Source of the DNA: Mucilaginibacter agri
GTDB taxonomy: Bacteria; Bacteroidota; Bacteroidia; Sphingobacteriales; Sphingobacteriaceae
Direction of reading: 5' to 3'
Assembly: GCF_009928685.1 (NCBI RefSeq)
Contig: NZ_WWEO01000038.1
Coordinates: 124,001 to 188,000, forward strand
DNA: 64,000 nt
Shown here: positions 1-64,000 of the stretch, in pieces
Layout: each line of letters starts with the position of its first letter
Position numbering within the stretch: the first letter of the stretch is position 1
The notes under the pieces: generated by a model
The model's database searches: none
What the model was told of the DNA's origin: nothing
Seen by the model: only the letters and a program-made list of their open reading frames with translations
Position numbers and translations under genes: made by a program

Positions 1-1914
1 ACCGCCGCTGGTATCCTTATCAGTTTGGGTATTATTTACGGTGACATCGGAACATCCCCCCTGTATGTTTTTAAAGCTATAGTAGGAGGCCAGCACATTT
101 CAGAGATACTGGTTCTCGGTGGGGTATCATGTATTTTCTGGACGTTAACTTTACAAACAACACTTAAGTATGTAGTAATTACGCTTAGAGCCGATAACAA
201 GGGTGAGGGCGGTATTTTCTCCCTCTTCTCGCTGGTTAGGCGGCGGGCCAAATGGCTCATTATACCGGCTGTGCTGGGAGGCTGCGCTCTTTTGGCCGAT
301 GGTATCATTACACCACCTATTACGATATCGGCAGCAATTGAGGGTTTAAAAACCTATTATCCCGAACTTCCTACCGTTACCATCGTAATCATCATCATTG
401 CTTTTCTATTTTTTATACAGCAATTCGGAACCTCGTTGGTAGGTAAGGCATTTGGGCCTATTATGTTTTTGTGGTTTAGTATGATGGGGGTTTTGGGCAT
501 TATCTACATTGCCCAGGCACCTTATGTAATTAAAGCACTTAACCCATATTACGCTTTCGAACTGTTAAGCACAAGCCCTAAGGCTTTCACCATATTGGGC
601 GCAGTTTTCCTGTGTACAACGGGTGCTGAGGCATTGTATTCTGACTTAGGCCACTGCGGTCGTGATAACATCAGAGTAAGTTGGGTTTATGTAAAAAGCT
701 GTCTGATCCTTAACTATCTTGGCCAGGCGGTGTGGTTGTTAAAGTACCAAGGCCAAACAATGGACCTTAACTTAAACAACCCTTTCTATAAAATTATGCC
801 GGCTTGGTTCCTGCTTTATGGTATCAGCATTGCCACAATAGCCGCTATTATCGCCAGCCAGGCGCTAATTTCGGGATCGTTTACCCTGATCGCCGAGGCT
901 GTACGTTTGAACCTTTGGCCTAAGGTGAAGATCAATTACCCGTCTGAACAGAAAGGCCAACTCTATGTACCAAGCGTTAACTGGCTTTTATGCGCCGGTT
1001 GTATTGGCGTGGTACTGTTGTTCCGGGTGTCGGACAAGATGGAGGCAGCCTACGGTTTAAGTATTACCGTAGCCATGTTGATGACCACTATTCTAGTGTC
1101 TAAATTCCTGCGGAGGCGTAAATACCCGGGATATATTATTACCATATTCCTGGTGGTATACCTTAGTATCGAGGGCACCTTCCTGTTTGGTAACCTGGTT
1201 AAATTTGTGCACGGTGGCTGGTTTACGCTATCGGTAGGTGCTATACTGTTCGCCATTATGTGGACGTGGCACACCGCCCGGAAGATCCGTAACCGCTATG
1301 TTAAGTTTGTAGAAATAGAAGATTACTACACCATTATTAAAGAATTGAGCGACGATAATTCCGTTTCGAAATATGCCTCGCAACTCGTTTATTTAACAAG
1401 TGCCAACTTTAATTCGGAAGTAGAATCTAAGATCATTTATTCGATACTACAGAAACAGCCAAAACGTGCCGACGTTTACTGGTTGGTGCACGTTGATGTA
1501 ATGGACGAACCTTACACCCGTGAGTACGAGGTTGACTTTTTAGTGCCGAACAAGCTGATCCGTATCGACTTTAAATTAGGTTTCCGCGTTGAGCAACAAA
1601 TTAACCTGTTGTTTAGAAAAGTGGTAGAAGACCTGGTTAGAAAAGGAGAGGTGGATATTACAAGTAAATACGATTCGTTAAATAAGCACAAGATCATTGG
1701 CGACTTCCGTTTTGTGGTGATTGAGAAAGTAATGTCGCGCTCGCACTACCTTTCATTGTATGAAAAAGGGGTAATGGCGTTTTATCAATATCTTAAAAAT
1801 CTCAGCCTTTCTGAAGAACGGAACTTTGGCCTCGACTTGAGTTTCGTAACCATAGAAAAAGTACCGTTGATGTTGGCCGACCCGGAAACGGTGGTGATAC
1901 ATCGCATTCAATAA
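1..1914 (+). CDS. kup: KUP-family potassium uptake permease (5' truncated by window edge)
   Basis: This is a low-affinity K+/H+ symporter of the inner membrane. The reading frame is open from base 1, so the true start lies left of the window. The first visible codons lead straight into the family signature GDIGTSPLY at visible residues 14-22, so only about 10-20 residues are missing. A second signature, ADGIITPPI, follows near residue 98. About twelve hydrophobic segments occupy the first 430 visible residues, then a charged cytosolic C-terminal domain runs to the stop. The 637 visible residues fit the family's usual 620-680. The gene ends in a shared bidirectional terminator. It has no partner genes in the window. 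Confidence 0.95.
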   Translation, partial: TAAGILISLGIIYGDIGTSPLYVFKAIVGGQHISEILVLGGVSCIFWTLTLQTTLKYVVITLRADNKGEGGIFSLFSLVRRRAKWLIIPAVLGGCALLADGIITPPITISAAIEGLKTYYPELPTVTIVIIIIAFLFFIQQFGTSLVGKAFGPIMFLWFSMMGVLGIIYIAQAPYVIKALNPYYAFELLSTSPKAFTILGAVFLCTTGAEALYSDLGHCGRDNIRVSWVYVKSCLILNYLGQAVWLLKYQGQTMDLNLNNPFYKIMPAWFLLYGISIATIAAIIASQALISGSFTLIAEAVRLNLWPKVKINYPSEQKGQLYVPSVNWLLCAGCIGVVLLFRVSDKMEAAYGLSITVAMLMTTILVSKFLRRRKYPGYIITIFLVVYLSIEGTFLFGNLVKFVHGGWFTLSVGAILFAIMWTWHTARKIRNRYVKFVEIEDYYTIIKELSDDNSVSKYASQLVYLTSANFNSEVESKIIYSILQKQPKRADVYWLVHVDVMDEPYTREYEVDFLVPNKLIRIDFKLGFRVEQQINLLFRKVVEDLVRKGEVDITSKYDSLNKHKIIGDFRFVVIEKVMSRSHYLSLYEKGVMAFYQYLKNLSLSEERNFGLDLSFVTIEKVPLMLADPETVVIHRIQ

Positions 1915-1921
1915 AATAAAT

Positions 1922-1949
1922 AAAGAAGGCCGCAGATGCGGCCTTCTTT
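1922..1949. terminator. Bidirectional rho-independent terminator
   Basis: A perfect 12-bp stem (1922-1933 with 1938-1949) closes a 4-nt loop AGAT. T-rich sequence follows on the + side and an A-rich flank on the other. It lies between kup (+) and the VOC gene (-), whose 3' ends face each other. Confidence 0.9.
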
Positions 1950-1973
1950 ATTTTGTCTCCCGTATAAATATTA

Positions 1974-2465
1974 TTATTCTTCCAACGTCGCCATCAAACC
2001 TTCGATATCCAGGTGACGTGTAAACATGGTTAAGTTACCATGCTCGTCCAGCGGCCATTTGTCGCGTGGGCGGTCCCAGTATAGCTCAACACCGTTTTCA
2101 TCGGGGTCGTTAAGATATATGGCTTCGGAAACACCATGGTCTGATGCACCTGTTATCTGATATCTGGCATCAATTAAACGTTTTAGTATGGCTGCCAGAT
2201 CTTTTCGCTCGGGGTACAAAATTGCGGTATGATATAAACCGGGCGCTCGCTCGGGGGCTGGAGGCGAGTTCTTGCTATGCCATGTATTTAGTCCGATATG
2301 ATGATGGTATCCGCCGGCCGAAATAAAGGCAGCAGCATCGCCATAGGTAGTCATCAGTTCGAAACCGAGCAAACCACAATAAAAATCTAACGACCGTTGT
2401 AGATTACTCACCTTTAAATGAACGTGGCCAATGCGTGTTTGGGCTGGAATTTGATAATCGCTCAT
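1974..2465 (-). CDS. VOC-family (glyoxalase / extradiol dioxygenase-like) protein
   Basis: This 163-residue protein belongs to the vicinal oxygen chelate superfamily, whose members bind a divalent metal and act on vicinal oxygens. Visible signs are the N-terminal GHVHLKV strand with a candidate metal histidine, the helix text SLDFYCGLLGF, a second histidine in GLYHTAILY, and the late acidic ligand in NGVELYWDRP near residue 130. The pattern resembles the N-terminal half of CatE-type catechol 2,3-dioxygenases, but only one paired module is present. The substrate cannot be told. The start is the ATG ending at 2465; a minus-strand TAnnTTTG lies 21 bp upstream. It is divergent from engB. Confidence 0.8.
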   Translation of the reverse strand: MSDYQIPAQTRIGHVHLKVSNLQRSLDFYCGLLGFELMTTYGDAAAFISAGGYHHHIGLNTWHSKNSPPAPERAPGLYHTAILYPERKDLAAILKRLIDARYQITGASDHGVSEAIYLNDPDENGVELYWDRPRDKWPLDEHGNLTMFTRHLDIEGLMATLEE

Positions 2466-2485
2466 AAAATATATGTTTAAACATT

Positions 2486-2493
2486 CAAATTTA
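2486..2493 (-). promoter_or_regulatory. Putative -7 promoter element (TAAATTTG) for the VOC gene
   Basis: On the minus strand this reads TAAATTTG, matching the Bacteroidota -7 consensus TAnnTTTG. It lies 20 nt before the ATG. I see no convincing -33 TTTG. Confidence 0.45.
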
Positions 2494-2565
2494 ATACTAA
2501 CCTTTGTAAATCGTGTTAGGGCATTGTAAAATTGGGCATTGCTACCTTGCTTAAAACTAAAACCC

Positions 2566-2573
2566 TACCTTTG
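2566..2573 (+). promoter_or_regulatory. -7 promoter element (TACCTTTG) of engB, 4 nt from the start codon
   Basis: It matches TAnnTTTG exactly. Only CACT separates it from the ATG at 2578. Transcripts in this phylum start a few bases after the TTTG, so the mRNA is predicted to be leaderless. A TTG 16 bp upstream could be a weak -33 element. Confidence 0.6.
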
Positions 2574-2577
2574 CACT

Positions 2578-3204
2578 ATGATTGTAAAATCGGCAGAATT
2601 TATTTGCAGTAATACGCAGGTATCAAAGCTCCCTCCACCCGAGAAACCCGAGTACGCATTTATCGGGCGATCAAATGTAGGCAAGTCGTCGCTTATTAAC
2701 ATGCTTACGGCAAAAAAGGGGCTAGCGAAAACTTCGCAAACTCCGGGTAAAACGCAGCTTATTAACCATTTTTTAATCAATGATGAATGGTTTCTGGTAG
2801 ATTTACCTGGCTACGGCTACGCACGAATTTCTAAAAGCAAAAAGGAGGACTGGAACAAGTTTATCCGTTTTTATCTCGATAAACGCGAGAGCCTGCAATG
2901 CGTAATGGTGTTAATTGATAGCCGTTTGGAGCCTCAGAAAATAGATTTGGAGTTCTGTAACTGGTTGGGCGAACATGGATTGCCTTTTGTGATTATCTTC
3001 ACCAAGGCCGACAAGCAATCGAGCATAAAAACAGACCAAAACGTAGCCGCGTTTAAGCGGAAATTGACAGAAACCTTCGACTCCATGCCCGATTATTTTA
3101 TCACGTCATCAGAAAATAAACTTGGCCGTGAAGAAGTGCTGGGTTTTATTGATAGCGTAAACGCAAGGTTTAAAGGAGTGGATAGCCAGGAATTTCCTTT
3201 GTAA
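2578..3204 (+). CDS. engB: Ribosome biogenesis GTP-binding protein EngB (YihA/YsxC)
   Basis: This is a small essential TrmE-Era-EngA-YihA class GTPase that acts in large ribosomal subunit assembly. Visible G motifs are G1 GRSNVGKS (residues 30-37), G3 DLPGYG (75-80) and G4 TKAD (142-145). At 208 residues the length fits the family. I chose the ATG at 2578 because MIVKSAEF is the conserved family N-terminus; an in-frame upstream start at 2539 would put 13 unrelated residues in front and would include the promoter. It stands alone, divergent from the VOC gene. Confidence 0.97.
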
Positions 3205-3224
3205 AAGGGGGTATTAGAAGAACA

Positions 3225-3250
3225 CACCCCTAACCCCTCTCAAGAGGGGA
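3225..3250. repeat. C-rich intergenic microrepeat (CCCCT...AGGGG)
   Basis: Two CCCCT blocks are followed by AGAGGGG, giving a 6-bp stem with a TCAA loop. A related block occurs at 35467-35490. From memory, short CCCCTAACCCCT-type words are common between genes in Bacteroidota. It may act as a weak terminator for engB. Confidence 0.5.
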
Positions 3251-3269
3251 ATTGAATACTAACAACAAA

Positions 3270-4124
3270 ATGAAGAAATATTTTTCCTTAGTAACATTTT
3301 CGCATACCATTTTTGCAATGCCGTTCGCCTTTATCGGCTTCTTTTTGGCGGTAACCACTACCAACCACACGTTCGAATGGCAAAAGCTGCTTCTGATGGT
3401 GCTATGCATGGTGTTTGCACGTAACTCGGCTATGGCTTTTAACCGATATCTGGATAGGGATATCGATATTAAAAACCCACGTACCAAGGTGCGTGATATT
3501 CCCGCTGGGCGAATTAGTCCGGCTGCTGCGTTAACTTTTACGCTGGTTAACTGCGGGTTGTTTATAGCAGCAACGTGGTTTATTAATCCGCTGTGTTTTT
3601 ACCTATCTCCGGTTGCTTTGTTTGTGGTGATGGGTTATAGTGCTACCAAGCGTTTTACGGCATTATGCCACATGGTGTTAGGCTTAGGACTTTCCCTGGC
3701 GCCAATAGGTGCTTATCTGGTGGTAACCGGCGAATTTAATTTACTGCCTTTATTTTTCTCACTGTCTGTGTTATGCTGGGTAAGCGGATTTGATATTATT
3801 TATGCCCTGCAAGATGAGGAGTTCGACCGCAACGAAAAGCTTCATTCTATACCCGCTTATCTGGGTAAAGTAAAAGCGCTTAACCTATCGAGTTTCCTGC
3901 ATGTGCTATCAGCCTGCTTTATTATTATGCCGGTGTTTTTTACGCATGTTGGCTGGCCGTATTATCTGGGCATCGGCGTGTTTTGCAGCATGCTGTTTTA
4001 TCAGCATAGCCTGGTAAAACCTAACGACCTGAGCCGTGTTAACTTTGCCTTTATGACAACCAATGGTATTGCAAGTGTGGTGTTTGCTGTATTATTTTTG
4101 GTTGACAGAATATGGATTCGCTAA
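3270..4124 (+). CDS. UbiA-family prenyltransferase (4-hydroxybenzoate polyprenyltransferase-like)
   Basis: This integral membrane enzyme transfers a polyprenyl chain to an aromatic acceptor in quinone synthesis. Both Mg-diphosphate motifs are visible: NRYLDRDID at residues 58-66 and DEEFD at 182-186. About eight hydrophobic segments span the 284 residues. Bacteroidota make menaquinone rather than ubiquinone, so this is more likely the futalosine-pathway prenyltransferase (MqnP type) than a true UbiA; this is inference. I use the ATG at 3270 rather than an in-frame TTG at 3252. The next gene starts inside its 3' end (13-bp overlap), so the two are co-transcribed. Confidence 0.9.
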   Translation: MKKYFSLVTFSHTIFAMPFAFIGFFLAVTTTNHTFEWQKLLLMVLCMVFARNSAMAFNRYLDRDIDIKNPRTKVRDIPAGRISPAAALTFTLVNCGLFIAATWFINPLCFYLSPVALFVVMGYSATKRFTALCHMVLGLGLSLAPIGAYLVVTGEFNLLPLFFSLSVLCWVSGFDIIYALQDEEFDRNEKLHSIPAYLGKVKALNLSSFLHVLSACFIIMPVFFTHVGWPYYLGIGVFCSMLFYQHSLVKPNDLSRVNFAFMTTNGIASVVFAVLFLVDRIWIR

Positions 4125-4708
4125 AGGCTAAACAAAATTTCAGGCTGCATTTGGAGCCCTACGCCGTTTTTACCGACAGCGAATGGGAACTGTTTTGCAA
4201 CCACCTGGAGTTTGTTAGCTTAAAAAAGAAGGAGTATTTTGTTGAAGCCGGAAAGGTATGCCAGCACTTCGGTTTCGTGCACAAGGGTTCTGTCCGATAT
4301 TTCCATGTTTCGGATGGTACGGACATCACCGGATATTTTAGTTTCGAAAACGAGTTTATGAGCTCGTACAAAAGCTTTTTAAAGCAAGAGCCTGCCGTTA
4401 ATTATATTCAGACTTTAGAAGATACCGAACTGATCCTTATCAGTCATAAAAGTCTTCAGCAAATGCTGGCTGACGAAAGGCTTGCTTATAAGATGGAGCG
4501 TTTTGGCCGTTTAGTGGCCGAATATTATCTGTGTTGTTACGAAGATCGTGTGGCTGCATTCATCACCCAATCGCCCGAAGAGCGTTATCTCAAACTACTC
4601 GAAACCGGGCGCGATATTCTGCAGCGGATGCCTCAGCATTATGTAGCCAACTTTTTGGGTATAACCCCAGTTTCTCTCTCGCGGATTCGCAGGCGCATAC
4701 TGGCTTAA
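4112..4708 (+). CDS. Crp/Fnr-family transcriptional regulator
   Basis: This 198-residue protein has an N-terminal cyclic-nucleotide-binding-like beta-roll (about residues 15-120, with text such as LKKKEYFVEAGKVCQHFGFV) and a short C-terminal helix-turn-helix (about 165-198, FLGITPVSLSRIRRR). It lacks an Fnr cysteine cluster, and the cAMP pocket is not convincing, so the effector is unknown. The arrangement is typical of the many Bacteroidota Crp-like regulators that control a neighbouring gene. It overlaps the prenyltransferase and lies directly upstream of an epimerase whose promoter carries a perfect inverted repeat, which is a plausible target. Confidence 0.85.
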   Translation: MDSLKAKQNFRLHLEPYAVFTDSEWELFCNHLEFVSLKKKEYFVEAGKVCQHFGFVHKGSVRYFHVSDGTDITGYFSFENEFMSSYKSFLKQEPAVNYIQTLEDTELILISHKSLQQMLADERLAYKMERFGRLVAEYYLCCYEDRVAAFITQSPEERYLKLLETGRDILQRMPQHYVANFLGITPVSLSRIRRRILA

Positions 4709-4740
4709 TTAAAACTTCTTATTTTCTTATCTTAAGATAA

Positions 4741-4793
4741 CGTTTTCTGTTTCAATGCTGTTGTACGTTTGTATAACACTAAAACAGAAAACG
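4741..4793 (+). promoter_or_regulatory. 12-bp perfect inverted repeat flanking a -7 promoter element
   Basis: CGTTTTCTGTTT (4741-4752) and its exact reverse complement (4782-4793) flank a TACGTTTG -7 element (4764-4771). The right arm ends 2 nt before the ATG at 4796. It could be an operator, possibly for the adjacent Crp-like protein, or a hairpin in the mRNA leader that hides the start. Confidence 0.55.
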
Positions 4794-4795
4794 AT

Positions 4796-5725
4796 ATGAT
4801 ACACACAATATTCGGTGCTGGTGGCCCGGTAGCCAATGCACTAACTAAGCAACTAATCGATCATAACGAAACTATTCGCCTGGTAAGCAGGCGTCCATCT
4901 ACCATCGCAGGTAAAAACGTAACCTGGCAAAAGGCCGATCTTTTAAATTATGCCGAGGTGCTACAGGCTGCAAAAGGATCGGGCGTGATTTACCTTTGCG
5001 CAGGGTTGGTTTATAATGCAAAGATATGGCAGCAGCAATGGCCGGTAATCATGCAAAACATGATCAACGTGGCTAAAGAAACCGGTGCACGCTTAATATT
5101 CTTTGATAACGTATATATGTACGGCCAATTAAATGGACCGATGACCGAAACTACGCCCTACAATCCCATGAGCAAAAAGGGCGAAGTTCGCGCTAAAATT
5201 GCAACCCAGTTAATTGACGCAGCCCTAGGCGGAAACATCAAAGCCAGCATTATCCGCGGGGCTGATTTTTACGGGGCCGAAAGCATGAATAGCTTTTTCG
5301 ATAGTATGGTATTGGCTAAATATGCTAAGGCACAAGGAGCGCAGTGGATAGGCAAGCCTAAAACCTTGCATTCGTTCTCCTACATTCCTGATTGTGGTAA
5401 AGCGATGTATTTATTGGGCCAGACTCCCGGAAGTGATAACCAGATCTGGCATGTGCCAACTGCGCAGGCCATAACCGGAAATCAGTTTATAGAGCTTGCT
5501 GCAGATGTATTCAACACAAAAGCCAGGTACAGCACCATTAATAAATTAATGATGCAATTAGTGGGATTATTTAATCCGCTGGTAAAAGATTCGGTAGAGA
5601 TGTATTACCAGTATGACCACGATTATATTTTCAACTCAGATAAGTTCGAGAAATACTTTAATGTAAAACCGACCACTTACAGAGATGGAATTGTAGAGCT
5701 TTCAGAAACGCTGTTTAAAAGTTGA
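4796..5725 (+). CDS. NAD(P)-dependent epimerase/dehydratase-like protein (extended SDR)
   Basis: This is a 309-residue Rossmann protein. The N-terminus MIHTIFGAGGPVANALTKQL holds a variant GxxGxxG nucleotide loop. Other visible features are the strand ending in LIFFDNVYMYG, where Y stands in the usual YxxxK region, and a later substrate-binding domain. It resembles nucleoside-diphosphate-sugar epimerases and NAD-dependent reductases of the extended SDR class, but the YxxxK is not canonical, so activity is uncertain. The start is the ATG at 4796; the upstream in-frame TTG at 4769 lies within the promoter. It is likely regulated through the inverted repeat around its promoter. Confidence 0.8.
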   Translation: MIHTIFGAGGPVANALTKQLIDHNETIRLVSRRPSTIAGKNVTWQKADLLNYAEVLQAAKGSGVIYLCAGLVYNAKIWQQQWPVIMQNMINVAKETGARLIFFDNVYMYGQLNGPMTETTPYNPMSKKGEVRAKIATQLIDAALGGNIKASIIRGADFYGAESMNSFFDSMVLAKYAKAQGAQWIGKPKTLHSFSYIPDCGKAMYLLGQTPGSDNQIWHVPTAQAITGNQFIELAADVFNTKARYSTINKLMMQLVGLFNPLVKDSVEMYYQYDHDYIFNSDKFEKYFNVKPTTYRDGIVELSETLFKS

Positions 5726-5727
5726 TT

Positions 5728-5833
5728 AGAGAATTTGAAGATTTCATGATGTGCCGATTGTCTAAGCTTTCTACATTTGTCTATATTGCAAGGCAATTTT
5801 CAAATTGACAAATCAGCAAATTGACACATCCAA
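5728..5833. repeat. A+T-rich degenerate inverted repeat, 'aatttgaagattt' word family
   Basis: The gap and first bases of the next frame contain GAATTTGAAGATTT on the left, and on the right TTTTCAAATTGACAAAT followed by GCAAATTGACA. AATTTGAA pairs with TTCAAATT, and the CAAATTGACA word is repeated in tandem. No coding signal is seen here. It resembles the other word-type intergenic repeats in this window. Confidence 0.5.
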
Positions 5834-5837
5834 TACC

Positions 5838-7538
5838 ATGATCCATAAAAAAGCAAAACATTATATACCAGAAAACCTGGAAATGAAGTGGGAAAATTTA
5901 GAGCCACTTTTGATTGAATTACGCGACCGCCAGATTAATTCTGTTGAGGAATTAGAGCAATGGTTGCGCGACCGCAGCGAGTTTGAGGCTGCCCTGGAGG
6001 AGAACTTCGCATGGCGCTACATTCGAATGACTTGCGACACCGCCAGCGAACAACTATTACAAGATTTCCAGTATTTCGCTACCGAAATTGAACCTAAAAT
6101 TGCGCCTTACAGCAACGAGCTGAATAAGAAACTGGTTGATAGTGCCTTCTTTGACAAGTTGGATAATGATAAATATTTTGTTTATCTGCGCAGCATTAAA
6201 AAGTCGTTGGAGCTGTTCCGCGAAGAAAATATTCCGATTCAGACTGAAATTCAGGTAGAGCAACAGAAATACCAGTCGATCACCGGCGCTATGTCGGTTA
6301 TGATTGGCGATAAAGAATTTACTCTGGAGCAAGCCGCTGCTATCTTAAAAAGCCCGGATCGCGCTAAACGCGAAGAGGCCTGGGAAAAGATAACAGGTCG
6401 CCGTTTACAGGATAAGCTCGAATTGGATAAACTGTTCGATCTGTTGCGCGTGCTTCGCCATAAAGTAGCCTTGAACGCAGGTTTTGAAAACTTTCGCGAT
6501 TATATGTTCCAGGCGCTGGGCCGTTTCGATTACACCCCGCAGGATTGCTACAGTTTCCACGAGGCTATTGAACTGGAGGTTGTACCAGTACTAAAGGAAC
6601 AAGCCGAAAAACGCAAAGAAGCCCTGGCTTTAGAGTCTCTTAAACCATGGGATATGGACGTGGATATCAGCGGTAAAGCTCCACTAAAGCCATTTCAAAA
6701 TGGCGAGGAATTGATTGAGAAATCAATCCAATGTTTCAGCAACATCAGCCGTTACCTGGGAGAGCGTTTAGAGATTATGAAAGAGAATGGTCTGTTCGAC
6801 GTGGAAAGCCGTAAGGGTAAGGCTCCGGGTGGTTACAACTATCCACTGGCCGAAACGGGTGCGCCTTTCATCTTCATGAACTCGGCAAATACTTTCCGCG
6901 ATCTTACTACCATGGTACACGAAGGGGGGCACGCAGTTCACACCTTCCTTACAGCAGATCTGGAACTGAACGATTTTAAACACTGCCCATCCGAGGTTGC
7001 CGAATTGGCCTCAATGTCTATGGAGTTAATCTCGATGGACAACTGGGACGTATATTTCAACGACCCTGAAGAATTGAAACGCGCCAAACGAGATCAACTG
7101 ATCGACGTGATTAAAACCCTGCCGTGGGTGGCTATTGTAGACCAATTTCAGCATTGGATTTATACCAACCCCGATCATAACGACGAGCAGCGTCGCGAAG
7201 CCTGGACACAAATTTACGAACGTTTTGGCGCCAGCTTTGCCGATTGGAGCGGATTAGAAGATGCAGAAGCCAACTTATGGCAAAAGCAACTGCACATATT
7301 TGAGGTGCCTTTCTATTATATTGAGTATGGCATGGCTCAATTAGGCGCCATTGCAGTATGGAAGAACTACAAAGAAAATCCCGAAAAAGGGCTTCAACAA
7401 TACCTGGATGCGCTAAAACTTGGGTACACCAAAACCATTAAAGAGATTTACGAAACGGCTGGAATTAAGTTCGATTTCAGCGCCGAATACGTGAAAGAGC
7501 TGGTTGCCTTTGTTAAAAGCGAGCTCGATAAATTGTAA
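5838..7538 (+). CDS. M3-family oligoendopeptidase (PepF-like)
   Basis: This cytoplasmic zinc metallopeptidase cleaves short peptides. The motif HEGGH sits at about residues 361-365, and a downstream glutamate in EVAELASMSME supplies the third zinc ligand. The N-terminal two thirds is helix-rich and the C-terminus is the catalytic fold. The length of 566 residues fits the M3 oligoendopeptidase group. I use the ATG at 5838; a TTG at 5805 would extend the protein into the intergenic repeat. It is a single gene with no visible operon partner. Confidence 0.93.
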   Translation: MIHKKAKHYIPENLEMKWENLEPLLIELRDRQINSVEELEQWLRDRSEFEAALEENFAWRYIRMTCDTASEQLLQDFQYFATEIEPKIAPYSNELNKKLVDSAFFDKLDNDKYFVYLRSIKKSLELFREENIPIQTEIQVEQQKYQSITGAMSVMIGDKEFTLEQAAAILKSPDRAKREEAWEKITGRRLQDKLELDKLFDLLRVLRHKVALNAGFENFRDYMFQALGRFDYTPQDCYSFHEAIELEVVPVLKEQAEKRKEALALESLKPWDMDVDISGKAPLKPFQNGEELIEKSIQCFSNISRYLGERLEIMKENGLFDVESRKGKAPGGYNYPLAETGAPFIFMNSANTFRDLTTMVHEGGHAVHTFLTADLELNDFKHCPSEVAELASMSMELISMDNWDVYFNDPEELKRAKRDQLIDVIKTLPWVAIVDQFQHWIYTNPDHNDEQRREAWTQIYERFGASFADWSGLEDAEANLWQKQLHIFEVPFYYIEYGMAQLGAIAVWKNYKENPEKGLQQYLDALKLGYTKTIKEIYETAGIKFDFSAEYVKELVAFVKSELDKL

Positions 7539-7602
7539 TATAAGGGTAACAACCTGAACGTCTTTTAAAACCTATCGGTGTTTTTTTAGTTATAAGTTAA
7601 CT

Positions 7603-8262
7603 ATGAAAAAGTTACTGATAGGTTTTTACTTAACCATATTTGCATTTGCAACAGCCCACGCACAGGTAATTAAGCCTGTGAAACTAGATAGCCTGGTAAC
7701 GGTTTCCTTACCGGCAGAATTTCAAAAACGCGACACCCTTGGCCAGTCTATATGGACCGGTACAGGAGCCCTGGGGTACATGGTAGTTATTAAGGCTCCG
7801 AACCCCACTAATCAGCCGCTGAAAAAAGAGAAAGACCTTAACAAGGTATTTAAAGAGTACACCAACAAGCTGCTCAAAAGCTCGGGAAATGGTACTATTT
7901 TGAATAGCCACGATACTATTGTAAATAATGTTGAGGTAAGGGATTTTGCGTTGAGCACAAGTGATGATGCACAAGGAGAGCAAATCCGTAAGTTCAGGAT
8001 ATTATATACTAAGGAAGCTACTTATACCTTCCAGTTTATGTATCCTCAGCAGCGCGAGGATATAGCCAAAAAGGAAGCCGATCAGTTTTTTGCATCTATA
8101 AAAACAGATCCAAGTTTTGATGGTACTGATCAGTACTCAACCTTTGGTAAATTTACTGGTATGCACAAGGCCCTAAAAATGGCGTTGATTGCAGGAGGTG
8201 TAGTGCTAATAATTATAATTGTGATGGTAGTGCGCCGAAAAAAGAAGGTAGCTACTACTTAA
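7603..8262 (+). CDS. Hypothetical exported protein with C-terminal membrane anchor
   Basis: I do not recognise a family. The 219 residues start with a clear signal peptide (MKKLLIGFYLTIFAFATAHA, cleavage likely after AHA). A globular extracytoplasmic part of about 160 residues follows, and then a hydrophobic segment (about 192-210) ending in a basic tail RRKKK. The topology suggests an inner-membrane protein with its main domain in the periplasm. It converges with the PAP2 gene and the two stop regions overlap by 4 bp. Confidence 0.75.
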   Translation: MKKLLIGFYLTIFAFATAHAQVIKPVKLDSLVTVSLPAEFQKRDTLGQSIWTGTGALGYMVVIKAPNPTNQPLKKEKDLNKVFKEYTNKLLKSSGNGTILNSHDTIVNNVEVRDFALSTSDDAQGEQIRKFRILYTKEATYTFQFMYPQQREDIAKKEADQFFASIKTDPSFDGTDQYSTFGKFTGMHKALKMALIAGGVVLIIIIVMVVRRKKKVATT

Positions 8263-8921
8263 CCATTTTTCTTATTTAATAAACCACGGCTCCATTTTGG
8301 AGTATGTATAAATGGCTTGCTATCTATGATAGTGAGCCATATTATTGTTGTAAAAGTGCCAATTATAGAACCTGCCATTACGTCCTCAAAAAAGTGCTCG
8401 CTTAAATACATGCGCGAGTAGCCTATACATAAAGCGAGTATGAGATAAATAAATCCCCAGCTTTTTTGCCTTGCAAAGTAAGCCAACACTACAGCCATGG
8501 TAAAAGCCTGCACCGTATGACCCGACGGAAAGCTGTTTGAAGTGAGCAGTTTTACCCCTTTTACATAGTAGATATTGGTATGATTTGTAAAATATAAAGA
8601 GGGGCGGGGGGCACGTACAATTCGTTTTATGGTTTGGGCTACAATGGTGGTGGCTAAAAATGATGTCGCCATTAAAAACGCCTTACGATAACTATACAAA
8701 ACCAGTATGATAGCTACCAAAAGCATAAATAAGCCGTCGCCAACTGCGGTTGCGCCTATAAAAAAGTAGTCGGCAAAGTCGTTGTGGTATTTGTTAAGGG
8801 TAAAATAGATGTCTTCGCGGCTGTAGAGCAGCTTAATGAGCAAACACGAGCTTAAAATAATCAAATAAGGAATAAAAAATAATCGTAATCGGTATAATAC
8901 CTCGGTTATACGCATCTTCAT
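8259..8921 (-). CDS. PAP2-family membrane phosphatase
   Basis: A 220-residue membrane protein with the full phosphatidic-acid-phosphatase type 2 signature. The three motifs, in order, are KRIVRAPRP, PSGH (in SFPSGHTVQAF) and SRMYLSEHFFEDV with the SRxxxxxHxxxD pattern. Five to six transmembrane helices surround them. Members dephosphorylate lipid phosphates such as undecaprenyl diphosphate, phosphatidylglycerol phosphate or lipid A; the substrate is not resolvable here. The gene is transcribed toward the preceding exported protein gene. Confidence 0.9.
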   Translation of the reverse strand: MKMRITEVLYRLRLFFIPYLIILSSCLLIKLLYSREDIYFTLNKYHNDFADYFFIGATAVGDGLFMLLVAIILVLYSYRKAFLMATSFLATTIVAQTIKRIVRAPRPSLYFTNHTNIYYVKGVKLLTSNSFPSGHTVQAFTMAVVLAYFARQKSWGFIYLILALCIGYSRMYLSEHFFEDVMAGSIIGTFTTIIWLTIIDSKPFIHTPKWSRGLLNKKNG

Positions 8922-9001
8922 GGGCGCAATTTAACACAATACGCCTTAACAGACCGAAAAAATAGTTATGTTTGACTTCCGTATACTTTGATTAAAATTT
9001 A

Positions 9002-10714
9002 ATGTCGAAAAATATCTTCCGTAAAAAGTCGATCGATACCATTCTTGCTGACGTAGCCAGTGGGTTTAGCGATAGCGAACACTCGGGCGCAGAATCGCAC
9101 CTCAGTAAAGTACTAAATGTAAAAGACCTTACCCTTATGGGCATTGCCGCCGTTGTGGGGGCAGGTATTTTCTCAACCATCGGTGTGGCTTCGTTTAATG
9201 GCGGTCCGGGAGTAACTATATTATTCGTATTAACTGCCATTACCTGCGGCTTTTCGGCCATGTGTTATGCTGAATTTGCCTCGCGCATCCCAGTCGCCGG
9301 TAGCGCTTATACCTATGCTTATGCATCTTTTGGTGAGCTGATTGCCTGGATCATCGGGTGGGATCTTTTGATGGAATACGCCATCGGTAACATTGCCGTG
9401 GCTATATCATGGAGCGAATATTTTGTAAATCTGCTCGAGGGTTTCCATATTCACCTACCCGAATATTTAACCATGGATTACCTCAGCGCCTATCGTGCCG
9501 AGGGAACAATACAACAGCTTACAACAAGCGGACATGCCGCCGATATTACCGACAAACTACGTAGCGAAGCCATTGCGTGGTCAACCGCACCGGGTTTTGG
9601 CAATTTGAAACTGATTGCCAATATGCCAGCTTTGCTCATTGTAATCATTATCACTTACCTGGTGTATGTGGGTATCCGCGAAACTAAGAAAGTAACCAAT
9701 GCCATGGTACTGCTTAAAATAGCGGTGGTGATAGCCGTTATTGCTTTAGGCTTTTTCTACGTAACACCAGCCAACTGGCATCCCTTTTTGCCAAATGGTT
9801 TTGGTGGTGTAATGAAGGGGGTTTCGGGCGTGTTCTTTGCTTATATCGGTTTCGATGCGATATCGACTACGGCCGAAGAATGCCAGAACCCTCAGCGCGA
9901 CCTGCCCCGCGGTATGATTTATTCGCTGGTGATCTGCACCGTGTTATATGTTCTGATCGCATTGGTACTTACCGGGATGGTGAGTTACAAAAAACTTGAC
10001 GTCGGCGATCCGCTGGCGTTTGTTTTCGCACATGTAGGACTTAAGAAAATCAGTTATGTGATTTCTATCAGTGCTGTAATTGCGACAGCAAGCGTGTTGC
10101 TGATCTTCCAATTGGGGCAGCCGCGTATTTGGATGAGCATGAGCCGCGACGGTTTATTGCCGAAAGCTTTCTCACGTATCCATCCTAAATTTCAAACCCC
10201 ATCCTTTGCAACAATCGTCACAGGTTTCGTAGTAGCAATACCGGCCCTGTTTATGAATCTTACCGAAGTTACCGACCTAACCAGTATCGGTACGCTGTTT
10301 GCGTTCGTGTTGGTTTGTGGCGGCGTATTGCTGTTGCCTAAAGAAGCTACTGTAAAAGGCAAATTCCAGATTCCGTATATCAATTCGCGCTTTATTGTGC
10401 CCGTTTTATTTGTGGTAGGCGTCTACTTTTTCTGGAAGCCTATCATGGGCTTATTTTCAGCAACAAACAGTCACGAAAATTTCCCTTACTTTTTATTCAT
10501 CATTTTATCAGCTGGCTTAACGGTATTGGCTTTTGTTAAAAAGCTATCCCTTATACCAGTGCTCGGTCTCCTAAGTTGCTTCTATCTTATGACTGAGTTA
10601 GGTTACACCAACTGGCTGCGTTTTCTTATCTGGTTGGTAATAGGTTTGGTGGTTTACTTTACCTATGGTTATAAGCATAGCAGGGTAGGGAAAATGACGG
10701 AGTTGGCTAAATAA
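9002..10714 (+). CDS. APC-family amino acid permease (cationic amino acid transporter type)
   Basis: This 570-residue inner-membrane transporter has 12-14 predicted helices. The unwound TM1 motif GIAAVVGAGIF appears near residue 47, and later text includes FFAYIGFDAISTTAEE, the TM6 signature of the CAT subgroup (YfnA/SLC7-like). The long periplasmic loop after TM4 is usual for this subgroup. It probably imports amino acids by proton symport. The start is the ATG at 9002. It is followed, after 36 bp, by a small acidic protein of unknown role. Confidence 0.92.
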   Translation: MSKNIFRKKSIDTILADVASGFSDSEHSGAESHLSKVLNVKDLTLMGIAAVVGAGIFSTIGVASFNGGPGVTILFVLTAITCGFSAMCYAEFASRIPVAGSAYTYAYASFGELIAWIIGWDLLMEYAIGNIAVAISWSEYFVNLLEGFHIHLPEYLTMDYLSAYRAEGTIQQLTTSGHAADITDKLRSEAIAWSTAPGFGNLKLIANMPALLIVIIITYLVYVGIRETKKVTNAMVLLKIAVVIAVIALGFFYVTPANWHPFLPNGFGGVMKGVSGVFFAYIGFDAISTTAEECQNPQRDLPRGMIYSLVICTVLYVLIALVLTGMVSYKKLDVGDPLAFVFAHVGLKKISYVISISAVIATASVLLIFQLGQPRIWMSMSRDGLLPKAFSRIHPKFQTPSFATIVTGFVVAIPALFMNLTEVTDLTSIGTLFAFVLVCGGVLLLPKEATVKGKFQIPYINSRFIVPVLFVVGVYFFWKPIMGLFSATNSHENFPYFLFIILSAGLTVLAFVKKLSLIPVLGLLSCFYLMTELGYTNWLRFLIWLVIGLVVYFTYGYKHSRVGKMTELAK

Positions 10715-10750
10715 ATAAAGTCATAACATAACCTAAATACACCTAGCACA

Positions 10751-11239
10751 ATGATACTAAACCTTCCTTTTTTTGGCGATTTGAACTCGGAATCCTTACA
10801 AGACTATTACGATAAGGATGTAATATTTGGATCAGCTAAAATTCAGCTGGATTTGAATTTTTATGAAACAAGTATCGATGAAGATAAGCTGTCGATCTTG
10901 AAACAATATTTAAATGACCTTGAAAAAGTTGTTGAGCTGGCTAAGAAGGAAATAAACAGTGATTTTAAAGGCGGAGAAAATGTAGTAGAGTTTTTGGAGC
11001 ATCACATTGATGTGCTTGACGAAACCGAACTGGAAGCAATCATAGATACTAAAGACAAATCTTTGTCAGTAGAACAAAGATTGCTTTCAGCCTTAAAGCT
11101 TATGCGAATTGGTTTTTATCCGGAGGACGACGACTTTGCCATTTTTGATTTTACCTTGGGTGAAGAAATATCACAATATTTATTGGTTGTGAAATTTAAT
11201 AATCAAATGCAACTCCAGGAAATTACAATGGAAAGCTAA
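10751..11239 (+). CDS. Small acidic protein, DUF2004-like
   Basis: The 162 residues are strongly acidic, with no signal peptide or membrane segment. The text (MILNLPFFGDLN near the start, a central helical stretch, then FDFTLGEEISQYLLVVKF) resembles DUF2004 proteins of Bacteroidota, recalled from memory. The function is unknown. It follows the permease on the same strand with a 36-bp gap, so they may be co-transcribed, but no functional link is evident. Confidence 0.65.
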   Translation: MILNLPFFGDLNSESLQDYYDKDVIFGSAKIQLDLNFYETSIDEDKLSILKQYLNDLEKVVELAKKEINSDFKGGENVVEFLEHHIDVLDETELEAIIDTKDKSLSVEQRLLSALKLMRIGFYPEDDDFAIFDFTLGEEISQYLLVVKFNNQMQLQEITMES

Positions 11240-11293
11240 TAGTTTACAGTGTATTTAAAAAGTAACTTAATAACTCAATAACAAATAACTTAA

Positions 11294-11301
11294 TAACTTT
11301 G
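11294..11301 (+). promoter_or_regulatory. -7 promoter element (TAACTTTG) of ubiE
   Basis: It matches TAnnTTTG exactly and ends 8 nt before the ATG at 11310, which predicts a leader of only a few bases. Confidence 0.5.
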
Positions 11302-11309
11302 CCTCAGAA

Positions 11310-12041
11310 ATGAGCAAAACTATAACTCCTTATAATAGTCAGCAGGCCACCAAAAAAGAGCAGGTGGCCGATATGTTTAACAATATATCTCACACCTACG
11401 ATTTCCTGAATCACTTTATGTCGCTGGGGATCGATATCATCTGGCGAAAGAAAGCGATTAACGAACTGAAAAAGGATAAGCCTCAATACATTCTGGACGT
11501 GGCTACCGGCACAGGCGATTTTGCGTTTGAGGCTCTGGGTATGCTTAACCCCCAAAAGATAACCGGTGTTGATATTTCTGAAGGAATGCTGGAAGTGGCT
11601 AAGCAGAAAATTGCAAAACGTAATCTGGCCGATCGTTTCGAAGTGTACAAAGGCGACTCGGAAAATCTACCTTTTACAGATAACACATTTGACGCTTTAA
11701 CGGTTGCATACGGTGTTCGTAATTTCGAAAATTTGGAAGCAGGTTTGGCTGATATGCTGCGTGTGCTAAAACCGGGTGCCAAAGCCGTGATATTAGAGTT
11801 TTCGAAACCTAAGGCTTTTCCAATAAAGCAGTTATACAATTTTTACTTTCATTATATAACACCAGCAATTGGTAAGCTTTTTTCAAAAGATTCGAGAGCT
11901 TATTCGTATCTTCCCGAGTCTGTTGCTGCTTTTCCGGATGGAAAAAGTTTTGTAGCATTAATGGACAAGGTGGGATATAAGCAAACCAAACACAGATCGC
12001 TAACATTTGGCATCTGTTCTATTTACACTGGGATTAAATGA
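11310..12041 (+). CDS. ubiE: Demethylmenaquinone methyltransferase UbiE/MenG
   Basis: This SAM-dependent C-methyltransferase performs the last step of menaquinone synthesis. Its 243 residues include SAM motif I ILDVATGTGDFAFE (near 60-73), the acidic loop TGVDISEGML, and the C-terminal family text KHRSLTFGICSIYTGIK. As there are no signs of ubiquinone synthesis in this phylum, the menaquinone role is the one to assign. The next gene, a PorT-like barrel, overlaps its stop by 4 bp; ubiE-porT adjacency is common in Bacteroidota. Confidence 0.96.
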   Translation: MSKTITPYNSQQATKKEQVADMFNNISHTYDFLNHFMSLGIDIIWRKKAINELKKDKPQYILDVATGTGDFAFEALGMLNPQKITGVDISEGMLEVAKQKIAKRNLADRFEVYKGDSENLPFTDNTFDALTVAYGVRNFENLEAGLADMLRVLKPGAKAVILEFSKPKAFPIKQLYNFYFHYITPAIGKLFSKDSRAYSYLPESVAAFPDGKSFVALMDKVGYKQTKHRSLTFGICSIYTGIK

Positions 12042-12799
12042 TACGAGCCGGGTACCTGATTGTTTTTTTACTGGTTATTTGTACATGTAAATCGTGGGCG
12101 CAGTATACCATAGTCCCGTCATGGGGTGGTGGCGCCGATCAGCAGGACCTAAGCTTTGGCTTCACTTTTCAATACGTAAACAGCGATTTTAAGATCGTAA
12201 AAAAGCCCGATTGGCAAACAGCAGTTCCTCCTTCAAATATAAATCCATTCTCTTATAACGGGCGTTTAACGTCTATTAGTTCCAGTAGTGTGCCGGGCTT
12301 CGGCATTGGCTTTATAACCCGCTACAGTTTTACCGAACATTTGGAGGTGCGTACCACGCCACAATTAGTATTTTCCGACAAATCAATTTCCTATACCTAT
12401 GATGATGATAAGAGTACATCAAAAACCGTTTCGACAACATCGGTTGATGTTCCGCTTTCGCTTAAATTTAAATCAGACCGTATTGGCGATTTTAGGATGT
12501 ATGTATTGGGTGGCGTAAAAACTTCATTTGCTATCAGCAAAAAGCCCGATGACGTTGACGCCGCTTTGGACGACAAAAAGGTGAAGATGGGGCGTAACTA
12601 TAATGCCTGGGAAGCTGGTTTTGGTTGCGATATTTATTTCGAATACTTTAAGCTTTCGCCCGAACTAAAATTCAGCAACTCATTTGGCAATGTACTGCAA
12701 GCCGAACCCGCTGTCGGAAATAAGCCAGCCAATCCTTTTTCATCTCCTATAAGTAAATTATTTCTCCATACCATAAGTTTTAGCTTATACTTCGAATAA
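12038..12799 (+). CDS. PorT-like outer membrane beta-barrel protein
   Basis: A 253-residue exported protein: signal peptide in residues 1-21 ending in SWA, then alternating polar and hydrophobic strands ending in an aromatic C-terminal strand ISFSLYFE, as expected for an 8-10-stranded outer membrane barrel. The N-terminal text DLSFGFTFQYVNSDFKI resembles PorT/SprT, the type IX secretion and gliding protein. Its position directly behind ubiE (4-bp overlap) matches that of porT in other Bacteroidota. A role in type IX secretion is inference; generic PorT-family barrels also occur. Confidence 0.75.
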   Translation: MIRAGYLIVFLLVICTCKSWAQYTIVPSWGGGADQQDLSFGFTFQYVNSDFKIVKKPDWQTAVPPSNINPFSYNGRLTSISSSSVPGFGIGFITRYSFTEHLEVRTTPQLVFSDKSISYTYDDDKSTSKTVSTTSVDVPLSLKFKSDRIGDFRMYVLGGVKTSFAISKKPDDVDAALDDKKVKMGRNYNAWEAGFGCDIYFEYFKLSPELKFSNSFGNVLQAEPAVGNKPANPFSSPISKLFLHTISFSLYFE

Positions 12800-12843
12800 G
12801 TAAGATCAAAAAAACATAATTTCGCTGCGGTAGTTACACTCCT

Positions 12844-13602
12844 ATGGCTAAAATTGCATTAATAACAGGCGCCACCGCAGGGATAGGCGAAGCTTGTGCC
12901 CATTTATTTGCTGCACAACATTATAATTTAATACTTACCGGCCGCCGGCACGATCGTTTAGAGAAGCTGGCGCATCACCTTAACGATAAGTACAACGTCG
13001 AAGTTGCCGTTGCTGCATTCGATGTTCGTAACCGCGATAGCGTAATCAGCAACCTGGAAAGCTTGCCTCAGCATTGGAAAAATGTTGATGTGTTGATTAA
13101 CAACGCTGGCCTTAGCCAAGGGCTTGACCCGATACAAAAAGGCAGCTATGACGATTGGGATACCATGGTTGATACCAATATTAAAGGTCTGCTTTATGTA
13201 AGCAAAGTAGTATCAAATTGGATGATTGAGAACGGGCATGGTCATATTGTTAACCTTGGTTCGATAGCGGGCAAAGAAGTTTATCCAAACGGAAACGTAT
13301 ATTGTGCTACCAAGCACGCAGTTGGCGCGCTTAACGAAGGCATGCGTATCGATTTACTGAGCCATGGCATTAAAGTAACCGTAGTACACCCCGGCGCGGT
13401 AGAAACAGAGTTTTCTGAAGTGCGCTTTAAAGGCGACAAAGATCGTGCAAAAAAGGTATACGAGGGATTCGACCCGCTGGTGGCTAACGATATTGCAGAA
13501 ACCATCTGGTTTGTGGTTTCGCGCCCGGCGCATGTAAATATTAACGAAATAGTAGTAATGCCAACAGCACAGGCTACAGCAAGCAATATATTTAGAAAAT
13601 AG
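12844..13602 (+). CDS. Short-chain dehydrogenase/reductase (YdfG-like)
   Basis: A 252-residue classical SDR. The cofactor loop TGATAGIGEA is at residues 8-17, NNAG near 86-89, the catalytic serine in LGSIAGKE and the YxxxK motif as YCATK near 155. RRHDR after the second strand suggests NADP(H) preference. Closest in style to the 3-hydroxy acid / serine dehydrogenase YdfG group; the substrate is unproven. It has no clear operon partners. Confidence 0.88.
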   Translation: MAKIALITGATAGIGEACAHLFAAQHYNLILTGRRHDRLEKLAHHLNDKYNVEVAVAAFDVRNRDSVISNLESLPQHWKNVDVLINNAGLSQGLDPIQKGSYDDWDTMVDTNIKGLLYVSKVVSNWMIENGHGHIVNLGSIAGKEVYPNGNVYCATKHAVGALNEGMRIDLLSHGIKVTVVHPGAVETEFSEVRFKGDKDRAKKVYEGFDPLVANDIAETIWFVVSRPAHVNINEIVVMPTAQATASNIFRK

Positions 13603-13606
13603 GCGA

Positions 13607-13684
13607 GTGGTTGGTTGAGTTGAATAAGTTGATCAGGTTCCAGCTTTAACTCAGTCAACTGCTTAACTTAATCCAACTTAATCA
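13607..13684. repeat. A+T-rich 'gttgattgagttg' word repeat, gap copy 1
   Basis: The gap between the SDR and YqeY genes has GGTTGAGTTGAATAAGTTGA on its left and complementary-sense words on its right (AACTCAGTCAACTGCTTAAC and beyond). The 21 bases at 13657-13677 recur exactly, in inverted orientation, at 58114-58134. Arms are imperfect here. Confidence 0.7.
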
Positions 13685-13692
13685 ATAATAAA

Positions 13693-14142
13693 ATGTCACT
13701 AAAAGAAACAATAGACCAGGATATTAAGAAAGCCATGCTGGCTAAAGAAGCAGATAAATTGCGTGGTTTACGCGCTATAAAATCGGCCTTATTATTGGCT
13801 CTTACTGAGAAAGGTGCCTCAGAAGAAATTAGCGAAGAAGCAGAAATTAAGGTGCTGCAAAAGTTAGTTAAGCAACGCAAAGAATCAGCAGATATTTACA
13901 AAGCCCAAAACCGCGACGACCTATATCAGATAGAGGTAGAGGAGCAAGCCGTAATTGAAGCTTATCTGCCAAAGCAAATGAGTAAAGAAGAAGTTGAAAC
14001 ATACCTGAAAGATCTTATAAGCAGGGTAGGAGCAACATCTGTTAAGGATATGGGCAAGGTAATGGGAGCTGCCAATAAAGAGCTGGCCGGCAAGGCTGAC
14101 GGTAAAACAATATCAGAAGTTGTTAAACAATTATTGGCATAA
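13693..14142 (+). CDS. GatB/YqeY domain protein
   Basis: A 149-residue, helix-rich soluble protein of the YqeY family, homologous to the tRNA-binding tail domain of the amidotransferase subunit GatB. Characteristic text includes LRGLRAIKSALLLALTE and VEEQAVIEAYLPKQM in the first half, and GKVMGAANKEL with the glycine-rich C-terminal part. Family proteins are widespread but have no settled function; a tRNA-linked role is inferred from homology to GatB. Confidence 0.92.
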   Translation: MSLKETIDQDIKKAMLAKEADKLRGLRAIKSALLLALTEKGASEEISEEAEIKVLQKLVKQRKESADIYKAQNRDDLYQIEVEEQAVIEAYLPKQMSKEEVETYLKDLISRVGATSVKDMGKVMGAANKELAGKADGKTISEVVKQLLA

Positions 14143-14256
14143 ATAAGTTGCTAATATTGTTGCAACTCAAATTCTTAAAAGTATCTTTATAGCGTATAAA
14201 TAGTACTTTTATACTAAAATATAAATCGGTACACATAAAAATATCAGTTAGTTTAT

Positions 14257-15024
14257 ATGAGTTACGAGCTTAAGGAAGAAAACGGTTTCAAATATATAGA
14301 CGAGGGGCAAGGCGAAACGTTGTTACTTCTGCATGGTTTGATGGGGGCGTTAAGCAACTGGGAAGATGTGGTTGATGCGTTTAAAGATCAATACCGTGTA
14401 GTGCTGCCTATCCTCCCAATTTATGATCTTCCTTTACTGACAACAGGCGTAAAGTCGTTGTCAAAATTTGTTCATAAGTTTATAAAGTATAAAAAATTAA
14501 GTAACATTACAATTATAGGTAATTCGCTGGGCGGGCATGTGGCATTAATTTATTGCCTGGCGCATCCGGAAATGATTAAAACGCTGGTATTAACCGGTAG
14601 TTCGGGTTTATATGAAAATGCCTTTGGTGGATCGTTCCCTCGCAGGGAAAGCCGCGAGTTTATAAAGGAGAAAGTTGAATATACTTTCTACGATCCGGCA
14701 ACGGCCACACCCGAACTGGTTGATGATGTTTACGAAACCATTAACGACCGTAACCGGGTGATCAAAATATTGGCTATGGCAAAATCGGCTATACGCCATA
14801 ACATGGGCAAAGACGTTCATAAAATAAAGATTCCCGTGGGTTTAATATGGGGACGAAATGATAAAATAACTCCGCCGGAGGTAGCTGTTGAATTCAATCA
14901 ATTGTTCCCCAATAGCACTTTGTACTGGATAGACCAATGCGGCCACGCGCCAATGATGGAACAGCCAGAACAATTTAACCTATATTTGAGCGAGTTTTTA
15001 AATAAGGTAACACAAAAAGTATAA
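14257..15024 (+). CDS. Alpha/beta hydrolase
   Basis: A 255-residue alpha/beta-hydrolase fold protein. The oxyanion-hole motif HGLMG is near residue 26, the nucleophile elbow GNSLGG near 88, the acid in GRNDKITP near 205 and the histidine in CGHAPMMEQP near 230, so the catalytic triad is complete. The style is that of MhpC-like or lipase-esterase hydrolases; the substrate is unknown. The CBS gene starts 1 nt after its stop, so the two share a transcript that continues into nadK. Confidence 0.9.
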   Translation: MSYELKEENGFKYIDEGQGETLLLLHGLMGALSNWEDVVDAFKDQYRVVLPILPIYDLPLLTTGVKSLSKFVHKFIKYKKLSNITIIGNSLGGHVALIYCLAHPEMIKTLVLTGSSGLYENAFGGSFPRRESREFIKEKVEYTFYDPATATPELVDDVYETINDRNRVIKILAMAKSAIRHNMGKDVHKIKIPVGLIWGRNDKITPPEVAVEFNQLFPNSTLYWIDQCGHAPMMEQPEQFNLYLSEFLNKVTQKV

Positions 15025-15025
15025 T

Positions 15026-15685
15026 ATGCTTGCAGCAGAGCTGATTGTCGACGCGATACCGCCATTAAGAACCTCTGATACCATTCAGAAGGCTCTTGAC
15101 CGTATGGCAGAGTTTAAAGTCCGACATCTGCCTGTTGTAAACGACGATCAGTACCTGGGCTTACTGGCCGAAGATGAATTGACCGACCCCGATCACGCAA
15201 AGTTATTGGCTTCGTTACCCTTAGCACTTATTACTCCTTACGTAACAGAGCATCAGCATATATATGAAGTGCTTGGTTTGTTTTACGACAGTAAGATAAC
15301 CGCCGCCCCTGTGCTTAGTACCAGTAAGACCTACATGGGGGTGATTACGGTTAATGCTATGGTAAATGGTATTGCCGAGCTAACATCGGCTATCGGCCCG
15401 GGAGGCATTATTGTTTTGGAGATTACCAGCAAAAATAATTCACTGGCGCACATGGCTCAGATTGTTGAGTCGGACAATGCGCAAATTTTAAGTTCATACA
15501 TCCGTACCTTCCCCGACTCTACGCGGATGGAGGTTACCTTGAAGATCAACAAACAGGATACATCGAGTATATCATCATCATTCTCAAGATACGGTTACGA
15601 TATCAAAGCGGTATTTGGGCACAACGATGATAATGACGATACCATGGATCGTTATGATTCGCTGATGAACTATCTCAATTTTTAA
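15026..15685 (+). CDS. CBS-domain pair protein
   Basis: The 219 residues begin with two tandem CBS domains (about 1-125; text TIQKALDRMAEFKVRHLPVV and APVLSTSKTYMGVIT). An ACT-like or unassigned C-terminal domain follows (about 130-219; LEITSKNNSLAHMAQIVESD). CBS pairs bind adenosyl nucleotides and act as energy sensors. Its position between a hydrolase and nadK, with 1-nt and 6-nt gaps, suggests joint expression with NAD kinase. The partner it regulates is not known. Confidence 0.88.
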   Translation: MLAAELIVDAIPPLRTSDTIQKALDRMAEFKVRHLPVVNDDQYLGLLAEDELTDPDHAKLLASLPLALITPYVTEHQHIYEVLGLFYDSKITAAPVLSTSKTYMGVITVNAMVNGIAELTSAIGPGGIIVLEITSKNNSLAHMAQIVESDNAQILSSYIRTFPDSTRMEVTLKINKQDTSSISSSFSRYGYDIKAVFGHNDDNDDTMDRYDSLMNYLNF

Positions 15686-15691
15686 TACTCT

Positions 15692-16570
15692 ATGAGAATA
15701 GCAGTTTACGGCAGACAGTTTAACGACTCTGTTTTACCTTACGCCCAAAAAGTATTTGATCAGCTGGAGCTAAAAGGCGCCCAGGTATACGTGCATCAAC
15801 TGCTTAATGATTTTCTTTCTGAAAAAATTCCCGCGTTTAACTATCCGATATTAGACGAAAGTGTACCGCTTAAAGGTTTTATTGATGTGTTCTTGACCCT
15901 TGGTGGCGATGGTACCCTTCTGGATACCGTTACCATGATACGCGATAGTGGCATACCGGTTATGGGTATCAATTTCGGTCGCCTGGGCTATCTGGCAGGT
16001 GTAAACAAGGGCGAAATTGACAGTGCAATAGAGGCTTTGCTAAACGGAGATTATACGCTTGATAGCCGCGAGCTGATCTGTATTAAATCGGACGAGGAAA
16101 TATTTGGTGATTGCAATTTTGCGTTGAACGATATAACCATTCATAAGCGCGATGATGCAGCCATGATAACTATGCACGCCTACCATAACGAGGAGTTTTT
16201 AAACACTTATTGGGGCGACGGTATTATTATTTCAACTTCAACAGGTTCTACCGCTTATTCATTAAGTTGCGGTGGCCCTATTGTTTTTCCCGACTCTAAC
16301 AACGTGGTAGTTACGCCGGTTTCGCCACACAATTTGAATGTAAGACCGATTGTATTTCCAGATACCAGTGTACTTTCGTTTGATGTGGAAACACGTGGCG
16401 CAAACTATCTGATCTCGTGCGATTCGCGTACGGCGGTGATTGATAAGAATATGAGGTTCAGTATATCAAAGGCGGGCTTTGGCCTTAACCTGGTTAGGCT
16501 GAACAATGAGAGTTATTTAAAAACGTTAAGAACCAAGTTACTGTGGGGATTAGATGCCCGCAACTATTAA
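15692..16570 (+). CDS. nadK: NAD kinase
   Basis: The enzyme phosphorylates NAD to NADP in the cytoplasm. The 292 residues show the signature LGGDGTLLDT near residue 70, the conserved FALNDITIHK segment near 148 and GDGIIISTSTGSTAYSLS near 175. The length is normal. It is third in a tight run (hydrolase, CBS protein, nadK, DUF6089 protein) with intergenic gaps below 10 bp. Confidence 0.97.
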   Translation: MRIAVYGRQFNDSVLPYAQKVFDQLELKGAQVYVHQLLNDFLSEKIPAFNYPILDESVPLKGFIDVFLTLGGDGTLLDTVTMIRDSGIPVMGINFGRLGYLAGVNKGEIDSAIEALLNGDYTLDSRELICIKSDEEIFGDCNFALNDITIHKRDDAAMITMHAYHNEEFLNTYWGDGIIISTSTGSTAYSLSCGGPIVFPDSNNVVVTPVSPHNLNVRPIVFPDTSVLSFDVETRGANYLISCDSRTAVIDKNMRFSISKAGFGLNLVRLNNESYLKTLRTKLLWGLDARNY

Positions 16571-16579
16571 TTTTTTTGG

Positions 16580-17362
16580 ATGCGGAAACTTTTTACGCTT
16601 TTACTTTTATCGATAATAGCCCTAACAGTACATGCGCAGGCTTGGGAAGCGGGCGTTACCCTGGGTGGCGCCGGATACATGGGCGATTTAAATAATCGTA
16701 ACCCTGTGCAGGTTAGCGGAGGGATGGCAGGTGTGTTTGCACGTAAAAATTTTAGCGAGTACTTATCGGCAAAGGTTGCGTATAACTACGGCTTTATTCA
16801 CGCTGACGACGCAAATTCATCTAATCAAATAGACCGTAACCGTAACCTTAGTTTCACCACTTATCTTAATGAAATAAGCGCAGTTGCCGAATTTAACTTT
16901 TTCGAGTACCGCCCAAGCGTGTTCAGGCATGCATTTACACCATATGTATTTGCTGGTTTAGGTGGCCTGTACTACGTGCCCACAGCCAAACTTGACGACA
17001 AGTGGTATGACCTCCGGTCGTTTAAAACGGAAAACGAGGCCAAGCCCTATTCTAAATTCGCCGTAAGCGTACCTTATGGAATCGGTATTAAGTATAGTTT
17101 TTCTAACAAATTGGGCATTACTGCCGATGCGGGCTACCGATATGTTAAAACAGACTATCTGGATGATGTAAGCGGAAACTACGCAAACCCGGCAAATTTT
17201 ACCACCACCCAATTCAGATTAGCCGATAAGAGGTTGGACCCTAATCAAAGAGGAACCTATGGTATGCAGCGTGGCGATGGACGCCCGCACGATAGCTATA
17301 TGTTTTTCAGCATTTCAATATCCTATACCTGGATAACCGACCGTTGTTATTTTCAATACTAA
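16580..17362 (+). CDS. DUF6089-like outer membrane beta-barrel protein
   Basis: A 260-residue exported protein with signal peptide residues 1-19 (cleaved after VHA) and a barrel-like pattern: AWEAGVTLGGAGYMGDLN at the N-terminus, glycine/aromatic beta strands, and a C-terminus rich in aromatic residues ending in QY. In Bacteroidota a DUF6089 protein commonly sits between nadK and the uppS-bamA-ompH block, as here. The function is unknown, but the setting suggests envelope biogenesis. It is probably co-transcribed with nadK (9-bp gap). Confidence 0.82.
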   Translation: MRKLFTLLLLSIIALTVHAQAWEAGVTLGGAGYMGDLNNRNPVQVSGGMAGVFARKNFSEYLSAKVAYNYGFIHADDANSSNQIDRNRNLSFTTYLNEISAVAEFNFFEYRPSVFRHAFTPYVFAGLGGLYYVPTAKLDDKWYDLRSFKTENEAKPYSKFAVSVPYGIGIKYSFSNKLGITADAGYRYVKTDYLDDVSGNYANPANFTTTQFRLADKRLDPNQRGTYGMQRGDGRPHDSYMFFSISISYTWITDRCYFQY

Positions 17363-17505
17363 TTAGCGCTTTAGCTGATTAATTTTATTGCCTCGGCTTG
17401 GTAAATAATTGTGTTATTTGTTGCAACAAGTAATATGGTTTATGCGTTTTAATATTATACCGCACAAGGGTATAAAACCAATTTTTAACCTTAAACTTTA
17501 CTATT

Positions 17506-18039
17506 ATGGCCGAGTTAAATTCAGCTCCCGCAAAAGGCGGCAGCAGGTCTGTACGTAACCGTGCAGCAGTTAGGGTTGATCTTACCGCAATGGTCGACCT
17601 CGCATTTTTACTCATCACCTTTTTTATGCTCACCACCACCCTGCAGAAAAACGAGGCATTAGCTCTTGCCATGCCCGACAAGTCCTCGCCTAATGATATT
17701 TCAGACGGTGTTGGTGCCAGCCGCACTATTACCGTTTGCTTGGGCAAAAACAGCCAGGCCCTATGGTATATGGGTATGGCTGATGCACCTTTAACGGAGC
17801 CGCAGGTTGTAGATTACAGTAAGATGGGCTTGCGTAAAGCCATATTAAACAAACGGAGCCAGGTAATGGCGCAGACCGGTAGAGACCTTATTGTGCTGGT
17901 AAAGCCAAGCGACCACAGTATTTACGATAATTTAGTTACCACCATAGACGAACTGAACATAGCGAGGGTAGACAGATACGCCATTGTTGACATCAGCAGT
18001 AAGGATGTTGATCTTTTAAAACAGCACCACGCTTATTAG
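17506..18039 (+). CDS. ExbD/TolR-family biopolymer transport protein (no ExbB nearby)
   Basis: A 177-residue inner-membrane protein with one N-terminal transmembrane helix. The helix text VDLAFLLITFFML carries the conserved aspartate that couples proton flow to the ExbB/TolQ motor, here in the TAMVDLAF context near residue 30. A periplasmic domain follows. Such proteins work with an ExbB/TolQ pentamer and TonB or TolA. No exbB, tonB or tolA is adjacent; the gene appears to have been placed between the DUF6089 gene and uppS. It has its own 143-bp upstream gap and a terminator. Confidence 0.88.
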   Translation: MAELNSAPAKGGSRSVRNRAAVRVDLTAMVDLAFLLITFFMLTTTLQKNEALALAMPDKSSPNDISDGVGASRTITVCLGKNSQALWYMGMADAPLTEPQVVDYSKMGLRKAILNKRSQVMAQTGRDLIVLVKPSDHSIYDNLVTTIDELNIARVDRYAIVDISSKDVDLLKQHHAY

Positions 18040-18064
18040 TAGTTGATAATTAATGAATTGCAAA

Positions 18065-18088
18065 CAGCCTGGCCTTAGTGCCGGGCTG
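18065..18088 (+). terminator. Terminator after exbD
   Basis: CAGCCTGGC pairs with GCCGGGCTG (9 bp, one G-T wobble) around loop CTTAGT, followed by a T-rich but interrupted tail. Confidence 0.65.
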
Positions 18089-18196
18089 CTTTGCTTTATG
18101 TGCTGGCCGTTTACCCGTATCTGTAAGGCTTTAAAGCACAATTCTTTTTGATTTTTTTCTTTAAACACTTATAATAAAAAAATCCAAAGTAAGTTT

Positions 18197-18204
18197 TACC
18201 TTTG
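18197..18204 (+). promoter_or_regulatory. -7 promoter element (TACCTTTG) for the uppS-bamA-ompH operon
   Basis: Exact TAnnTTTG match. It lies about 147 bp before the uppS ATG, so the transcript would have a leader of about 140 nt, unusually long compared with other genes here. Confidence 0.5.
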
Positions 18205-18350
18205 TACCCTGAAAAATTTTGGTTTATTGGGCGAAAACATGCCCGAGTGCCTGATTAATTTAAAGAAATAGTTTAAACAATAAACAAGGAATCACGCGTA
18301 AAATATACGCTCTATTATAAGCCGGTTTCGGGCTTTTGGTCAGGTAACAA

Positions 18351-19091
18351 ATGAATAATATAGAACAGATAGATACATCAAAGCTACCCCAGCATATTGC
18401 TATTATTATGGATGGCAATGGCAGGTGGGCAAAAGGTAAAGGTAAACTGCGCATTTTTGGCCATCACAACGGCGTACGCTCTGTTCGCGATGCTATAGAA
18501 GGTTCGGATGATTTGGGTATTAAATACCTAACGCTGTACACATTTTCGTCTGAGAATTGGAACAGGCCTAAATTTGAGGTATCGGCCATTATGGAATTAC
18601 TTATCAGTACCATCCATAAAGAAATAAAAAACCTGATGGATAAGAACGTTAGGCTTAACACCATCGGCGATATAGAGATGCTACCGAAAAAGGCATTACG
18701 CGAGCTTAATGATGCTATCGAGAAAACATCGGGCAATACTGGTTTAACTTTAACCCTTGCTTTAAGCTATAGCTCTCGCCGCGAAATTACACAGGCTGCA
18801 AAGACCCTCGCTTTAAAAGCACAACAAGGTTTAATTGATGCAGCCGACATTGATGAGAGAATGTTTTCCGAAGCTTTATATACTGGCGATATGCCCGATC
18901 CTGAACTTTTGATCAGGACCAGCGGCGAATATCGCATCAGCAATTACCTGCTTTGGCAGATAGCATATGCCGAACTTTACTTTACACCTAAGCTTTGGCC
19001 CGACTTCCGGAAGGAAGACCTTTTTGAGGCGATCCTCGACTATCAGAAGAGAGAACGCCGTTTTGGAATGATCAGCGAACAGGTTAATTAA
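18351..19091 (+). CDS. uppS: Isoprenyl transferase (undecaprenyl diphosphate synthase)
   Basis: A cis-prenyltransferase that makes the undecaprenyl carrier for cell-wall and surface glycans. The 246 residues show IAIIMDGNGRWAKGKG near the N-terminus, with catalytic aspartate D21. They also have the FSSENWNRP motif near 64 and the C-terminal RTSGEYRISNYLLWQIAY region. It opens an envelope operon with bamA (61-bp gap), two ompH genes and murI. The start is the ATG at 18351. Confidence 0.97.
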   Translation: MNNIEQIDTSKLPQHIAIIMDGNGRWAKGKGKLRIFGHHNGVRSVRDAIEGSDDLGIKYLTLYTFSSENWNRPKFEVSAIMELLISTIHKEIKNLMDKNVRLNTIGDIEMLPKKALRELNDAIEKTSGNTGLTLTLALSYSSRREITQAAKTLALKAQQGLIDAADIDERMFSEALYTGDMPDPELLIRTSGEYRISNYLLWQIAYAELYFTPKLWPDFRKEDLFEAILDYQKRERRFGMISEQVN

Positions 19092-19152
19092 TTTTTCTTT
19101 TAACAATTTTTAACAACTGTTTAAACTATTTTTAGCCCACTTAAATATTCGA

Positions 19153-21705
19153 ATGAATAAATTTCTTTTTGCAATTCTTTTTGTTGTTTTTGGTACTGCG
19201 GCCATGGCGCAGGTGGCCCCACAGCCACAGTCAGCCCTTACCAGATCAATCCCCGCTGATAGTTTAAGTTATCTGAATCCTAAAGATTACATTATTGGTG
19301 GTATTACAGTTAGTGGCGCTCAATATCTGGATAAAGATGTATTGATCCAGATCTCTAAACTAAACAAAGGCGATAAGATTAACCTGCCAGGCGAAGCCTC
19401 ATCAAGCGTTATTCGTAACCTTTGGTCGCAGGGCCTTTTTGACGACGTACAATTAAACGTTACCAAAATGAACCTCGACACTATTTACTTCGATATTGCC
19501 GTGGTAGAACGTCCACACTTATCGCGCCTGCATATTTTAGGCTTGCGCAAGGGTGAGATAGAGGATGTTCAGAAAAAACTGAGCGATAAAACGGGTAAAA
19601 TTGTTAACGAAAACTTACTGAACACAACTACGGCTATTATTAAAAAGCACTTTAATGAAAAAGGCTATTTAAATACTACAGTTGATATTAAACAACGCAA
19701 AGATCCGGGAGATGCTAACAGCGTGATACTGGATGTAAGCGTTAATAAGCACGAGAAGGTAAAGATAAACGATGTTTCGTTTGAGGGCAATAAAGCGTTC
19801 AAGGCTTCGCAATTACGTAAATTCTTACCTAAAACCCGTGAGCGTAAGTTCTATAACATTTTCGGTTCGAAAAAATTTAAACAAGAGCAGTACGAAGAGG
19901 ACAAACAAACCCTGGTTGAAAAGATGCAGGGTAAAGGTTACCGCGATGCTGCTATTATAAGCGATTCGGTTTGGAAGCATGATGAACAAACCGTTAACGT
20001 TAAAATTAAAGTTTACGAAGGCCCTAAATATTACTTCGGTAACATTAACTGGTCTGGTAACGCCAAATATCCAACCACTTTATTAAACAGGTTGCTGCGT
20101 ATTAAAAAAGGTGACGTATTTAGCGAAGAAGAGTTAAACAAACGTCTAAGCGGCCCTACGCCAAACAGCGACGACGTATCTTCATTATACCTTAATGATG
20201 GTTACCTTACCTACAATGCTGATGCCGTGCAAACCCGTATCTATGGAGATACTGTTGATTTGGACATCCGAATTTATGAAGGCCCTCAGTACACCATTAA
20301 CCGCGTATTGTTAAAAGGTAACGATGTTACCAACGATAAAGTAGTAATGCGTGAGATCCGTACTAAACCGGGTCAGAAATTCTCGAAAGAGCTGATTATG
20401 CGTAGTACACGTGAGATCTCTCAACTGGGTAACTTCGATGAGCAAAAAACTGAGCCCAAACCTACCAATATTAACCCGCAGGATGGTACAGTGGACATCT
20501 TGTATAATGTGGTTGAGAAACCTTCTGACCAGATTGAGCTCTCGGGTGGTTTCGGTGGTGGCCAGTTAGTTGGTACCTTAGGTTTAACGTTCAACAACTT
20601 CTCTATCCGTAATATTTTCCACCTTAAAGCTTACCGTCCATTGCCAAAAGGCGACGGCCAGAAACTGAGCTTACGTGGACAGGCTAACGGTAAAAACTAC
20701 CAGAACTACTCGTTTACATTCTCCGATCCATGGTTCGGTGGTAAAAAACCTATCTACTTTGGTTTAACCGGTTATACCCAGTTAAGTTCAACAGGTCAGT
20801 ATTATCCAAAATCGAGCCCTTACTATAACTACCTGCGTATTAACGGTGTGGGTATTACCTTGGGTAAACGCTTAAACTGGCCGGATAACTACTTCCAGTT
20901 AAACTACTCATTAAACGTAGATCACTATACGCTGGATAACTATACCGGTTATATCTTCAGCAATGGTACCTCATACAACATTAAATTAACGCAAGAGTTA
21001 AGCCGTAACTCGTTAGATGCGCCGATATTCCCTACTTCGGGTTCAAATATCAAGTTCACTATTCAGGCTACGCCACCATACTCATTGTTTAACAATACCA
21101 ACTATAAGATTGCAACACCAGAAGAGCGCTACCATTTTGTGGAGTACCACAAATGGAAATTTGATGCACAATGGTTCTCGAGGGTAGCAGGTAAATTTGT
21201 AATCATGTCGCAGGTACGCTTTGGCTTCCTGGGTATGTATAACAAAGATGTTGGTCCTTCACCTTTCGAGCGCTTTAAATTGGGTGGTGATGGTATGCAA
21301 ACTTACCAGTTCTTACAAGGTAGCGATATCATCGGTTTAAGAGGTTACAAAAACTTCTCCATTATTCCGGTGGGTACCAACTATACTGCAGATACCAATC
21401 CGGGTAGTACCATCTATAACAAATACACTATCGAGTTAAGGCACCCGATTATTGCAAGTCAGTCGGCAACTATATTTTTACTGGCCTTTGCTGAGGGTGG
21501 TAACGTATGGAATGACTTCTCCCAATTCAATCCATTTAACGTTAGACGTTCAACCGGTATAGGTGCACGTATATTTTTACCTATATTTGGTTTGCTTGGG
21601 CTTGACTATGGTTATGGCTTTGATAAAATACCAGGTATACCTGATGCTAACAAAGGCCAGTTCCACTTCTCAATTGCTCAAAGCTTAACAGGAGGTTTTA
21701 ATTAA
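19153..21705 (+). CDS. bamA: Outer membrane protein assembly factor BamA (Omp85)
   Basis: The central insertase for outer membrane beta-barrel proteins. The 850-residue protein begins with a signal peptide (1-19, ending in AMA). Five POTRA-type repeats follow across roughly residues 45-450 (for example HLSRLHILGLRKGEIEDVQ and YTINRVLLKGNDVTNDKVV), and then a 16-stranded C-terminal barrel that includes the RGY segment (GLRGYKNF) of the lid loop. It is followed by two Skp-like chaperone genes, a typical Bacteroidota order. Confidence 0.97.
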   Translation: MNKFLFAILFVVFGTAAMAQVAPQPQSALTRSIPADSLSYLNPKDYIIGGITVSGAQYLDKDVLIQISKLNKGDKINLPGEASSSVIRNLWSQGLFDDVQLNVTKMNLDTIYFDIAVVERPHLSRLHILGLRKGEIEDVQKKLSDKTGKIVNENLLNTTTAIIKKHFNEKGYLNTTVDIKQRKDPGDANSVILDVSVNKHEKVKINDVSFEGNKAFKASQLRKFLPKTRERKFYNIFGSKKFKQEQYEEDKQTLVEKMQGKGYRDAAIISDSVWKHDEQTVNVKIKVYEGPKYYFGNINWSGNAKYPTTLLNRLLRIKKGDVFSEEELNKRLSGPTPNSDDVSSLYLNDGYLTYNADAVQTRIYGDTVDLDIRIYEGPQYTINRVLLKGNDVTNDKVVMREIRTKPGQKFSKELIMRSTREISQLGNFDEQKTEPKPTNINPQDGTVDILYNVVEKPSDQIELSGGFGGGQLVGTLGLTFNNFSIRNIFHLKAYRPLPKGDGQKLSLRGQANGKNYQNYSFTFSDPWFGGKKPIYFGLTGYTQLSSTGQYYPKSSPYYNYLRINGVGITLGKRLNWPDNYFQLNYSLNVDHYTLDNYTGYIFSNGTSYNIKLTQELSRNSLDAPIFPTSGSNIKFTIQATPPYSLFNNTNYKIATPEERYHFVEYHKWKFDAQWFSRVAGKFVIMSQVRFGFLGMYNKDVGPSPFERFKLGGDGMQTYQFLQGSDIIGLRGYKNFSIIPVGTNYTADTNPGSTIYNKYTIELRHPIIASQSATIFLLAFAEGGNVWNDFSQFNPFNVRRSTGIGARIFLPIFGLLGLDYGYGFDKIPGIPDANKGQFHFSIAQSLTGGFN

Positions 21706-21709
21706 TTTT

Positions 21710-22240
21710 ATGAAGAGGATAATTTTAACAACAGTTTTAACGTTTGTAGCATTTGCAGGTGCGTTTGCACAACGTTTCGCCTTTGTTGATTCGGAGTACA
21801 TTTTAAGACATGTGCCAGAATATTCGGCAGCCCAAACACAGTTAAAAACACTGTCAGACCAATGGCAAAAAGAAGTTGACGGCCGCTTTCAAGAAATTGA
21901 CCGTTTGTACAAAGCATATCAGGCAGACCAGGTTTTGATGACTGCTGATATGAAAAAGAGACGTGAAGCTGAAATTGTTGACAAAGAAAAGGCAGCAAAA
22001 GATTTTCAACGCTCTAAATTTGGGCCGGATGGGGAGCTTGCAGCACGCAGCACACAGTTAGTTAAACCGGTGCAAGACCGCGTTGCAAAAGCTATACAGG
22101 CAGTAGCCGAAGCCGAAAACCTTGATATGGTATTCGACAAAAACAGCGAGGTGATAATGTTATATGCCAATCCTCGTTATGATAAAAGCGCAGATGTGAT
22201 CACCCGTTTAGGTTTAAAGCCTGGGGTGTTTGCGAAGTGA
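21710..22240 (+). CDS. OmpH/Skp-family periplasmic chaperone, copy 1
   Basis: A 176-residue exported protein: signal peptide 1-20, then the family opening RFAFVDSEYILRHVPEY and a long central coiled coil (about 40-130) rich in K, E, Q and A, ending in a short beta segment (LDMVFDKNSEVIMLY). Skp proteins hold unfolded outer membrane proteins in the periplasm. It starts 4 nt after bamA and so is co-transcribed with it. Confidence 0.92.
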   Translation: MKRIILTTVLTFVAFAGAFAQRFAFVDSEYILRHVPEYSAAQTQLKTLSDQWQKEVDGRFQEIDRLYKAYQADQVLMTADMKKRREAEIVDKEKAAKDFQRSKFGPDGELAARSTQLVKPVQDRVAKAIQAVAEAENLDMVFDKNSEVIMLYANPRYDKSADVITRLGLKPGVFAK

Positions 22241-22287
22241 AAAATTTTATATAAAATCGCATAATTAAAAAGAACAAAAAAAGAACA

Positions 22288-22800
22288 ATGAAAAAACTAT
22301 TGAAGGTTGTTTTAGTTGCAGGTTGTATGTTGCTGGTGGGTGGCTTTGCAAAAGCGCAAACTAAAATTGGTTACATTAACTTTAACCAATTGATCGACCA
22401 AATGCCAGAAACAAAAACTGTACAAGCATCTGTACAAGCTTACCAGAAACAATTTGTTGATGTATTACAGTCAATGCAAACTGAACTGACCACTAAAGGC
22501 CAGGCTTACGATGCAGGTAGAGCTACAATGACCGACGCAGTACGTACCCAAAAAGAAACTGAATTACAGGATCTGAACAAACGTATGCAAGACTACAATG
22601 CTTCTGCGCAACAAAAAGTACAAGAAAAATCAAACGAGCTTGCAAAGCCGTTAATTGATAAAGCTAAAGGTGCTGTTGCAGCTGTTGCTAAAGAAAAAGG
22701 TTACACTTATGTAATGGACACTACTCAAGGCGAGCCAATTGTTGCTCCACCGGCTGATGACCTGTTACCAGCAGTAAAACTTAAATTAGGTTTAAAATAA
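22288..22800 (+). CDS. OmpH/Skp-family periplasmic chaperone, copy 2
   Basis: A 170-residue paralog of the preceding gene, with signal peptide 1-23, opening KIGYINFNQLIDQMPETKTV and a coiled-coil body. The two copies differ clearly in sequence, which suggests an old duplication with separate clients. It is followed by a strong terminator. Confidence 0.92.
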   Translation: MKKLLKVVLVAGCMLLVGGFAKAQTKIGYINFNQLIDQMPETKTVQASVQAYQKQFVDVLQSMQTELTTKGQAYDAGRATMTDAVRTQKETELQDLNKRMQDYNASAQQKVQEKSNELAKPLIDKAKGAVAAVAKEKGYTYVMDTTQGEPIVAPPADDLLPAVKLKLGLK

Positions 22801-22820
22801 TTTAACCCTAAAATGATTTT

Positions 22821-22852
22821 AAAAGCGCTCCAATTAGGGGCGCTTTTTTTAT
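22821..22852 (+). terminator. Rho-independent terminator after ompH copy 2
   Basis: An 11-bp stem (22821-22831 with 22837-22847, one wobble), a 5-nt loop AATTA, then seven or more T. It closes the uppS-bamA-ompH operon just before murI. Confidence 0.9.
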
Positions 22853-22862
22853 TTTTACCCAA

Positions 22863-23693
22863 GTGACCAATAAACATCCCATCGGAATTTTCGACTCAGG
22901 CTTCGGCGGTTTAACCGTTTTTCGTTCTATAGTGGCGCAATTGCCCCAGTACGATTATATGTATTTTGGCGATACTAGTCGTTCGCCTTATGGCAACCGC
23001 TCATTTAAAACCATTCATCAATATACCTGGGAAAGCGTACAATGGCTTTTTGCACAAGGCTGCCCGTTGGTGGTGCTGGCTTGCAATACGGCTTCAGCCA
23101 AAGCGCTTCGTACTATTCAACAGCAGGATTTGCCTAATGGCTATCCCACACAACGTGTACTCGGTGTTATACGCCCTACAGCCGAAGTTATAGGCAACTA
23201 CTCGGAGAGTAAGGAAATAGGTGTGCTGGGCACTAAAGGTACTGTGAATTCAGAATCGTATCTGCTGGAGATTGCTAAGTTTTTCCCTGAAGTAAAAGTA
23301 CATCAACAGGCCTGCCCCCTTTGGGTTCCCTTAATCGAAAACGGAGAGCACGACCAACCCGGCGCCGATTACTTTGTTCACAAATACCTGGATGAGATTA
23401 TGGCAAAATCCGACAGTATCGACACCTTGTTACTTGCCTGTACCCATTATCCCCTGATACAAGATAAAATCAAAACCTATCTTTCGCCCGATATAAAGGT
23501 AGTATCGCAAGGCGACATCGTAGCCAATAGTTTGTCAGATTACCTGCAACGTCATAAAGAGATCGAACAAAATCTCACAAAAACCGGCACCCGCGAATTT
23601 TACACCACTACGGATGATACCGATGACTTCGACAAGTACGCTTCGTTATTTTACGGTGGTGAGGTAAAGTCGGGGTATGTGGCGATGAAGTAA
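22863..23693 (+). CDS. murI: Glutamate racemase
   Basis: The enzyme makes D-glutamate for peptidoglycan. The 276 residues show the N-terminal GIFDSGFGGLTVF, the first catalytic cysteine in ACNTASA (near 74) and the second in ACTHYPL (near 195). The start is a GTG at 22863; no ATG is available before the conserved core. The region TATTTTTA ending 5 nt before the GTG is one base from the -7 consensus, so murI may have its own promoter directly behind the upstream terminator. Confidence 0.95.
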   Translation: MTNKHPIGIFDSGFGGLTVFRSIVAQLPQYDYMYFGDTSRSPYGNRSFKTIHQYTWESVQWLFAQGCPLVVLACNTASAKALRTIQQQDLPNGYPTQRVLGVIRPTAEVIGNYSESKEIGVLGTKGTVNSESYLLEIAKFFPEVKVHQQACPLWVPLIENGEHDQPGADYFVHKYLDEIMAKSDSIDTLLLACTHYPLIQDKIKTYLSPDIKVVSQGDIVANSLSDYLQRHKEIEQNLTKTGTREFYTTTDDTDDFDKYASLFYGGEVKSGYVAMK

Positions 23694-24255
23694 TTAAGGG
23701 GAAAGACAAGATAAATTCCAGAGCATCATTGCGAGCCTAGCTTTGTCAGGAGGCAATCGAAGCCCCCAATCTACAGGGCAATAATGCAGAACCGTTTTTC
23801 ATTAGGGGGGCAATGTGTTCAAATGAACGTCGGTGGATGTCACTTTTCTTTGACCGCCAAAGAAAAGTAACCAAAAGAAAGCTCGTGGCTGCTTTATTTT
23901 CTATGAAGGGTAGTGTTCGGGCAGGGCCAGTGCTATCCGAAAATCAAGAGGCCACATAAAAAGGTGATGTTAGGTTAGCGCGGGCAGTTGGTCTTGATTT
24001 TCCAAGAGAGGTGGCCTGACGAAAAAGCGGGCCATGCGTTGGTCTTGAGCGGAGAAGCTTTTTTTCGTCTTGATTTTGGTTCCTTTTTATCAAGAAAAAG
24101 TAACTAGGCCCCCGCGGCTATGAGCGGACTGACTTTCATTACGGCAATATGCGACCATCATAGCATCACCCCCCCCCTCGTCCCCCTAATTACGAATCAA
24201 TCTAAATTATTCCTACTAATTAAGTAGATTTGCAGCCACTGAATTCGCTATAGCA
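23694..24255. repeat. 562-bp non-coding gap with composite intergenic repeat
   Basis: No convincing gene lies here. From left to right: a half copy of the CATTGCGAG repeat (23726-23755, compare 55960-56044); a perfect 10-bp hairpin CTTTTCTTTG/CAAAGAAAAG (23843-23867, loop ACCGC); and the word AAAATCAAGAGGCCAC with its partly inverted partner CTTGATTTTCC...GTGGCC (23940-24016). After that come a third TCTTGATTTT copy (24068-24077), a CTTTTT/AAAAAG stem, a run of nine C (24169-24177) and the nuoH promoter. From memory, blocks of this wording recur between genes in Sphingobacteriaceae; here they fill the gap where nuoA-G would be expected. Confidence 0.7.
24225..24232 (+). promoter_or_regulatory. 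-7 promoter element (TAGATTTG) of the nuoH operon
   Basis: Exact TAnnTTTG match 23 nt before the TTG start of nuoH. It shows that the nuoH-N block can be transcribed on its own, without upstream nuo genes. Confidence 0.55.
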
Positions 24256-25329
24256 TTGGTTATCTATTTAATATACATAGGCGTTGCCATTGGGTTGTTT
24301 GCTTTCGCTGCCGTATTTGCCTTATTTGCTGTTTATTACGAGCGTAAGCTATCTGCCTTTATTCAAGATAGGATAGGCCCAAACGAAACAGGTAAGTACG
24401 GAACCCTGCAAACTATTGCCGATATTGTAAAGCTGATTCAGAAAGAAATGATCAACCCCACTGCAGTTGATAAATGGTTGTATGCATTGGCGCCTGCCGT
24501 TATTTTTATTGCAGTTTACATGGGCTTTGCCGCTATGCCCTGGGCACCCGGGCTGGTTCCTTCTAAAACCAACATCGGCCTATACTATATTTTTGCCATT
24601 ATTTCTATCGAAACCCTCGGCATCCTAATGGCTGGTTGGGGTTCGAATAATAAATATTCCATATTGGGCGCTATGCGCTCGGCAGCGCAGATTATTTCGT
24701 ATGAAATACCTGCGGGCTTTGCCTTGATCTCTGCCGTTTTGATCTGCGGTTCGCTGGACTTGCAAGAGATCTCCATGCAGCAGGGCGTATTAGTTAAAGA
24801 GCAAGTTAAATTTTTAGGTATCTGGGATGTAACCGGAATGGGCGGTATTTTATCCTGGAATATCTTTAGGGCGCCCCATTTGATTATTGCCTTTGTGATC
24901 TATTTTATAGCTTCGCTGGCCGAAAGTAACCGGGCTCCATTTGATATTCCCGAAGCTGAATCAGAATTGGTAGCGGGTTTCCATACCGAGTATACCGGTA
25001 TGCGATTCGGGCTGGTATTTTTAGCAGAATATTCGATGATGTTTCTTGTATCTATGATAGGGGTGATCCTGTTTTTAGGTGCATGGAATACACCGTTACC
25101 AAACATAGGCAGTATCCATTTGGCAGACTGGACCACCGGAACAGCCTGGGGGATATTTTGGATTTTTGTTAAAACATTGTTATTGGTAACCGTACAGATC
25201 TGGATCCGTTGGACGCTGCCCCGCTTGAGGGTTGACCAGTTGATGGATCTTTGCTGGAAAGTGCTGACGCCGCTTGCTTTTATATGTATGGTTGTATCGG
25301 CCATATGGCGTGTTTGGGTAATGAATTAA
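24256..25329 (+). CDS. nuoH: NADH-quinone oxidoreductase subunit H
   Basis: The complex I membrane subunit next to the quinone site. The 357 residues carry about eight helices and the conserved texts YYERKLSAFIQDRIGPNETG near residue 29 and SNRAPFDIPEAESELVAGFHTEY near 222. The only usable start is TTG at 24256; the frame has no ATG or GTG between it and the upstream stop at 24217. This subunit normally follows nuoG or nuoD, but no nuoA-G genes are near, and a repeat-filled gap lies upstream. Confidence 0.95.
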   Translation: MVIYLIYIGVAIGLFAFAAVFALFAVYYERKLSAFIQDRIGPNETGKYGTLQTIADIVKLIQKEMINPTAVDKWLYALAPAVIFIAVYMGFAAMPWAPGLVPSKTNIGLYYIFAIISIETLGILMAGWGSNNKYSILGAMRSAAQIISYEIPAGFALISAVLICGSLDLQEISMQQGVLVKEQVKFLGIWDVTGMGGILSWNIFRAPHLIIAFVIYFIASLAESNRAPFDIPEAESELVAGFHTEYTGMRFGLVFLAEYSMMFLVSMIGVILFLGAWNTPLPNIGSIHLADWTTGTAWGIFWIFVKTLLLVTVQIWIRWTLPRLRVDQLMDLCWKVLTPLAFICMVVSAIWRVWVMN

Positions 25330-25333
25330 AGAG

Positions 25334-25915
25334 ATGCTGATAAAGAGTACGATAGATAGTTTGATAACGTCTTGGAAGGGGTTAACCCTTACCTTTAAGC
25401 ATACTTTTGCCTTTAAAAAACGTAAAGTTATACCCATTAAGGCCGAAAATTACTTTGAGCGCCAAAACGGTACCGCTACCATCGAGTATCCGGAGCAACA
25501 GTTACCCATCCCAGAAGTTGGGCGTTACCAGTTGGACGTGGAGATGGACGATTGCATTGTTTGCGATCTTTGCGCCAAGATTTGTCCGGTGGATTGTATC
25601 GATATCGAGTCTATCAAAGCCACCGAGGCCATCGGGCAAACTTCCGACGGAACAACTAAACGTTTGTATGCCGCCAAGTTTGATATTGATATGGCTAAAT
25701 GCATGTACTGCGGTTTGTGTACGGTAGTATGCCCAACGGAGTGCATTGTAATGACCAACCAGTACGATAAAACGGTATTTGAACTAAGCGATCTGGTTTA
25801 CGAATTTTCGGACATGACCAGAGAAGGGGCCGATGAAAAACGAGCACTGCTCGAAAAACAAAATGCCGAAAAACAAGCTGCTAAATTAGCAGCCATGCAA
25901 AAGAAGAACGATTAA
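25334..25915 (+). CDS. nuoI: NADH-quinone oxidoreductase subunit I
   Basis: The iron-sulfur subunit that carries two [4Fe-4S] clusters linking the peripheral arm to the quinone site. The 193 residues show two cluster motifs, CIVCDLCAKICP (near 73) and CMYCGLCTVVCP (near 119). The C-terminal tail is lysine- and alanine-rich. It starts 4 nt after nuoH and its stop abuts the nuoJ start, which fixes a single operon. Confidence 0.96.
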   Translation: MLIKSTIDSLITSWKGLTLTFKHTFAFKKRKVIPIKAENYFERQNGTATIEYPEQQLPIPEVGRYQLDVEMDDCIVCDLCAKICPVDCIDIESIKATEAIGQTSDGTTKRLYAAKFDIDMAKCMYCGLCTVVCPTECIVMTNQYDKTVFELSDLVYEFSDMTREGADEKRALLEKQNAEKQAAKLAAMQKKND

Positions 25916-26464
25916 ATGACTGCAGCCAATATACTTTTCGATATCATGAGCTTTATTGCGCTTGCTTCTGCACTGTATGTGGCAGCAAGCAAGAACCTCG
26001 TGCGTTCGATATTTATGTTCTTTGTTACACTGTTTGCCTTGGCTGGCTTGTATGTATTGGCCCTGGCCGATTTTGTGGCCGTAACGCAAATAGTAGTATA
26101 TGTGGGCGGTATTTTGGTATTGATTCTATTCGCCTTTATGCTTTCGGGGCGTGAAACATTAGACGTGCTGCAACAGCCCGAACGAAAAGTGTGGAAGGTA
26201 AGTAACCTGCCTGCTTTGCTTATTGTTGGTTTGCTGTTCGTAGTACTTATCAACGTAATATTAAAAACTGACGCAGACCATTTAGGCTGGGTCAGTGATT
26301 CTATTAAATCGAAAAATTACATCGCCAATTCGGGCGACATGACGGCCAACATCGGCATTAACCTGATGACTCGCTATTTGTTGCCGTTTGAGGTTATCTC
26401 GATATTATTGATGATGGCGTTGGTGGGTGCGGCGCACCTATCGAGAAAGGAGCAGGCGGTATGA
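25916..26464 (+). CDS. nuoJ: NADH-quinone oxidoreductase subunit J
   Basis: A 182-residue membrane subunit with five helices. Text such as FVAVTQIVVYVGGILVLILFA is the conserved TM3 region with the pi-bulge that gates proton coupling. Its ATG follows the nuoI stop directly, and it overlaps nuoK by 4 bp. Confidence 0.95.
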   Translation: MTAANILFDIMSFIALASALYVAASKNLVRSIFMFFVTLFALAGLYVLALADFVAVTQIVVYVGGILVLILFAFMLSGRETLDVLQQPERKVWKVSNLPALLIVGLLFVVLINVILKTDADHLGWVSDSIKSKNYIANSGDMTANIGINLMTRYLLPFEVISILLMMALVGAAHLSRKEQAV

Positions 26465-26766
26465 TCTCGCTAACCCACTACCTTGTAGTAAGCGGTATTT
26501 TATTTTGCATAGGCCTTTATGTGGTGTTGGTAAAGCGTAATGCAATTCAGATTTTAATCGGTATTGAAATGATGCTTAACACAGCCATTTTAAACCTTGT
26601 TGCCTTCGGCCGTTACGATAAGCTAAACAACGGCGGCCAAATGTTTGCCCTGTTTGCTATCGTTCTCGCGGCTGCTACCACTGCCGTAGCCCTGGCCATT
26701 ATACTCAATGTTTACAGACGTTACAAAACCATCGACCCGGACAAGGTTGACCAGCTAAAAGATTAA
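26461..26766 (+). CDS. nuoK: NADH-quinone oxidoreductase subunit K
   Basis: A 101-residue, three-helix membrane subunit. It keeps the conserved glutamate in ILIGIEMMLNTAILN (near residue 36) and the second one in the following helix region typical of NuoK proton channels. Overlaps nuoJ by 4 bp (ATGA). Confidence 0.96.
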   Translation: MISLTHYLVVSGILFCIGLYVVLVKRNAIQILIGIEMMLNTAILNLVAFGRYDKLNNGGQMFALFAIVLAAATTAVALAIILNVYRRYKTIDPDKVDQLKD

Positions 26767-26801
26767 CCTTGAATAAAACTTTAACATACGAAGAAACCAA
26801 G

Positions 26802-28826
26802 ATGGCTTACCATGCTTTAGCAGCGGTATTATTGCCTTTGCTTGCCTTTGTAATTAACGGTTTTCTAAAAGGAAAGGCATCGGGTTGGGTATCTACTATT
26901 GCTATTTTGCTTAGTGGGGTTTTGGCTATTATCGTATTCAATCATACCTTTAATGGCGGCACCATCCACATCAGCCGGTTGTGGTTTACTATTGGCGATA
27001 CGCAGTTGCAGGCGGGGGTATTGCTTAATAACCTGTCGACCATTTTACTGCTATTGGTTAATTTGATTGCCCTGCCGGTGCATATTTTCTCCATGGCCTA
27101 TATGGGGCACGATCAGCGCTACGGCCGGTATTTTACCTGCTTAAGTCTGTTCTGTTTCAGTATGCTGGCTTTGGTAGTGGTTGATAACATGGTGTTGTTT
27201 TACGCTTTCTGGGAACTCGTGGGCTTTTCATCATATCTGCTCATTGGTTTTTGGTATAAGAAAGAAGTGGCGATACAGGCCAACAAAAAAGCCTTTATCA
27301 TGAACCGGATTGGAGATGTGGGCTTACTGATCGCTATCCTTGTTCTATATAGTCAGTACCATACTTTCGATCTGATCAAATTATTTGGTGAGGGTGGCCT
27401 CATATCTCAATCGTACATTAAAGACGGTATGTGGATTGCCCCAGCATCTAGTATACCTGCAGTTTGGCAGTACATTGCTTGCGTTGGCGTGTTCCTGGCG
27501 GTTTGCGCTAAGTCGGCACAATTCCCTTTGCACACCTGGTTGCCCGACGCTATGGAGGGGCCTACTTCGGTTTCGGCCTTGATTCATGCGGCTACTATGG
27601 TTGCAGCGGGCATCTTTTTATTAGGCAGGGCATTCCCGATGTTTAACACCAGCGAGCTGGATGTGTTAGCTATCATAGGTTGTTTTACAGCTTTTATGGC
27701 AGCTACTATCGCCCTTACACAAAATGACTTGAAACGTATTCTGGCTTTCTCTACCATATCACAATTAGGTTTTATGGTGATGGCAATGGGTATTAATGCC
27801 TATGCTTCGTCGTTGTTCCATCTGGTTACGCATGCGTTTTTTAAATGTCTGCTGTTTTTGGTAGCCGGCGTGGTGATCCACGAAATGCAGCACGTAAAGG
27901 ATGAAAATCATCTCGATATCGATCCGCAGAATATTCTCTATATGGGAGGCCTCCGCAAGCGGATGCCTTTGACATTTATTGCAGCCATAATTGGCGGCGC
28001 AGCCTTGGTAGGTTTGCCGCTTACGTCAGGCTATCTATCAAAAGATGGCATTCTGATCCAGGCATTTGAATGGGCGGATACAAAGAGCGCCGTTTATATG
28101 ACCATCCCGATTATGATGATCATTACCAGTTTGCTTACTGCTTTTTATATCGCCAGGCTAATTTTTAAAGTGTTTTTTGGAAAACTTAGAGTATTGGATG
28201 TAAAACCGGCCGTGCTATGCCATATCAGTGACGGCGGCTGGCAATACAAAGTTCCCCTGATCTTATTGTCTGTTTGCTGTTTGTTCCCCGTGTTTTCGTT
28301 GAATCCACTTTTGTACGAACACTCGTGGGTTTATCGGGCGTTTATGTCGGCCGAACACTTGGAGCGCATGAATATTTATCATACCATCATTCCGGTAGGT
28401 TTGAATATCATGGTAGTGGTGGTAATTTATTATGCCTACGCTGTTTATGTGCAGGAACGGAAAATGTTGCCTTTTGCTCAAAATAACTGGGCTTTCGATT
28501 TTTCGTACCACCAGTGGTATTTTAATAAAGCTTATAATACCCTGTTTGTAAAACCAGTGTTGGCACTAAGCGGCGGACTGTTTTGGTTTGATCGAACTAT
28601 TATCGATGGCTTTATCAGCCTGCTCCAAAATATATTGCTGTGGCTATCTAAGATGGCCGATGTGTTTGACCGTTATGTGATTGATGGCTTCTTACATTTA
28701 ATAACTGCAATAGTGCAGTATATTGGTAATTTTGTCCGGAGTTTTCAAACCGGACGGGTGCAATACTACCTGCTGAGTATGCTGGCCGTAATTGTTGCCT
28801 GGTTTATTTTTAAAACTTTGATCTGA
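26802..28826 (+). CDS. nuoL: NADH-quinone oxidoreductase subunit L
   Basis: An antiporter-like proton-pumping subunit with about 14 helices plus the long lateral helix near the C-terminus. Conserved features include FWELVGFSSYLLIGFW, the lysine/glutamate channel region, HTWLPDAMEGPTSVSALIHA near residue 245, and the long C-terminal helix region after about 500. At 674 residues (from ATG 26802) it is of usual length. An in-frame TTG at 26769 would add 11 hydrophilic residues and is less likely. Confidence 0.95.
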   Translation: MAYHALAAVLLPLLAFVINGFLKGKASGWVSTIAILLSGVLAIIVFNHTFNGGTIHISRLWFTIGDTQLQAGVLLNNLSTILLLLVNLIALPVHIFSMAYMGHDQRYGRYFTCLSLFCFSMLALVVVDNMVLFYAFWELVGFSSYLLIGFWYKKEVAIQANKKAFIMNRIGDVGLLIAILVLYSQYHTFDLIKLFGEGGLISQSYIKDGMWIAPASSIPAVWQYIACVGVFLAVCAKSAQFPLHTWLPDAMEGPTSVSALIHAATMVAAGIFLLGRAFPMFNTSELDVLAIIGCFTAFMAATIALTQNDLKRILAFSTISQLGFMVMAMGINAYASSLFHLVTHAFFKCLLFLVAGVVIHEMQHVKDENHLDIDPQNILYMGGLRKRMPLTFIAAIIGGAALVGLPLTSGYLSKDGILIQAFEWADTKSAVYMTIPIMMIITSLLTAFYIARLIFKVFFGKLRVLDVKPAVLCHISDGGWQYKVPLILLSVCCLFPVFSLNPLLYEHSWVYRAFMSAEHLERMNIYHTIIPVGLNIMVVVVIYYAYAVYVQERKMLPFAQNNWAFDFSYHQWYFNKAYNTLFVKPVLALSGGLFWFDRTIIDGFISLLQNILLWLSKMADVFDRYVIDGFLHLITAIVQYIGNFVRSFQTGRVQYYLLSMLAVIVAWFIFKTLI

Positions 28827-28831
28827 GCCCG

Positions 28832-30436
28832 ATGAACCTGCTAACCCTGTTAATTTTTATACCGCTTTTATTCGGCTTACTCATTGCAGTGCTGCCTTCG
28901 GGATGGCGCAATAGCTTTAAATATATTACACTGCTGGCTACATTGGTGCAGTTGGGCATCAGCCTGCAAATGTATTTTCAGTTTAAAATCGGAGCGGCTA
29001 ATGCCGGCATTAATAACGAAGGTCAGTTTCAGTTTGTGCAGAAATTACCCTGGATCAGCCTCGATCTCGGTACCATGGGTAAAATGCAAATCGATTATTT
29101 TGTTGGAGTTGATGGGATATCGATCACCATGCTGGTGATGTCGGCTTTGGTTATGGTAGTTGCGGCTATCGCATCGTGGGAGATCACGAAGAACCTGAAG
29201 GGATTTTTTGTGCTGTTTCTGATGCTGGATATGGCTGTTTTCGGTGTGTTCTGCGCGTTGGATTTCTTTTTGTTCTACCTGTTTTATGAACTGATGTTGT
29301 TGCCGTTATATTTCCTTATCGGTATGTGGGGCGGGGCAAGGCGCGAATATGCGGCTATCAAATTCTTCTTATATACTTTATTTGGCTCGGTGTTTATGTT
29401 GCTGGTGATGGTAGGTTTATACTTGTCGGTGAAAGATCCGGCTACGGGCAGCCACACGTTCAACATCATCCAGATGATGAACCCGGCAAACTACGATGCC
29501 AATTCGATATTCTCGGTAGTAAATCATCAAACCATATTTGGCTTCCCGGCACGCACGGTAGGGTTTATCGTGCTTTTTGTGGCGTTTGCTATTAAAGTTC
29601 CGGTAGTGCCTTTACATACCTGGTTGCCAGATGCACACGTAGAAGCACCCACACCAGTGTCTATTATTCTGGCGGGGGTATTGTTGAAGATTGGTGGTTA
29701 CGGAATTATCCGGATCTGCGCAGGTATCTTTCCCGATGTTGCCGTATCCGGAAGCTTTGTGATAGGCTTGCTCGGCGTGATTTCTATCATTTATGGGGCA
29801 CTTAACGCCCTTGCACAACGGGATCTGAAACGTTTGATTGCTTACTCATCCGTATCGCACATGGGCTTTGTGCTGTTGGGAATTGCCTCTTTAACTGCCG
29901 AAGGTATCAGTGGAGCAGTAATGCAGATGGTAAGCCACGGCTTCTTGTCGTCAATGTTATTCTTCCTGGTAGGAGTTATCTACACCCGAGTGCACGATCG
30001 AGATATCTATAACTTCCGCGGACTGGGCACCATGATGCCGCAGTTTACTGTGTTTGTGATGATCGGTTTTTTCGCTTCTCTGGGTTTGCCCGGCTTTTCG
30101 GCATTTATTGCAGAGGCTTTCACATTAGCAGGAGCATTTAAATCGACTTCAATAAATGGCTTGTTGCCGCATTGGATGGCCGCTTGCGGAGCGCTGGGTA
30201 TCCTGCTTAGCGCGTGCTATTTCTTGTGGACATTGCAACGTATGTTCTTCGGTACCGAGCGCCTAAAAGGCGGTGAGCAATGGAAACACGCCTTAAAAGA
30301 TCTTAATTGGCGCGAAAAATCGGCGCTTGTGCCCCTGGCTCTAATGGCTTTGCTGTTGGGTGTTATGCCATCGCTGGTGTTCGGCAAAATCAATGATTCG
30401 GTACTGGCATTAGTAAGCTTTTTACAGCATAAATAA
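28832..30436 (+). CDS. nuoM: NADH-quinone oxidoreductase subunit M
   Basis: A second antiporter-like subunit; 534 residues, about 14 helices. It shows LFYELMLLPLYFLIGMWGG (with the channel glutamate), HTWLPDAHVEAPTPVSIILAG and LKRLIAYSSVSHMGFV. It begins 6 nt after nuoL. The expected next gene, nuoN, is displaced by about 2 kb by an unrelated gene. Confidence 0.95.
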   Translation: MNLLTLLIFIPLLFGLLIAVLPSGWRNSFKYITLLATLVQLGISLQMYFQFKIGAANAGINNEGQFQFVQKLPWISLDLGTMGKMQIDYFVGVDGISITMLVMSALVMVVAAIASWEITKNLKGFFVLFLMLDMAVFGVFCALDFFLFYLFYELMLLPLYFLIGMWGGARREYAAIKFFLYTLFGSVFMLLVMVGLYLSVKDPATGSHTFNIIQMMNPANYDANSIFSVVNHQTIFGFPARTVGFIVLFVAFAIKVPVVPLHTWLPDAHVEAPTPVSIILAGVLLKIGGYGIIRICAGIFPDVAVSGSFVIGLLGVISIIYGALNALAQRDLKRLIAYSSVSHMGFVLLGIASLTAEGISGAVMQMVSHGFLSSMLFFLVGVIYTRVHDRDIYNFRGLGTMMPQFTVFVMIGFFASLGLPGFSAFIAEAFTLAGAFKSTSINGLLPHWMAACGALGILLSACYFLWTLQRMFFGTERLKGGEQWKHALKDLNWREKSALVPLALMALLLGVMPSLVFGKINDSVLALVSFLQHK

Positions 30437-30564
30437 TTAATTGTGTTAAATCGTAATTTCATTTATGGAATAGCACCAATTGATGCATCATGTATTTGTT
30501 CAGCTTCAATATTAAATAAGAAGCATGGCCAATTAACAGAATGTATTTATTTAAGCTTAAAACC

Positions 30565-32451
30565 ATGACCAGAAAATTATTACTTATCACATTTTGCTCC
30601 CTGTTTACTTTTCTAACAGCGCAGGCAAGCGATCAACAAAAGGTTTCATCTAAAATACAGCACGTGGTTGTGTTTTTAAACGGCGCACAAGTTACACGAA
30701 ATGCCAGTGTAAGTATACCAGCAGGTAATTCGGTGGTGTCTTTCGGAGGGATATCGCCGGATATCGATATGCAAAGTTTGCAGATAAAATCTGGAGGCGA
30801 TTTTACCATACTGTCCGTTAACCACGAGTTCGATTATCTAAACAAGCAGGTTCAACAAAAGCATGTTGAGGAACTGTTAGCTCAGCAAAAGCTGATAAGA
30901 GATAAAATAGACCTTCAAAGTAACGCGCTTAACGTTTATACCGAGGAGCAGAATATGCTGCTTAAAAACCAGACGGTAAGCGGGCAAAACGCAAATCTCG
31001 ATGTGCTGAGATTGAAACAAGCGCTCGATTTTCAAACCCTGCGTTTGACAGAAATTAAGAAAAAAGAACAGAGTGTAAACGACGAAATTGCATTGCTGAA
31101 TAAACAATTGCAGCAGTACAATAAACAAATAGCAGAAGTAAATAAGGGAGGGGCTAAACCTACCAGTAACATACTGGTAACGGTTTCGGCAAAAGCTGCA
31201 TCGCAATCTGCATTTACGTTTACTTACGTAGTTAAAAATGCAAGCTGGTACCCAACTTATGATATTCGTGCAAAAAACATCAATAGCCCTATACAGGTAG
31301 CCTATAAAGCCAACGTAGCACAACAATGCGGCGAGGATTGGAACAATATTAAGCTTACCCTTTCTACCGGTAATCCGTCTGTAAACGGAAGTAAACCCGA
31401 GCTTACGCCTAATTATTTAAATATGGGAATGATGTATGCCGATAAAGCAGCCAGCATTACCAATGTAACAGGAAGAGTTTGCGACGAACAGGGGCAGGGG
31501 CTTCCGGGTGTAGCAATAAAGATAAAGGGCAGTTCCATTGGCACAGTTGCGGATCAGTCTGGATTTTATAGTGTTCAGATTCCGCAAGGAGGGCAACAAG
31601 TGTTAGTTTATTCTTTTATTGGTTACCAGGCACAGGAATTACCGGTTAATTCGACAATTATAAATACTTTTTTAACGCCGGCTATAAATCAACTAAATGA
31701 GGTTGCTGTTGTCGGATACGGTACTGAGGCAAAAAGAGATGTTATTGCTCAATCACTTTCAGGTCGTGTTGGCGGTGTATACATTAGGGGGGCAAACTTG
31801 CTTCAAACAACCCCGGTTTTGGTTCAGCAAAACGAGAACCAGACTAACGTTGAATTTAATATCGATAACCCGTATAGCATACCGAGCGACGGTAAACAAT
31901 ACCTAGTGGAGATTAACCAGGTTAGCATACCGGCCGATTATGAGTATTTTACTGCTCCAAAATTAAGTACAGATGTGTTTTTAACTGCTAAATTAGCCAA
32001 CTGGAACCAATACAGCTTTTTATCGGGTGAAGCCAACCTGTTTTTTGAGGGCACGTTTATCGGTAAATCATTGTTGGATACCCGGTCTACAGCCGATACC
32101 TTGAATCTATCTTTAGGGGTCGATAAGAGTATCATTGTAACGCGGGAACTACAGACTAAGGTAACAGAACGCCAAAGCTTGCTGGGCTCTAATAAAAAGG
32201 AAACACGCGATTGGTTAATAACAGTTAAAAACCGTAAATCGCAACCTGTAAACTTGCTGGTTCAGGATCAGGTGCCGGTATCGCAAAACTCGTCGATTGA
32301 GGTTGAAACTCAAAACTTGTCGGGTGGTAAAACGGATGCCAATACAGGGCTGGTTTCGTGGAATGTTAATTTGAACCCGCAAAACGACAAGAAGTTAAAT
32401 TTAAAGTACCAGGTGAAATATCCTAAAAGTCAATCTGTAATAGTACAATAA
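30565..32451 (+). CDS. DUF4139 (MuiA-like) exported protein with inserted carboxypeptidase-regulatory / SusC-like segment
   Basis: A 628-residue exported protein placed between nuoM and nuoN. Signal peptide 1-20 (from ATG 30565; an ATG at 30541 adds 8 residues). An N-terminal DUF4140-like strand region (30-90) is followed by a coiled coil (95-200) and then the first part of a DUF4139 beta domain (WYPTYDIRAK near 240). At about 300-380 sits a complete CarboxypepD_reg-like domain (VTGRVCDEQGQGLPGVAIKI, GTVADQSGFYSV). Next comes LNEVAVVGYGTEAKRDV, the wording that precedes the plug of SusC-type TonB-dependent receptors, and a short SGRVGGVYIRGA. DUF4139 then resumes to the end. MuiA-type proteins are linked to mucoidy, but function here is unknown. 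The stop is 7 nt before nuoN, so they share a transcript. Confidence 0.85.
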   Translation: MTRKLLLITFCSLFTFLTAQASDQQKVSSKIQHVVVFLNGAQVTRNASVSIPAGNSVVSFGGISPDIDMQSLQIKSGGDFTILSVNHEFDYLNKQVQQKHVEELLAQQKLIRDKIDLQSNALNVYTEEQNMLLKNQTVSGQNANLDVLRLKQALDFQTLRLTEIKKKEQSVNDEIALLNKQLQQYNKQIAEVNKGGAKPTSNILVTVSAKAASQSAFTFTYVVKNASWYPTYDIRAKNINSPIQVAYKANVAQQCGEDWNNIKLTLSTGNPSVNGSKPELTPNYLNMGMMYADKAASITNVTGRVCDEQGQGLPGVAIKIKGSSIGTVADQSGFYSVQIPQGGQQVLVYSFIGYQAQELPVNSTIINTFLTPAINQLNEVAVVGYGTEAKRDVIAQSLSGRVGGVYIRGANLLQTTPVLVQQNENQTNVEFNIDNPYSIPSDGKQYLVEINQVSIPADYEYFTAPKLSTDVFLTAKLANWNQYSFLSGEANLFFEGTFIGKSLLDTRSTADTLNLSLGVDKSIIVTRELQTKVTERQSLLGSNKKETRDWLITVKNRKSQPVNLLVQDQVPVSQNSSIEVETQNLSGGKTDANTGLVSWNVNLNPQNDKKLNLKYQVKYPKSQSVIVQ

Positions 32452-32458
32452 AGAAATA

Positions 32459-33973
32459 ATGAACGATCTGTTACCATCTCTATCCTTACAGTTGAGCAAT
32501 ACTATAGGTAGTCTTCCATATTTTAATCCGGAGATTTACCTGGCTGTGCTTTTCTTATTGGTGCTGGTAACAGATCTTATTTTTGGTCGTCAGTCTGCCT
32601 GGATCTGCCGCACTATTGCGATAGCCGGCTTATTTATTGTACTGTTTAAAGATCTGCAACAAATAGGCTTATTACTGCAACATGCAGATGGTTCGGTGTT
32701 TTTGTTTAATAACATGTTACTGCTGCACAAGCTGGCAGTATCGTTTAAGTTGATCATCGACTTTTTTGCCATCATCCTCATTGTTTACTTCGGGCTTGAT
32801 AAACGTTTGAAAGAACACCAAAAGGGCTTATCGGATTTATATACCATTGTAGTGGCATCTGTATTGGGCCTGCATTTAATGGTGATGTCGGTAAACCTGT
32901 TGGCGGTTTATCTGGCTATAGAGATGGTTTCGTTGGCATCGTACCTGTTGGCCGCCTATCGTTCTGAAAATGGTTTCAGTGCCGAAGCTGGTTTAAAATA
33001 TGTGTTGTTTGGCGCGGTAGCGTCGGCTATAATGCTATATGGTATATCGCTTTTATATAGCCTTACCGGTACTTTGGGTTATTTTGATGCCAATTTGGTG
33101 CCGGGACTTATTGCTGCTAATCCGGCTATAGTGTCTGTAGCAATTATCCTTACACTGGTCGGCATAGGCTTCAAATTATCTTTTATACCGATGCACTTTT
33201 GGGTGCCAGATGTTTATCAGGGAGCGCCAACGCCCGTTACGGCTTATTTATCTACACTGCCTAAGATTGCTGGCTTTGCTTTATTGATTAATCTACTTAC
33301 ACCATTTGTATTTAATACGCATTGGGTAGCTTTTGACTTTAGGTTGTTTTTGTCTGTTATAGGAATTATTACCATGATAGCGGGGAATTTTGCAGCCGTA
33401 TGGCAGAAGAATATTAAACGCATACTGGCTTATTCAAGCATTGGGCATACCGGTTTTGCGCTGATGGCTGTAGCTACTTTTTCGCAGCAGGGGGTATCTG
33501 CTTTGACATTTTATTTGGCGGTATACGTGTTCGCCAACATCGGCGCGCTTATGTTGGCTTCTTATTTTGCAGATTTAACAGGTGCCGAGGATCTGGATGC
33601 CTATCGCGGATTGGGCTTAAAATATCCATTAGCTAGTGTAAGCTTTGTAATGATCCTTATCTCTTTAACCGGCTTACCTGTAAGTGCGGGTTTTAACGGT
33701 AAATTATTAGTGTTCTCTTCCGTGTATTCGGTTTATCAGCAAAATCATAATATTTGGTTGCTTTTGCTTATGGTTACAGGAGCTTTAACAACCGTGGTGT
33801 CGTTATTTTACTATATTAAGATTCCATTATACCTGTTTTTAAAGAAACCGGCGGCAGAAACTGAGGTTGCAGAAACTTCATCTGCAAATTGGCTGCTTAT
33901 TATTTCTTTCGTTTTGGCGCTTGTGGTGCTTTTGTTCGGAATATTCCCCACTTATTTAGTAGGCTTATTGTAA
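32459..33973 (+). CDS. nuoN: NADH-quinone oxidoreductase subunit N
   Basis: The third antiporter-like subunit; 504 residues, about 14 helices. Visible family text is AIEMVSLASYLLAAYR with the channel glutamate, GFKLSFIPMHFWVPDVYQGAPTPV near 240, and IKRILAYSSIGHTGFALM near 320. It ends the complex I block; an A+T-only hairpin follows. Confidence 0.95.
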   Translation: MNDLLPSLSLQLSNTIGSLPYFNPEIYLAVLFLLVLVTDLIFGRQSAWICRTIAIAGLFIVLFKDLQQIGLLLQHADGSVFLFNNMLLLHKLAVSFKLIIDFFAIILIVYFGLDKRLKEHQKGLSDLYTIVVASVLGLHLMVMSVNLLAVYLAIEMVSLASYLLAAYRSENGFSAEAGLKYVLFGAVASAIMLYGISLLYSLTGTLGYFDANLVPGLIAANPAIVSVAIILTLVGIGFKLSFIPMHFWVPDVYQGAPTPVTAYLSTLPKIAGFALLINLLTPFVFNTHWVAFDFRLFLSVIGIITMIAGNFAAVWQKNIKRILAYSSIGHTGFALMAVATFSQQGVSALTFYLAVYVFANIGALMLASYFADLTGAEDLDAYRGLGLKYPLASVSFVMILISLTGLPVSAGFNGKLLVFSSVYSVYQQNHNIWLLLLMVTGALTTVVSLFYYIKIPLYLFLKKPAAETEVAETSSANWLLIISFVLALVVLLFGIFPTYLVGLL

Positions 33974-33993
33974 ATTGAGGCTGTTAAGGCTAT

Positions 33994-34018
33994 TTATTTT
34001 ATAATTTTTATAAAATAA
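33994..34018 (+). terminator. A+T-only hairpin after nuoN (weak terminator candidate)
   Basis: TTATTTTATA pairs perfectly with TATAAAATAA around ATTTT. With no G-C pairs it would be a weak terminator at best. No stronger candidate is seen before amtB. Confidence 0.3.
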
Positions 34019-34078
34019 GTGCGGAAAACATTAATTATTTGTATTTTCAGCCATTCTAAGTCTGCATAATACAGTTAA

Positions 34079-35392
34079 ATGAAACGTTTCCTCCCTTTCT
34101 CTTTGATCATTGTAGTTCTTATACTCACATTCGTTCATCCATCTATCGATATTAAACCTGCTGCCCCAGGCGAAGTACCACACTTTGATACAGGCGACAT
34201 TGCCTGGATGCTGGTATCAACCGCATTGGTATTGATCATGACCCCCGGGCTGGCCTTCTTTTACGGCGGTATGGTGAACAAAAAGAATGTGATCTCCACT
34301 ATGTTGCAGAGTTTGATCTGTATGGTTATTGTAACCGTAATGTGGGTGGTATTTGGTTTCAGTTTAGCTTTTGGCGATGATGTTAACGGTATAATTGGTA
34401 ACCCCGGCACCTATTTTATGATGAAGGGTATGCTTGGCGACGCGGTATGGCCTGCTGCCAAAACCTTCCCGCTGTTGTTGTTTGCCATGTACCAGTTAAA
34501 GTTTGCCATTATAACCCCGGCGCTTATTACGGGCGCATTCGCAGAGCGGATCCGTTTTAACTCTTACCTCATATTTGTGGTGTTATTTGCCATATTTATA
34601 TACTCCCCGCTGGCACATTGCACCTGGCACCCAGATGGTTTCCTGTCTAAATTGGGTGTGCTGGATTTTGCAGGTGGTACGGTAGTGCATATGTCGGCTG
34701 GATGGGCTGCATTGGCATCGGCTTTGTTTTTAAAGCGTAGGGCAGAGGCTAACCACTCGCCGGCGCGAATTACCTATGTAATTATCGGTACCGGTTTATT
34801 ATGGTTCGGCTGGTTTGGTTTTAACGCAGGCTCGGCTTTAGGTGCATCGGCACTGGCTGCAAACGCGTTGGCTACTACTACATCAGCGGCTTCGGCAGCG
34901 GGCTTAACCTGGGTGTTTTTTGATATGTTCCGCAAACGTAAGCCTTCGGCTATGGGCACTTGTATCGGTGCTGTGGTTGGGTTGGTTGCCATTACACCGG
35001 CGGCTGGCTTTGTATCCGTACCGCATTCATTGGCTATCGGTATTATTGCCGCCATAGTAAGTAATTTAGTGGTAGAGTGGCGTACGCGTACCAGTATTGA
35101 TGACACTTTGGATGTATTCCCTTGTCACGGTGTTGGCGGTTTGGTGGGTATGTTGCTTACCGGTGTGTTTGCCCATCATAACGTAAACCCGGCGGTTACA
35201 TCAAACGGCTTGTTTTTTGGTGAAACACACTTATTTTTGGTGCAATCTGCGGCATTGATAGGAGTTTCTATCTTTGCTTTTTTTGGTTCGTTATTATTGC
35301 TGAAAATTACCGATATTATATCGCCATTAAGAGTGTCTGTAGATGAAGAAGCTGTGGGGCTGGATATCAGTCAGCACGGCGAAAAATTATAA
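34079..35392 (+). CDS. amt: Ammonium transporter (Amt family)
   Basis: A 437-residue membrane channel for ammonium. An N-terminal hydrophobic leader segment is followed by eleven helices. Conserved text includes ALVLIMTPGLAFFYGGMV near 60, the first pore histidine region HMSAGWAALASALFLKRR near 205 and FPCHGVGGLVGMLLTGVF near 345 with the second histidine. It is closed by a strong terminator. No glnK (PII) gene is next to it, unlike in many bacteria. Confidence 0.95.
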   Translation: MKRFLPFSLIIVVLILTFVHPSIDIKPAAPGEVPHFDTGDIAWMLVSTALVLIMTPGLAFFYGGMVNKKNVISTMLQSLICMVIVTVMWVVFGFSLAFGDDVNGIIGNPGTYFMMKGMLGDAVWPAAKTFPLLLFAMYQLKFAIITPALITGAFAERIRFNSYLIFVVLFAIFIYSPLAHCTWHPDGFLSKLGVLDFAGGTVVHMSAGWAALASALFLKRRAEANHSPARITYVIIGTGLLWFGWFGFNAGSALGASALAANALATTTSAASAAGLTWVFFDMFRKRKPSAMGTCIGAVVGLVAITPAAGFVSVPHSLAIGIIAAIVSNLVVEWRTRTSIDDTLDVFPCHGVGGLVGMLLTGVFAHHNVNPAVTSNGLFFGETHLFLVQSAALIGVSIFAFFGSLLLLKITDIISPLRVSVDEEAVGLDISQHGEKL

Positions 35393-35430
35393 GATAGCCT
35401 TTCCTTTAATTATTTAATACATGTTCCGAG

Positions 35431-35460
35431 AACCCGGTTTTGCGAAGGCCGGGTTTTTTT
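35431..35460 (+). terminator. Rho-independent terminator after amt
   Basis: AACCCGG (35431-35437) pairs with CCGGGTT (35449-35455) and a run of T follows. Confidence 0.85.
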
Positions 35461-35776
35461 GTGCATACCCCCTGACCCCCTAAAGGGGAAGTTTGAGTCG
35501 GGAGACAAAACTCACAACATGCTCAAACAAAATAACAGAAGTTCCTAAACCCGATTGAAGTGGAAAACCCGGAGCCGCCGGCAGGCGGTGAGGATTTGCA
35601 GCGGAAAGCGGGAAGATAGTTTGATAGTAGCACTGGCTTTGCTTTTCGAATCTACTTATAGCGCTAACCCTAAGTTGAATAAGATTCTTCGCTATCGTTC
35701 TGAATGACAAAGTTCTGTAATCGTTAAATCTGCGTTAATTTAAAATGCTTTTAAATGACAAATTAGCGGTAGCAAC

Positions 35777-35799
35777 ATCATTTTAAAATGATACCTTTG
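35777..35799 (+). promoter_or_regulatory. 16-bp palindrome abutting the -7 element of the purF-like gene
   Basis: ATCATTTTAAAATGAT (35777-35792) is a perfect palindrome and its last T is the first base of TACCTTTG (35792-35799), an exact TAnnTTTG. The position between -33 and -7 would suit a repressor. The ATG follows 17 nt after the TTTG. Confidence 0.55.
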
Positions 35800-35816
35800 C
35801 AGTCTCATTCCCAACC

Positions 35817-37724
35817 ATGAGCGATCAGATAAAACACGAATGCGGCGTTGCTTTTATTCGCCTATTAAAGCCTCTCTCTTACTATCAGAAGAAATACGGA
35901 ACCGCGCTTTACGGTTTAAACAAGCTGTATCTTTTAATGGAAAAACAACACAATCGTGGCCAGGATGGCGCAGGTGTTGCTACTATTAAATTAGATATCG
36001 AGCCTGGTAAACGTTACATAAGCAGGCACCGTTCTATGGCACAAAATGCCGTGGCAGACATTTTTGAGTACATCATGAAAAAGTTTGCCGAGGTAGAGAA
36101 GGAGCACCCTGAAAAAATGAAGGATGCCGTTTGGCTTAAAGAAAACATGAGCTTTACCGGCGAAGTACTACTGGGCCATTTGCGCTACGGTACTCACGGT
36201 AAAAACAGTATCGAAAACTGTCACCCTTTTCTTCGTCAAAATAACTGGATGACCCGTAACCTGGTAATTGCCGGTAACTTTAACATGACCAATGTTGACG
36301 AGTTATTACAGCAATTATACGATCTGGGCCAACATCCTAAAGAGAAAGCCGATACCGTAACTGTACTGGAAAAAATCGGTCACTTTATGGATACCGAGGT
36401 ACAAGGCTTGTTCGATCAGTTTAAGCGCGAGGGTAACGACGATAATATTGCCATTACCAAAATGATTGCCGACAACATGGACCTTGCTAAGATCCTTAAA
36501 AAATCGGCTAAGAACTGGGACGGTGGATATACCATTGCAGGTATACTAGGCCATGGCGATGCATTTGTAATGCGCGACCCGGCTGGTATCCGCCCTGCTT
36601 ACTACTACTATAACGATGAGTTTGTGGTTGCTACCTCAGAGCGACCAGCTATTCAAACTGCCTTCAATATTCCTTTCGAGGAGATCAAAGAAATTCAACC
36701 GGGGCACGCCTTGATCGTTAAGAAAAACGGTCATGTTTCGGAAGAACAGTTTAGCGAACCTACGGTAAAGAAATCTTGCTCTTTCGAGCGTATCTATTTC
36801 TCTCGTGGTAGTGATGCTGCTATTTACCGCGAACGTAAGCAATTAGGTAGATTACTTTGTCCGCAGATATTGGACGCTGTTGACAACGACATTAAAAACA
36901 CAGTGTTCTCTTACATTCCTAACACTGCCGAGATTGCCTTTTATGGTATGGTAGAAGGGGTGAACAAATACGTGAAGAACTATCAGCGCGAACGCCTGCT
37001 AAACCGTGAGGACAAGATAACCGACGACGAGTTGAGCGAGGTATTAGCCCTGGCACCACGTGTTGAGAAAATTGCCATCAAAGACGTTAAACTGCGCACT
37101 TTTATTACCCAGGATGCAGACCGTACCGAAATGGTTGCCCACGTTTATGATACCACCTACGGATTAATCAAAAACTCTACCGACTCGTTGGTTGTGCTGG
37201 ACGACTCGATTGTACGCGGTACCACACTGAAACAAAGTATCCTTAAAATATTAGACAGGTTAGGCCCTAAGAAGATCATTGTGGTATCATCCGCCCCGCA
37301 GATCCGTTACCCGGATTGTTATGGTATCGACATGTCGCGCATGGGTGAGTTTGTAGCCTTTGAAGCAGCTGTTAGCTTGTTGAAAGAGACAGGCCGCGAA
37401 AACGTGATATTGGATGTGTACCAAAAATGCGTTGCCGCTAAAGGCACACCTGCAGAGAAAGCTGAGAACTTTGTAAAAGCCATTTATGAGCCATTTACAG
37501 ATCAGGAAATATCTGACCGTATTGCAAAGATCATTACACCTAAAGGTACTAAAGCCGAAATTAAGGTGATCTATCAAACACTTGATAACCTACATGTCGC
37601 TTGTCCAGAGCATTTAGGCGACTGGTATTTTTCTGGTGATTATCCAACCCCAGGTGGTAACAAAGTGGTTAACCGCGCCTTTGTTAACTGGATGGAAGGT
37701 AAAAACCAAAGAGCTTATATGTAA
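35817..37724 (+). CDS. Amidophosphoribosyltransferase-like protein (long PurF paralog)
   Basis: PurF makes phosphoribosylamine from PRPP and glutamine, the first step of purine synthesis. This 635-residue protein opens with IKHECGVAF, giving a candidate nucleophile Cys9 after a short propeptide-like stretch. It has the glutaminase text GHLRYGTHG and the PRPP-binding loop VVLDDSIVRGTT near residue 463. It is about 130 residues longer than the canonical enzyme, with inserted segments around 75-115 and 375-425. From memory, Bacteroidota carry both a canonical PurF and this long form. Whether it is a second PurF or has another amido-transfer role is open. Confidence 0.88.
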   Translation: MSDQIKHECGVAFIRLLKPLSYYQKKYGTALYGLNKLYLLMEKQHNRGQDGAGVATIKLDIEPGKRYISRHRSMAQNAVADIFEYIMKKFAEVEKEHPEKMKDAVWLKENMSFTGEVLLGHLRYGTHGKNSIENCHPFLRQNNWMTRNLVIAGNFNMTNVDELLQQLYDLGQHPKEKADTVTVLEKIGHFMDTEVQGLFDQFKREGNDDNIAITKMIADNMDLAKILKKSAKNWDGGYTIAGILGHGDAFVMRDPAGIRPAYYYYNDEFVVATSERPAIQTAFNIPFEEIKEIQPGHALIVKKNGHVSEEQFSEPTVKKSCSFERIYFSRGSDAAIYRERKQLGRLLCPQILDAVDNDIKNTVFSYIPNTAEIAFYGMVEGVNKYVKNYQRERLLNREDKITDDELSEVLALAPRVEKIAIKDVKLRTFITQDADRTEMVAHVYDTTYGLIKNSTDSLVVLDDSIVRGTTLKQSILKILDRLGPKKIIVVSSAPQIRYPDCYGIDMSRMGEFVAFEAAVSLLKETGRENVILDVYQKCVAAKGTPAEKAENFVKAIYEPFTDQEISDRIAKIITPKGTKAEIKVIYQTLDNLHVACPEHLGDWYFSGDYPTPGGNKVVNRAFVNWMEGKNQRAYM

Positions 37725-37743
37725 TCAGAAATAAGTTTATAAG

Positions 37744-37797
37744 TTGATTGGGTTGAATTGTTGATTGAGTTTTCAAGCAATGGTTCAACCCAATTTT
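37744..37797. repeat. 'gttgattgggttgaa' word repeat, hairpin form
   Basis: ATTGGGTTGAA (37747-37757) pairs perfectly with TTCAACCCAAT (37784-37794); the loop holds another GTTGATTGAGTTTT word. It lies between convergent genes (purF-like + and HEAT -) and is followed by a T-rich stretch, so it may also end transcription. Confidence 0.65.
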
Positions 37798-37848
37798 GTT
37801 TGGTATTGTTTAGGTTTTAAACTAAGTGGCCTGAATCGTTGTCAACGA

Positions 37849-38379
37849 TTATTTATCCAAATAGTATAAATAAGAACTAACCAAGTCGTGTATATTCTCT
37901 TTGTAATTGTCGTAATATGGGCATAAGTCTGGATTAGCTTGTATTTCATTCCATTTATTTTGTATCATGCGCAAATCGGCTTTCCTAAACTCGAATGTCT
38001 GCTCTTCAAGTATGGCAGTCGCTTCTACCTTTACTTCGTAAGTTCCATAAAATAAGAGATCAAAGATCTCACTAAATTTACTTGAGCAATCTAATCCTCC
38101 TAATGCGAATACTAGCGTACCGTTACTATTTGTATTTTCTGGTTTTGTAATAGCTTGAAATAAAGGTTCTAACGCCCTGCTGTCGGCCAAATCATGTAAG
38201 CCCAAAGCTGATAGACTTCGCAATGCTGGCTTCGTGCTGTCTAATAGCGTAATCAGATAATCAACCGCTATTTCTTTATCTAATTCGATTAAGCGATTAA
38301 CAGCGCTAAGCGCGTGTGGATCGTTCGATTCTATTTTTGATTTAAGTGTGACTATCTCGTTATCTTTATCTATTGGCAT
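37849..38379 (-). CDS. HEAT-repeat-like protein
   Basis: A 176-residue soluble, mostly helical protein. The residues 20-110 form two to three HEAT/PBS-lyase-like helical pairs (text AVDYLITLLDSTKPALRSLSALGLHDLADSRALEPLF). No signal peptide or catalytic motif is seen. Such proteins serve as binding scaffolds; the partner is unknown. It converges with the purF-like gene. Confidence 0.7.
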   Translation of the reverse strand: MPIDKDNEIVTLKSKIESNDPHALSAVNRLIELDKEIAVDYLITLLDSTKPALRSLSALGLHDLADSRALEPLFQAITKPENTNSNGTLVFALGGLDCSSKFSEIFDLLFYGTYEVKVEATAILEEQTFEFRKADLRMIQNKWNEIQANPDLCPYYDNYKENIHDLVSSYLYYLDK

Positions 38380-38444
38380 GGATTATCTGCTAAGTAGTAA
38401 ATCAAAGATCTCAATTTTGGGGTGAACTTTTGGATATATAGAAC

Positions 38445-38472
38445 CTAATCAACCACTTAACTCAATCAACCA
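38445..38472. repeat. Half copy of the 'caactcaatcaac' word repeat
   Basis: AATCAACCACTTAACTCAAT and following bases form a single arm of the word family seen at 62991-63085, with no matching left arm nearby. It lies between the HEAT and LysE genes, close to the LysE 3' end. Confidence 0.5.
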
Positions 38473-38482
38473 ATCACCAAAC

Positions 38483-39142
38483 TCAGTCTGTAGTCGGGAT
38501 AGGAGAGAAGACGATATGCGTTACCAGCTTGTCTAAAATTACAAAAGCCGCAATAATAAGGGCAACACCGGCTACGTAGTTTAGGCGGTGTACAAATTTT
38601 ACAGAGATCCTGTCGCGCAGTTTGTTGGCATAGAAGGCCTTTACCGTGTCCATGCCAAATTGCACGGCAAGAATGGTGGCAAACATAATGGCAATCTTTA
38701 ACTGCCTGTGATGTACACCAATGTGGTACATGGTGCTGGCTGTACCGATAACGGTAATCCAATGGAAAAGTAAGCTTGGGTTGAAGATGCACATCAAAAA
38801 CCCTTTAAGAAAGTAGCCCGCGCGGTTTACACTTGCAGGTGTGTGTGTGTTGTAATCAACCTCGGCTTTTTTAAGCAGGTAATAAACGCCAATAGTAAAT
38901 AATATAGCACATCCAATTACCCCTAGCCATACCTTAACGTTAGGAGGGACATCGAAAAATTGCGAACCAAATATAATAGCGCCCACAAATACAACATCGC
39001 TGGATACCACGCCAAGAGCTAAGGCAACCCCTGCGTGAAAGCCTTTCTCGATACTCGTTTTAATCAGAGCGAAAAATACCGGGCCGGTTAAGAAGGTCAA
39101 TACCAGCCCTATACCTATGCCCGAAAATATAGCTTCTATCAT
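38483..39142 (-). CDS. LysE-family translocator
   Basis: A 219-residue inner-membrane protein with six hydrophobic segments. The opening IGIGLVLTFLTGPVFFALIKTSIEKGFHAG and the following ALALGVVSSD are the LysE/RhtB exporter signature (GPxxxxxxxxxxxxG). It likely exports an amino acid or related small molecule; the substrate is not resolvable. It is divergent from the sugar transporter gene. Confidence 0.88.
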   Translation of the reverse strand: MIEAIFSGIGIGLVLTFLTGPVFFALIKTSIEKGFHAGVALALGVVSSDVVFVGAIIFGSQFFDVPPNVKVWLGVIGCAILFTIGVYYLLKKAEVDYNTHTPASVNRAGYFLKGFLMCIFNPSLLFHWITVIGTASTMYHIGVHHRQLKIAIMFATILAVQFGMDTVKAFYANKLRDRISVKFVHRLNYVAGVALIIAAFVILDKLVTHIVFSPIPTTD

Positions 39143-39299
39143 TAATACAATTTAGTGTGCATTACAGCGGGGTAAAGCAATGCAATTTTAGGCATTTAAC
39201 AAAGAAAGTAGCTAATTGTATTTATTTATTTTTTCAAAGTGTGTTCGTATTAAAAAAAAACTTTATGTTAGTGCCTCAAAACCCAATTATATTACATTG

Positions 39300-40931
39300 A
39301 TGGAACAAAACAACGCTAACAGTAACCGATCGGCATTATACTCTCTAATAACGGTTTGGTTTTTCTGGGGCTTTTCGGCAGCATCAAACGGAGTGTTCAT
39401 TCCTTTTTGCAAAGCTCACTTTCACTTAACACAGTTCGAATCACAATTAATTGACTTTACCTTTTACGGAGGTTATTTTATTGGCTCGTTAGTGTTGTAT
39501 TTTGCATCGCAAGCTAGTAAAGTTGATATCCTGAACAAGATTGGATATAAAAATGCGATTGTTTTAGGTTTAGTAATCTCTACAGTAGGTGCATTATTGA
39601 TGGTTCCTGCCATCAATGCAGGCGTATTCGGGTTTATCTTAGGTGCGTTTTTCATCATCGCAATTGGTTTTGCATTACAACAAACTGCCGTTAATCCATT
39701 TATTGTGGCTTTAGGCCCGCCAGAAACAGGTTCAACCCGCTTAAATCTGGCAGGTGGTGTAAACAACTTTGGTAGTATTTTAGGCCCGGTGGTTGTAAGC
39801 TTCCTGTTATTTGGTTCGGCAAGCAGCAACAGTAACGCAGTAGTATCTATATCATCTGTAAACAACCTGTATTATATATTGGCAGCTTTGTTCCTGGCGT
39901 TGGCGATCTTCTTTTGGGTAACTAAATTGCCTAAAGTAACCAGCGATGAGAAAATCGAAGCGAGTACAAAAGCTAACTTCCCGTTGTTTATCATTTTTAT
40001 CGCTTTCTGTTTAATATTGGCGGCTACGCCTTTAAGCAATGCAACCGGCTTATCAGCGGCCTATTATGTATATGGTTCGTTGTTCGCAATCCTGGTTACG
40101 CTTGCGGTTTCATCTTCTACAGCAACCAAACAAAAAGAAGGCTGGGGTGCTATGAGATATCCTCAACTTATTTTGGGTATGCTCGCTATCTTTACTTACG
40201 TAGGTACAGAGGTTACTATTCAAAGTAACTTTGGCGCTTTGTTAGAAACTAAAGCATTTGGCAGCATTTCTGGTAAAGATATTGCACCATACATCTCATT
40301 ATATTGGGGGAGCTTGATGATAGGCCGTTGGACTGGTGCCATCGGTGTATTCAACCTTTCGAAGAGTTCACGTATGATAATGACGATATTAGTTCCTTTT
40401 ATAGCTTTTGCCGTAGTACTTGGAGCTAATGCGATTAGCCATGCAGATATTGCAAAACTTGCTCCTTACGGTATTTGCGTAGTATTTTTAATTGTGGGTT
40501 TCCTATTAGGTAAAGAAAAGCCTATCCGTACACTGAGCATATTTGGTTTAATGGGGGCAGCATTTATGCTAATCGGAATGCTTACCAGCGGTATTGTTGC
40601 TACTTACGCCTTCATCAGCGGTGGCTTATGCTGCTCAATTATGTGGCCTTCAATTTTCGCGTTATCATTAGCTGGTTTAGGCAAATACACTAGCCAGGGT
40701 TCGTCATTACTGATCATGATGATCTTGGGTGGTTCTATCATCCCTCCGGTGCAAGGTATCCTGGCCGATGGTAGTGGTAACCTGATCTCTGGCATGAGTG
40801 GTATTCACTTCTCATACATTATCCCGTTAATTGGTTTTGCTTACCTGGCGTTCTTCGCATGGAAAGCCGGAGCCGCGCTTCGTAAACAAGGTATCGATAT
40901 TGATCATATCGAAGCTGGGGCAGGACACTAA
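39300..40931 (+). CDS. Sugar MFS transporter, FucP/GluP type (copy 1)
   Basis: A 543-residue permease of the major facilitator superfamily with about 12-14 helices. The N-terminal WFFWGFSAASNGVFIPF segment and GPPETGSTRLNLAGGVNNFG loop (near 140) are typical of the fucose/glucose/galactose:H+ symporters. The C-terminal half has ALSLAGLGKYTSQGSSLLIM. It is longer than copy 2 because of an extended middle region (about 210-290). I use ATG 39300; an upstream ATG at 39216 would add 28 low-quality residues. A strong terminator separates it from copy 2. Confidence 0.9.
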   Translation: MEQNNANSNRSALYSLITVWFFWGFSAASNGVFIPFCKAHFHLTQFESQLIDFTFYGGYFIGSLVLYFASQASKVDILNKIGYKNAIVLGLVISTVGALLMVPAINAGVFGFILGAFFIIAIGFALQQTAVNPFIVALGPPETGSTRLNLAGGVNNFGSILGPVVVSFLLFGSASSNSNAVVSISSVNNLYYILAALFLALAIFFWVTKLPKVTSDEKIEASTKANFPLFIIFIAFCLILAATPLSNATGLSAAYYVYGSLFAILVTLAVSSSTATKQKEGWGAMRYPQLILGMLAIFTYVGTEVTIQSNFGALLETKAFGSISGKDIAPYISLYWGSLMIGRWTGAIGVFNLSKSSRMIMTILVPFIAFAVVLGANAISHADIAKLAPYGICVVFLIVGFLLGKEKPIRTLSIFGLMGAAFMLIGMLTSGIVATYAFISGGLCCSIMWPSIFALSLAGLGKYTSQGSSLLIMMILGGSIIPPVQGILADGSGNLISGMSGIHFSYIIPLIGFAYLAFFAWKAGAALRKQGIDIDHIEAGAGH

Positions 40932-40940
40932 TTTTAGGGT

Positions 40941-41013
40941 ATTTAGTCAACAGTCATTGTGCATTGGTTACTCAAATGTGTAAATGACCAGTGACAAATG
41001 ACCAATGACTAAA
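40941..41013. repeat. 'caatgacca' word repeat, degenerate inverted
   Basis: TTTAGTCA near 40942 is matched by TGACTAAA near 41006, and AGTCATTG and CATTGGT on the left by CCAATGACT on the right, with ATGACCAGTGAC and AAATGACC words in between. It is built like the other word repeats but uses a different word. Confidence 0.55.
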
Positions 41014-41041
41014 CGTAGTCTCAAACATATTTTATAACTTG

Positions 41042-41091
41042 GCCGACCTGTAATATGCAACAATTGCATACTACAGGTCGGCTTCGTTTTT
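41042..41091 (+). terminator. Strong rho-independent terminator between the two sugar transporters
   Basis: GCCGACCTGTA (41042-41052) pairs perfectly with TACAGGTCGGC (41072-41082); inner TGCAA/TTGCA bases can extend the stem; TTCGTTTTT follows. Confidence 0.9.
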
Positions 41092-41123
41092 AACACAAAA
41101 TAATATATAATTACACCATCGAT

Positions 41124-42536
41124 ATGAGTGCTGCTAGCTCTAAAAGCAAAAGTTATGCTTTACCCCTAATTACCCTGACATCGCTTTTTTTTATGTGGGG
41201 ATTTATTACCTGTATGAATGACGTGTTGATACCGCATCTTAAAAACCTGTTTCAGTTGAGCTATTTGCAGGCAATGCTGGTGCAGTTTTGCTTTTTCGGG
41301 GCGTACTTTATTGGGTCACTTATTTACTTCATCATTTCCTATTATAAAGGCGATCCTATCAATAAAATAGGCTATAAAAGCGGTATTCTGTTAGGTTTGG
41401 TAGTATCGGCTATAGGTTGTGCCTTGTTTTACCCAGCTGCATCATACGCAACTTATGGCCTGTTTTTAGGCGCATTGTTTGTGCTTGGGTTAGGTTTTAC
41501 ATTATTGCAGATATCGGCAAATGCCTACGTATCATTACTAGGCCCGGAGGAGAGCGCTTCGAGCCGATTGAACCTTACACAAGCATTTAATGCATTGGGT
41601 ACCACAATAGCCCCGGTTTTAGGAGGGTACCTAATCCTGGAGTTCTTTGCTACCAATGGCGTTGTTACGGCAGAGTCGACCAAGATTCCTTATCTCGTTT
41701 TTGCAGGATTATTTATACTGCTTGGCGTTATCATTTATTTTGTAAAATTACCCGAATTTACTTCCGAAGCGATTGAAAGCAAAGGTTTAGGTGCGCTGAA
41801 ATTCACTAATCTTAAATTAGGTGTTTTAGGTATTTTCTTTTACGTAGGTGGTGAGGTTGCTATCGGTAGTTTTATCGTTAGCTTTTTAAAGCAACACGAT
41901 ATTGCCGGTTTTACCGAGGCCGTAAGCAAAAACTACCTGGCACTATACTGGGGCGGCGCCATGATCGGGCGTTTCTTAGGTGCTATCTCTTTAAACAAGG
42001 GCATTGGTGCCGGTAAAAAAGCAATTTATATGCTTCTGACTGCGGCCGCGGTGTTTGGTGTGATCCTGTCTATTGTTGATCTTACATTTGCCCAGATCAG
42101 CTACTTCCTGATATTTATTGTATTGAACCTGTTGGCCTTTATGGTGGGTAAATCATCGCCGGGCCGTACGCTTGCTTTGTTTGCGGGTGTCAATGTTATT
42201 TTATTGCTGATCACCATTTTTACCGGCGGCCATTTAGCAATGTGGACTATCCTGGCTATCGGCTTATTTAACTCGATCATGTACTCTAATATTTATACGC
42301 TGGCCATTGCTGGCTTGGGTAAATATACCAGTCAGGGTTCGTCGTTATTGGTAATGGCTATTTTAGGGGGCGCGGTTATTCCGGTTATCCAGGGTGCTGT
42401 TGCCGACTTTGCGGGTATCCAGAAAGCCTTGTTCCTGCCGGCATTGTGCTATGTATATATCGTTTACTTCGGCTACTATTGCTGGAAGCATTTAAGCCAC
42501 ATCGAATTAGACGCACCGGCTAAGGGCGGGCATTAA
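41124..42536 (+). CDS. Sugar MFS transporter, FucP/GluP type (copy 2)
   Basis: A 470-residue paralog of the upstream permease with 12 helices. It shares FFMWGFITCMNDVLIPHLK at the N-terminus, LLGPEESASSRLNLTQAFNALGT-type loop text near 140, and AIAGLGKYTSQGSSLLVM near 400. Copy 2 is closer in length to classical FucP/GluP than copy 1. No sugar kinase, isomerase or regulator is adjacent, so the sugar is not inferable from context. Confidence 0.92.
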   Translation: MSAASSKSKSYALPLITLTSLFFMWGFITCMNDVLIPHLKNLFQLSYLQAMLVQFCFFGAYFIGSLIYFIISYYKGDPINKIGYKSGILLGLVVSAIGCALFYPAASYATYGLFLGALFVLGLGFTLLQISANAYVSLLGPEESASSRLNLTQAFNALGTTIAPVLGGYLILEFFATNGVVTAESTKIPYLVFAGLFILLGVIIYFVKLPEFTSEAIESKGLGALKFTNLKLGVLGIFFYVGGEVAIGSFIVSFLKQHDIAGFTEAVSKNYLALYWGGAMIGRFLGAISLNKGIGAGKKAIYMLLTAAAVFGVILSIVDLTFAQISYFLIFIVLNLLAFMVGKSSPGRTLALFAGVNVILLLITIFTGGHLAMWTILAIGLFNSIMYSNIYTLAIAGLGKYTSQGSSLLVMAILGGAVIPVIQGAVADFAGIQKALFLPALCYVYIVYFGYYCWKHLSHIELDAPAKGGH

Positions 42537-42550
42537 TTAATTTAGATCAT

Positions 42551-42602
42551 AGTTGATGGTTCATAGATCATAGCCTGAACGGCGCTGTTATGAACCATCA
42601 AC
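42551..42602. repeat. 'gttgatggttcata' inverted repeat
   Basis: GTTGATGGTTCATA (42552-42565) and its exact reverse complement (42589-42602) form a 14-bp stem around a 23-nt loop. More words of the same kind (CATGAACTATGAAC) follow on the right. No T-run, so it is not a standard terminator. Confidence 0.75.
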
Positions 42603-42623
42603 CATGAACTATGAACTAACAAC

Positions 42624-43097
42624 ATGAAACCAAGTTTCGACCTCATATTTATGAACCTGGCGACCGATCTGGCTAAACGCAGTCATTGTGTTAAGGCACA
42701 GGTTGGGGCTGTGTTAACTAAAGACTCGCGCATTATATCGATAGGATATAACGGCCCGCCGGCGGGTACGCATAATTGCGATATAGAATGGCCTGATACA
42801 GGCTGCCCACGCGACTCTAAGGGTAGCTGTTCACTTGCACTCCATGCCGAGGAGAACGCTATCTTATACGCCATGAAAAATGGTGCAGGGTTGGAAGGAT
42901 CAACGATGTATACCACACTGTCGCCATGTTTGCCATGTGCGCGGCTGATCTTTTCGGCAGGGATTAAACAGGTTTATTTTCGCCACTCGTATGCCGAATA
43001 TAAAGGACTTGCGAGTGACGAAGGTGTTGATTTTTTAAACCGGTTTGGGGTTAAAGCAGCTAAGTTTGAAGAGCCGCTTATTGACGTTTCGCTTTAA
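42624..43097 (+). CDS. Deoxycytidylate (dCMP) deaminase family protein
   Basis: A 157-residue zinc deaminase that converts dCMP to dUMP, feeding thymidylate synthesis. The zinc site is complete: HAEENAI near residue 74 with catalytic glutamate, and PCLPCA near 102 with both cysteines. The N-terminal text AQVGAVLTKDSRIISIGYNGPPAGT is typical of the dCMP deaminase/ComEB group. Its last 20 bp overlap the 3' end of cmk on the other strand. Confidence 0.93.
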   Translation: MKPSFDLIFMNLATDLAKRSHCVKAQVGAVLTKDSRIISIGYNGPPAGTHNCDIEWPDTGCPRDSKGSCSLALHAEENAILYAMKNGAGLEGSTMYTTLSPCLPCARLIFSAGIKQVYFRHSYAEYKGLASDEGVDFLNRFGVKAAKFEEPLIDVSL

Positions 43098-43764
43098 GTA
43101 AGGGCTCAACCCTGTCTAACGCAAATTGTAATTGTTCTTCTGGCGTAAGGTTAGTATTATCCAGAATGATAGCATCCTCGGCACGCACCAAAGGGCTTTC
43201 TTTACGTGTGGTGTCAGAGTAATCGCGGTGGGCAATGTTTTCAAATACTTCTTCGAGGGTAATATCTGGATTAGTTGGCTGCAATTCTTTAAAGCGACGT
43301 TCTGCACGTACTTTAGGGTCGGCGGTCATAAACAACTTCAATGGAGCGTTGGGGAATACAGCAGTGCCAATATCGCGTCCATCCATCACAATATTCTTTG
43401 ATTTGCCCATGCGCTGCTGCTGCTTTACCATCTCTGTCCTCACGGCTTTAATAGCCGAAACAGGGCTTACATTGTTTGATACTGGCATTAAACGGATCTC
43501 GTCGGATACCTCTTCATCATTCAATAAAATATGAGTTTGATAATCCCGCGAGTGGAAGTTTAAATGGATATCGGGCAATACGGCTTCTACCGCTTTTTCA
43601 TCGGTAATGTCGATGTTGTTGCGCAATAAATAAAGGGTTACTGCACGGTACATCGCGCCGCTATCAACATATATAAAGTGAAGTTTTTTGGCTAAGGCCT
43701 TGGCTAATGTGCTTTTTCCGCATGATGAATATCCATCAATAGCCACTACAATATTAGTACTCAT
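43078..43764 (-). CDS. cmk: Cytidylate kinase
   Basis: Phosphorylates CMP and dCMP with ATP. The 228 residues show Walker A GYSSCGKST near residue 12, YVDSGAMYRAVTL near 31 and VMDGRDIGTAVFP near 125. The length is standard. It converges with the dCMP deaminase with overlapping 3' ends, so two enzymes of dCMP metabolism sit tail to tail. Confidence 0.96.
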   Translation of the reverse strand: MSTNIVVAIDGYSSCGKSTLAKALAKKLHFIYVDSGAMYRAVTLYLLRNNIDITDEKAVEAVLPDIHLNFHSRDYQTHILLNDEEVSDEIRLMPVSNNVSPVSAIKAVRTEMVKQQQRMGKSKNIVMDGRDIGTAVFPNAPLKLFMTADPKVRAERRFKELQPTNPDITLEEVFENIAHRDYSDTTRKESPLVRAEDAIILDNTNLTPEEQLQFALDRVEPLLKAKRQ

Positions 43765-43857
43765 TCGAGGGGCTAAATTACGAATATCTTTTTAGGATTA
43801 CACCGATGGGAATTCTTTCCACGATCCCTGAAGTCAAAAATATAATTAGTTTTGGGT

Positions 43858-44268
43858 ATGAATATAAGTAAGGCCGATATACAACGCGAGGTTTCTTTTA
43901 AGGCCTCACGCAGCGGCGGTAAGGGTGGGCAAAATGTAAACAAGGTATCAACCAAGGTCGAACTCAACTTTGATATAGATGCCTCGCAGTTGTTCACCGA
44001 TGAAGAAAAGTTGATCCTGCATACCAAATTCGACTCGCGCTTAAACAAAGACGGATACATACAAGTAATATGCGATGAAGAACGCAGCCAATACTTAAAC
44101 CGCGAAAAAGCGCTCGAAAAGCTACATGCCCTAATGGTGAAGGCTTTTGAAAAAACCAAACCACGCAAAGCCACTAAGGTAAGCAGGGCTGCAAAAGCTG
44201 CACGCTTAGATCAAAAGAAACTGCACGCAGGTAAAAAGGAAAATCGCCGTAAAAATTTCGACTACTAA
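43858..44268 (+). CDS. arfB: Alternative ribosome-rescue factor ArfB (YaeJ)
   Basis: A 136-residue peptidyl-tRNA hydrolase that frees ribosomes stalled without a stop codon. The GGQ motif is at residues 23-25 inside SRSGGKGGQNVNKV, and a basic, disordered C-terminal tail (KTKPRKATKVSRAAKAARLD and further lysines) is what inserts into the mRNA channel. I take the ATG at 43858; a TTG at 43852 is possible. The stop overlaps the LpxR-like gene's stop by 4 bp. Confidence 0.93.
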   Translation: MNISKADIQREVSFKASRSGGKGGQNVNKVSTKVELNFDIDASQLFTDEEKLILHTKFDSRLNKDGYIQVICDEERSQYLNREKALEKLHALMVKAFEKTKPRKATKVSRAAKAARLDQKKLHAGKKENRRKNFDY

Positions 44269-45278
44269 TTGAAGTGATACATTACCGTTAAGGATCCCCA
44301 TTGGTGAGATCTCAGCATCTCTTTGGTATCTTTGGTATGGAAAGTAGCCGAAAGGTCAACAGTCCACCTGTCGCCGCTATTCCATGCTCCGCCTATCTGG
44401 TTGCTCACAATCAATCGTTCCGGAGTGCCCGTTACTTCTGCCATGCTTAAAACAGTTGGGTCTTCATTTGGGTTAGTAAATTTACCCGGTACCTGGCCCG
44501 ATTTACTTTGTATAGTGGCGTCGTAACCAACGATATTAACCATGGGCTTATAGTAAAAGAATAATTCTTCATCGTTAGCTTTAACACCATTACGGTTCAT
44601 CACCGTACTCTGAGTACTTACCGAGTTAAATAACTTATTAGTACGCCCCAAACGGAATAAAGGGCCAAAGCCTGCACCGGTAAATGCGTTACCCAGATTT
44701 GCATAAGAGCTAAAGTTAATATCAAATATCTCCTCTCTCAGGAGCATTTTATTATACTCGCCGGTTAAGGTGAACTTTAAGCCGCCTTTAACCTCATGGT
44801 CCCAGCCAAATGGGGGATAAAATCCGAATGTGTTATGAATAAACTTTTGCACCGGTTCGCCTTGCGCTTTTGAGCCTGTAAAACCAATTTGCGCACCTAG
44901 CTTTAAATTGCTTTGCTTTTTATAGAGCAGGTTGTAGGTAGCGCCTACATATAAATATGCTGCAAAAGGGCGGTCGATATTCCTTACGTCATCATAGGGG
45001 ATATCAGGGTTTGAGCTTTGGATATTTCCCGATTGCGGGTTATACATCTTTTGTCCAAATTCTAACCCAAACACTTTATTGGCCAACTTGCCGCCTTCGT
45101 CAAAAGGCATGCCTTGGCGATAATAAACAAAAATACCGTTGGTATAGTAACGATCAGACCCCTGGCCTAAATATGCATCATTGTCTGATTGTATCCCAAT
45201 CTCCTGCGAGCGGTATTGAGCTTTGATATGTAAAGAACAAAATATCAGTAAAATTGCGGCGGGTATAATTCTTTTCAT
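44265..45278 (-). CDS. LpxR-like lipid A deacylase family protein (DUF2219)
   Basis: A 337-residue outer membrane barrel. Signal peptide 1-20 (ending in IKA), then SDNDAYLGQGSDRYYTNGI, which matches the N-terminal LpxR active-site region (DND and YTNG). The alternate beta strands end in an aromatic C-terminus, TVMYHFN. LpxR removes the 3'-acyloxyacyl group of lipid A in enterobacteria; here the family call is firm but the activity is inferred. Confidence 0.85.
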   Translation of the reverse strand: MKRIIPAAILLIFCSLHIKAQYRSQEIGIQSDNDAYLGQGSDRYYTNGIFVYYRQGMPFDEGGKLANKVFGLEFGQKMYNPQSGNIQSSNPDIPYDDVRNIDRPFAAYLYVGATYNLLYKKQSNLKLGAQIGFTGSKAQGEPVQKFIHNTFGFYPPFGWDHEVKGGLKFTLTGEYNKMLLREEIFDINFSSYANLGNAFTGAGFGPLFRLGRTNKLFNSVSTQSTVMNRNGVKANDEELFFYYKPMVNIVGYDATIQSKSGQVPGKFTNPNEDPTVLSMAEVTGTPERLIVSNQIGGAWNSGDRWTVDLSATFHTKDTKEMLRSHQWGSLTVMYHFN

Positions 45279-45317
45279 TTAGTCAGGGGACATTTCTTAA
45301 CTCAGCTAAAATATAAA

Positions 45318-45339
45318 AAGCCCCGAAATTTCGGGGCTT
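45318..45339 (-). terminator. Terminator downstream of lon
   Basis: A 22-bp perfect palindrome centred on GAAATTTC with a GCCCC/GGGGC stem. On the minus strand it is followed by a T-rich stretch (CTTTTTATATTTT). It lies between the lon stop and the LpxR-like start. Confidence 0.9.
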
Positions 45340-45373
45340 CTATAAATATTTAATTAAGAAATTTAAAAACCTG

Positions 45374-47851
45374 TTAATGAACCATTAATGGTTTGGGCTC
45401 TTCTTTTACGGTAAGGTCAATGGCATCTTCAACTTTTTCGTTTAATAAAGCCATTTCAATCACTTCGCGCATTTCTGTAACGTAATGAAACTGCATATCC
45501 TTAATGTAATCTTCCTTAATATCAAGGATATCCTTCTGATTCGATTTACACAAGATAACTTCCTTGATATTGGCCCGTTTAGCAGCCAGGATTTTCTCTT
45601 TAATTCCACCTACAGGCAGTACGCGGCCGCGCAAGGTTATCTCGCCAGTCATAGCTAAATGCGGTTTTACCTTACGTTGGGTAAACGCCGAAGTTAAAGC
45701 TGTAAGCATGGTAACACCTGCCGATGGTCCATCTTTTGGTGTCGCCCCTGCAGGTACGTGGATGTGAATATCCCATTGATCAAATAAACGCTGATCGATA
45801 TTAAAGCGACCTGCATGCGAACGGAGATAAGCCAAAGCAATCGTAGCCGACTCTTTCATTACATCGCCAAGGCTACCGGTTAAGGTTAAACGGCCTTTGC
45901 CCGGGCTTAAACTAGCTTCGATAAATAATATATCACCACCAACTGAGGTCCAGGCAAGGCCTGTCACTACACCAGCTACTTTGTTGCCTTCATAAAGGTC
46001 TTTATCAAATATAGGTGCGCCTAATATTCTTTCGATATCGGTTTTGCTTACTGATGGATTGTAATCTTCTTCCAGCGCAATACTTTTAGCAACACCACGA
46101 ATTACAGAACCTATCTTTTTATCGAGGTTACGTACGCCCGACTCGCGGGTATATTCTTCAACAACTTTCTCAATTACATCATTCTTCAACGATACCTGTT
46201 TGGCTTTTACGCCGTGCGCTTCGCGTTGTTTAGGTACCAAGTGCTGTTTGGCAATCTCAATTTTTTCTTCGATGGTGTAACCGTTAACCTCTATAATTTC
46301 CATACGGTCTAACAATGCCGGTTGGATAGAGCTTAATGAGTTGGCCGTAGCTATAAACATTACGTTAGAAAGATCGAAATCCAATTCTACATAGTTGTCA
46401 TAAAACGTGCTGTTCTGCTCAGGGTCAAGTACCTCTAACAAGGCAGATGATGGATCACCACGGAAATCATTTCCCACCTTATCAATCTCATCTAAAATAA
46501 ATACCGGGTTAGCAGCGCCAGCCTTTTTAATAGACTGGATAACACGACCAGGCATTGCCCCAATGTAAGTTTTGCGGTGACCGCGAATCTCGGCCTCATC
46601 ACGCAAACCACCCAACGCCATACGCACATAACGGCGGCCCAGCGCCTTGGCAATTGATTTACCCAAAGAAGTTTTACCAACTCCCGGAGGGCCAACCAGG
46701 CAAAGGATAGGGGCTTTCATGTTGTGCTTTAGCTTAAGCACAGCCAGGTATTCGATAATACGTTGTTTAACCTTATCTAAGCCAAAGTGGTCTTTATCCA
46801 AAACCTTTTGTGCACGTTTAAGGTCGAAGTTATCTTTAGTAAATTCGTTCCAAGGCAGATCGAGAAGCAATTCCAGATAATTCATTTGCACTGAATAATC
46901 TGCTGCTGCAGGGTTAATGCGGTTAAGCTTATCCAGTTCTTTATTGAAGTGGTCGCTTATTTCTTTAGCCCATTTCTTTTTGGTAGCACGCTGACGGAGG
47001 TTATCCAGTTCCAGGTCGGGCGTATTGCCACCCAGCTCTTCTTGTATGGTTTTAAGCTGCTGGTTCAGGAAATAATCGCGTTGCTGTTTATCCAGATCTA
47101 CACGTACCTTGGTTTGGATCTGGTTTTTTAATTCCAACATCTGCAATTCGGTAGTCAGATGCTCCAATACCTGATTGGCACGTTCGCGTAGGTTAATGGT
47201 CTCCAGCATGCGCTGCTTAACAGACATATCGGCATTCATGTTAGACGATATGAAGTTGATGAGGAACGAAATGCTTTCGATATTTTTAATAGCAATGCCA
47301 GCCTCGGTTGGAATATTGGGCGACATTTGCACTATGCTCATGGCCATGTCTTTAATAGACGATACCATGGCTTTAAATTCTTTATCTTCTTTAGGCCTTA
47401 TCTCTTCAAAAGGTTCAATAGTAGCCTTGATATAAGGCTCGCTCTGAATTTCTTCTTTCAGGTGGAACCTCTTTTTACCCTGCAAAATAACGGTGGTATT
47501 ACCATCGGGCATTTGCAGCATTTTAACAATAAGCGCTGTGGTACCAATGGTGTTAAGCTGGCTAAAGGTGGGGTCTTCGATGCTCACATCTTGTTGCGAA
47601 ACCACCCCGATAATGCGTTCGCCTTTGTTAGCTTCGCGTACCAGTTTTATAGATTTATCCCTGCCAACTGTTATCGGAATAACCACGCCGGGGAATAATA
47701 CAGTATTACGAAGAGGGAGAATTGCTAAAACTTCGGGCACCTGCTCATTGTTCATTTCTTCCTCATCCTCAGAAGACATCAGCGGAAAAAACTCGGAATC
47801 TTCGTTTATTACCGGTAATGTATTTTTAAAATCAAATGGATCGTAGCTCAT
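45374..47851 (-). CDS. lon: ATP-dependent Lon protease
   Basis: The 825-residue AAA+ serine protease degrades misfolded and regulatory proteins. Domains in order are the N-terminal substrate domain (40-245), a coiled coil (245-300), the AAA+ module with Walker [10 protein letters not shown] (387-395) and Walker B FILDEID (451-457), and the protease with DGPSAG (Ser710) and a lysine 43 residues later (Lys753). The spacing matches the Ser-Lys dyad of E. coli Lon. The gene has its own upstream gap of 368 bp. Confidence 0.97.
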
Positions 47852-48219
47852 TAGGGCGCCCTTTCTAAAATATATATAACGTCAAGTTGTCAGCTTTATT
47901 GGTAATAACCGCTTTTTGAGTGCCGTATTAGTATAAATTGCTGTTCCATCGCTTATGGTTCAAGAGATGTGCCAAGATACGATTATCGATTGGGATAAAC
48001 ATTTTGCTTTGGTAATAACTTGATTTTTATGATTTTAAACAGAATGTTAAAATAGTGTTTGATAAATATTAATGGTGTGTTAGCATGAAAAATAGTCAGC
48101 AGATGGCCCGTAGTGGCCTGGTATTTGCAAATATTTGACAAATAATTGCTCTGTTTGCATAATAAATTTTAACATTGGCAGTTATTTGTATATTCATTTT
48201 GTTACTGTTTTAGTCCCTG
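47852..48219. other. 368-bp divergent gap between lon and a TPR gene
   Basis: An A+T-rich gap presumably holding promoters for both flanking genes. I see GCAAATATTTGACAAATAATTG near 48126, which contains the palindrome CAAATATTTG, and no exact TAnnTTTG that points convincingly at either gene. No gene or stable hairpin was found. Confidence 0.5.
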
Positions 48220-48846
48220 ATGAGGTTACCGGTCATACTTGTTGTATTAGCTATAACATCCGCTAAAGTCTCTTCGGCGCAAAATGCTTATGTTAAATTA
48301 GGCCAACAGGCGCTAATGGAGGGAGATTTTAAGGTTGCGGTTCAGCGACTGGAACGCGCATGCATTATTGACTCTACCAATACCGATGCCTTATGGATGC
48401 TTGGCTACTCTTACTATCACAGTGCTAATTACAAAAAATCGATTACTGCCTATACACGTGTTGTAGCTATAAAGCCGGCAGATGCAACATCGTACTACTA
48501 TCGTGCAAGAGCTAAAACGTATATGGCGAAGGATAATTCACTTTCGGCGCAGGAACGGGATAAGTATCTTTATGGCGCAATTGTAGATTTTACCAAGTCG
48601 ATATACCTGGAGCCAACTGATGCCAAATATTATCAGAACAGGGGGATAGCTTATCGGGAATACGGTGTTTTTAAACTCGACCCAACATCCAAATCAACCT
48701 ATGATAAAGTACGCGGCATCAATGCCCTGAGGGCTTCTATAGGCGACCTGGAGAAGGTGTTAAATGATAACCCCAGCCGGGCAGATATTGCATCGCTACT
48801 TGATATATCTAAAGAAAAGCTGGCCACTGCCGTTGGCCATCGTTAA
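48220..48846 (+). CDS. Exported tetratricopeptide-repeat protein
   Basis: A 208-residue protein with signal peptide 1-20 (SSA). Three to four TPR units follow (about 25-165), for example NAYVKLGQQALMEGDFKVAVQRL and NTDALWMLGYSYYHSANYKKS. No enzymatic domain. It is expected to be a periplasmic scaffold; the partner is unknown. The start is the ATG at 48220. It ends 3 nt from the converging lipoprotein gene. Confidence 0.8.
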   Translation: MRLPVILVVLAITSAKVSSAQNAYVKLGQQALMEGDFKVAVQRLERACIIDSTNTDALWMLGYSYYHSANYKKSITAYTRVVAIKPADATSYYYRARAKTYMAKDNSLSAQERDKYLYGAIVDFTKSIYLEPTDAKYYQNRGIAYREYGVFKLDPTSKSTYDKVRGINALRASIGDLEKVLNDNPSRADIASLLDISKEKLATAVGHR

Positions 48847-48848
48847 GC

Positions 48849-49406
48849 TTATTTTACAAACTTTCCTTTAATAATATACCTGTTGTTACCCAGCAAAATA
48901 ACGTGCTGCGTTTTGTCAATAGTATAAACCGAATCTGGTAGATAGGTAAGCACTTCGCGGGTTTCGTAAAGCATGTTTTTAATGTGGTTTACGATGCGTA
49001 TACAGCTTACCTTATCGCCGGTTTTAGCTACGGTTAGCTCACGTGTTTTCAGATCGGGGGTAATTGCCTTATAGGTAGTGCTGTCGCCTGCTGTGTTTAT
49101 CGTGTAACTTTGACGCCATGAAGGTTTATTAATATCTGACGATGCGAACAAACTTAGCTCGTGGCCCCAGTTGGCTATCTTAACGTTTTTGGTTTCGCTC
49201 GCGCCGTTATGGTTAACCGTTTTGTTAACCGTTGGGTTGCTACGGTTAAGGCGTGTAGAATCGGCGTTAATGAAACCCTTCAGGTCGAAGTATTTATACT
49301 GGCCCGTGGTTTCTTTAACATCGGGCTTACAAGCCACTAAGGCAGTGGATATAAAAAAAGAATAGCAGATGGCTAACCATCTGCTATGTAATTTATACAA
49401 GTACAT
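48849..49406 (-). CDS. Putative lipoprotein of unknown function
   Basis: A 185-residue protein with an N-terminal lipoprotein signal; the likely lipobox is ALVAC with Cys26. After it come a mostly beta globular domain and no recognised family. It overlaps gpmI by 14 bp on the same strand and so is translated from the gpmI transcript. The start could lie a few codons later, but the signal requires one near 49406. Confidence 0.7.
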   Translation of the reverse strand: MYLYKLHSRWLAICYSFFISTALVACKPDVKETTGQYKYFDLKGFINADSTRLNRSNPTVNKTVNHNGASETKNVKIANWGHELSLFASSDINKPSWRQSYTINTAGDSTTYKAITPDLKTRELTVAKTGDKVSCIRIVNHIKNMLYETREVLTYLPDSVYTIDKTQHVILLGNNRYIIKGKFVK

Positions 49407-50916
49407 TCCCTGTCATTTCCTCCGGGATATCAACTCCCAGTATGGTGAGTACGGTAGGAGCGATATCACCCAATTTACCGTCTTTCACTTGTTTAACATC
49501 ATTATCAATTATAATACATGGCACCAGGTTGGTAGTGTGCGCTGTATTTGGCGAGCCATCCTCGTTGATCATGAAATCGGCATTACCATGATCGGCAATG
49601 ATGATGAATGAATAGCCATTTTTTAAACCGGTTTCAACAACCGCTTTAGTGGTGGCATCAACAGTTTCGGCAGCTTTAACTACAGCTTCAAATACACCAG
49701 TATGGCCCACCATGTCGGTATTAGCAAAGTTAAGGCAGATAAAATCGGCCCAACCGCTTTCCAGTTCCGGTAAAATGGCATCGCGGATACCTTCGGCACT
49801 CATTTCGGGCTGTAAATCGTAAGTAGCAACCTTTGGTGATGGCACTAAAAGGCGTTTTTCGCCTGTGAACTCTTTTTCGCGGCCTCCCGAGAAAAAGAAA
49901 GTTACGTGCGGATATTTCTCAGTTTCGGCAATACGGATTTGGGTTTTACCGGCATCCTGTAAAACTTCGCCTAACGTTTTTACCAGATCGTCTTTTGTGA
50001 ATACCACATCGACATTTTTAAATGTCTCGTCGTAAGTAGTCATGGTGATGTAACGCAGCTTCAACGGAACCATGTTTTGTTCATGAAACTCTTTTTGCGT
50101 TAGCGCAAGGGTAATTTCGCGGCCGCGGTCGGTGCGGAAATTGAAGCACAATACCACGTCGCCATCCTTGATCACTGCAAGCGGCTGGCCGTCTGCGCCT
50201 ACATTAACAATAGGTTGTACAAATTCATCAGTAACACCATCGGCATACGATTGCTTAATAGCACCTAACAAATCGGTAGTCGCTTTGCCTGTGCCATGTA
50301 CCATTACGTCGTAAGCCAGTTTAACGCGCTCCCAACGGTTATCGCGGTCCATTGCATAATAGCGGCCAATAGCCGAAGCAATCTTAACTGGCGTATCTTT
50401 AATATGGTTTTCCAGATCGGCGATATAGCCTGCACCTGCATTCGGGTCAGTGTCGCGGCCATCTAAAAAGGCATGGATAAATACTTTTTCCAAACCAAAT
50501 TCGCCGGCTGCATCACACAGTCCTTTTACGTGTTTAATATGCGAGTGTACGCCACCGTCTGATACCAGGCCGATAAAGTGTACATCTTTGTTGTTTTCTT
50601 TAGCGTAATCGAAAGCGCTTTTAATTACTGCGTTGGTGGGTAGTTCGTGATCATCAACCGCTTTGTGAATTCGGCCAAGTTCCTGGTAAACCACACGGCC
50701 TGCACCCAGGTTCATGTGTCCTACTTCAGAGTTGCCCATTTGTCCGTCGGGCAAACCAACGGCCATGCCAGATGCTTCAAGTTTTGAGTTGGGATAAGTG
50801 CTGATCAGATGGTCGAAAAAAGGAGTTTCGGCATTAAATATAGCGTCAGATTTGTCATGACGGCCGTATCCCCAGCCATCCAAAATCAATAGGGCGAGTT
50901 TTTTTTGTTGTTCCAC
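49393..50916 (-). CDS. gpmI: 2,3-bisphosphoglycerate-independent phosphoglycerate mutase
   Basis: This glycolytic enzyme interconverts 3- and 2-phosphoglycerate. The 507 residues show LLILDGWGYG, the catalytic serine in MGNSEVGHM (Ser63), HSHIKHVKGL, DGRDTDPNAG and the C-terminal metal site DHGNAD. The start is GTG at 50914-50916; no other start lies before the conserved core. The promoter element ends 4 nt upstream, so the mRNA is likely leaderless. Confidence 0.96.
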   Translation of the reverse strand: MEQQKKLALLILDGWGYGRHDKSDAIFNAETPFFDHLISTYPNSKLEASGMAVGLPDGQMGNSEVGHMNLGAGRVVYQELGRIHKAVDDHELPTNAVIKSAFDYAKENNKDVHFIGLVSDGGVHSHIKHVKGLCDAAGEFGLEKVFIHAFLDGRDTDPNAGAGYIADLENHIKDTPVKIASAIGRYYAMDRDNRWERVKLAYDVMVHGTGKATTDLLGAIKQSYADGVTDEFVQPIVNVGADGQPLAVIKDGDVVLCFNFRTDRGREITLALTQKEFHEQNMVPLKLRYITMTTYDETFKNVDVVFTKDDLVKTLGEVLQDAGKTQIRIAETEKYPHVTFFFSGGREKEFTGEKRLLVPSPKVATYDLQPEMSAEGIRDAILPELESGWADFICLNFANTDMVGHTGVFEAVVKAAETVDATTKAVVETGLKNGYSFIIIADHGNADFMINEDGSPNTAHTTNLVPCIIIDNDVKQVKDGKLGDIAPTVLTILGVDIPEEMTGNVLV

Positions 50917-50920
50917 AGTG

Positions 50921-50928
50921 CAAATATA
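50921..50928 (-). promoter_or_regulatory. -7 promoter element (TATATTTG) of gpmI, 4 nt from the GTG start
   Basis: On the minus strand TATATTTG is followed by CACT and then the GTG start. This is the same spacing, and the same CACT, as at engB. No clear -33 element. Confidence 0.6.
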
Positions 50929-50987
50929 GATTTTATGTTTATTGGTGGGTAGTCATTAGGCTACTATGTTGTTACGTACTATAGAAA

Positions 50988-51419
50988 TTACTTTGTGTTA
51001 GTAAACTCAACCCCATAAAGTATCGCTGCTTCGAGTACATTTATGTTTATATCCTTTAGGGTTTTAAATTTGATGCAATAGCCTGTAACACTAGCTTTGC
51101 CCAATGTTTTCCCATAGGTCTGGGTTAAATATGTTTTATCGTCGAGTCCAAGAATATAAACAGAGATTCCGGTTGTATTTGCACTCATACCAATTTGATA
51201 AAACTCCTTGCTCGTTCCGTTGGCATATTTTATAAAATAGGAACCGTATCCTACGTTAGGGTTAGATACAATCTTACCTTCCTCGTTCTTTCCATCCAGG
51301 AACCATAGTTTACATCCAGGTAATGTTTCCAGGATGTGCTTGTGCAAGGTGTTCATGTCACTCCGCTTGGGTTGGGGCTGGCTTTCGATATAAGCCCTGA
51401 TTTCTTCCTGTATGTCCAT
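50988..51419 (-). CDS. DUF1801 domain protein
   Basis: A 143-residue soluble protein of the DUF1801 / YdhG-like fold. Family text includes YIESQPQPKRSDMNTLHKHI near the N-terminus, CKLWFLDGKNEEGK, VGYGSYFIKYANG and the C-terminal VTGYCIKFKTLKDIN. The function is unknown. It is divergent from nadC and separated from gpmI by 71 bp. Confidence 0.85.
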   Translation of the reverse strand: MDIQEEIRAYIESQPQPKRSDMNTLHKHILETLPGCKLWFLDGKNEEGKIVSNPNVGYGSYFIKYANGTSKEFYQIGMSANTTGISVYILGLDDKTYLTQTYGKTLGKASVTGYCIKFKTLKDININVLEAAILYGVEFTNTK

Positions 51420-51543
51420 AACGCAATATTAAATCAACAATCGTAGACCTTATTATCTCAAAATTCGCTTTATTTCTGGTTATACAATGTAACATTCTCC
51501 TAAATCAACTAATTTATCAAACTAAATAATTGTCAATTGTTTT

Positions 51544-51551
51544 TACTTTTG
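51544..51551 (+). promoter_or_regulatory. -7 promoter element (TACTTTTG) of nadC
   Basis: Exact TAnnTTTG match 20 nt before the TTG start of nadC. Confidence 0.45.
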
Positions 51552-51571
51552 ACGTTTAATACACCACGATT

Positions 51572-52420
51572 TTGGATAAAGAACTTATAGACCCAATTAT
51601 AAAAAATGCCCTGTTAGAAGATATTGGCGATGGCGACCATACTTCACTGGCAACTATTTTACCAGGTACTAAGGGTAAAGCCCGTTTAATAGTTAAGGAT
51701 ACAGGTATATTGGCTGGTGTTGAGCTGGCCGAAGAAATATGCCGTATTGTTGATCCTGAACTTAAGATGGATGTGCTGATAAAAGATGGTACTCCTGTTA
51801 AACCTGGCGATATAGCCTTTACACTGGAAGGCAGCGTGCATTGCATTTTAAAAGCAGAGCGTGTAGTGTTGAACTGTATGCAACGTATGTCGGGCATTGC
51901 AACACGCACCAATCAGATTGTTTCGATGCTTAAAGGTACAGGTACCAAGGTGCTGGATACCCGCAAAACAACTCCTGGAATGCGTTACCTTGAGAAATGG
52001 GCGGTAAAAATTGGTGGTGGTGTAAATCACCGTTTTGGTTTGTATGATATGATCCTGATCAAGGATAACCATGTCGACTATTCGGGAGGTATCAGAAATG
52101 CTATAACCAACGCCCGGGAGTACCTGAAAACACAGGACAAAGACCTGCAAATAGAGATCGAAGTAAGAAACCTGGAAGAACTGGAAGAGGTTTTGCAGGT
52201 CGGCGGAGTTGACCGTATTTTGCTCGATAACTTTAAGCCCGACGTGTTACAGCAAGCCGTGGCTATGAACGAAGGCCGCTATATAACCGAAGCATCTGGC
52301 GGCATTACCGCAGATAATATTATGGATTATGCTAACGCTGGTGTTGATTATATATCGATAGGAGCACTTACCCATTCTGTAAACAGTTTAGATCTAAGCC
52401 TAAAAGCGATTAAAGAATGA
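51572..52420 (+). CDS. nadC: Nicotinate-nucleotide pyrophosphorylase (carboxylating), NadC
   Basis: Forms nicotinate mononucleotide from quinolinate and PRPP in de novo NAD synthesis. The 282 residues show the motifs LEDIGDGDHTSL, LNCMQRMSGIAT, LDTRKTTPGMR and ASGGIT near the C-terminus. The start is TTG at 51572; the frame has a stop just upstream and no ATG. It is followed by plsY after 43 bp. Confidence 0.95.
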   Translation: MDKELIDPIIKNALLEDIGDGDHTSLATILPGTKGKARLIVKDTGILAGVELAEEICRIVDPELKMDVLIKDGTPVKPGDIAFTLEGSVHCILKAERVVLNCMQRMSGIATRTNQIVSMLKGTGTKVLDTRKTTPGMRYLEKWAVKIGGGVNHRFGLYDMILIKDNHVDYSGGIRNAITNAREYLKTQDKDLQIEIEVRNLEELEEVLQVGGVDRILLDNFKPDVLQQAVAMNEGRYITEASGGITADNIMDYANAGVDYISIGALTHSVNSLDLSLKAIKE

Positions 52421-52463
52421 TTGAGGTAATTACTAACATATCTTTTAGTAATATTGTGGTAAA

Positions 52464-53111
52464 ATGATTTCTGTTTACTCAATTTCAGCGCTCATTCTGG
52501 CTTATTTGTTTGGTTCTATTCCAACTGCTGTTTGGATAGGTCAGGCATTTTATGGCATAGATATAAGGGAGTATGGCAGCGGGAATGCCGGCGCTACCAA
52601 TACCTTTAGGGTGCTGGGAAAAAAAGCAGGTATACCTGTAATGCTTATTGATATTTTAAAAGGCTGGACGGCTACCAACCTGGCCTATTTTATACCCATT
52701 TCTTTGGTTGGGCACCACAATTCTATCGCATTTACCAATTACGAACTCGCCTTAGGTATCACCGCTGTAATGGGCCATTTGTTCCCAATTTTTGCAGGTT
52801 TTAGGGGTGGTAAAGGCATTGCCACATTATTTGGAATGGTTTTGGCTGTGCACTTGCAGGCTGCTTTGCTTTGTGTGTTTGTATTTATACTGGTGCTGCT
52901 GATAACACGGTATGTTTCCCTTGGTTCAATTTTGGCTGGGTTTATGTATCCGATAGCGGTAATATTTATTTTCCCGGTTTATATTAAATCGGTGGTGATA
53001 TACGGTATGTGTATGTGCATATTGATATTAGTTACACACCAGAAAAATATCGAACGTTTATTAAAGGGCAAAGAGTCGAAAGTTAATTTGTTTAAGAAGA
53101 AAACTGCCTGA
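52464..53111 (+). CDS. plsY: Glycerol-3-phosphate acyltransferase PlsY
   Basis: An inner-membrane enzyme that adds an acyl group from acyl-phosphate to glycerol-3-phosphate, the first step of phospholipid synthesis. The 215 residues have five to six helices with the conserved loops GSIPTAVWIG, YGSGNAGATNTFRVLG and FAGFRGGKGIAT. The M48 peptidase gene follows after 5 nt. Confidence 0.95.
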   Translation: MISVYSISALILAYLFGSIPTAVWIGQAFYGIDIREYGSGNAGATNTFRVLGKKAGIPVMLIDILKGWTATNLAYFIPISLVGHHNSIAFTNYELALGITAVMGHLFPIFAGFRGGKGIATLFGMVLAVHLQAALLCVFVFILVLLITRYVSLGSILAGFMYPIAVIFIFPVYIKSVVIYGMCMCILILVTHQKNIERLLKGKESKVNLFKKKTA

Positions 53112-53116
53112 CATTT

Positions 53117-53917
53117 ATGAGAAGATTCAATTTTTTAGGTGCAATGGCTATCGCCATTGTGCTTTTTTCATGTTCAACCGTACCGTTAACCGGCCGCAAG
53201 CAACTTAATGTGGTAAGTGATGCCGAGGTTAACCAATCTGCCGCTACAAGTTATAGCCAGTTATTGAGCGATCCTAAAACCAAAGTGATCAAAGGCACCA
53301 GTGATGCCCAGCGTGTACAGCGAGTGGGTAACCAGCTGGCAACTGCCATTCAAAATTATCTGCAGCAAAATGGCTACGCCAATCAATACAATTTTAATTG
53401 GCAATTTAACCTCATTCAAAGCAGCGAGGTAAATGCCTGGTGTATGCCCGGGGGTAAAGTAGCTGTTTACAGCGGCATTTTGCCCTATACGCAAGACGAT
53501 GCCGGTTTGGCTACGGTGTTAGGCCACGAGATAGGTCACGCCATTGCCCGCCACTCTGCGGAGCGTATTTCACAGCAACAGGTTGCACAAGGCGTAGGCT
53601 CTGCTATAGGTGTTGCCGCAAACGGATCGAACTCTGCTACCGTTGGAATTATCAATCAATTGTACGGCGTAGGTGGACAGCTGGTACTGTTGAAATACTC
53701 CCGCGATCAGGAGTCGGAAGCAGATAGGCTGGGACTAACTTTTATGGCCATGGCGGGATACGATCCTAATAATGCGCTGGCTTTCTGGAAACGTATGGCG
53801 GCATCTAACCAGGGAGGCGGTACACCGGAGTTGTTAAGCACTCACCCGGCAGATGCAACACGTATTGCAGCCATCCAGCGCAACATACCAGAGGCCATGA
53901 AGTACTATCATAAATAA
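53117..53917 (+). CDS. M48-family metallopeptidase (lipoprotein)
   Basis: A 266-residue exported zinc peptidase of the BepA/LoiP type. The lipobox LFSC gives Cys19 as lipidation site. HEIGH at residues 137-141 and ESEADRLG near 194 make up the zinc site. Such enzymes check the quality of outer membrane proteins. It lies 5 nt behind plsY and its stop overlaps the next start by 1 nt. Confidence 0.92.
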   Translation: MRRFNFLGAMAIAIVLFSCSTVPLTGRKQLNVVSDAEVNQSAATSYSQLLSDPKTKVIKGTSDAQRVQRVGNQLATAIQNYLQQNGYANQYNFNWQFNLIQSSEVNAWCMPGGKVAVYSGILPYTQDDAGLATVLGHEIGHAIARHSAERISQQQVAQGVGSAIGVAANGSNSATVGIINQLYGVGGQLVLLKYSRDQESEADRLGLTFMAMAGYDPNNALAFWKRMAASNQGGGTPELLSTHPADATRIAAIQRNIPEAMKYYHK

Positions 53918-54660
53918 TGGCCAAAAGGCGCTTTCTCACCGCGCAGTGGCGAAACTGGCTAATGCTCAATTATGAAGTTGATCCTGCCATTTTAAAACCA
54001 CACTTGCCTGCCTTTACCGAACTCGATTTGTGGAATGGTAAAGTCTTGGTGAGTATGGTTGGCTTTATGTTTTTGGATACCCGGGTGATGGGTATAAAAT
54101 GGCCATTCCATATCAATTTTGAAGAAGTGAACCTGCGTTTCTACGTTCGGTACTTCGACGGGAAAGAATGGAAGCGCGGCGCGGTGTTTATCAGTGAGCT
54201 TGTTCCTAAGCATATTATCCCTGTTATTGCCAATAACCTTTATAACGAGCACTATAAAGCGCTACCCATGCGCCATAACATTGTACCTATTGGTAATGAC
54301 CATACTTATTATGATTACCAATGGAAATTTAAAGGCCGATGGAATAAACTTGGTGCAACGATAAGCAATGTTTTTACAGACATCCAACTAGGAAGTGCCG
54401 AAGAGTTTATTTTTGAGCATTATTGGGGCTACAACCGCATGGACGACAGTAAGGCACTCGAGTACGCTGTAGAACATGTATCGTGGCAGGTAGCGGTTGT
54501 AAAAGACCCCGTTTTTGAGGGTGATATTGCTGCATTGTATGGTGCCGAGTTCGAGCCTTTCTTAAAGCGCCAGCCTTATTCGGCTTTCTTTGCAAATGGA
54601 TCTGAAGTGGCTGTTAGGATTGCGGGGAAAATTGAGACTGCCCCAATACCTCCAGTATAG
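53917..54660 (+). CDS. DUF2071 (YqjF-like) protein
   Basis: A 247-residue soluble protein of the DUF2071 family, structurally related to acetoacetate decarboxylase. Family text visible: WRNWLMLNYEVDPAILKPHLP near the N-terminus and NLRFYVRYFDGKEWKRGAVF near 70. Enzymatic function is unproven. The last 47 bp overlap the 3' end of pabB on the other strand. Confidence 0.9.
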   Translation: MAKRRFLTAQWRNWLMLNYEVDPAILKPHLPAFTELDLWNGKVLVSMVGFMFLDTRVMGIKWPFHINFEEVNLRFYVRYFDGKEWKRGAVFISELVPKHIIPVIANNLYNEHYKALPMRHNIVPIGNDHTYYDYQWKFKGRWNKLGATISNVFTDIQLGSAEEFIFEHYWGYNRMDDSKALEYAVEHVSWQVAVVKDPVFEGDIAALYGAEFEPFLKRQPYSAFFANGSEVAVRIAGKIETAPIPPV

Positions 54661-55897
54661 CTTTTACTTTTAGCAAGCACTCTTCGTATTCGAAGACGGC
54701 ATCTGCTTGGTAGGTAATGGCACTACCAGCCTGAAACGACAGGTATTTCTCCACGGCATTATAGAGAATACTTCTGATCACCACATTGAAATCGAAATCA
54801 CCGTCGGGACTAAAATAGCCGATAGCACCGGAATATATACCTCGCCTGGTGCGCTCGTATTCCTCCATCAGTTGCATGGCGCGTATCTTAGGAGCGCCTG
54901 TCATGCTACCCATCGGGAAAGTGTTTCTGATGGCATCCACAGCCGGGATGTGTGCATCCAATTCACACACCACAGTTGAGATCATCTGATGAACCTGCTT
55001 AAAGCTGTAAATGCCAAATAACTCTTCAACCCTAACTGTACCTGCAATTGCGGAGTGCGTTAGGTCATTTCGTACCAAGTCTACAATCATTACATTTTCC
55101 TGTTGCTCCTTGGAGTTACTACGAAGATTCTGAATGTTAGCGTTATCATCGGTAGCGTTAGCACCACGCTTTGCAGTCCCCTTAATAGGTTGAGAGATAA
55201 GCTTGTTTTCGCGCTTAGCTAAAAACCTTTCGGGCGAAGCGCAAAGGATATATTGTTGATGATACTTAAAAAAGCAGGCAAAAGGGTTAGGAGAAACCCT
55301 GTTCAAGTTTTCAAATATATCAACTGGGTTTATTGAAGCAACCTCTGCGTAAAACTCCTGGCAAAAATTGGTAACGTAGATATCACCGCGATTAATATGG
55401 GCTTTTACTCGGTTAACAGCGTCGATGTATTCGGCCCTATTGAAACGTGTTTGGATTAGAAGGTCAGATGGGCTTTTGTCAGAGTTTAGTTTGAAAGCGT
55501 TAATGGTGTTCCATATATCGTCCGCACCGTCAGCTAGTATTTCCACTTCGTTATTTTTGATAACGATTAAATGTTTGGGCACGAAGAAATAAAGGTCAGG
55601 TAAATGCAGATGGTCATCATTAGCCGAATTCACGTCCTCGATTTCATTCTTCAGATCATACCCTAAGAATCCGGTCATCCACTCGTTGTGAGTCGACTTA
55701 AAATCGGCGAGGGCCTTAAAGGCATCGCCTGCCTTAGCAGTTACTTCAGCCTTAACATCGACAGCAATTAGTGCGTCGAACTTTGAATAACGGTCTGCGA
55801 AATTGTTGGAGTCCAGATAGCATGCCACATCAAAATTTGCCGCCCAATGGAGGACTTTTTGTTTAAATAGCGCAATGTTATCGGAATGGAATATCAC
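54614..55897 (-). CDS. pabB: Aminodeoxychorismate synthase component I / anthranilate synthase component I-like
   Basis: A chorismate-binding enzyme, 427 residues. The chorismate domain shows YVTNFCQEFYAE, CASPERFLAKREN, the PIKGTAKRG motif and GSMTGAPKIRAMQLMEEYE near 315-330. PabB is favoured over TrpE because the conserved PIKGT lysine, which in PabB forms an intermediate with chorismate, is present, and because no trp genes are near. No pabA is adjacent. GTG start at 55897. Confidence 0.88.
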   Translation of the reverse strand: MIFHSDNIALFKQKVLHWAANFDVACYLDSNNFADRYSKFDALIAVDVKAEVTAKAGDAFKALADFKSTHNEWMTGFLGYDLKNEIEDVNSANDDHLHLPDLYFFVPKHLIVIKNNEVEILADGADDIWNTINAFKLNSDKSPSDLLIQTRFNRAEYIDAVNRVKAHINRGDIYVTNFCQEFYAEVASINPVDIFENLNRVSPNPFACFFKYHQQYILCASPERFLAKRENKLISQPIKGTAKRGANATDDNANIQNLRSNSKEQQENVMIVDLVRNDLTHSAIAGTVRVEELFGIYSFKQVHQMISTVVCELDAHIPAVDAIRNTFPMGSMTGAPKIRAMQLMEEYERTRRGIYSGAIGYFSPDGDFDFNVVIRSILYNAVEKYLSFQAGSAITYQADAVFEYEECLLKVKAILEVLGQSQFSPQS

Positions 55898-55901
55898 AGG
55901 G

Positions 55902-55909
55902 CAAAAATA
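55902..55909 (-). promoter_or_regulatory. -7 promoter element (TATTTTTG) of pabB, 4 nt from the GTG start
   Basis: On the minus strand TATTTTTG is followed by CCCT and then GTG. It adjoins the purA terminator, so pabB starts afresh just behind it. Confidence 0.55.
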
Positions 55910-55910
55910 G

Positions 55911-55938
55911 TAAAGGCTCCGGGTTGTCGGAGCCTTTA
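55911..55938 (-). terminator. Terminator of purA
   Basis: TAAAGGCTCCG pairs with CGGAGCCTTTA (11 bp) around a 6-nt loop. The downstream minus-strand sequence has a T-rich stretch. It lies between purA and pabB. Confidence 0.8.
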
Positions 55939-55959
55939 ATGCATTATCTTATTAAACTT

Positions 55960-56044
55960 GTCAATGCGAGGAGCGAAGCAATCTCGTAGCTATGCAAATA
56001 GAAGATGCTTGCGACGAGATTGCCACGCTATCGCTCGCAATGAC
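55960..56044. repeat. REP/MITE-like palindromic intergenic element (CATTGCGAG type)
   Basis: An 85-bp element with imperfect inverted ends. The left arm reads GTCAATGCGAGGAGCGAAGC with CAATCTCGT following; the right arm read in reverse is GTCATTGCGAGCGATAGCGT with the same CAATCTCGT end. A 26-bp centre separates them. Wording of this kind (GCGAAGCAATC, TTGCGAGG) is recalled from intergenic repeats in many bacteria. A half copy lies at 23726-23755. Confidence 0.8.
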
Positions 56045-56058
56045 AAAGAGGAAAGTTT

Positions 56059-57339
<1,281 letters not shown>

Positions 57340-57500
57340 TTATTTAAATAATTCTTCTTTTAATAATCAAAGAACATGTCATTCCGTCCATTAGCCAACA
57401 GAGCGGTATCCCACATGCAGGGTTATTATAAATTAAAGAGTTTACGCTTTTGCGAAATGCCAATAAACTGACATGAACTACCCACAGCGCTTTAACAACG

Positions 57501-57508
57501 CAAAGGTA
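57501..57508 (-). promoter_or_regulatory. -7 promoter element (TACCTTTG) upstream of purA
   Basis: Exact TAnnTTTG match on the minus strand in the fur-purA gap, about 165 nt before the purA ATG. No PurR-like or riboswitch structure was evident in the leader. Confidence 0.5.
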
Positions 57509-57564
57509 TCATCATCAGCGTATTTATCGCTATAAAATTTCAAATGATTAAGAAACGCGCTCTT

Positions 57565-58035
57565 CTACGATACCTTTCTGTCGCAGAAACCTTCTTTTAA
57601 TTTAGTACAGTTTCCGTACAGATTTAACGAGTGGTGTTTGATCTCAAACTTAAGCAACTCGCCCATCATACTTTGTATCTGCTGTATACGTGGGTCGCAA
57701 AACTCTACCACCTTACCGCAATCGATGCAAATAATATGATCGTGCTGCTTATAGCCATAAGATTTTTCGAACTGAGCCATATTTTTACCAAACTGATGCT
57801 TGGTAACCAAATCGCACGATACCAATAACTCTAGGGTATTATATACCGTTGCGCGGCTTACGCGATACTTTTTGTTTTTCATGTGGATGTATAAAGACTC
57901 CACATCAAAGTGATCGCTTCTGGAATAAATTTCTTCTAGTATGGCAAAGCGCTCAGGCGTTTTTCTGAGGCTTTTATTTTCGAGATACGCCTCGAAAATT
58001 TTTTTAACCATATCAATGGTTTCCTGCTGAGGCAT
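57565..58035 (-). CDS. Fur-family transcriptional regulator
   Basis: A 156-residue metal-responsive regulator. The N-terminal winged helix (about 15-85) has [20 protein letters not shown] as recognition region. The C-terminal dimerisation part has [17 protein letters not shown] with the CxxC zinc pair, and a later [13 protein letters not shown]. It could be Fur, PerR or Zur; the metal cannot be told from sequence alone. Promoter TAnnTTTG lies on the minus strand at 58054-58061. Confidence 0.92.
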
Positions 58036-58053
58036 AGTTAATATTTAGCAGTT

Positions 58054-58061
58054 CAAAGGTA
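58054..58061 (-). promoter_or_regulatory. -7 promoter element (TACCTTTG) of the fur-like gene
   Basis: Exact TAnnTTTG match on the minus strand, 18 nt before the ATG. Confidence 0.5.
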
Positions 58062-58090
58062 TTAATTATTTTGGTTTGTTTGTAGTGGTT

Positions 58091-58176
58091 GCTTAAGTTA
58101 AGCAGTTGATTTGGTTGGATTAAGTTAAGCAGTTTATAACACAATCAATTTAATCCAACTCGTCAACTAATCAACC
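58091..58176. repeat. 'gttggattaagttaagcagtt' word repeat, gap copy at fur-spoT
   Basis: TTAAGTTAAGCAGTT occurs twice in direct order (58093-58107 and 58120-58134). GTTGGATTAA (58114-58123) pairs with TTAATCCAAC (58150-58159), and CAACTAATCAACC follows. The 21-bp word at 58114-58134 is the exact reverse complement of 13657-13677. Confidence 0.75.
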
Positions 58177-60405
58177 TTAAGACGCCTTCTCCACCGTTTG
58201 AGCAGAGTCGAAACGGGTTACCGAGGTTATACCTCTTACCGTTTTTAAGCGTTTTATCAGGTTGTCAAGGTGCTCGCGGTCGTTAACGTAAACCATTATT
58301 GTACCTTCAAAAATTCCGTTATCGCTATCTACAGTAATAGAACGGATGTTTACCTTAAAGTCGTTTGATATAACAGTGGTTAGCTTATTGATCAAGCCCA
58401 CATCGTCTATCCCCGTAATACGCAAGCCGGTTAAAAAAGCCAGTTCGTGCTGGTTAGTCCAACGGGCTTTAACCACACGGTACCCATAATTACTCATCAG
58501 TTTGGTGGCGTTAGGGCAGTTGGTGCGGTGAATTTTGATACCATCGTTAATGGTAATAAATCCAAACACGTCATCGCCTGGTATTGGGTTGCAGCAATTG
58601 GCCAGTTTGTAGTCTATCTTCTGCATGTCCTCGCCAATCAGCAATATGTCGCTGTCTTTGGTTTTGATATTGCGGAGCAGGCTTTGTACCTGGTCATTCT
58701 CAATTTTATCCTGAGGCTTATTATCGACAACTTTTTCTGAAGCCTGGTATTCTTTCAAGTCCTTCATGTCTATCAAACCCTTTGCTACATTGTAGAATAG
58801 CTCCTGGGTTGATGGTAGCTTGAAGTAATAGCTCAGTTTCTGTATGTTCTCAGAATTGTAAGTGATCTTTAATGATTTCAGCTTACGCTCCAGTATCTCC
58901 TTACCGTCTTCGGCAATTTTGCGTTTCTCTTCTTTTAAGGCCGATTTAATTTTGGCTTTAGCCTTAGCTGTAACTACAAAGTTTAACCAGTCTTCCTTAG
59001 GGGTTTGCTTGCTCGAGGTGATAATCTCCACCTGGTCGCCGTTTTGCAGCTTATGGCTTAACGGTACCAGCTTGTGATTAACCTTGGCACCGATACAACT
59101 TGCACCCACATCAGAGTGGATCTCGAAGGCAAAGTCGAGCGCAGTGGCGTTTAATGGTAGCTGTAGCAGGGCTCCTTTGGGCGTAAAAATGAAGATCTCA
59201 TCAGAGAAAAGGTTCATTTTAAAATCATCCAAAAAGTCGAGCGCGTTGCTATCCGGGTTGCGCAGCATTTCGCGCACTTTATGTATCCATTGGTCGAGAC
59301 CGTTGTCTGACGATGATTCTTTGTATTTCCAGTGTGCAGCAAAACCTTTTTCGGCAATCTCGTTCATTCGTTTGGTACGGATTTGCACTTCTACCCACTG
59401 GCCACGCGGACCCATTACGGTGGTGTGCAGCGATTCGTAACCGTTTACTTTAGGCGATGATATCCAGTCGCGCAAACGATCGGGGTTAGGGCGATACTCG
59501 TCGGTAACAATGGAGTAGGCTTTCCAACACTCCGCTTTTTCGTTTTCGGGCGCACTATCTAAAATAATGCGGATAGCAAACAAGTCGTAAACCTCCTCAA
59601 AAGGTATGGCCTTGTTTTTCATCTTATTCCAAATGGAGTGGATAGATTTTGGCCGTCCGAAAACTTCGGCATGTAAGCCTTGTGCTTCTAATGTCTTCTT
59701 TATCGGATCAATAAAATCGCGGATAAAGCGCTCGCGCTCCGCCTTCTTTTCGTTGAGCTTATTTTTGATAAACTGGTAGGTTTCGCTTTCCATATATTTC
59801 ATAGAAAGGTCTTCCAGTTCAGATTTTATGGCATACAAACCCAGGCGGTGGGCGAGTGGGGCATAGAGATAAACCGTTTCGGACGATAGCTTTAATTGCT
59901 TATCGCGGGGCATAAACTCCATGGTGCGCATATTGTGCAGACGGTCTGCCAGCTTAATCAATATCACCCTCACATCGTCTGCTAGAGTAAGCAGCATTTT
60001 ACGGAAGTTTTCGGCCTGTAATGAGCTGTTGGTGTCAAATACACCCGAAATTTTGGTAAGCCCATCGATGATCTTTGCAACCTTTTTACCAAACTCCCGT
60101 TCAATATCATCTAAGGTAACATCGGTGTCTTCAACAACATCGTGTAATAAAGCACATACAATGGAGGTAGTACCCAAACCAATTTCTTCGGCAGCTATTT
60201 GTGCTACTGCAATAGGGTGGTATATGTATGGCTCGCCCGATTTGCGGCGCATGTTTTTATGGCTTTCTAAGGCCATATCAAAAGCTAAACGAATAAGGCG
60301 CTTATCGCCTTTTTGCATAGTAGGCTTACACGCACGCAGCAGGGCCCGGTATCTTTTCAGAATCTCATTCTTCTCCGCTTCCAGGTCAATCACTAATTCT
60401 TTCAT
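58177..60405 (-). CDS. RelA/SpoT bifunctional (p)ppGpp synthetase/hydrolase
   Basis: Makes and degrades the alarmone (p)ppGpp. The 742 residues contain, in order, the HD hydrolase domain (about 45-200; YHPIAVAQIAAEE and ALLHDVVEDTD), the synthetase domain (about 240-365), the TGS domain (about 400-465) and a C-terminal ACT domain (about 665-735). The intact HD site argues for a bifunctional SpoT/Rel enzyme, not a RelA with a dead hydrolase. Confidence 0.96.
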   Translation of the reverse strand: MKELVIDLEAEKNEILKRYRALLRACKPTMQKGDKRLIRLAFDMALESHKNMRRKSGEPYIYHPIAVAQIAAEEIGLGTTSIVCALLHDVVEDTDVTLDDIEREFGKKVAKIIDGLTKISGVFDTNSSLQAENFRKMLLTLADDVRVILIKLADRLHNMRTMEFMPRDKQLKLSSETVYLYAPLAHRLGLYAIKSELEDLSMKYMESETYQFIKNKLNEKKAERERFIRDFIDPIKKTLEAQGLHAEVFGRPKSIHSIWNKMKNKAIPFEEVYDLFAIRIILDSAPENEKAECWKAYSIVTDEYRPNPDRLRDWISSPKVNGYESLHTTVMGPRGQWVEVQIRTKRMNEIAEKGFAAHWKYKESSSDNGLDQWIHKVREMLRNPDSNALDFLDDFKMNLFSDEIFIFTPKGALLQLPLNATALDFAFEIHSDVGASCIGAKVNHKLVPLSHKLQNGDQVEIITSSKQTPKEDWLNFVVTAKAKAKIKSALKEEKRKIAEDGKEILERKLKSLKITYNSENIQKLSYYFKLPSTQELFYNVAKGLIDMKDLKEYQASEKVVDNKPQDKIENDQVQSLLRNIKTKDSDILLIGEDMQKIDYKLANCCNPIPGDDVFGFITINDGIKIHRTNCPNATKLMSNYGYRVVKARWTNQHELAFLTGLRITGIDDVGLINKLTTVISNDFKVNIRSITVDSDNGIFEGTIMVYVNDREHLDNLIKRLKTVRGITSVTRFDSAQTVEKAS

Positions 60406-60489
60406 AATACGGCGTAACTACTAACTAATAAAATAGATAACAAGAAAATTAATTATAGGTTGTAACTTAGAATCACAAAATAAATGCGT

Positions 60490-60497
60490 TAATTTTG
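60490..60497 (+). promoter_or_regulatory. -7 promoter element (TAATTTTG) of the DUF4294 operon
   Basis: Exact TAnnTTTG match ending 13 nt before the ATG at 60511. It drives DUF4294, the peroxidase and probably bshB1. Confidence 0.5.
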
Positions 60498-60510
60498 TAA
60501 TAGTAAATAT

Positions 60511-61122
60511 ATGAAATTTTTTACGTTTTTGATGCTGCTGTGTTGTTTTGCGGGCTTTGCCAATGCGCAAACCGACCTGCCGCACCCGAAACTTGGGAAA
60601 AATGACACCATAAAAACATATATGACCGTGCTTGACGGGGAGCTGGTACCATGGACAGTTACTCCTGAAGTGAAGATAGTAGACACCCGTATATTTGCCA
60701 GCGAGGCAGATCGCCAGGCTTACTACCGTCTTAAATATAATGTAATGAAGGTGTTGCCTTACGCCCGGTTTGCCAGCCAACGGTATGCGCAATTACAGCG
60801 CGATTTGGCAACTACCGGCGATAAAGGCAAGCAAAAAGAAATGATCAACGCTTGTGAAACGCAGATCAAAGAACTTTTTAACCGCGAAATAAAGAATCTA
60901 ACCATTAATCAGGGCGAAGTACTGATTAAACTGGTAAGCCGGGAAACTGGCACTACAAGTTTTGCTATGGCTAAAGATTTAAAGGGCGGTTTCCACGCCT
61001 TTATGTTCCAATCAGTGGCCCGTATTTTTGGCCATAATCTCAAGGAATCTTACGACCCAACCACCGAGCGCGATATTGAGACTATTTTGCATGATGCAGG
61101 ATATACCTCATATTTGTACTAA
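60511..61122 (+). CDS. DUF4294-family exported protein
   Basis: A 203-residue protein restricted, as far as I recall, to Bacteroidota. Signal peptide 1-19 (ending in ANA), then a helical globular domain with RLKYNVMKVLPYARFASQRY and a C-terminal EETILHDAGYTSYLY-like end (here DIETILHDAGY). Function unknown. Its TAA shares its last A with the ATG of the peroxidase gene, so the two are translationally coupled. Confidence 0.82.
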   Translation: MKFFTFLMLLCCFAGFANAQTDLPHPKLGKNDTIKTYMTVLDGELVPWTVTPEVKIVDTRIFASEADRQAYYRLKYNVMKVLPYARFASQRYAQLQRDLATTGDKGKQKEMINACETQIKELFNREIKNLTINQGEVLIKLVSRETGTTSFAMAKDLKGGFHAFMFQSVARIFGHNLKESYDPTTERDIETILHDAGYTSYLY

Positions 61123-61616
61123 TGGACAACGGTAATATCTACCAATTTAACGTACAACAGTTAAATGGTGAACAAATAAGCCTGAAACGCTACCAAAATA
61201 AAGTTTTATTGATCGTAAACACAGCCTCTCAATGCGGGTTTACACCTCAAATGGCCGAATTAGTAGAGCTAAAAAAGTCTTTCTTAGGTAAAGATTTCGA
61301 AATTTTAGCTTTTCCTTCTAACGATTTTGGCGGGCAGGAGCCGCTGAATGGCGACGAGATCATCACCTTTTGCGAACGCTTCGACACTAACTTCCCGACG
61401 TTTGAAAAAATACGGGTACGCGGACCCTATGCCGATCCGCTTTATAAGTACCTGGCAGATAAAAAGCAGAATGGAAAGGTTGGCGCCGCACCGCGCTGGA
61501 ATTTTCACAAGTACCTGGTTGACAAGAACGGGCAAGTGGTTGATTTCTTTTATCCTTTTACCAAGCCTGGCTCATCAAAAATAAAGAAGAAGATAGCGCA
61601 CTTATTGGCGCGTTAA
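61122..61616 (+). CDS. Glutathione-peroxidase-family thiol peroxidase
   Basis: A 164-residue peroxidase with the Gpx fold. The catalytic cysteine is Cys38 in NTASQCGFTPQ (cysteine, not selenocysteine). The partner glutamine is in FPSNDFGGQEP near 71 and the tryptophan in RWNFHKYLV near 123. Bacteroidota of this type use bacillithiol rather than glutathione, so reduction by thioredoxin or bacillithiol is more likely. It lies next to bshB1. Confidence 0.93.
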   Translation: MDNGNIYQFNVQQLNGEQISLKRYQNKVLLIVNTASQCGFTPQMAELVELKKSFLGKDFEILAFPSNDFGGQEPLNGDEIITFCERFDTNFPTFEKIRVRGPYADPLYKYLADKKQNGKVGAAPRWNFHKYLVDKNGQVVDFFYPFTKPGSSKIKKKIAHLLAR

Positions 61617-61631
61617 TTATTAAAACTATCA

Positions 61632-62354
61632 ATGACTAAATTAGATATATTGGTTTTAGCCGCCCATCCGGACGATGCTGAATTGGGCTGCTCGGGAACT
61701 ATTGCGAAACACTTGGCATTGGGCTATAAAGTTGGTGTTGTAGACCTTACTCGCGGCGAACTAGGCACCCGCGGCTCTGCAGAGATCCGCGATCAGGAAG
61801 CGGCGGCTGCTAGTGAGATATTAGGACTTACTATTCGCGAGAACTTAGGTATACCCGATGGATTTTTTACCAATACTAAAGAATACCAACTGAAAGTTAT
61901 CGAGGCTATCCGCAAGTACCAGCCTGAAATAGTAATTGGAAACGCGTATCACGACCGCCATCCAGATCATGGTCGTGCGAACCAGTTGATAGAGGACGCA
62001 TGTTTTTTAGCGGGCTTACGTAAGATAGAAACCAGTGTGAACGGCGAGCCACAGCAAGAGTGGCGACCTAAGCAGGTGCTGCATTTTATACAAGATCGCT
62101 ACATTAAGCCCGATATATTAATTGATATCTCCGATTATTGGGATATCAAGATAGCGAGCATCTATGCGTATGGATCTCAATTTCATAATCCAAACTGGGA
62201 AAATGAACCGCAGACTTACATCTCCACCCCTGAATTTATTCATGTTATTGAAGCGCGTGCCCGCGAGTTTGGTAAAAGTATAGGTGCCAAATATGCCGAA
62301 GGTTTTACATCGCGCGACTTATTAGGTGTAGATAATTTGTTTAATCTGAGATAA
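61632..62354 (+). CDS. bshB1: Bacillithiol biosynthesis deacetylase BshB1
   Basis: A 240-residue PIG-L/LmbE zinc hydrolase that deacetylates N-acetylglucosaminyl malate to GlcN-malate, the second step of bacillithiol synthesis. It shows AAHPDDAELG at residues 10-19 (zinc ligands H12, D15), RGELGTRGS near 42 and HDRHPDHGRAN near 110. The pattern and the Bacteroidota setting favour BshB1 over other LmbE proteins. It lies 15 bp behind the peroxidase. Confidence 0.92.
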   Translation: MTKLDILVLAAHPDDAELGCSGTIAKHLALGYKVGVVDLTRGELGTRGSAEIRDQEAAAASEILGLTIRENLGIPDGFFTNTKEYQLKVIEAIRKYQPEIVIGNAYHDRHPDHGRANQLIEDACFLAGLRKIETSVNGEPQQEWRPKQVLHFIQDRYIKPDILIDISDYWDIKIASIYAYGSQFHNPNWENEPQTYISTPEFIHVIEARAREFGKSIGAKYAEGFTSRDLLGVDNLFNLR

Positions 62355-62369
62355 GAGAGTAGTTGATGG

Positions 62370-62966
62370 TTAGGTTTTTTTGTGGAGAATACCTTTCTCC
62401 ACACTTTCCTCAATTAACTGTTTGGCGAATGCCCAAAGCGTTTCGGAACCATTCTTGATCACGCTTTTTTTCTCAACTACTTTTCCATAGTCAACGGAAA
62501 ATTCTTTCCAGGTGCCACCTCCGTTAGATACGTTCTGTAATAATGGTTCGAGTCTGTCCATTGCGCGGGCAAATTTTGCTTCGGGCGTTTCAGAATCTTC
62601 AAACTCTTGCCAGATAGCAATATACTCATTGGCCTGTTCGGTAGGCAACAACCCAAATATTCTTTCTGCTGCCTTTTGTTCGGCTTCGGTGTTAGTATGG
62701 GCCACAACTGAATCGTACAAAAAAATATCTCCAGCGTCAATTTCAACTACGTCATGTATCAGCAGCATTTTCACTACTTTCAATACATCTACGGGTTCAT
62801 TGGCGTGTTCGGCCAATAATAACGCCATAATTGCCAAATGCCAGCTATGCTCGGCATCATTTTCGTGCCGAGGGCTGTTAAACAACCTTGTTTTCCTGAA
62901 AATGTATTTGACTTTGTCTATCTCGTGGATGAATTCCACTTGTTTTAGAAGGCGCTCAAATTCCAT
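62370..62966 (-). CDS. HD-domain hydrolase, YfbR-like 5'-nucleotidase
   Basis: A 198-residue HD-domain phosphohydrolase. Metal ligands are visible as H in RHENDAEHSWHL (near 35), the HD pair in LLIHDVVEIDAGD (near 74) and a later aspartate in FARAMDRLEPLL (near 137). YfbR removes phosphate from deoxynucleoside monophosphates; that activity is inferred. It converges with bshB1. Confidence 0.88.
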   Translation of the reverse strand: MEFERLLKQVEFIHEIDKVKYIFRKTRLFNSPRHENDAEHSWHLAIMALLLAEHANEPVDVLKVVKMLLIHDVVEIDAGDIFLYDSVVAHTNTEAEQKAAERIFGLLPTEQANEYIAIWQEFEDSETPEAKFARAMDRLEPLLQNVSNGGGTWKEFSVDYGKVVEKKSVIKNGSETLWAFAKQLIEESVEKGILHKKT

Positions 62967-62990
62967 AATGTTATGGCTAATTAAGTAAAT

Positions 62991-63085
62991 GGTTGATTGA
63001 GTTGATTAGTTGGCGGCGTTTAAAACGTTAACCTGAACGTAAGTCGAGTCTTGAAACCACTCACCTGATCAACTCAATCAACTGC
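62991..63085. repeat. 'gttgattgagttgat' inverted repeat, clearest copy
   Basis: GTTGATTGAGTTGAT (62992-63006) and its exact reverse complement (63068-63082) form a 15-bp stem 61 bp apart. It lies upstream of the YfbR-like gene and downstream of the unknown gene at 63135. Confidence 0.8.
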
Positions 63086-63100
63086 TCACTGTCATAAAAT

Positions 63101-63131
63101 AAGAAGGCCCCGATTTCGTCGGGGCCTTCTT
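63101..63131 (-). terminator. Strong terminator downstream of the 63135-63563 gene
   Basis: A perfect 13-bp stem (63101-63113 with 63119-63131) around loop TTTCG, with flanking CATAAAA/TTTTATG extending it. Works in both directions by sequence; the minus-strand gene just upstream is the likely user. Confidence 0.9.
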
Positions 63132-63134
63132 GTT

Positions 63135-63563
63135 TTATGACTTGATATACTCAAAACGGTTATTGTCCTGGTTTCGTTGTCTGATGAGTTTGTGCTCGTT
63201 AGATAGTTTCAGCAGGATACCTGATAATTCTGAAGTTTTAAAATCGGTATCAAAGTTTTCTTTACAGTATTCTGCAATAGAGGATATAGAGCGGGCTTCG
63301 GCAAAGAAATCGCTGCCTAATAATTGATATAATATTTTAGTGGCACCTGGTTTCTTTTTAGCGGGTGCAAAAGTTGCTTCTTCGCCCGCTTCCGTTCTTT
63401 GTGGTTTACGGGTAAAGTGTTCAAAACCTTCGCCATCACTTTCTATTAATGCATCTAACAATTTGTCGATAATGCGTAGCTGTACAGCCTCAGATTGAAA
63501 TGAATTTACAACTTCTGATATTTCCAGTAGCTGTCTTTTTAATTTGTCAGTGTGTTTGCTCAT
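63135..63563 (-). CDS. Hypothetical protein
   Basis: Not recognised. A 142-residue soluble protein without signal peptide or membrane segment. The N-terminal third (1-45) is a helical, possibly coiled-coil region (KLKRQLLEISEVVNSFQSEA). A charged linker (50-72, with KKKPG) follows, and then a C-terminal domain (75-142) whose helix pattern (SISSIAEYCKENFDTDFKTS, ELSGILLKLSNEHKLIRQR) resembles a winged-helix DNA-binding fold. A regulatory role is only inference. It ends at a strong terminator. Confidence 0.65.
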   Translation of the reverse strand: MSKHTDKLKRQLLEISEVVNSFQSEAVQLRIIDKLLDALIESDGEGFEHFTRKPQRTEAGEEATFAPAKKKPGATKILYQLLGSDFFAEARSISSIAEYCKENFDTDFKTSELSGILLKLSNEHKLIRQRNQDNNRFEYIKS

Positions 63564-63629
63564 AGTAAATATTAGTGCCCCCTTGTAAAGTAGTAGAACA
63601 GCACTACACCAAATGTATAATGCTTATTT

Positions 63630-63669
63630 ACGTTTATTATAAAATATTATTGCTTATAGTAATAAACGT
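63630..63669. repeat. 10-bp inverted repeat in the lat-63563 gap
   Basis: ACGTTTATTA (63630-63639) and its exact reverse complement (63660-63669) enclose 20 bp of A+T-rich DNA. It lies upstream of the unknown gene on the minus strand and could be an operator or a weak terminator for the aminotransferase. Confidence 0.4.
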
Positions 63670-63745
63670 GAAACGGCAATAATAGTATCTTATGGGCTAA
63701 AAAGATTAACTACATTGTGTTAAATTGACACTTGTAGCAAAATTA

Positions 63746-64000
63746 TTACACTTCGCAACCCTTTAGGATGGTTTTCATGGTGTTAATGCCATCATCAATG
63801 TGGTTTTTGTCCATAATCAGCGCCGGGCGGAACCTTATGCTTTTTTCACCACACCCTAAAAACATAGTATTATTTTCTAGTCCGGATGTTATGAAATTAT
63901 TACGGATCTCATTGTTAGGAAAATCGAAGGCGGTAAGCAGTCCTTTGCCCCTAATGTTACTAATAAGCCCATTTTCGAGACTTAACGCCGCTAGCTGCTG
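63746..64000 (-). CDS. lat: L-lysine 6-transaminase, C-terminal 84 residues (5' end outside window)
   Basis: A minus-strand frame is open from the right window edge to a TAA at 63746-63748, and no start is inside the window. The translated end contains ISNIRGKGLLTAFDFP, NTMFLGCGEKSIRFRPAL and a C-terminal helix ending in LKGCEV. This is the C-terminal small domain of a class III PLP aminotransferase, and the wording GCGEKSIRFRPAL is typical of lysine epsilon-aminotransferase. The catalytic lysine lies outside the window. Confidence 0.72.
   Translation of the reverse strand, partial: QQLAALSLENGLISNIRGKGLLTAFDFPNNEIRNNFITSGLENNTMFLGCGEKSIRFRPALIMDKNHIDDGINTMKTILKGCEV

Follow-up and report, generated by a model that had tools for sequence, protein, structure and literature searches.

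Why should a protein of the MuiA family, with no transport barrel, carry the N-terminal end of a SusC-type transporter in the middle of its DUF4139 domain? The question is raised by a single gene in the 64,000 nucleotides of Mucilaginibacter agri DNA analyzed here (contig NZ_WWEO01000038.1, positions 124,001 to 188,000; hereafter the window). We propose, by analogy with SusC transporters and with a probability of about 0.5, that the insert is a TonB-docking tether grafted onto a non-transporter, and that the protein is a TonB client without a barrel. The features of the locus are the following.

28832 to 30436, + strand: nuoM, the upstream neighbor (TIGR01972, 4.3e-162)
30541 to 32451, + strand: whole open reading frame of 636 residues, a MuiA-family DUF4140-DUF4139 protein with a SusC N-terminal insert
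30565 to 30630, + strand: probable Sec signal peptide, residues 9-30, without a lipobox (by eye from the sequence)
30664 to 30957, + strand: DUF4140, residues 42-139 (Pfam)
30838 to 31146, + strand: long helical hairpin, residues 100-202 (AlphaFold2 model)
31216 to 31395, + strand: part of DUF4139 preceding the loop, residues 226-285 (Pfam, AlphaFold2 model)
31462 to 31692, + strand: inserted NTE domain, CarbopepD_reg_2, residues 308-384 (Pfam, NCBIfam, AlphaFold2, fold match to 9hfj)
31693 to 31719, + strand: TonB box LNEVAVVGY, residues 385-393 (position relative to DEVVVTG of Bt1763; conservation)
31720 to 31815, + strand: disordered tether past the box, residues 394-425, including LSGRVGGVYIRGA (AlphaFold2, alignment)
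31756 to 31794, + strand: LSGRVGGVYIRGA, shortened SusC signature and plug start (comparison with SusC proteins of the host)
31816 to 32427, + strand: part of DUF4139 past the loop, residues 426-629 (Pfam, AlphaFold2 model)
32459 to 33973, + strand: nuoN, 7 nt downstream of the gene (TIGR01770, 7.3e-103)

The likely start of the frame is its second methionine (ATG at 30565), the same coordinate as in the original prediction. DUF4140 was identified at residues 42-139 (Pfam; E = 3e-20, 72.9 bits against a cut-off of 27) and DUF4139 at residues 226-629 (E = 6e-58, 196.4 bits against 31.8), the latter being split, with profile positions 2-205 stretched across 404 residues. The MuiA family model TIGR02231 was matched with an E-value of 8e-87 (NCBIfam; 292.1 bits against 112.6), and the protein is the sole, single-copy DUF4139 match in the M. 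agri genome. Judging from its Sec signal, it is probably exported to the periplasm; a lipobox-like pattern occurs in 5 of the 212 proteins examined, and the window protein is not among these. The original prediction was right that a TonB receptor barrel is missing. The frame terminates with DUF4139, without a SusC/RagA outer-membrane barrel, and a Pfam search up to an E-value of 10 (effectively about 0.1) returned neither a barrel family nor Plug, the plug domain of a SusC/RagA transporter. With the whole model as query, the DUF4139 body yielded weak fold matches only, to AP-2 mu and MacA chains.

Within the split DUF4139 match, the HMM search placed CarbopepD_reg_2 at residues 309-390 (E = 2.2e-16, 60.1 bits against 32.2), in agreement with the regulatory domain previously read from the letters. 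TIGR04056, a 981-position SusC model, aligns through its positions 2-95 with residues 308-402 (NCBIfam; 2.6e-23, 82.4 bits against a cut-off of 368.25); because the match is confined to these positions, the insert corresponds to the SusC N-terminus, to which it had also been likened. An AlphaFold2 model of the protein was built from 59 sequences (mean pLDDT 82), in which pLDDT is 86-95 in each block of ten residues between 311 and 380 and below 50 at residues 282-302 and 384-425. Its best PDB match is 9hfj, the NTE of the dextran SusC BT3090 (Foldseek E = 4.9e-6, TM 0.88 by target; VIA Z 14.3, rmsd 1.5 over 79 residues), followed in rank by the transthyretin-like domains of carboxypeptidases. 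The NTE of Bt1763 (6ytc) aligned with a Z of 10.7 and an rmsd of 4.6 over 75 residues. The insert is predicted to fold as a regulatory domain, as had been supposed, and by its CarbopepD_reg_2 sequence and modeled Ig-like fold it is a SusC-type NTE. What the NTE does in SusC is described as unknown in the Bt1763 study; Bt1763 without it gave no growth in 24 h, which the authors interpret as a possible biogenesis defect, and they suggest the NTE as a selector of TonB paralogs (PMC7782687).

Directly past the NTE lies an EVVV-type segment, LNEVAVVGYG (residues 385-394), within the low-pLDDT stretch and flexible in the model. It occupies the same place as 82-DEVVVTG-88, the TonB box that follows the NTE in Bt1763; there, the box is reported as unstructured in the isolated NTE, and deletion of 81-VDEVVV-86 or its change to alanine produced a growth defect on levan like that of a transporter that does not function (PMC7782687). 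The original prediction had quoted two peptides from this region (residues 385-401 and 407-418) as the segment that links the regulatory domain of SusC proteins to the plug. This is indeed a SusC segment, but it is not a mere linker, as it holds the TonB box and, past the box, LSGRVGGVYIRGA. The counterparts in SusC proteins of the host, LxGKVAGV and IRxRGxxS, are spaced further apart, and in this comparison LSGRVGGVYIRGA reads as an eroded plug start with its middle missing. LxGRVAGV and IRGxSS plug pieces persist in predicted disordered loops of DUF4139 proteins, often joined without the middle, and TonB docking alone does not explain this persistence.

Conservation is highest where the model is least ordered. 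Over the 59 aligned sequences, which came from a scan favoring the window type (a bias that we see no reason to expect to benefit the box more than the NTE), conservation amounts to 3.09 bits per column in the box (385-393), 2.12 in the NTE and 1.16 in the post-box tether, with 2.83 and 2.50 for the two DUF4139 halves. No other part of the loop is as well conserved as the box, even though the box is disordered in the model.

The spread of the insert was surveyed in 395 evenly drawn Bacteroidota genomes, 134 of which have DUF4139 at an E-value up to 0.001. The prevalence set comprised the 90 matches, in 86 genomes, with an E-value below 1e-30, to the exclusion of weaker ones (E = 4e-11 and worse), and the scan of this set covered the loop between the two DUF4139 halves. 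CarbopepD_reg_2 matches this loop in 29 of the 90 proteins, Plug in 8 and TIGR04056 in 36. The TonB-box pattern was found in 17/29 NTE loops and 12/61 NTE-less loops, as against 0/90 remainders of the same proteins and, after shuffling, a mean of 0.10 proteins in the NTE set and 0.06 in the NTE-less set; together with the E-values, these counts show that the insert is not due to chance. The idea of a single unusual transplant therefore has to be given up, since the NTE occurs in 29/90 strong matches. Its position, which the original prediction had asked about, is the same loop throughout. Of the two outcomes named there as grounds for abandoning the idea, one was found, in that the insert is normal for about a third of the sample; the other, an insert that does not fold as a regulatory domain, was not.

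Other relatives carry more or less of the SusC end than the window protein does. Plug scores over its cut-off inside DUF4139 in four of the five full-length relatives scanned whole, with the NTE in L100 and L105 and without it in L013 and L020; in the fifth, L132, it scores below (19.3 bits against 23.9). L132 has a longer insert, a 297-residue loop with an NTE and the weak plug match. In the model of another NTE-plus-plug variant, L215, the plug part has a pLDDT of about 50-66. The same loop can be empty or can hold the box only, NTE and box, plug, or NTE, box and plug, and its length ranges from 63 to 297 residues among 132 proteins. The plug in other members lay beyond the view of the original prediction, as did the loss of the NTE with the box kept, described below. 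Among the matches listed, the NTE was present by HMM in 80/80 named loci, whose ranking by similarity to an NTE-bearing query kept them from being used for prevalence, and the relatives from Mucilaginibacter are 57-67% identical to the window protein. A scrambled motif order was considered and rejected: by strict patterns, 17 of 18 loops with the box, GRVAGV and IRGxxS have them in SusC order, so no weight is put on it. The one exception is L069, in which the signature piece precedes the box.

A tree of 132 DUF4139 proteins was built without the loop columns. By parsimony, the presence of the NTE requires 14 changes, and starred branches force at least 7 for the state of NTE without plug. Any detected SusC piece requires 21 changes, 12 of them forced, although the count of 21 is too high because the strict box pattern behind it misses loops with the core (L044, L047 and L087). 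The NTE-bearing lineages are separate on the tree, as is one with plug or box and no NTE, so that the SusC pieces were either received more than once or left by differential trimming of a large ancient insert; the tree cannot tell gain from loss. Twelve NTE-less proteins that lie within two NTE clades (family f24, and genus g1, taken as Mucilaginibacter) were chosen from the tree by eye, and 10 of them have the box core LxEVVV; in 2000 shuffles of the nested set, the mean number with the core was 0.07 and never more than 2. The two without the core are L022 and L064, and L113, a long branch of the f24 clade with LDELVV, was excluded from the set. Three of three further NTE-less Mucilaginibacter proteins also have the core (LNEVVV, LGEVVV and LAEVAI, two of them read by eye), a partly independent test given their 55-86% identity to earlier members. 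Among other NTE-less proteins it was found in only 7 of 73. The NTE can go while the box stays. A short peptide that is conserved in predicted disorder and kept after its folded neighbor is lost looks like a docking motif.

Recent copying from SusC genes of the host is likewise not supported. Twenty of the 43 signature matches in the genome were compared (19 from among the 34 that exceed the cut-off, plus one that does not), and the longest shared DNA words were 8-13 nt, likewise in a control stretch of the gene, so the insert was not freshly copied from those 20 genes. In a poorly resolved NTE tree (10 of 135 inner branches starred), the split between DUF4139 NTEs and the 20 host SusC NTEs took 2 changes versus 19.0 when shuffled, with two SusC NTEs falling among the DUF4139 ones.

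The gene itself is an optional cassette. Same-strand nuoM and nuoN flank it in 38 of 212 loci (flanks of 1.5 or about 4 kb), namely all 23 coded g1, all 14 titled Mucilaginibacter and one MAG (L151), some of the 38 being the same genome under two identifiers. It was found in 36 of 61 Mucilaginibacter genomes (32 of the 49 with a completeness of 90% or more) and not found in 25 (17 of the 49). The distance from the gene to the nuoN match is 24-39 nt in 35 of the 36 carriers and 202 nt in G414. In at least 9 of the 25 other genomes, a nuoM-like match directly neighbors nuoN (at 62-85 nt in eight, 187 in one), and G471, whose nuoN is the closest to that of the window among the matches listed (81%), is yet without the DUF4139 gene. 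Its absence from 25 of 61 genomes of the genus makes it dispensable, and we regard it as a dispensable cassette between nuoM and nuoN in Mucilaginibacter. Outside this genus, no conserved gene partner was seen among the recurrent neighbors of the 212 loci; ten neighbor-cluster representatives could be named, each confined to some lineages, and these include RsmB, a class I tRNA synthetase, an ATP synthase subunit, an ABC-F-like protein, an ECF sigma factor, two-component proteins and NeuB.

SusC pieces are also used by other barrel-less proteins of the host. We read all eight open frames under 950 residues with a SusC-signature match: L135, L137 and L138 look by eye like ordinary receptors, and five have no barrel. 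One of the five is an M56 (BlaR1-type) peptidase that has TonB_C and ends in a SusC plug piece (L133:382-2103, +). The other four, which we take to be macroglobulin-like (MG2 scores over the cut-off in one), have a SusC plug match (L134:12-2012, +; L134:2162-4585, +; L136:2320-4095, -; L139:48-2360, +). Three of the five have Plug above its cut-off. A further protein, L273:1339-2622 (+), lies beside an ECF sigma factor and has a TonB box, GRVEGV, an NTE, a second TonB box and TonB_C. Matches to it (E up to 1e-20, some partial) occur in 35 of the 37 genomes of the genus within a draw of 60 genomes and in one other genome; among 20 loci of this family that were read, 18 have the TonB box and 18 an LxGRVxGV-type piece by a broad pattern. 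It resembles the window protein in having NTE and TonB box without a barrel and differs in that it lacks DUF4139 and has a TonB C-terminal domain of its own. That NTE, box and TonB_C share a single chain suggests that they act in concert. There are seven TonB_C matches in the host genome, two of them in the barrel-less L133 and L273, which leaves room for paralog choice.

As we picture it, a MuiA-family protein, probably periplasmic, would expose a SusC docking end on its DUF4139 loop, an Ig-like NTE followed by the flexible box. The box would pair as an extra strand with the TonB C-terminal domain, as the SusC literature describes for transporters, and the NTE may choose among TonB paralogs. 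TonB-ExbB-ExbD would then serve the DUF4139 protein as an anchor or a source of pull, to mechanical or regulatory ends. The original prediction had supposed recognition by the same periplasmic partner as in SusC proteins; as the most conserved segment is the TonB box, the part of SusC that contacts the partner, that partner can by analogy be named as TonB, with the proviso that the insert is not a single odd transplant. A second DUF4139 lineage, which has no NTE but box or plug pieces in the same loop, favors TonB docking. Counting against it are the box core in only 7/73 proteins outside the clades, its loss in 2/12 nested ones, the kept LxGRVAGV and IRGxSS pieces, the dispensability of the gene and the lack of a TonB-pointing neighbor outside the genus.

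The architecture is built from known parts, and we have not found it described in the literature searched. SusC/RagA transporters (TIGR04056, e.g. Bt1763) share the NTE, the box LxEVVVxGYG and the signature start in the same order, whereas the window protein has no barrel or plug core and bears the module inside another domain. With the MuiA family (TIGR02231) it shares TIGR02231, DUF4140 and DUF4139 matches over their cut-offs and, in the model, a helical hairpin between the domains; it departs from that family in the splitting of DUF4139 by the SusC module, as seen in 29/90 sampled Bacteroidota proteins. We take MuiA of P. aeruginosa to be a DUF4139 protein from the family name. It has been linked to swarming, biofilm and envelope stress in the portions of two papers used here (PMC7603352, PMC10418997), one of them a review that calls for its mucoidy-inhibiting role to be re-evaluated (PMC10418997); by analogy, these roles may or may not carry over to the window protein. 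TonB-dependent colicins offer a TonB box on a non-transporter (PMC11658791, in part), but they are imported toxins, whereas the window protein is a product of its own genome and has an NTE.

The main rival to TonB docking holds that the beta-barrel assembly machinery uses the NTE as a handle, with the DUF4139 protein riding on or regulating BAM and the box-containing segment acting like the BamP loop in the BamA seam. We assume that chain E of the extended F. johnsoniae BAM complex is BamP, which fold and model matches suggest may have an NTE-like domain followed by a loop. Our model matches this chain in Foldseek (prob 1.00, E = 1.8e-3), although with an rmsd of 12.6 over 136 columns. The BamP model NF053692 matches 3 of the 90 loops at an E-value up to 0.001 and, at 23 bits and so well short of its cut-off of 230, the NTE part of L273, but it is absent from the NCBIfam matches of the window protein at an E-value up to 1. 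According to the part of the F. johnsoniae work drawn on here, BamP binds BamD and the BamA POTRA domains through its folded domains, and its loop enters the BamA barrel (PMC12611786); if one of those folded domains is NTE-like, as the fold and model hints have it, such binding, and the possible biogenesis defect seen by the Bt1763 authors on NTE loss, would speak for a BAM handle. Docking through a folded domain predicts that the NTE should outlive the box, and the reverse is seen, so BAM docking fits less well and we consider it improbable.

The insert might instead serve no purpose, an old graft from abundant SusC N-termini that decays in a loop accepting insertions. The hypervariable loop length (63-297 residues), the pieces of all sizes from a motif to NTE plus plug, and the 21 changes for any detected SusC piece, an over-count from the strict pattern, are what such tolerance would leave. 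Yet the box is conserved like the DUF4139 core while its flanks are not, and it is retained past NTE loss far beyond the shuffles; the sequence words shared with the 20 host SusC genes point to no fresh copying, and the DUF4139 NTEs stand largely apart from those of the host in the poorly resolved tree. A functionless graft is thus unlikely. Far less probable still is structural self-use, in which the EVVV strand would pair with the protein's own DUF4139 sheet or with another copy of the same protein. The segment is strand-like in character, and in the model its tether holds it beside beta sheets, but AlphaFold2 leaves residues 384-425 unpaired with a pLDDT under 50, and the same box recurs in an unrelated host protein, the L273 family.

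TonB docking remains our preferred reading, and a broader version of it can be offered only tentatively, as we think it more doubtful than true: that SusC N-terminal pieces are a portable TonB-docking code of several barrel-less envelope proteins of the Bacteroidota for work other than import, with the DUF4139 protein as one client, whose expression would be linked to proton motive force supply through its position in the nuo operon of Mucilaginibacter. A search of open-licence papers recognized, among its best-ranked matches, none that deals with plug proteins lacking a barrel or with this architecture. The TonB review, in the part consulted, speaks of transporters, imported colicins and phages, and one exported protease (PMC11658791). 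With an NTE and a TonB box but no barrel in a single-copy, dispensable protein, docking is separated from transport. If TonB is bound, it would serve the cell's own non-transporter proteins, which suggests that proteins other than transporters may plug into the TonB energy system.
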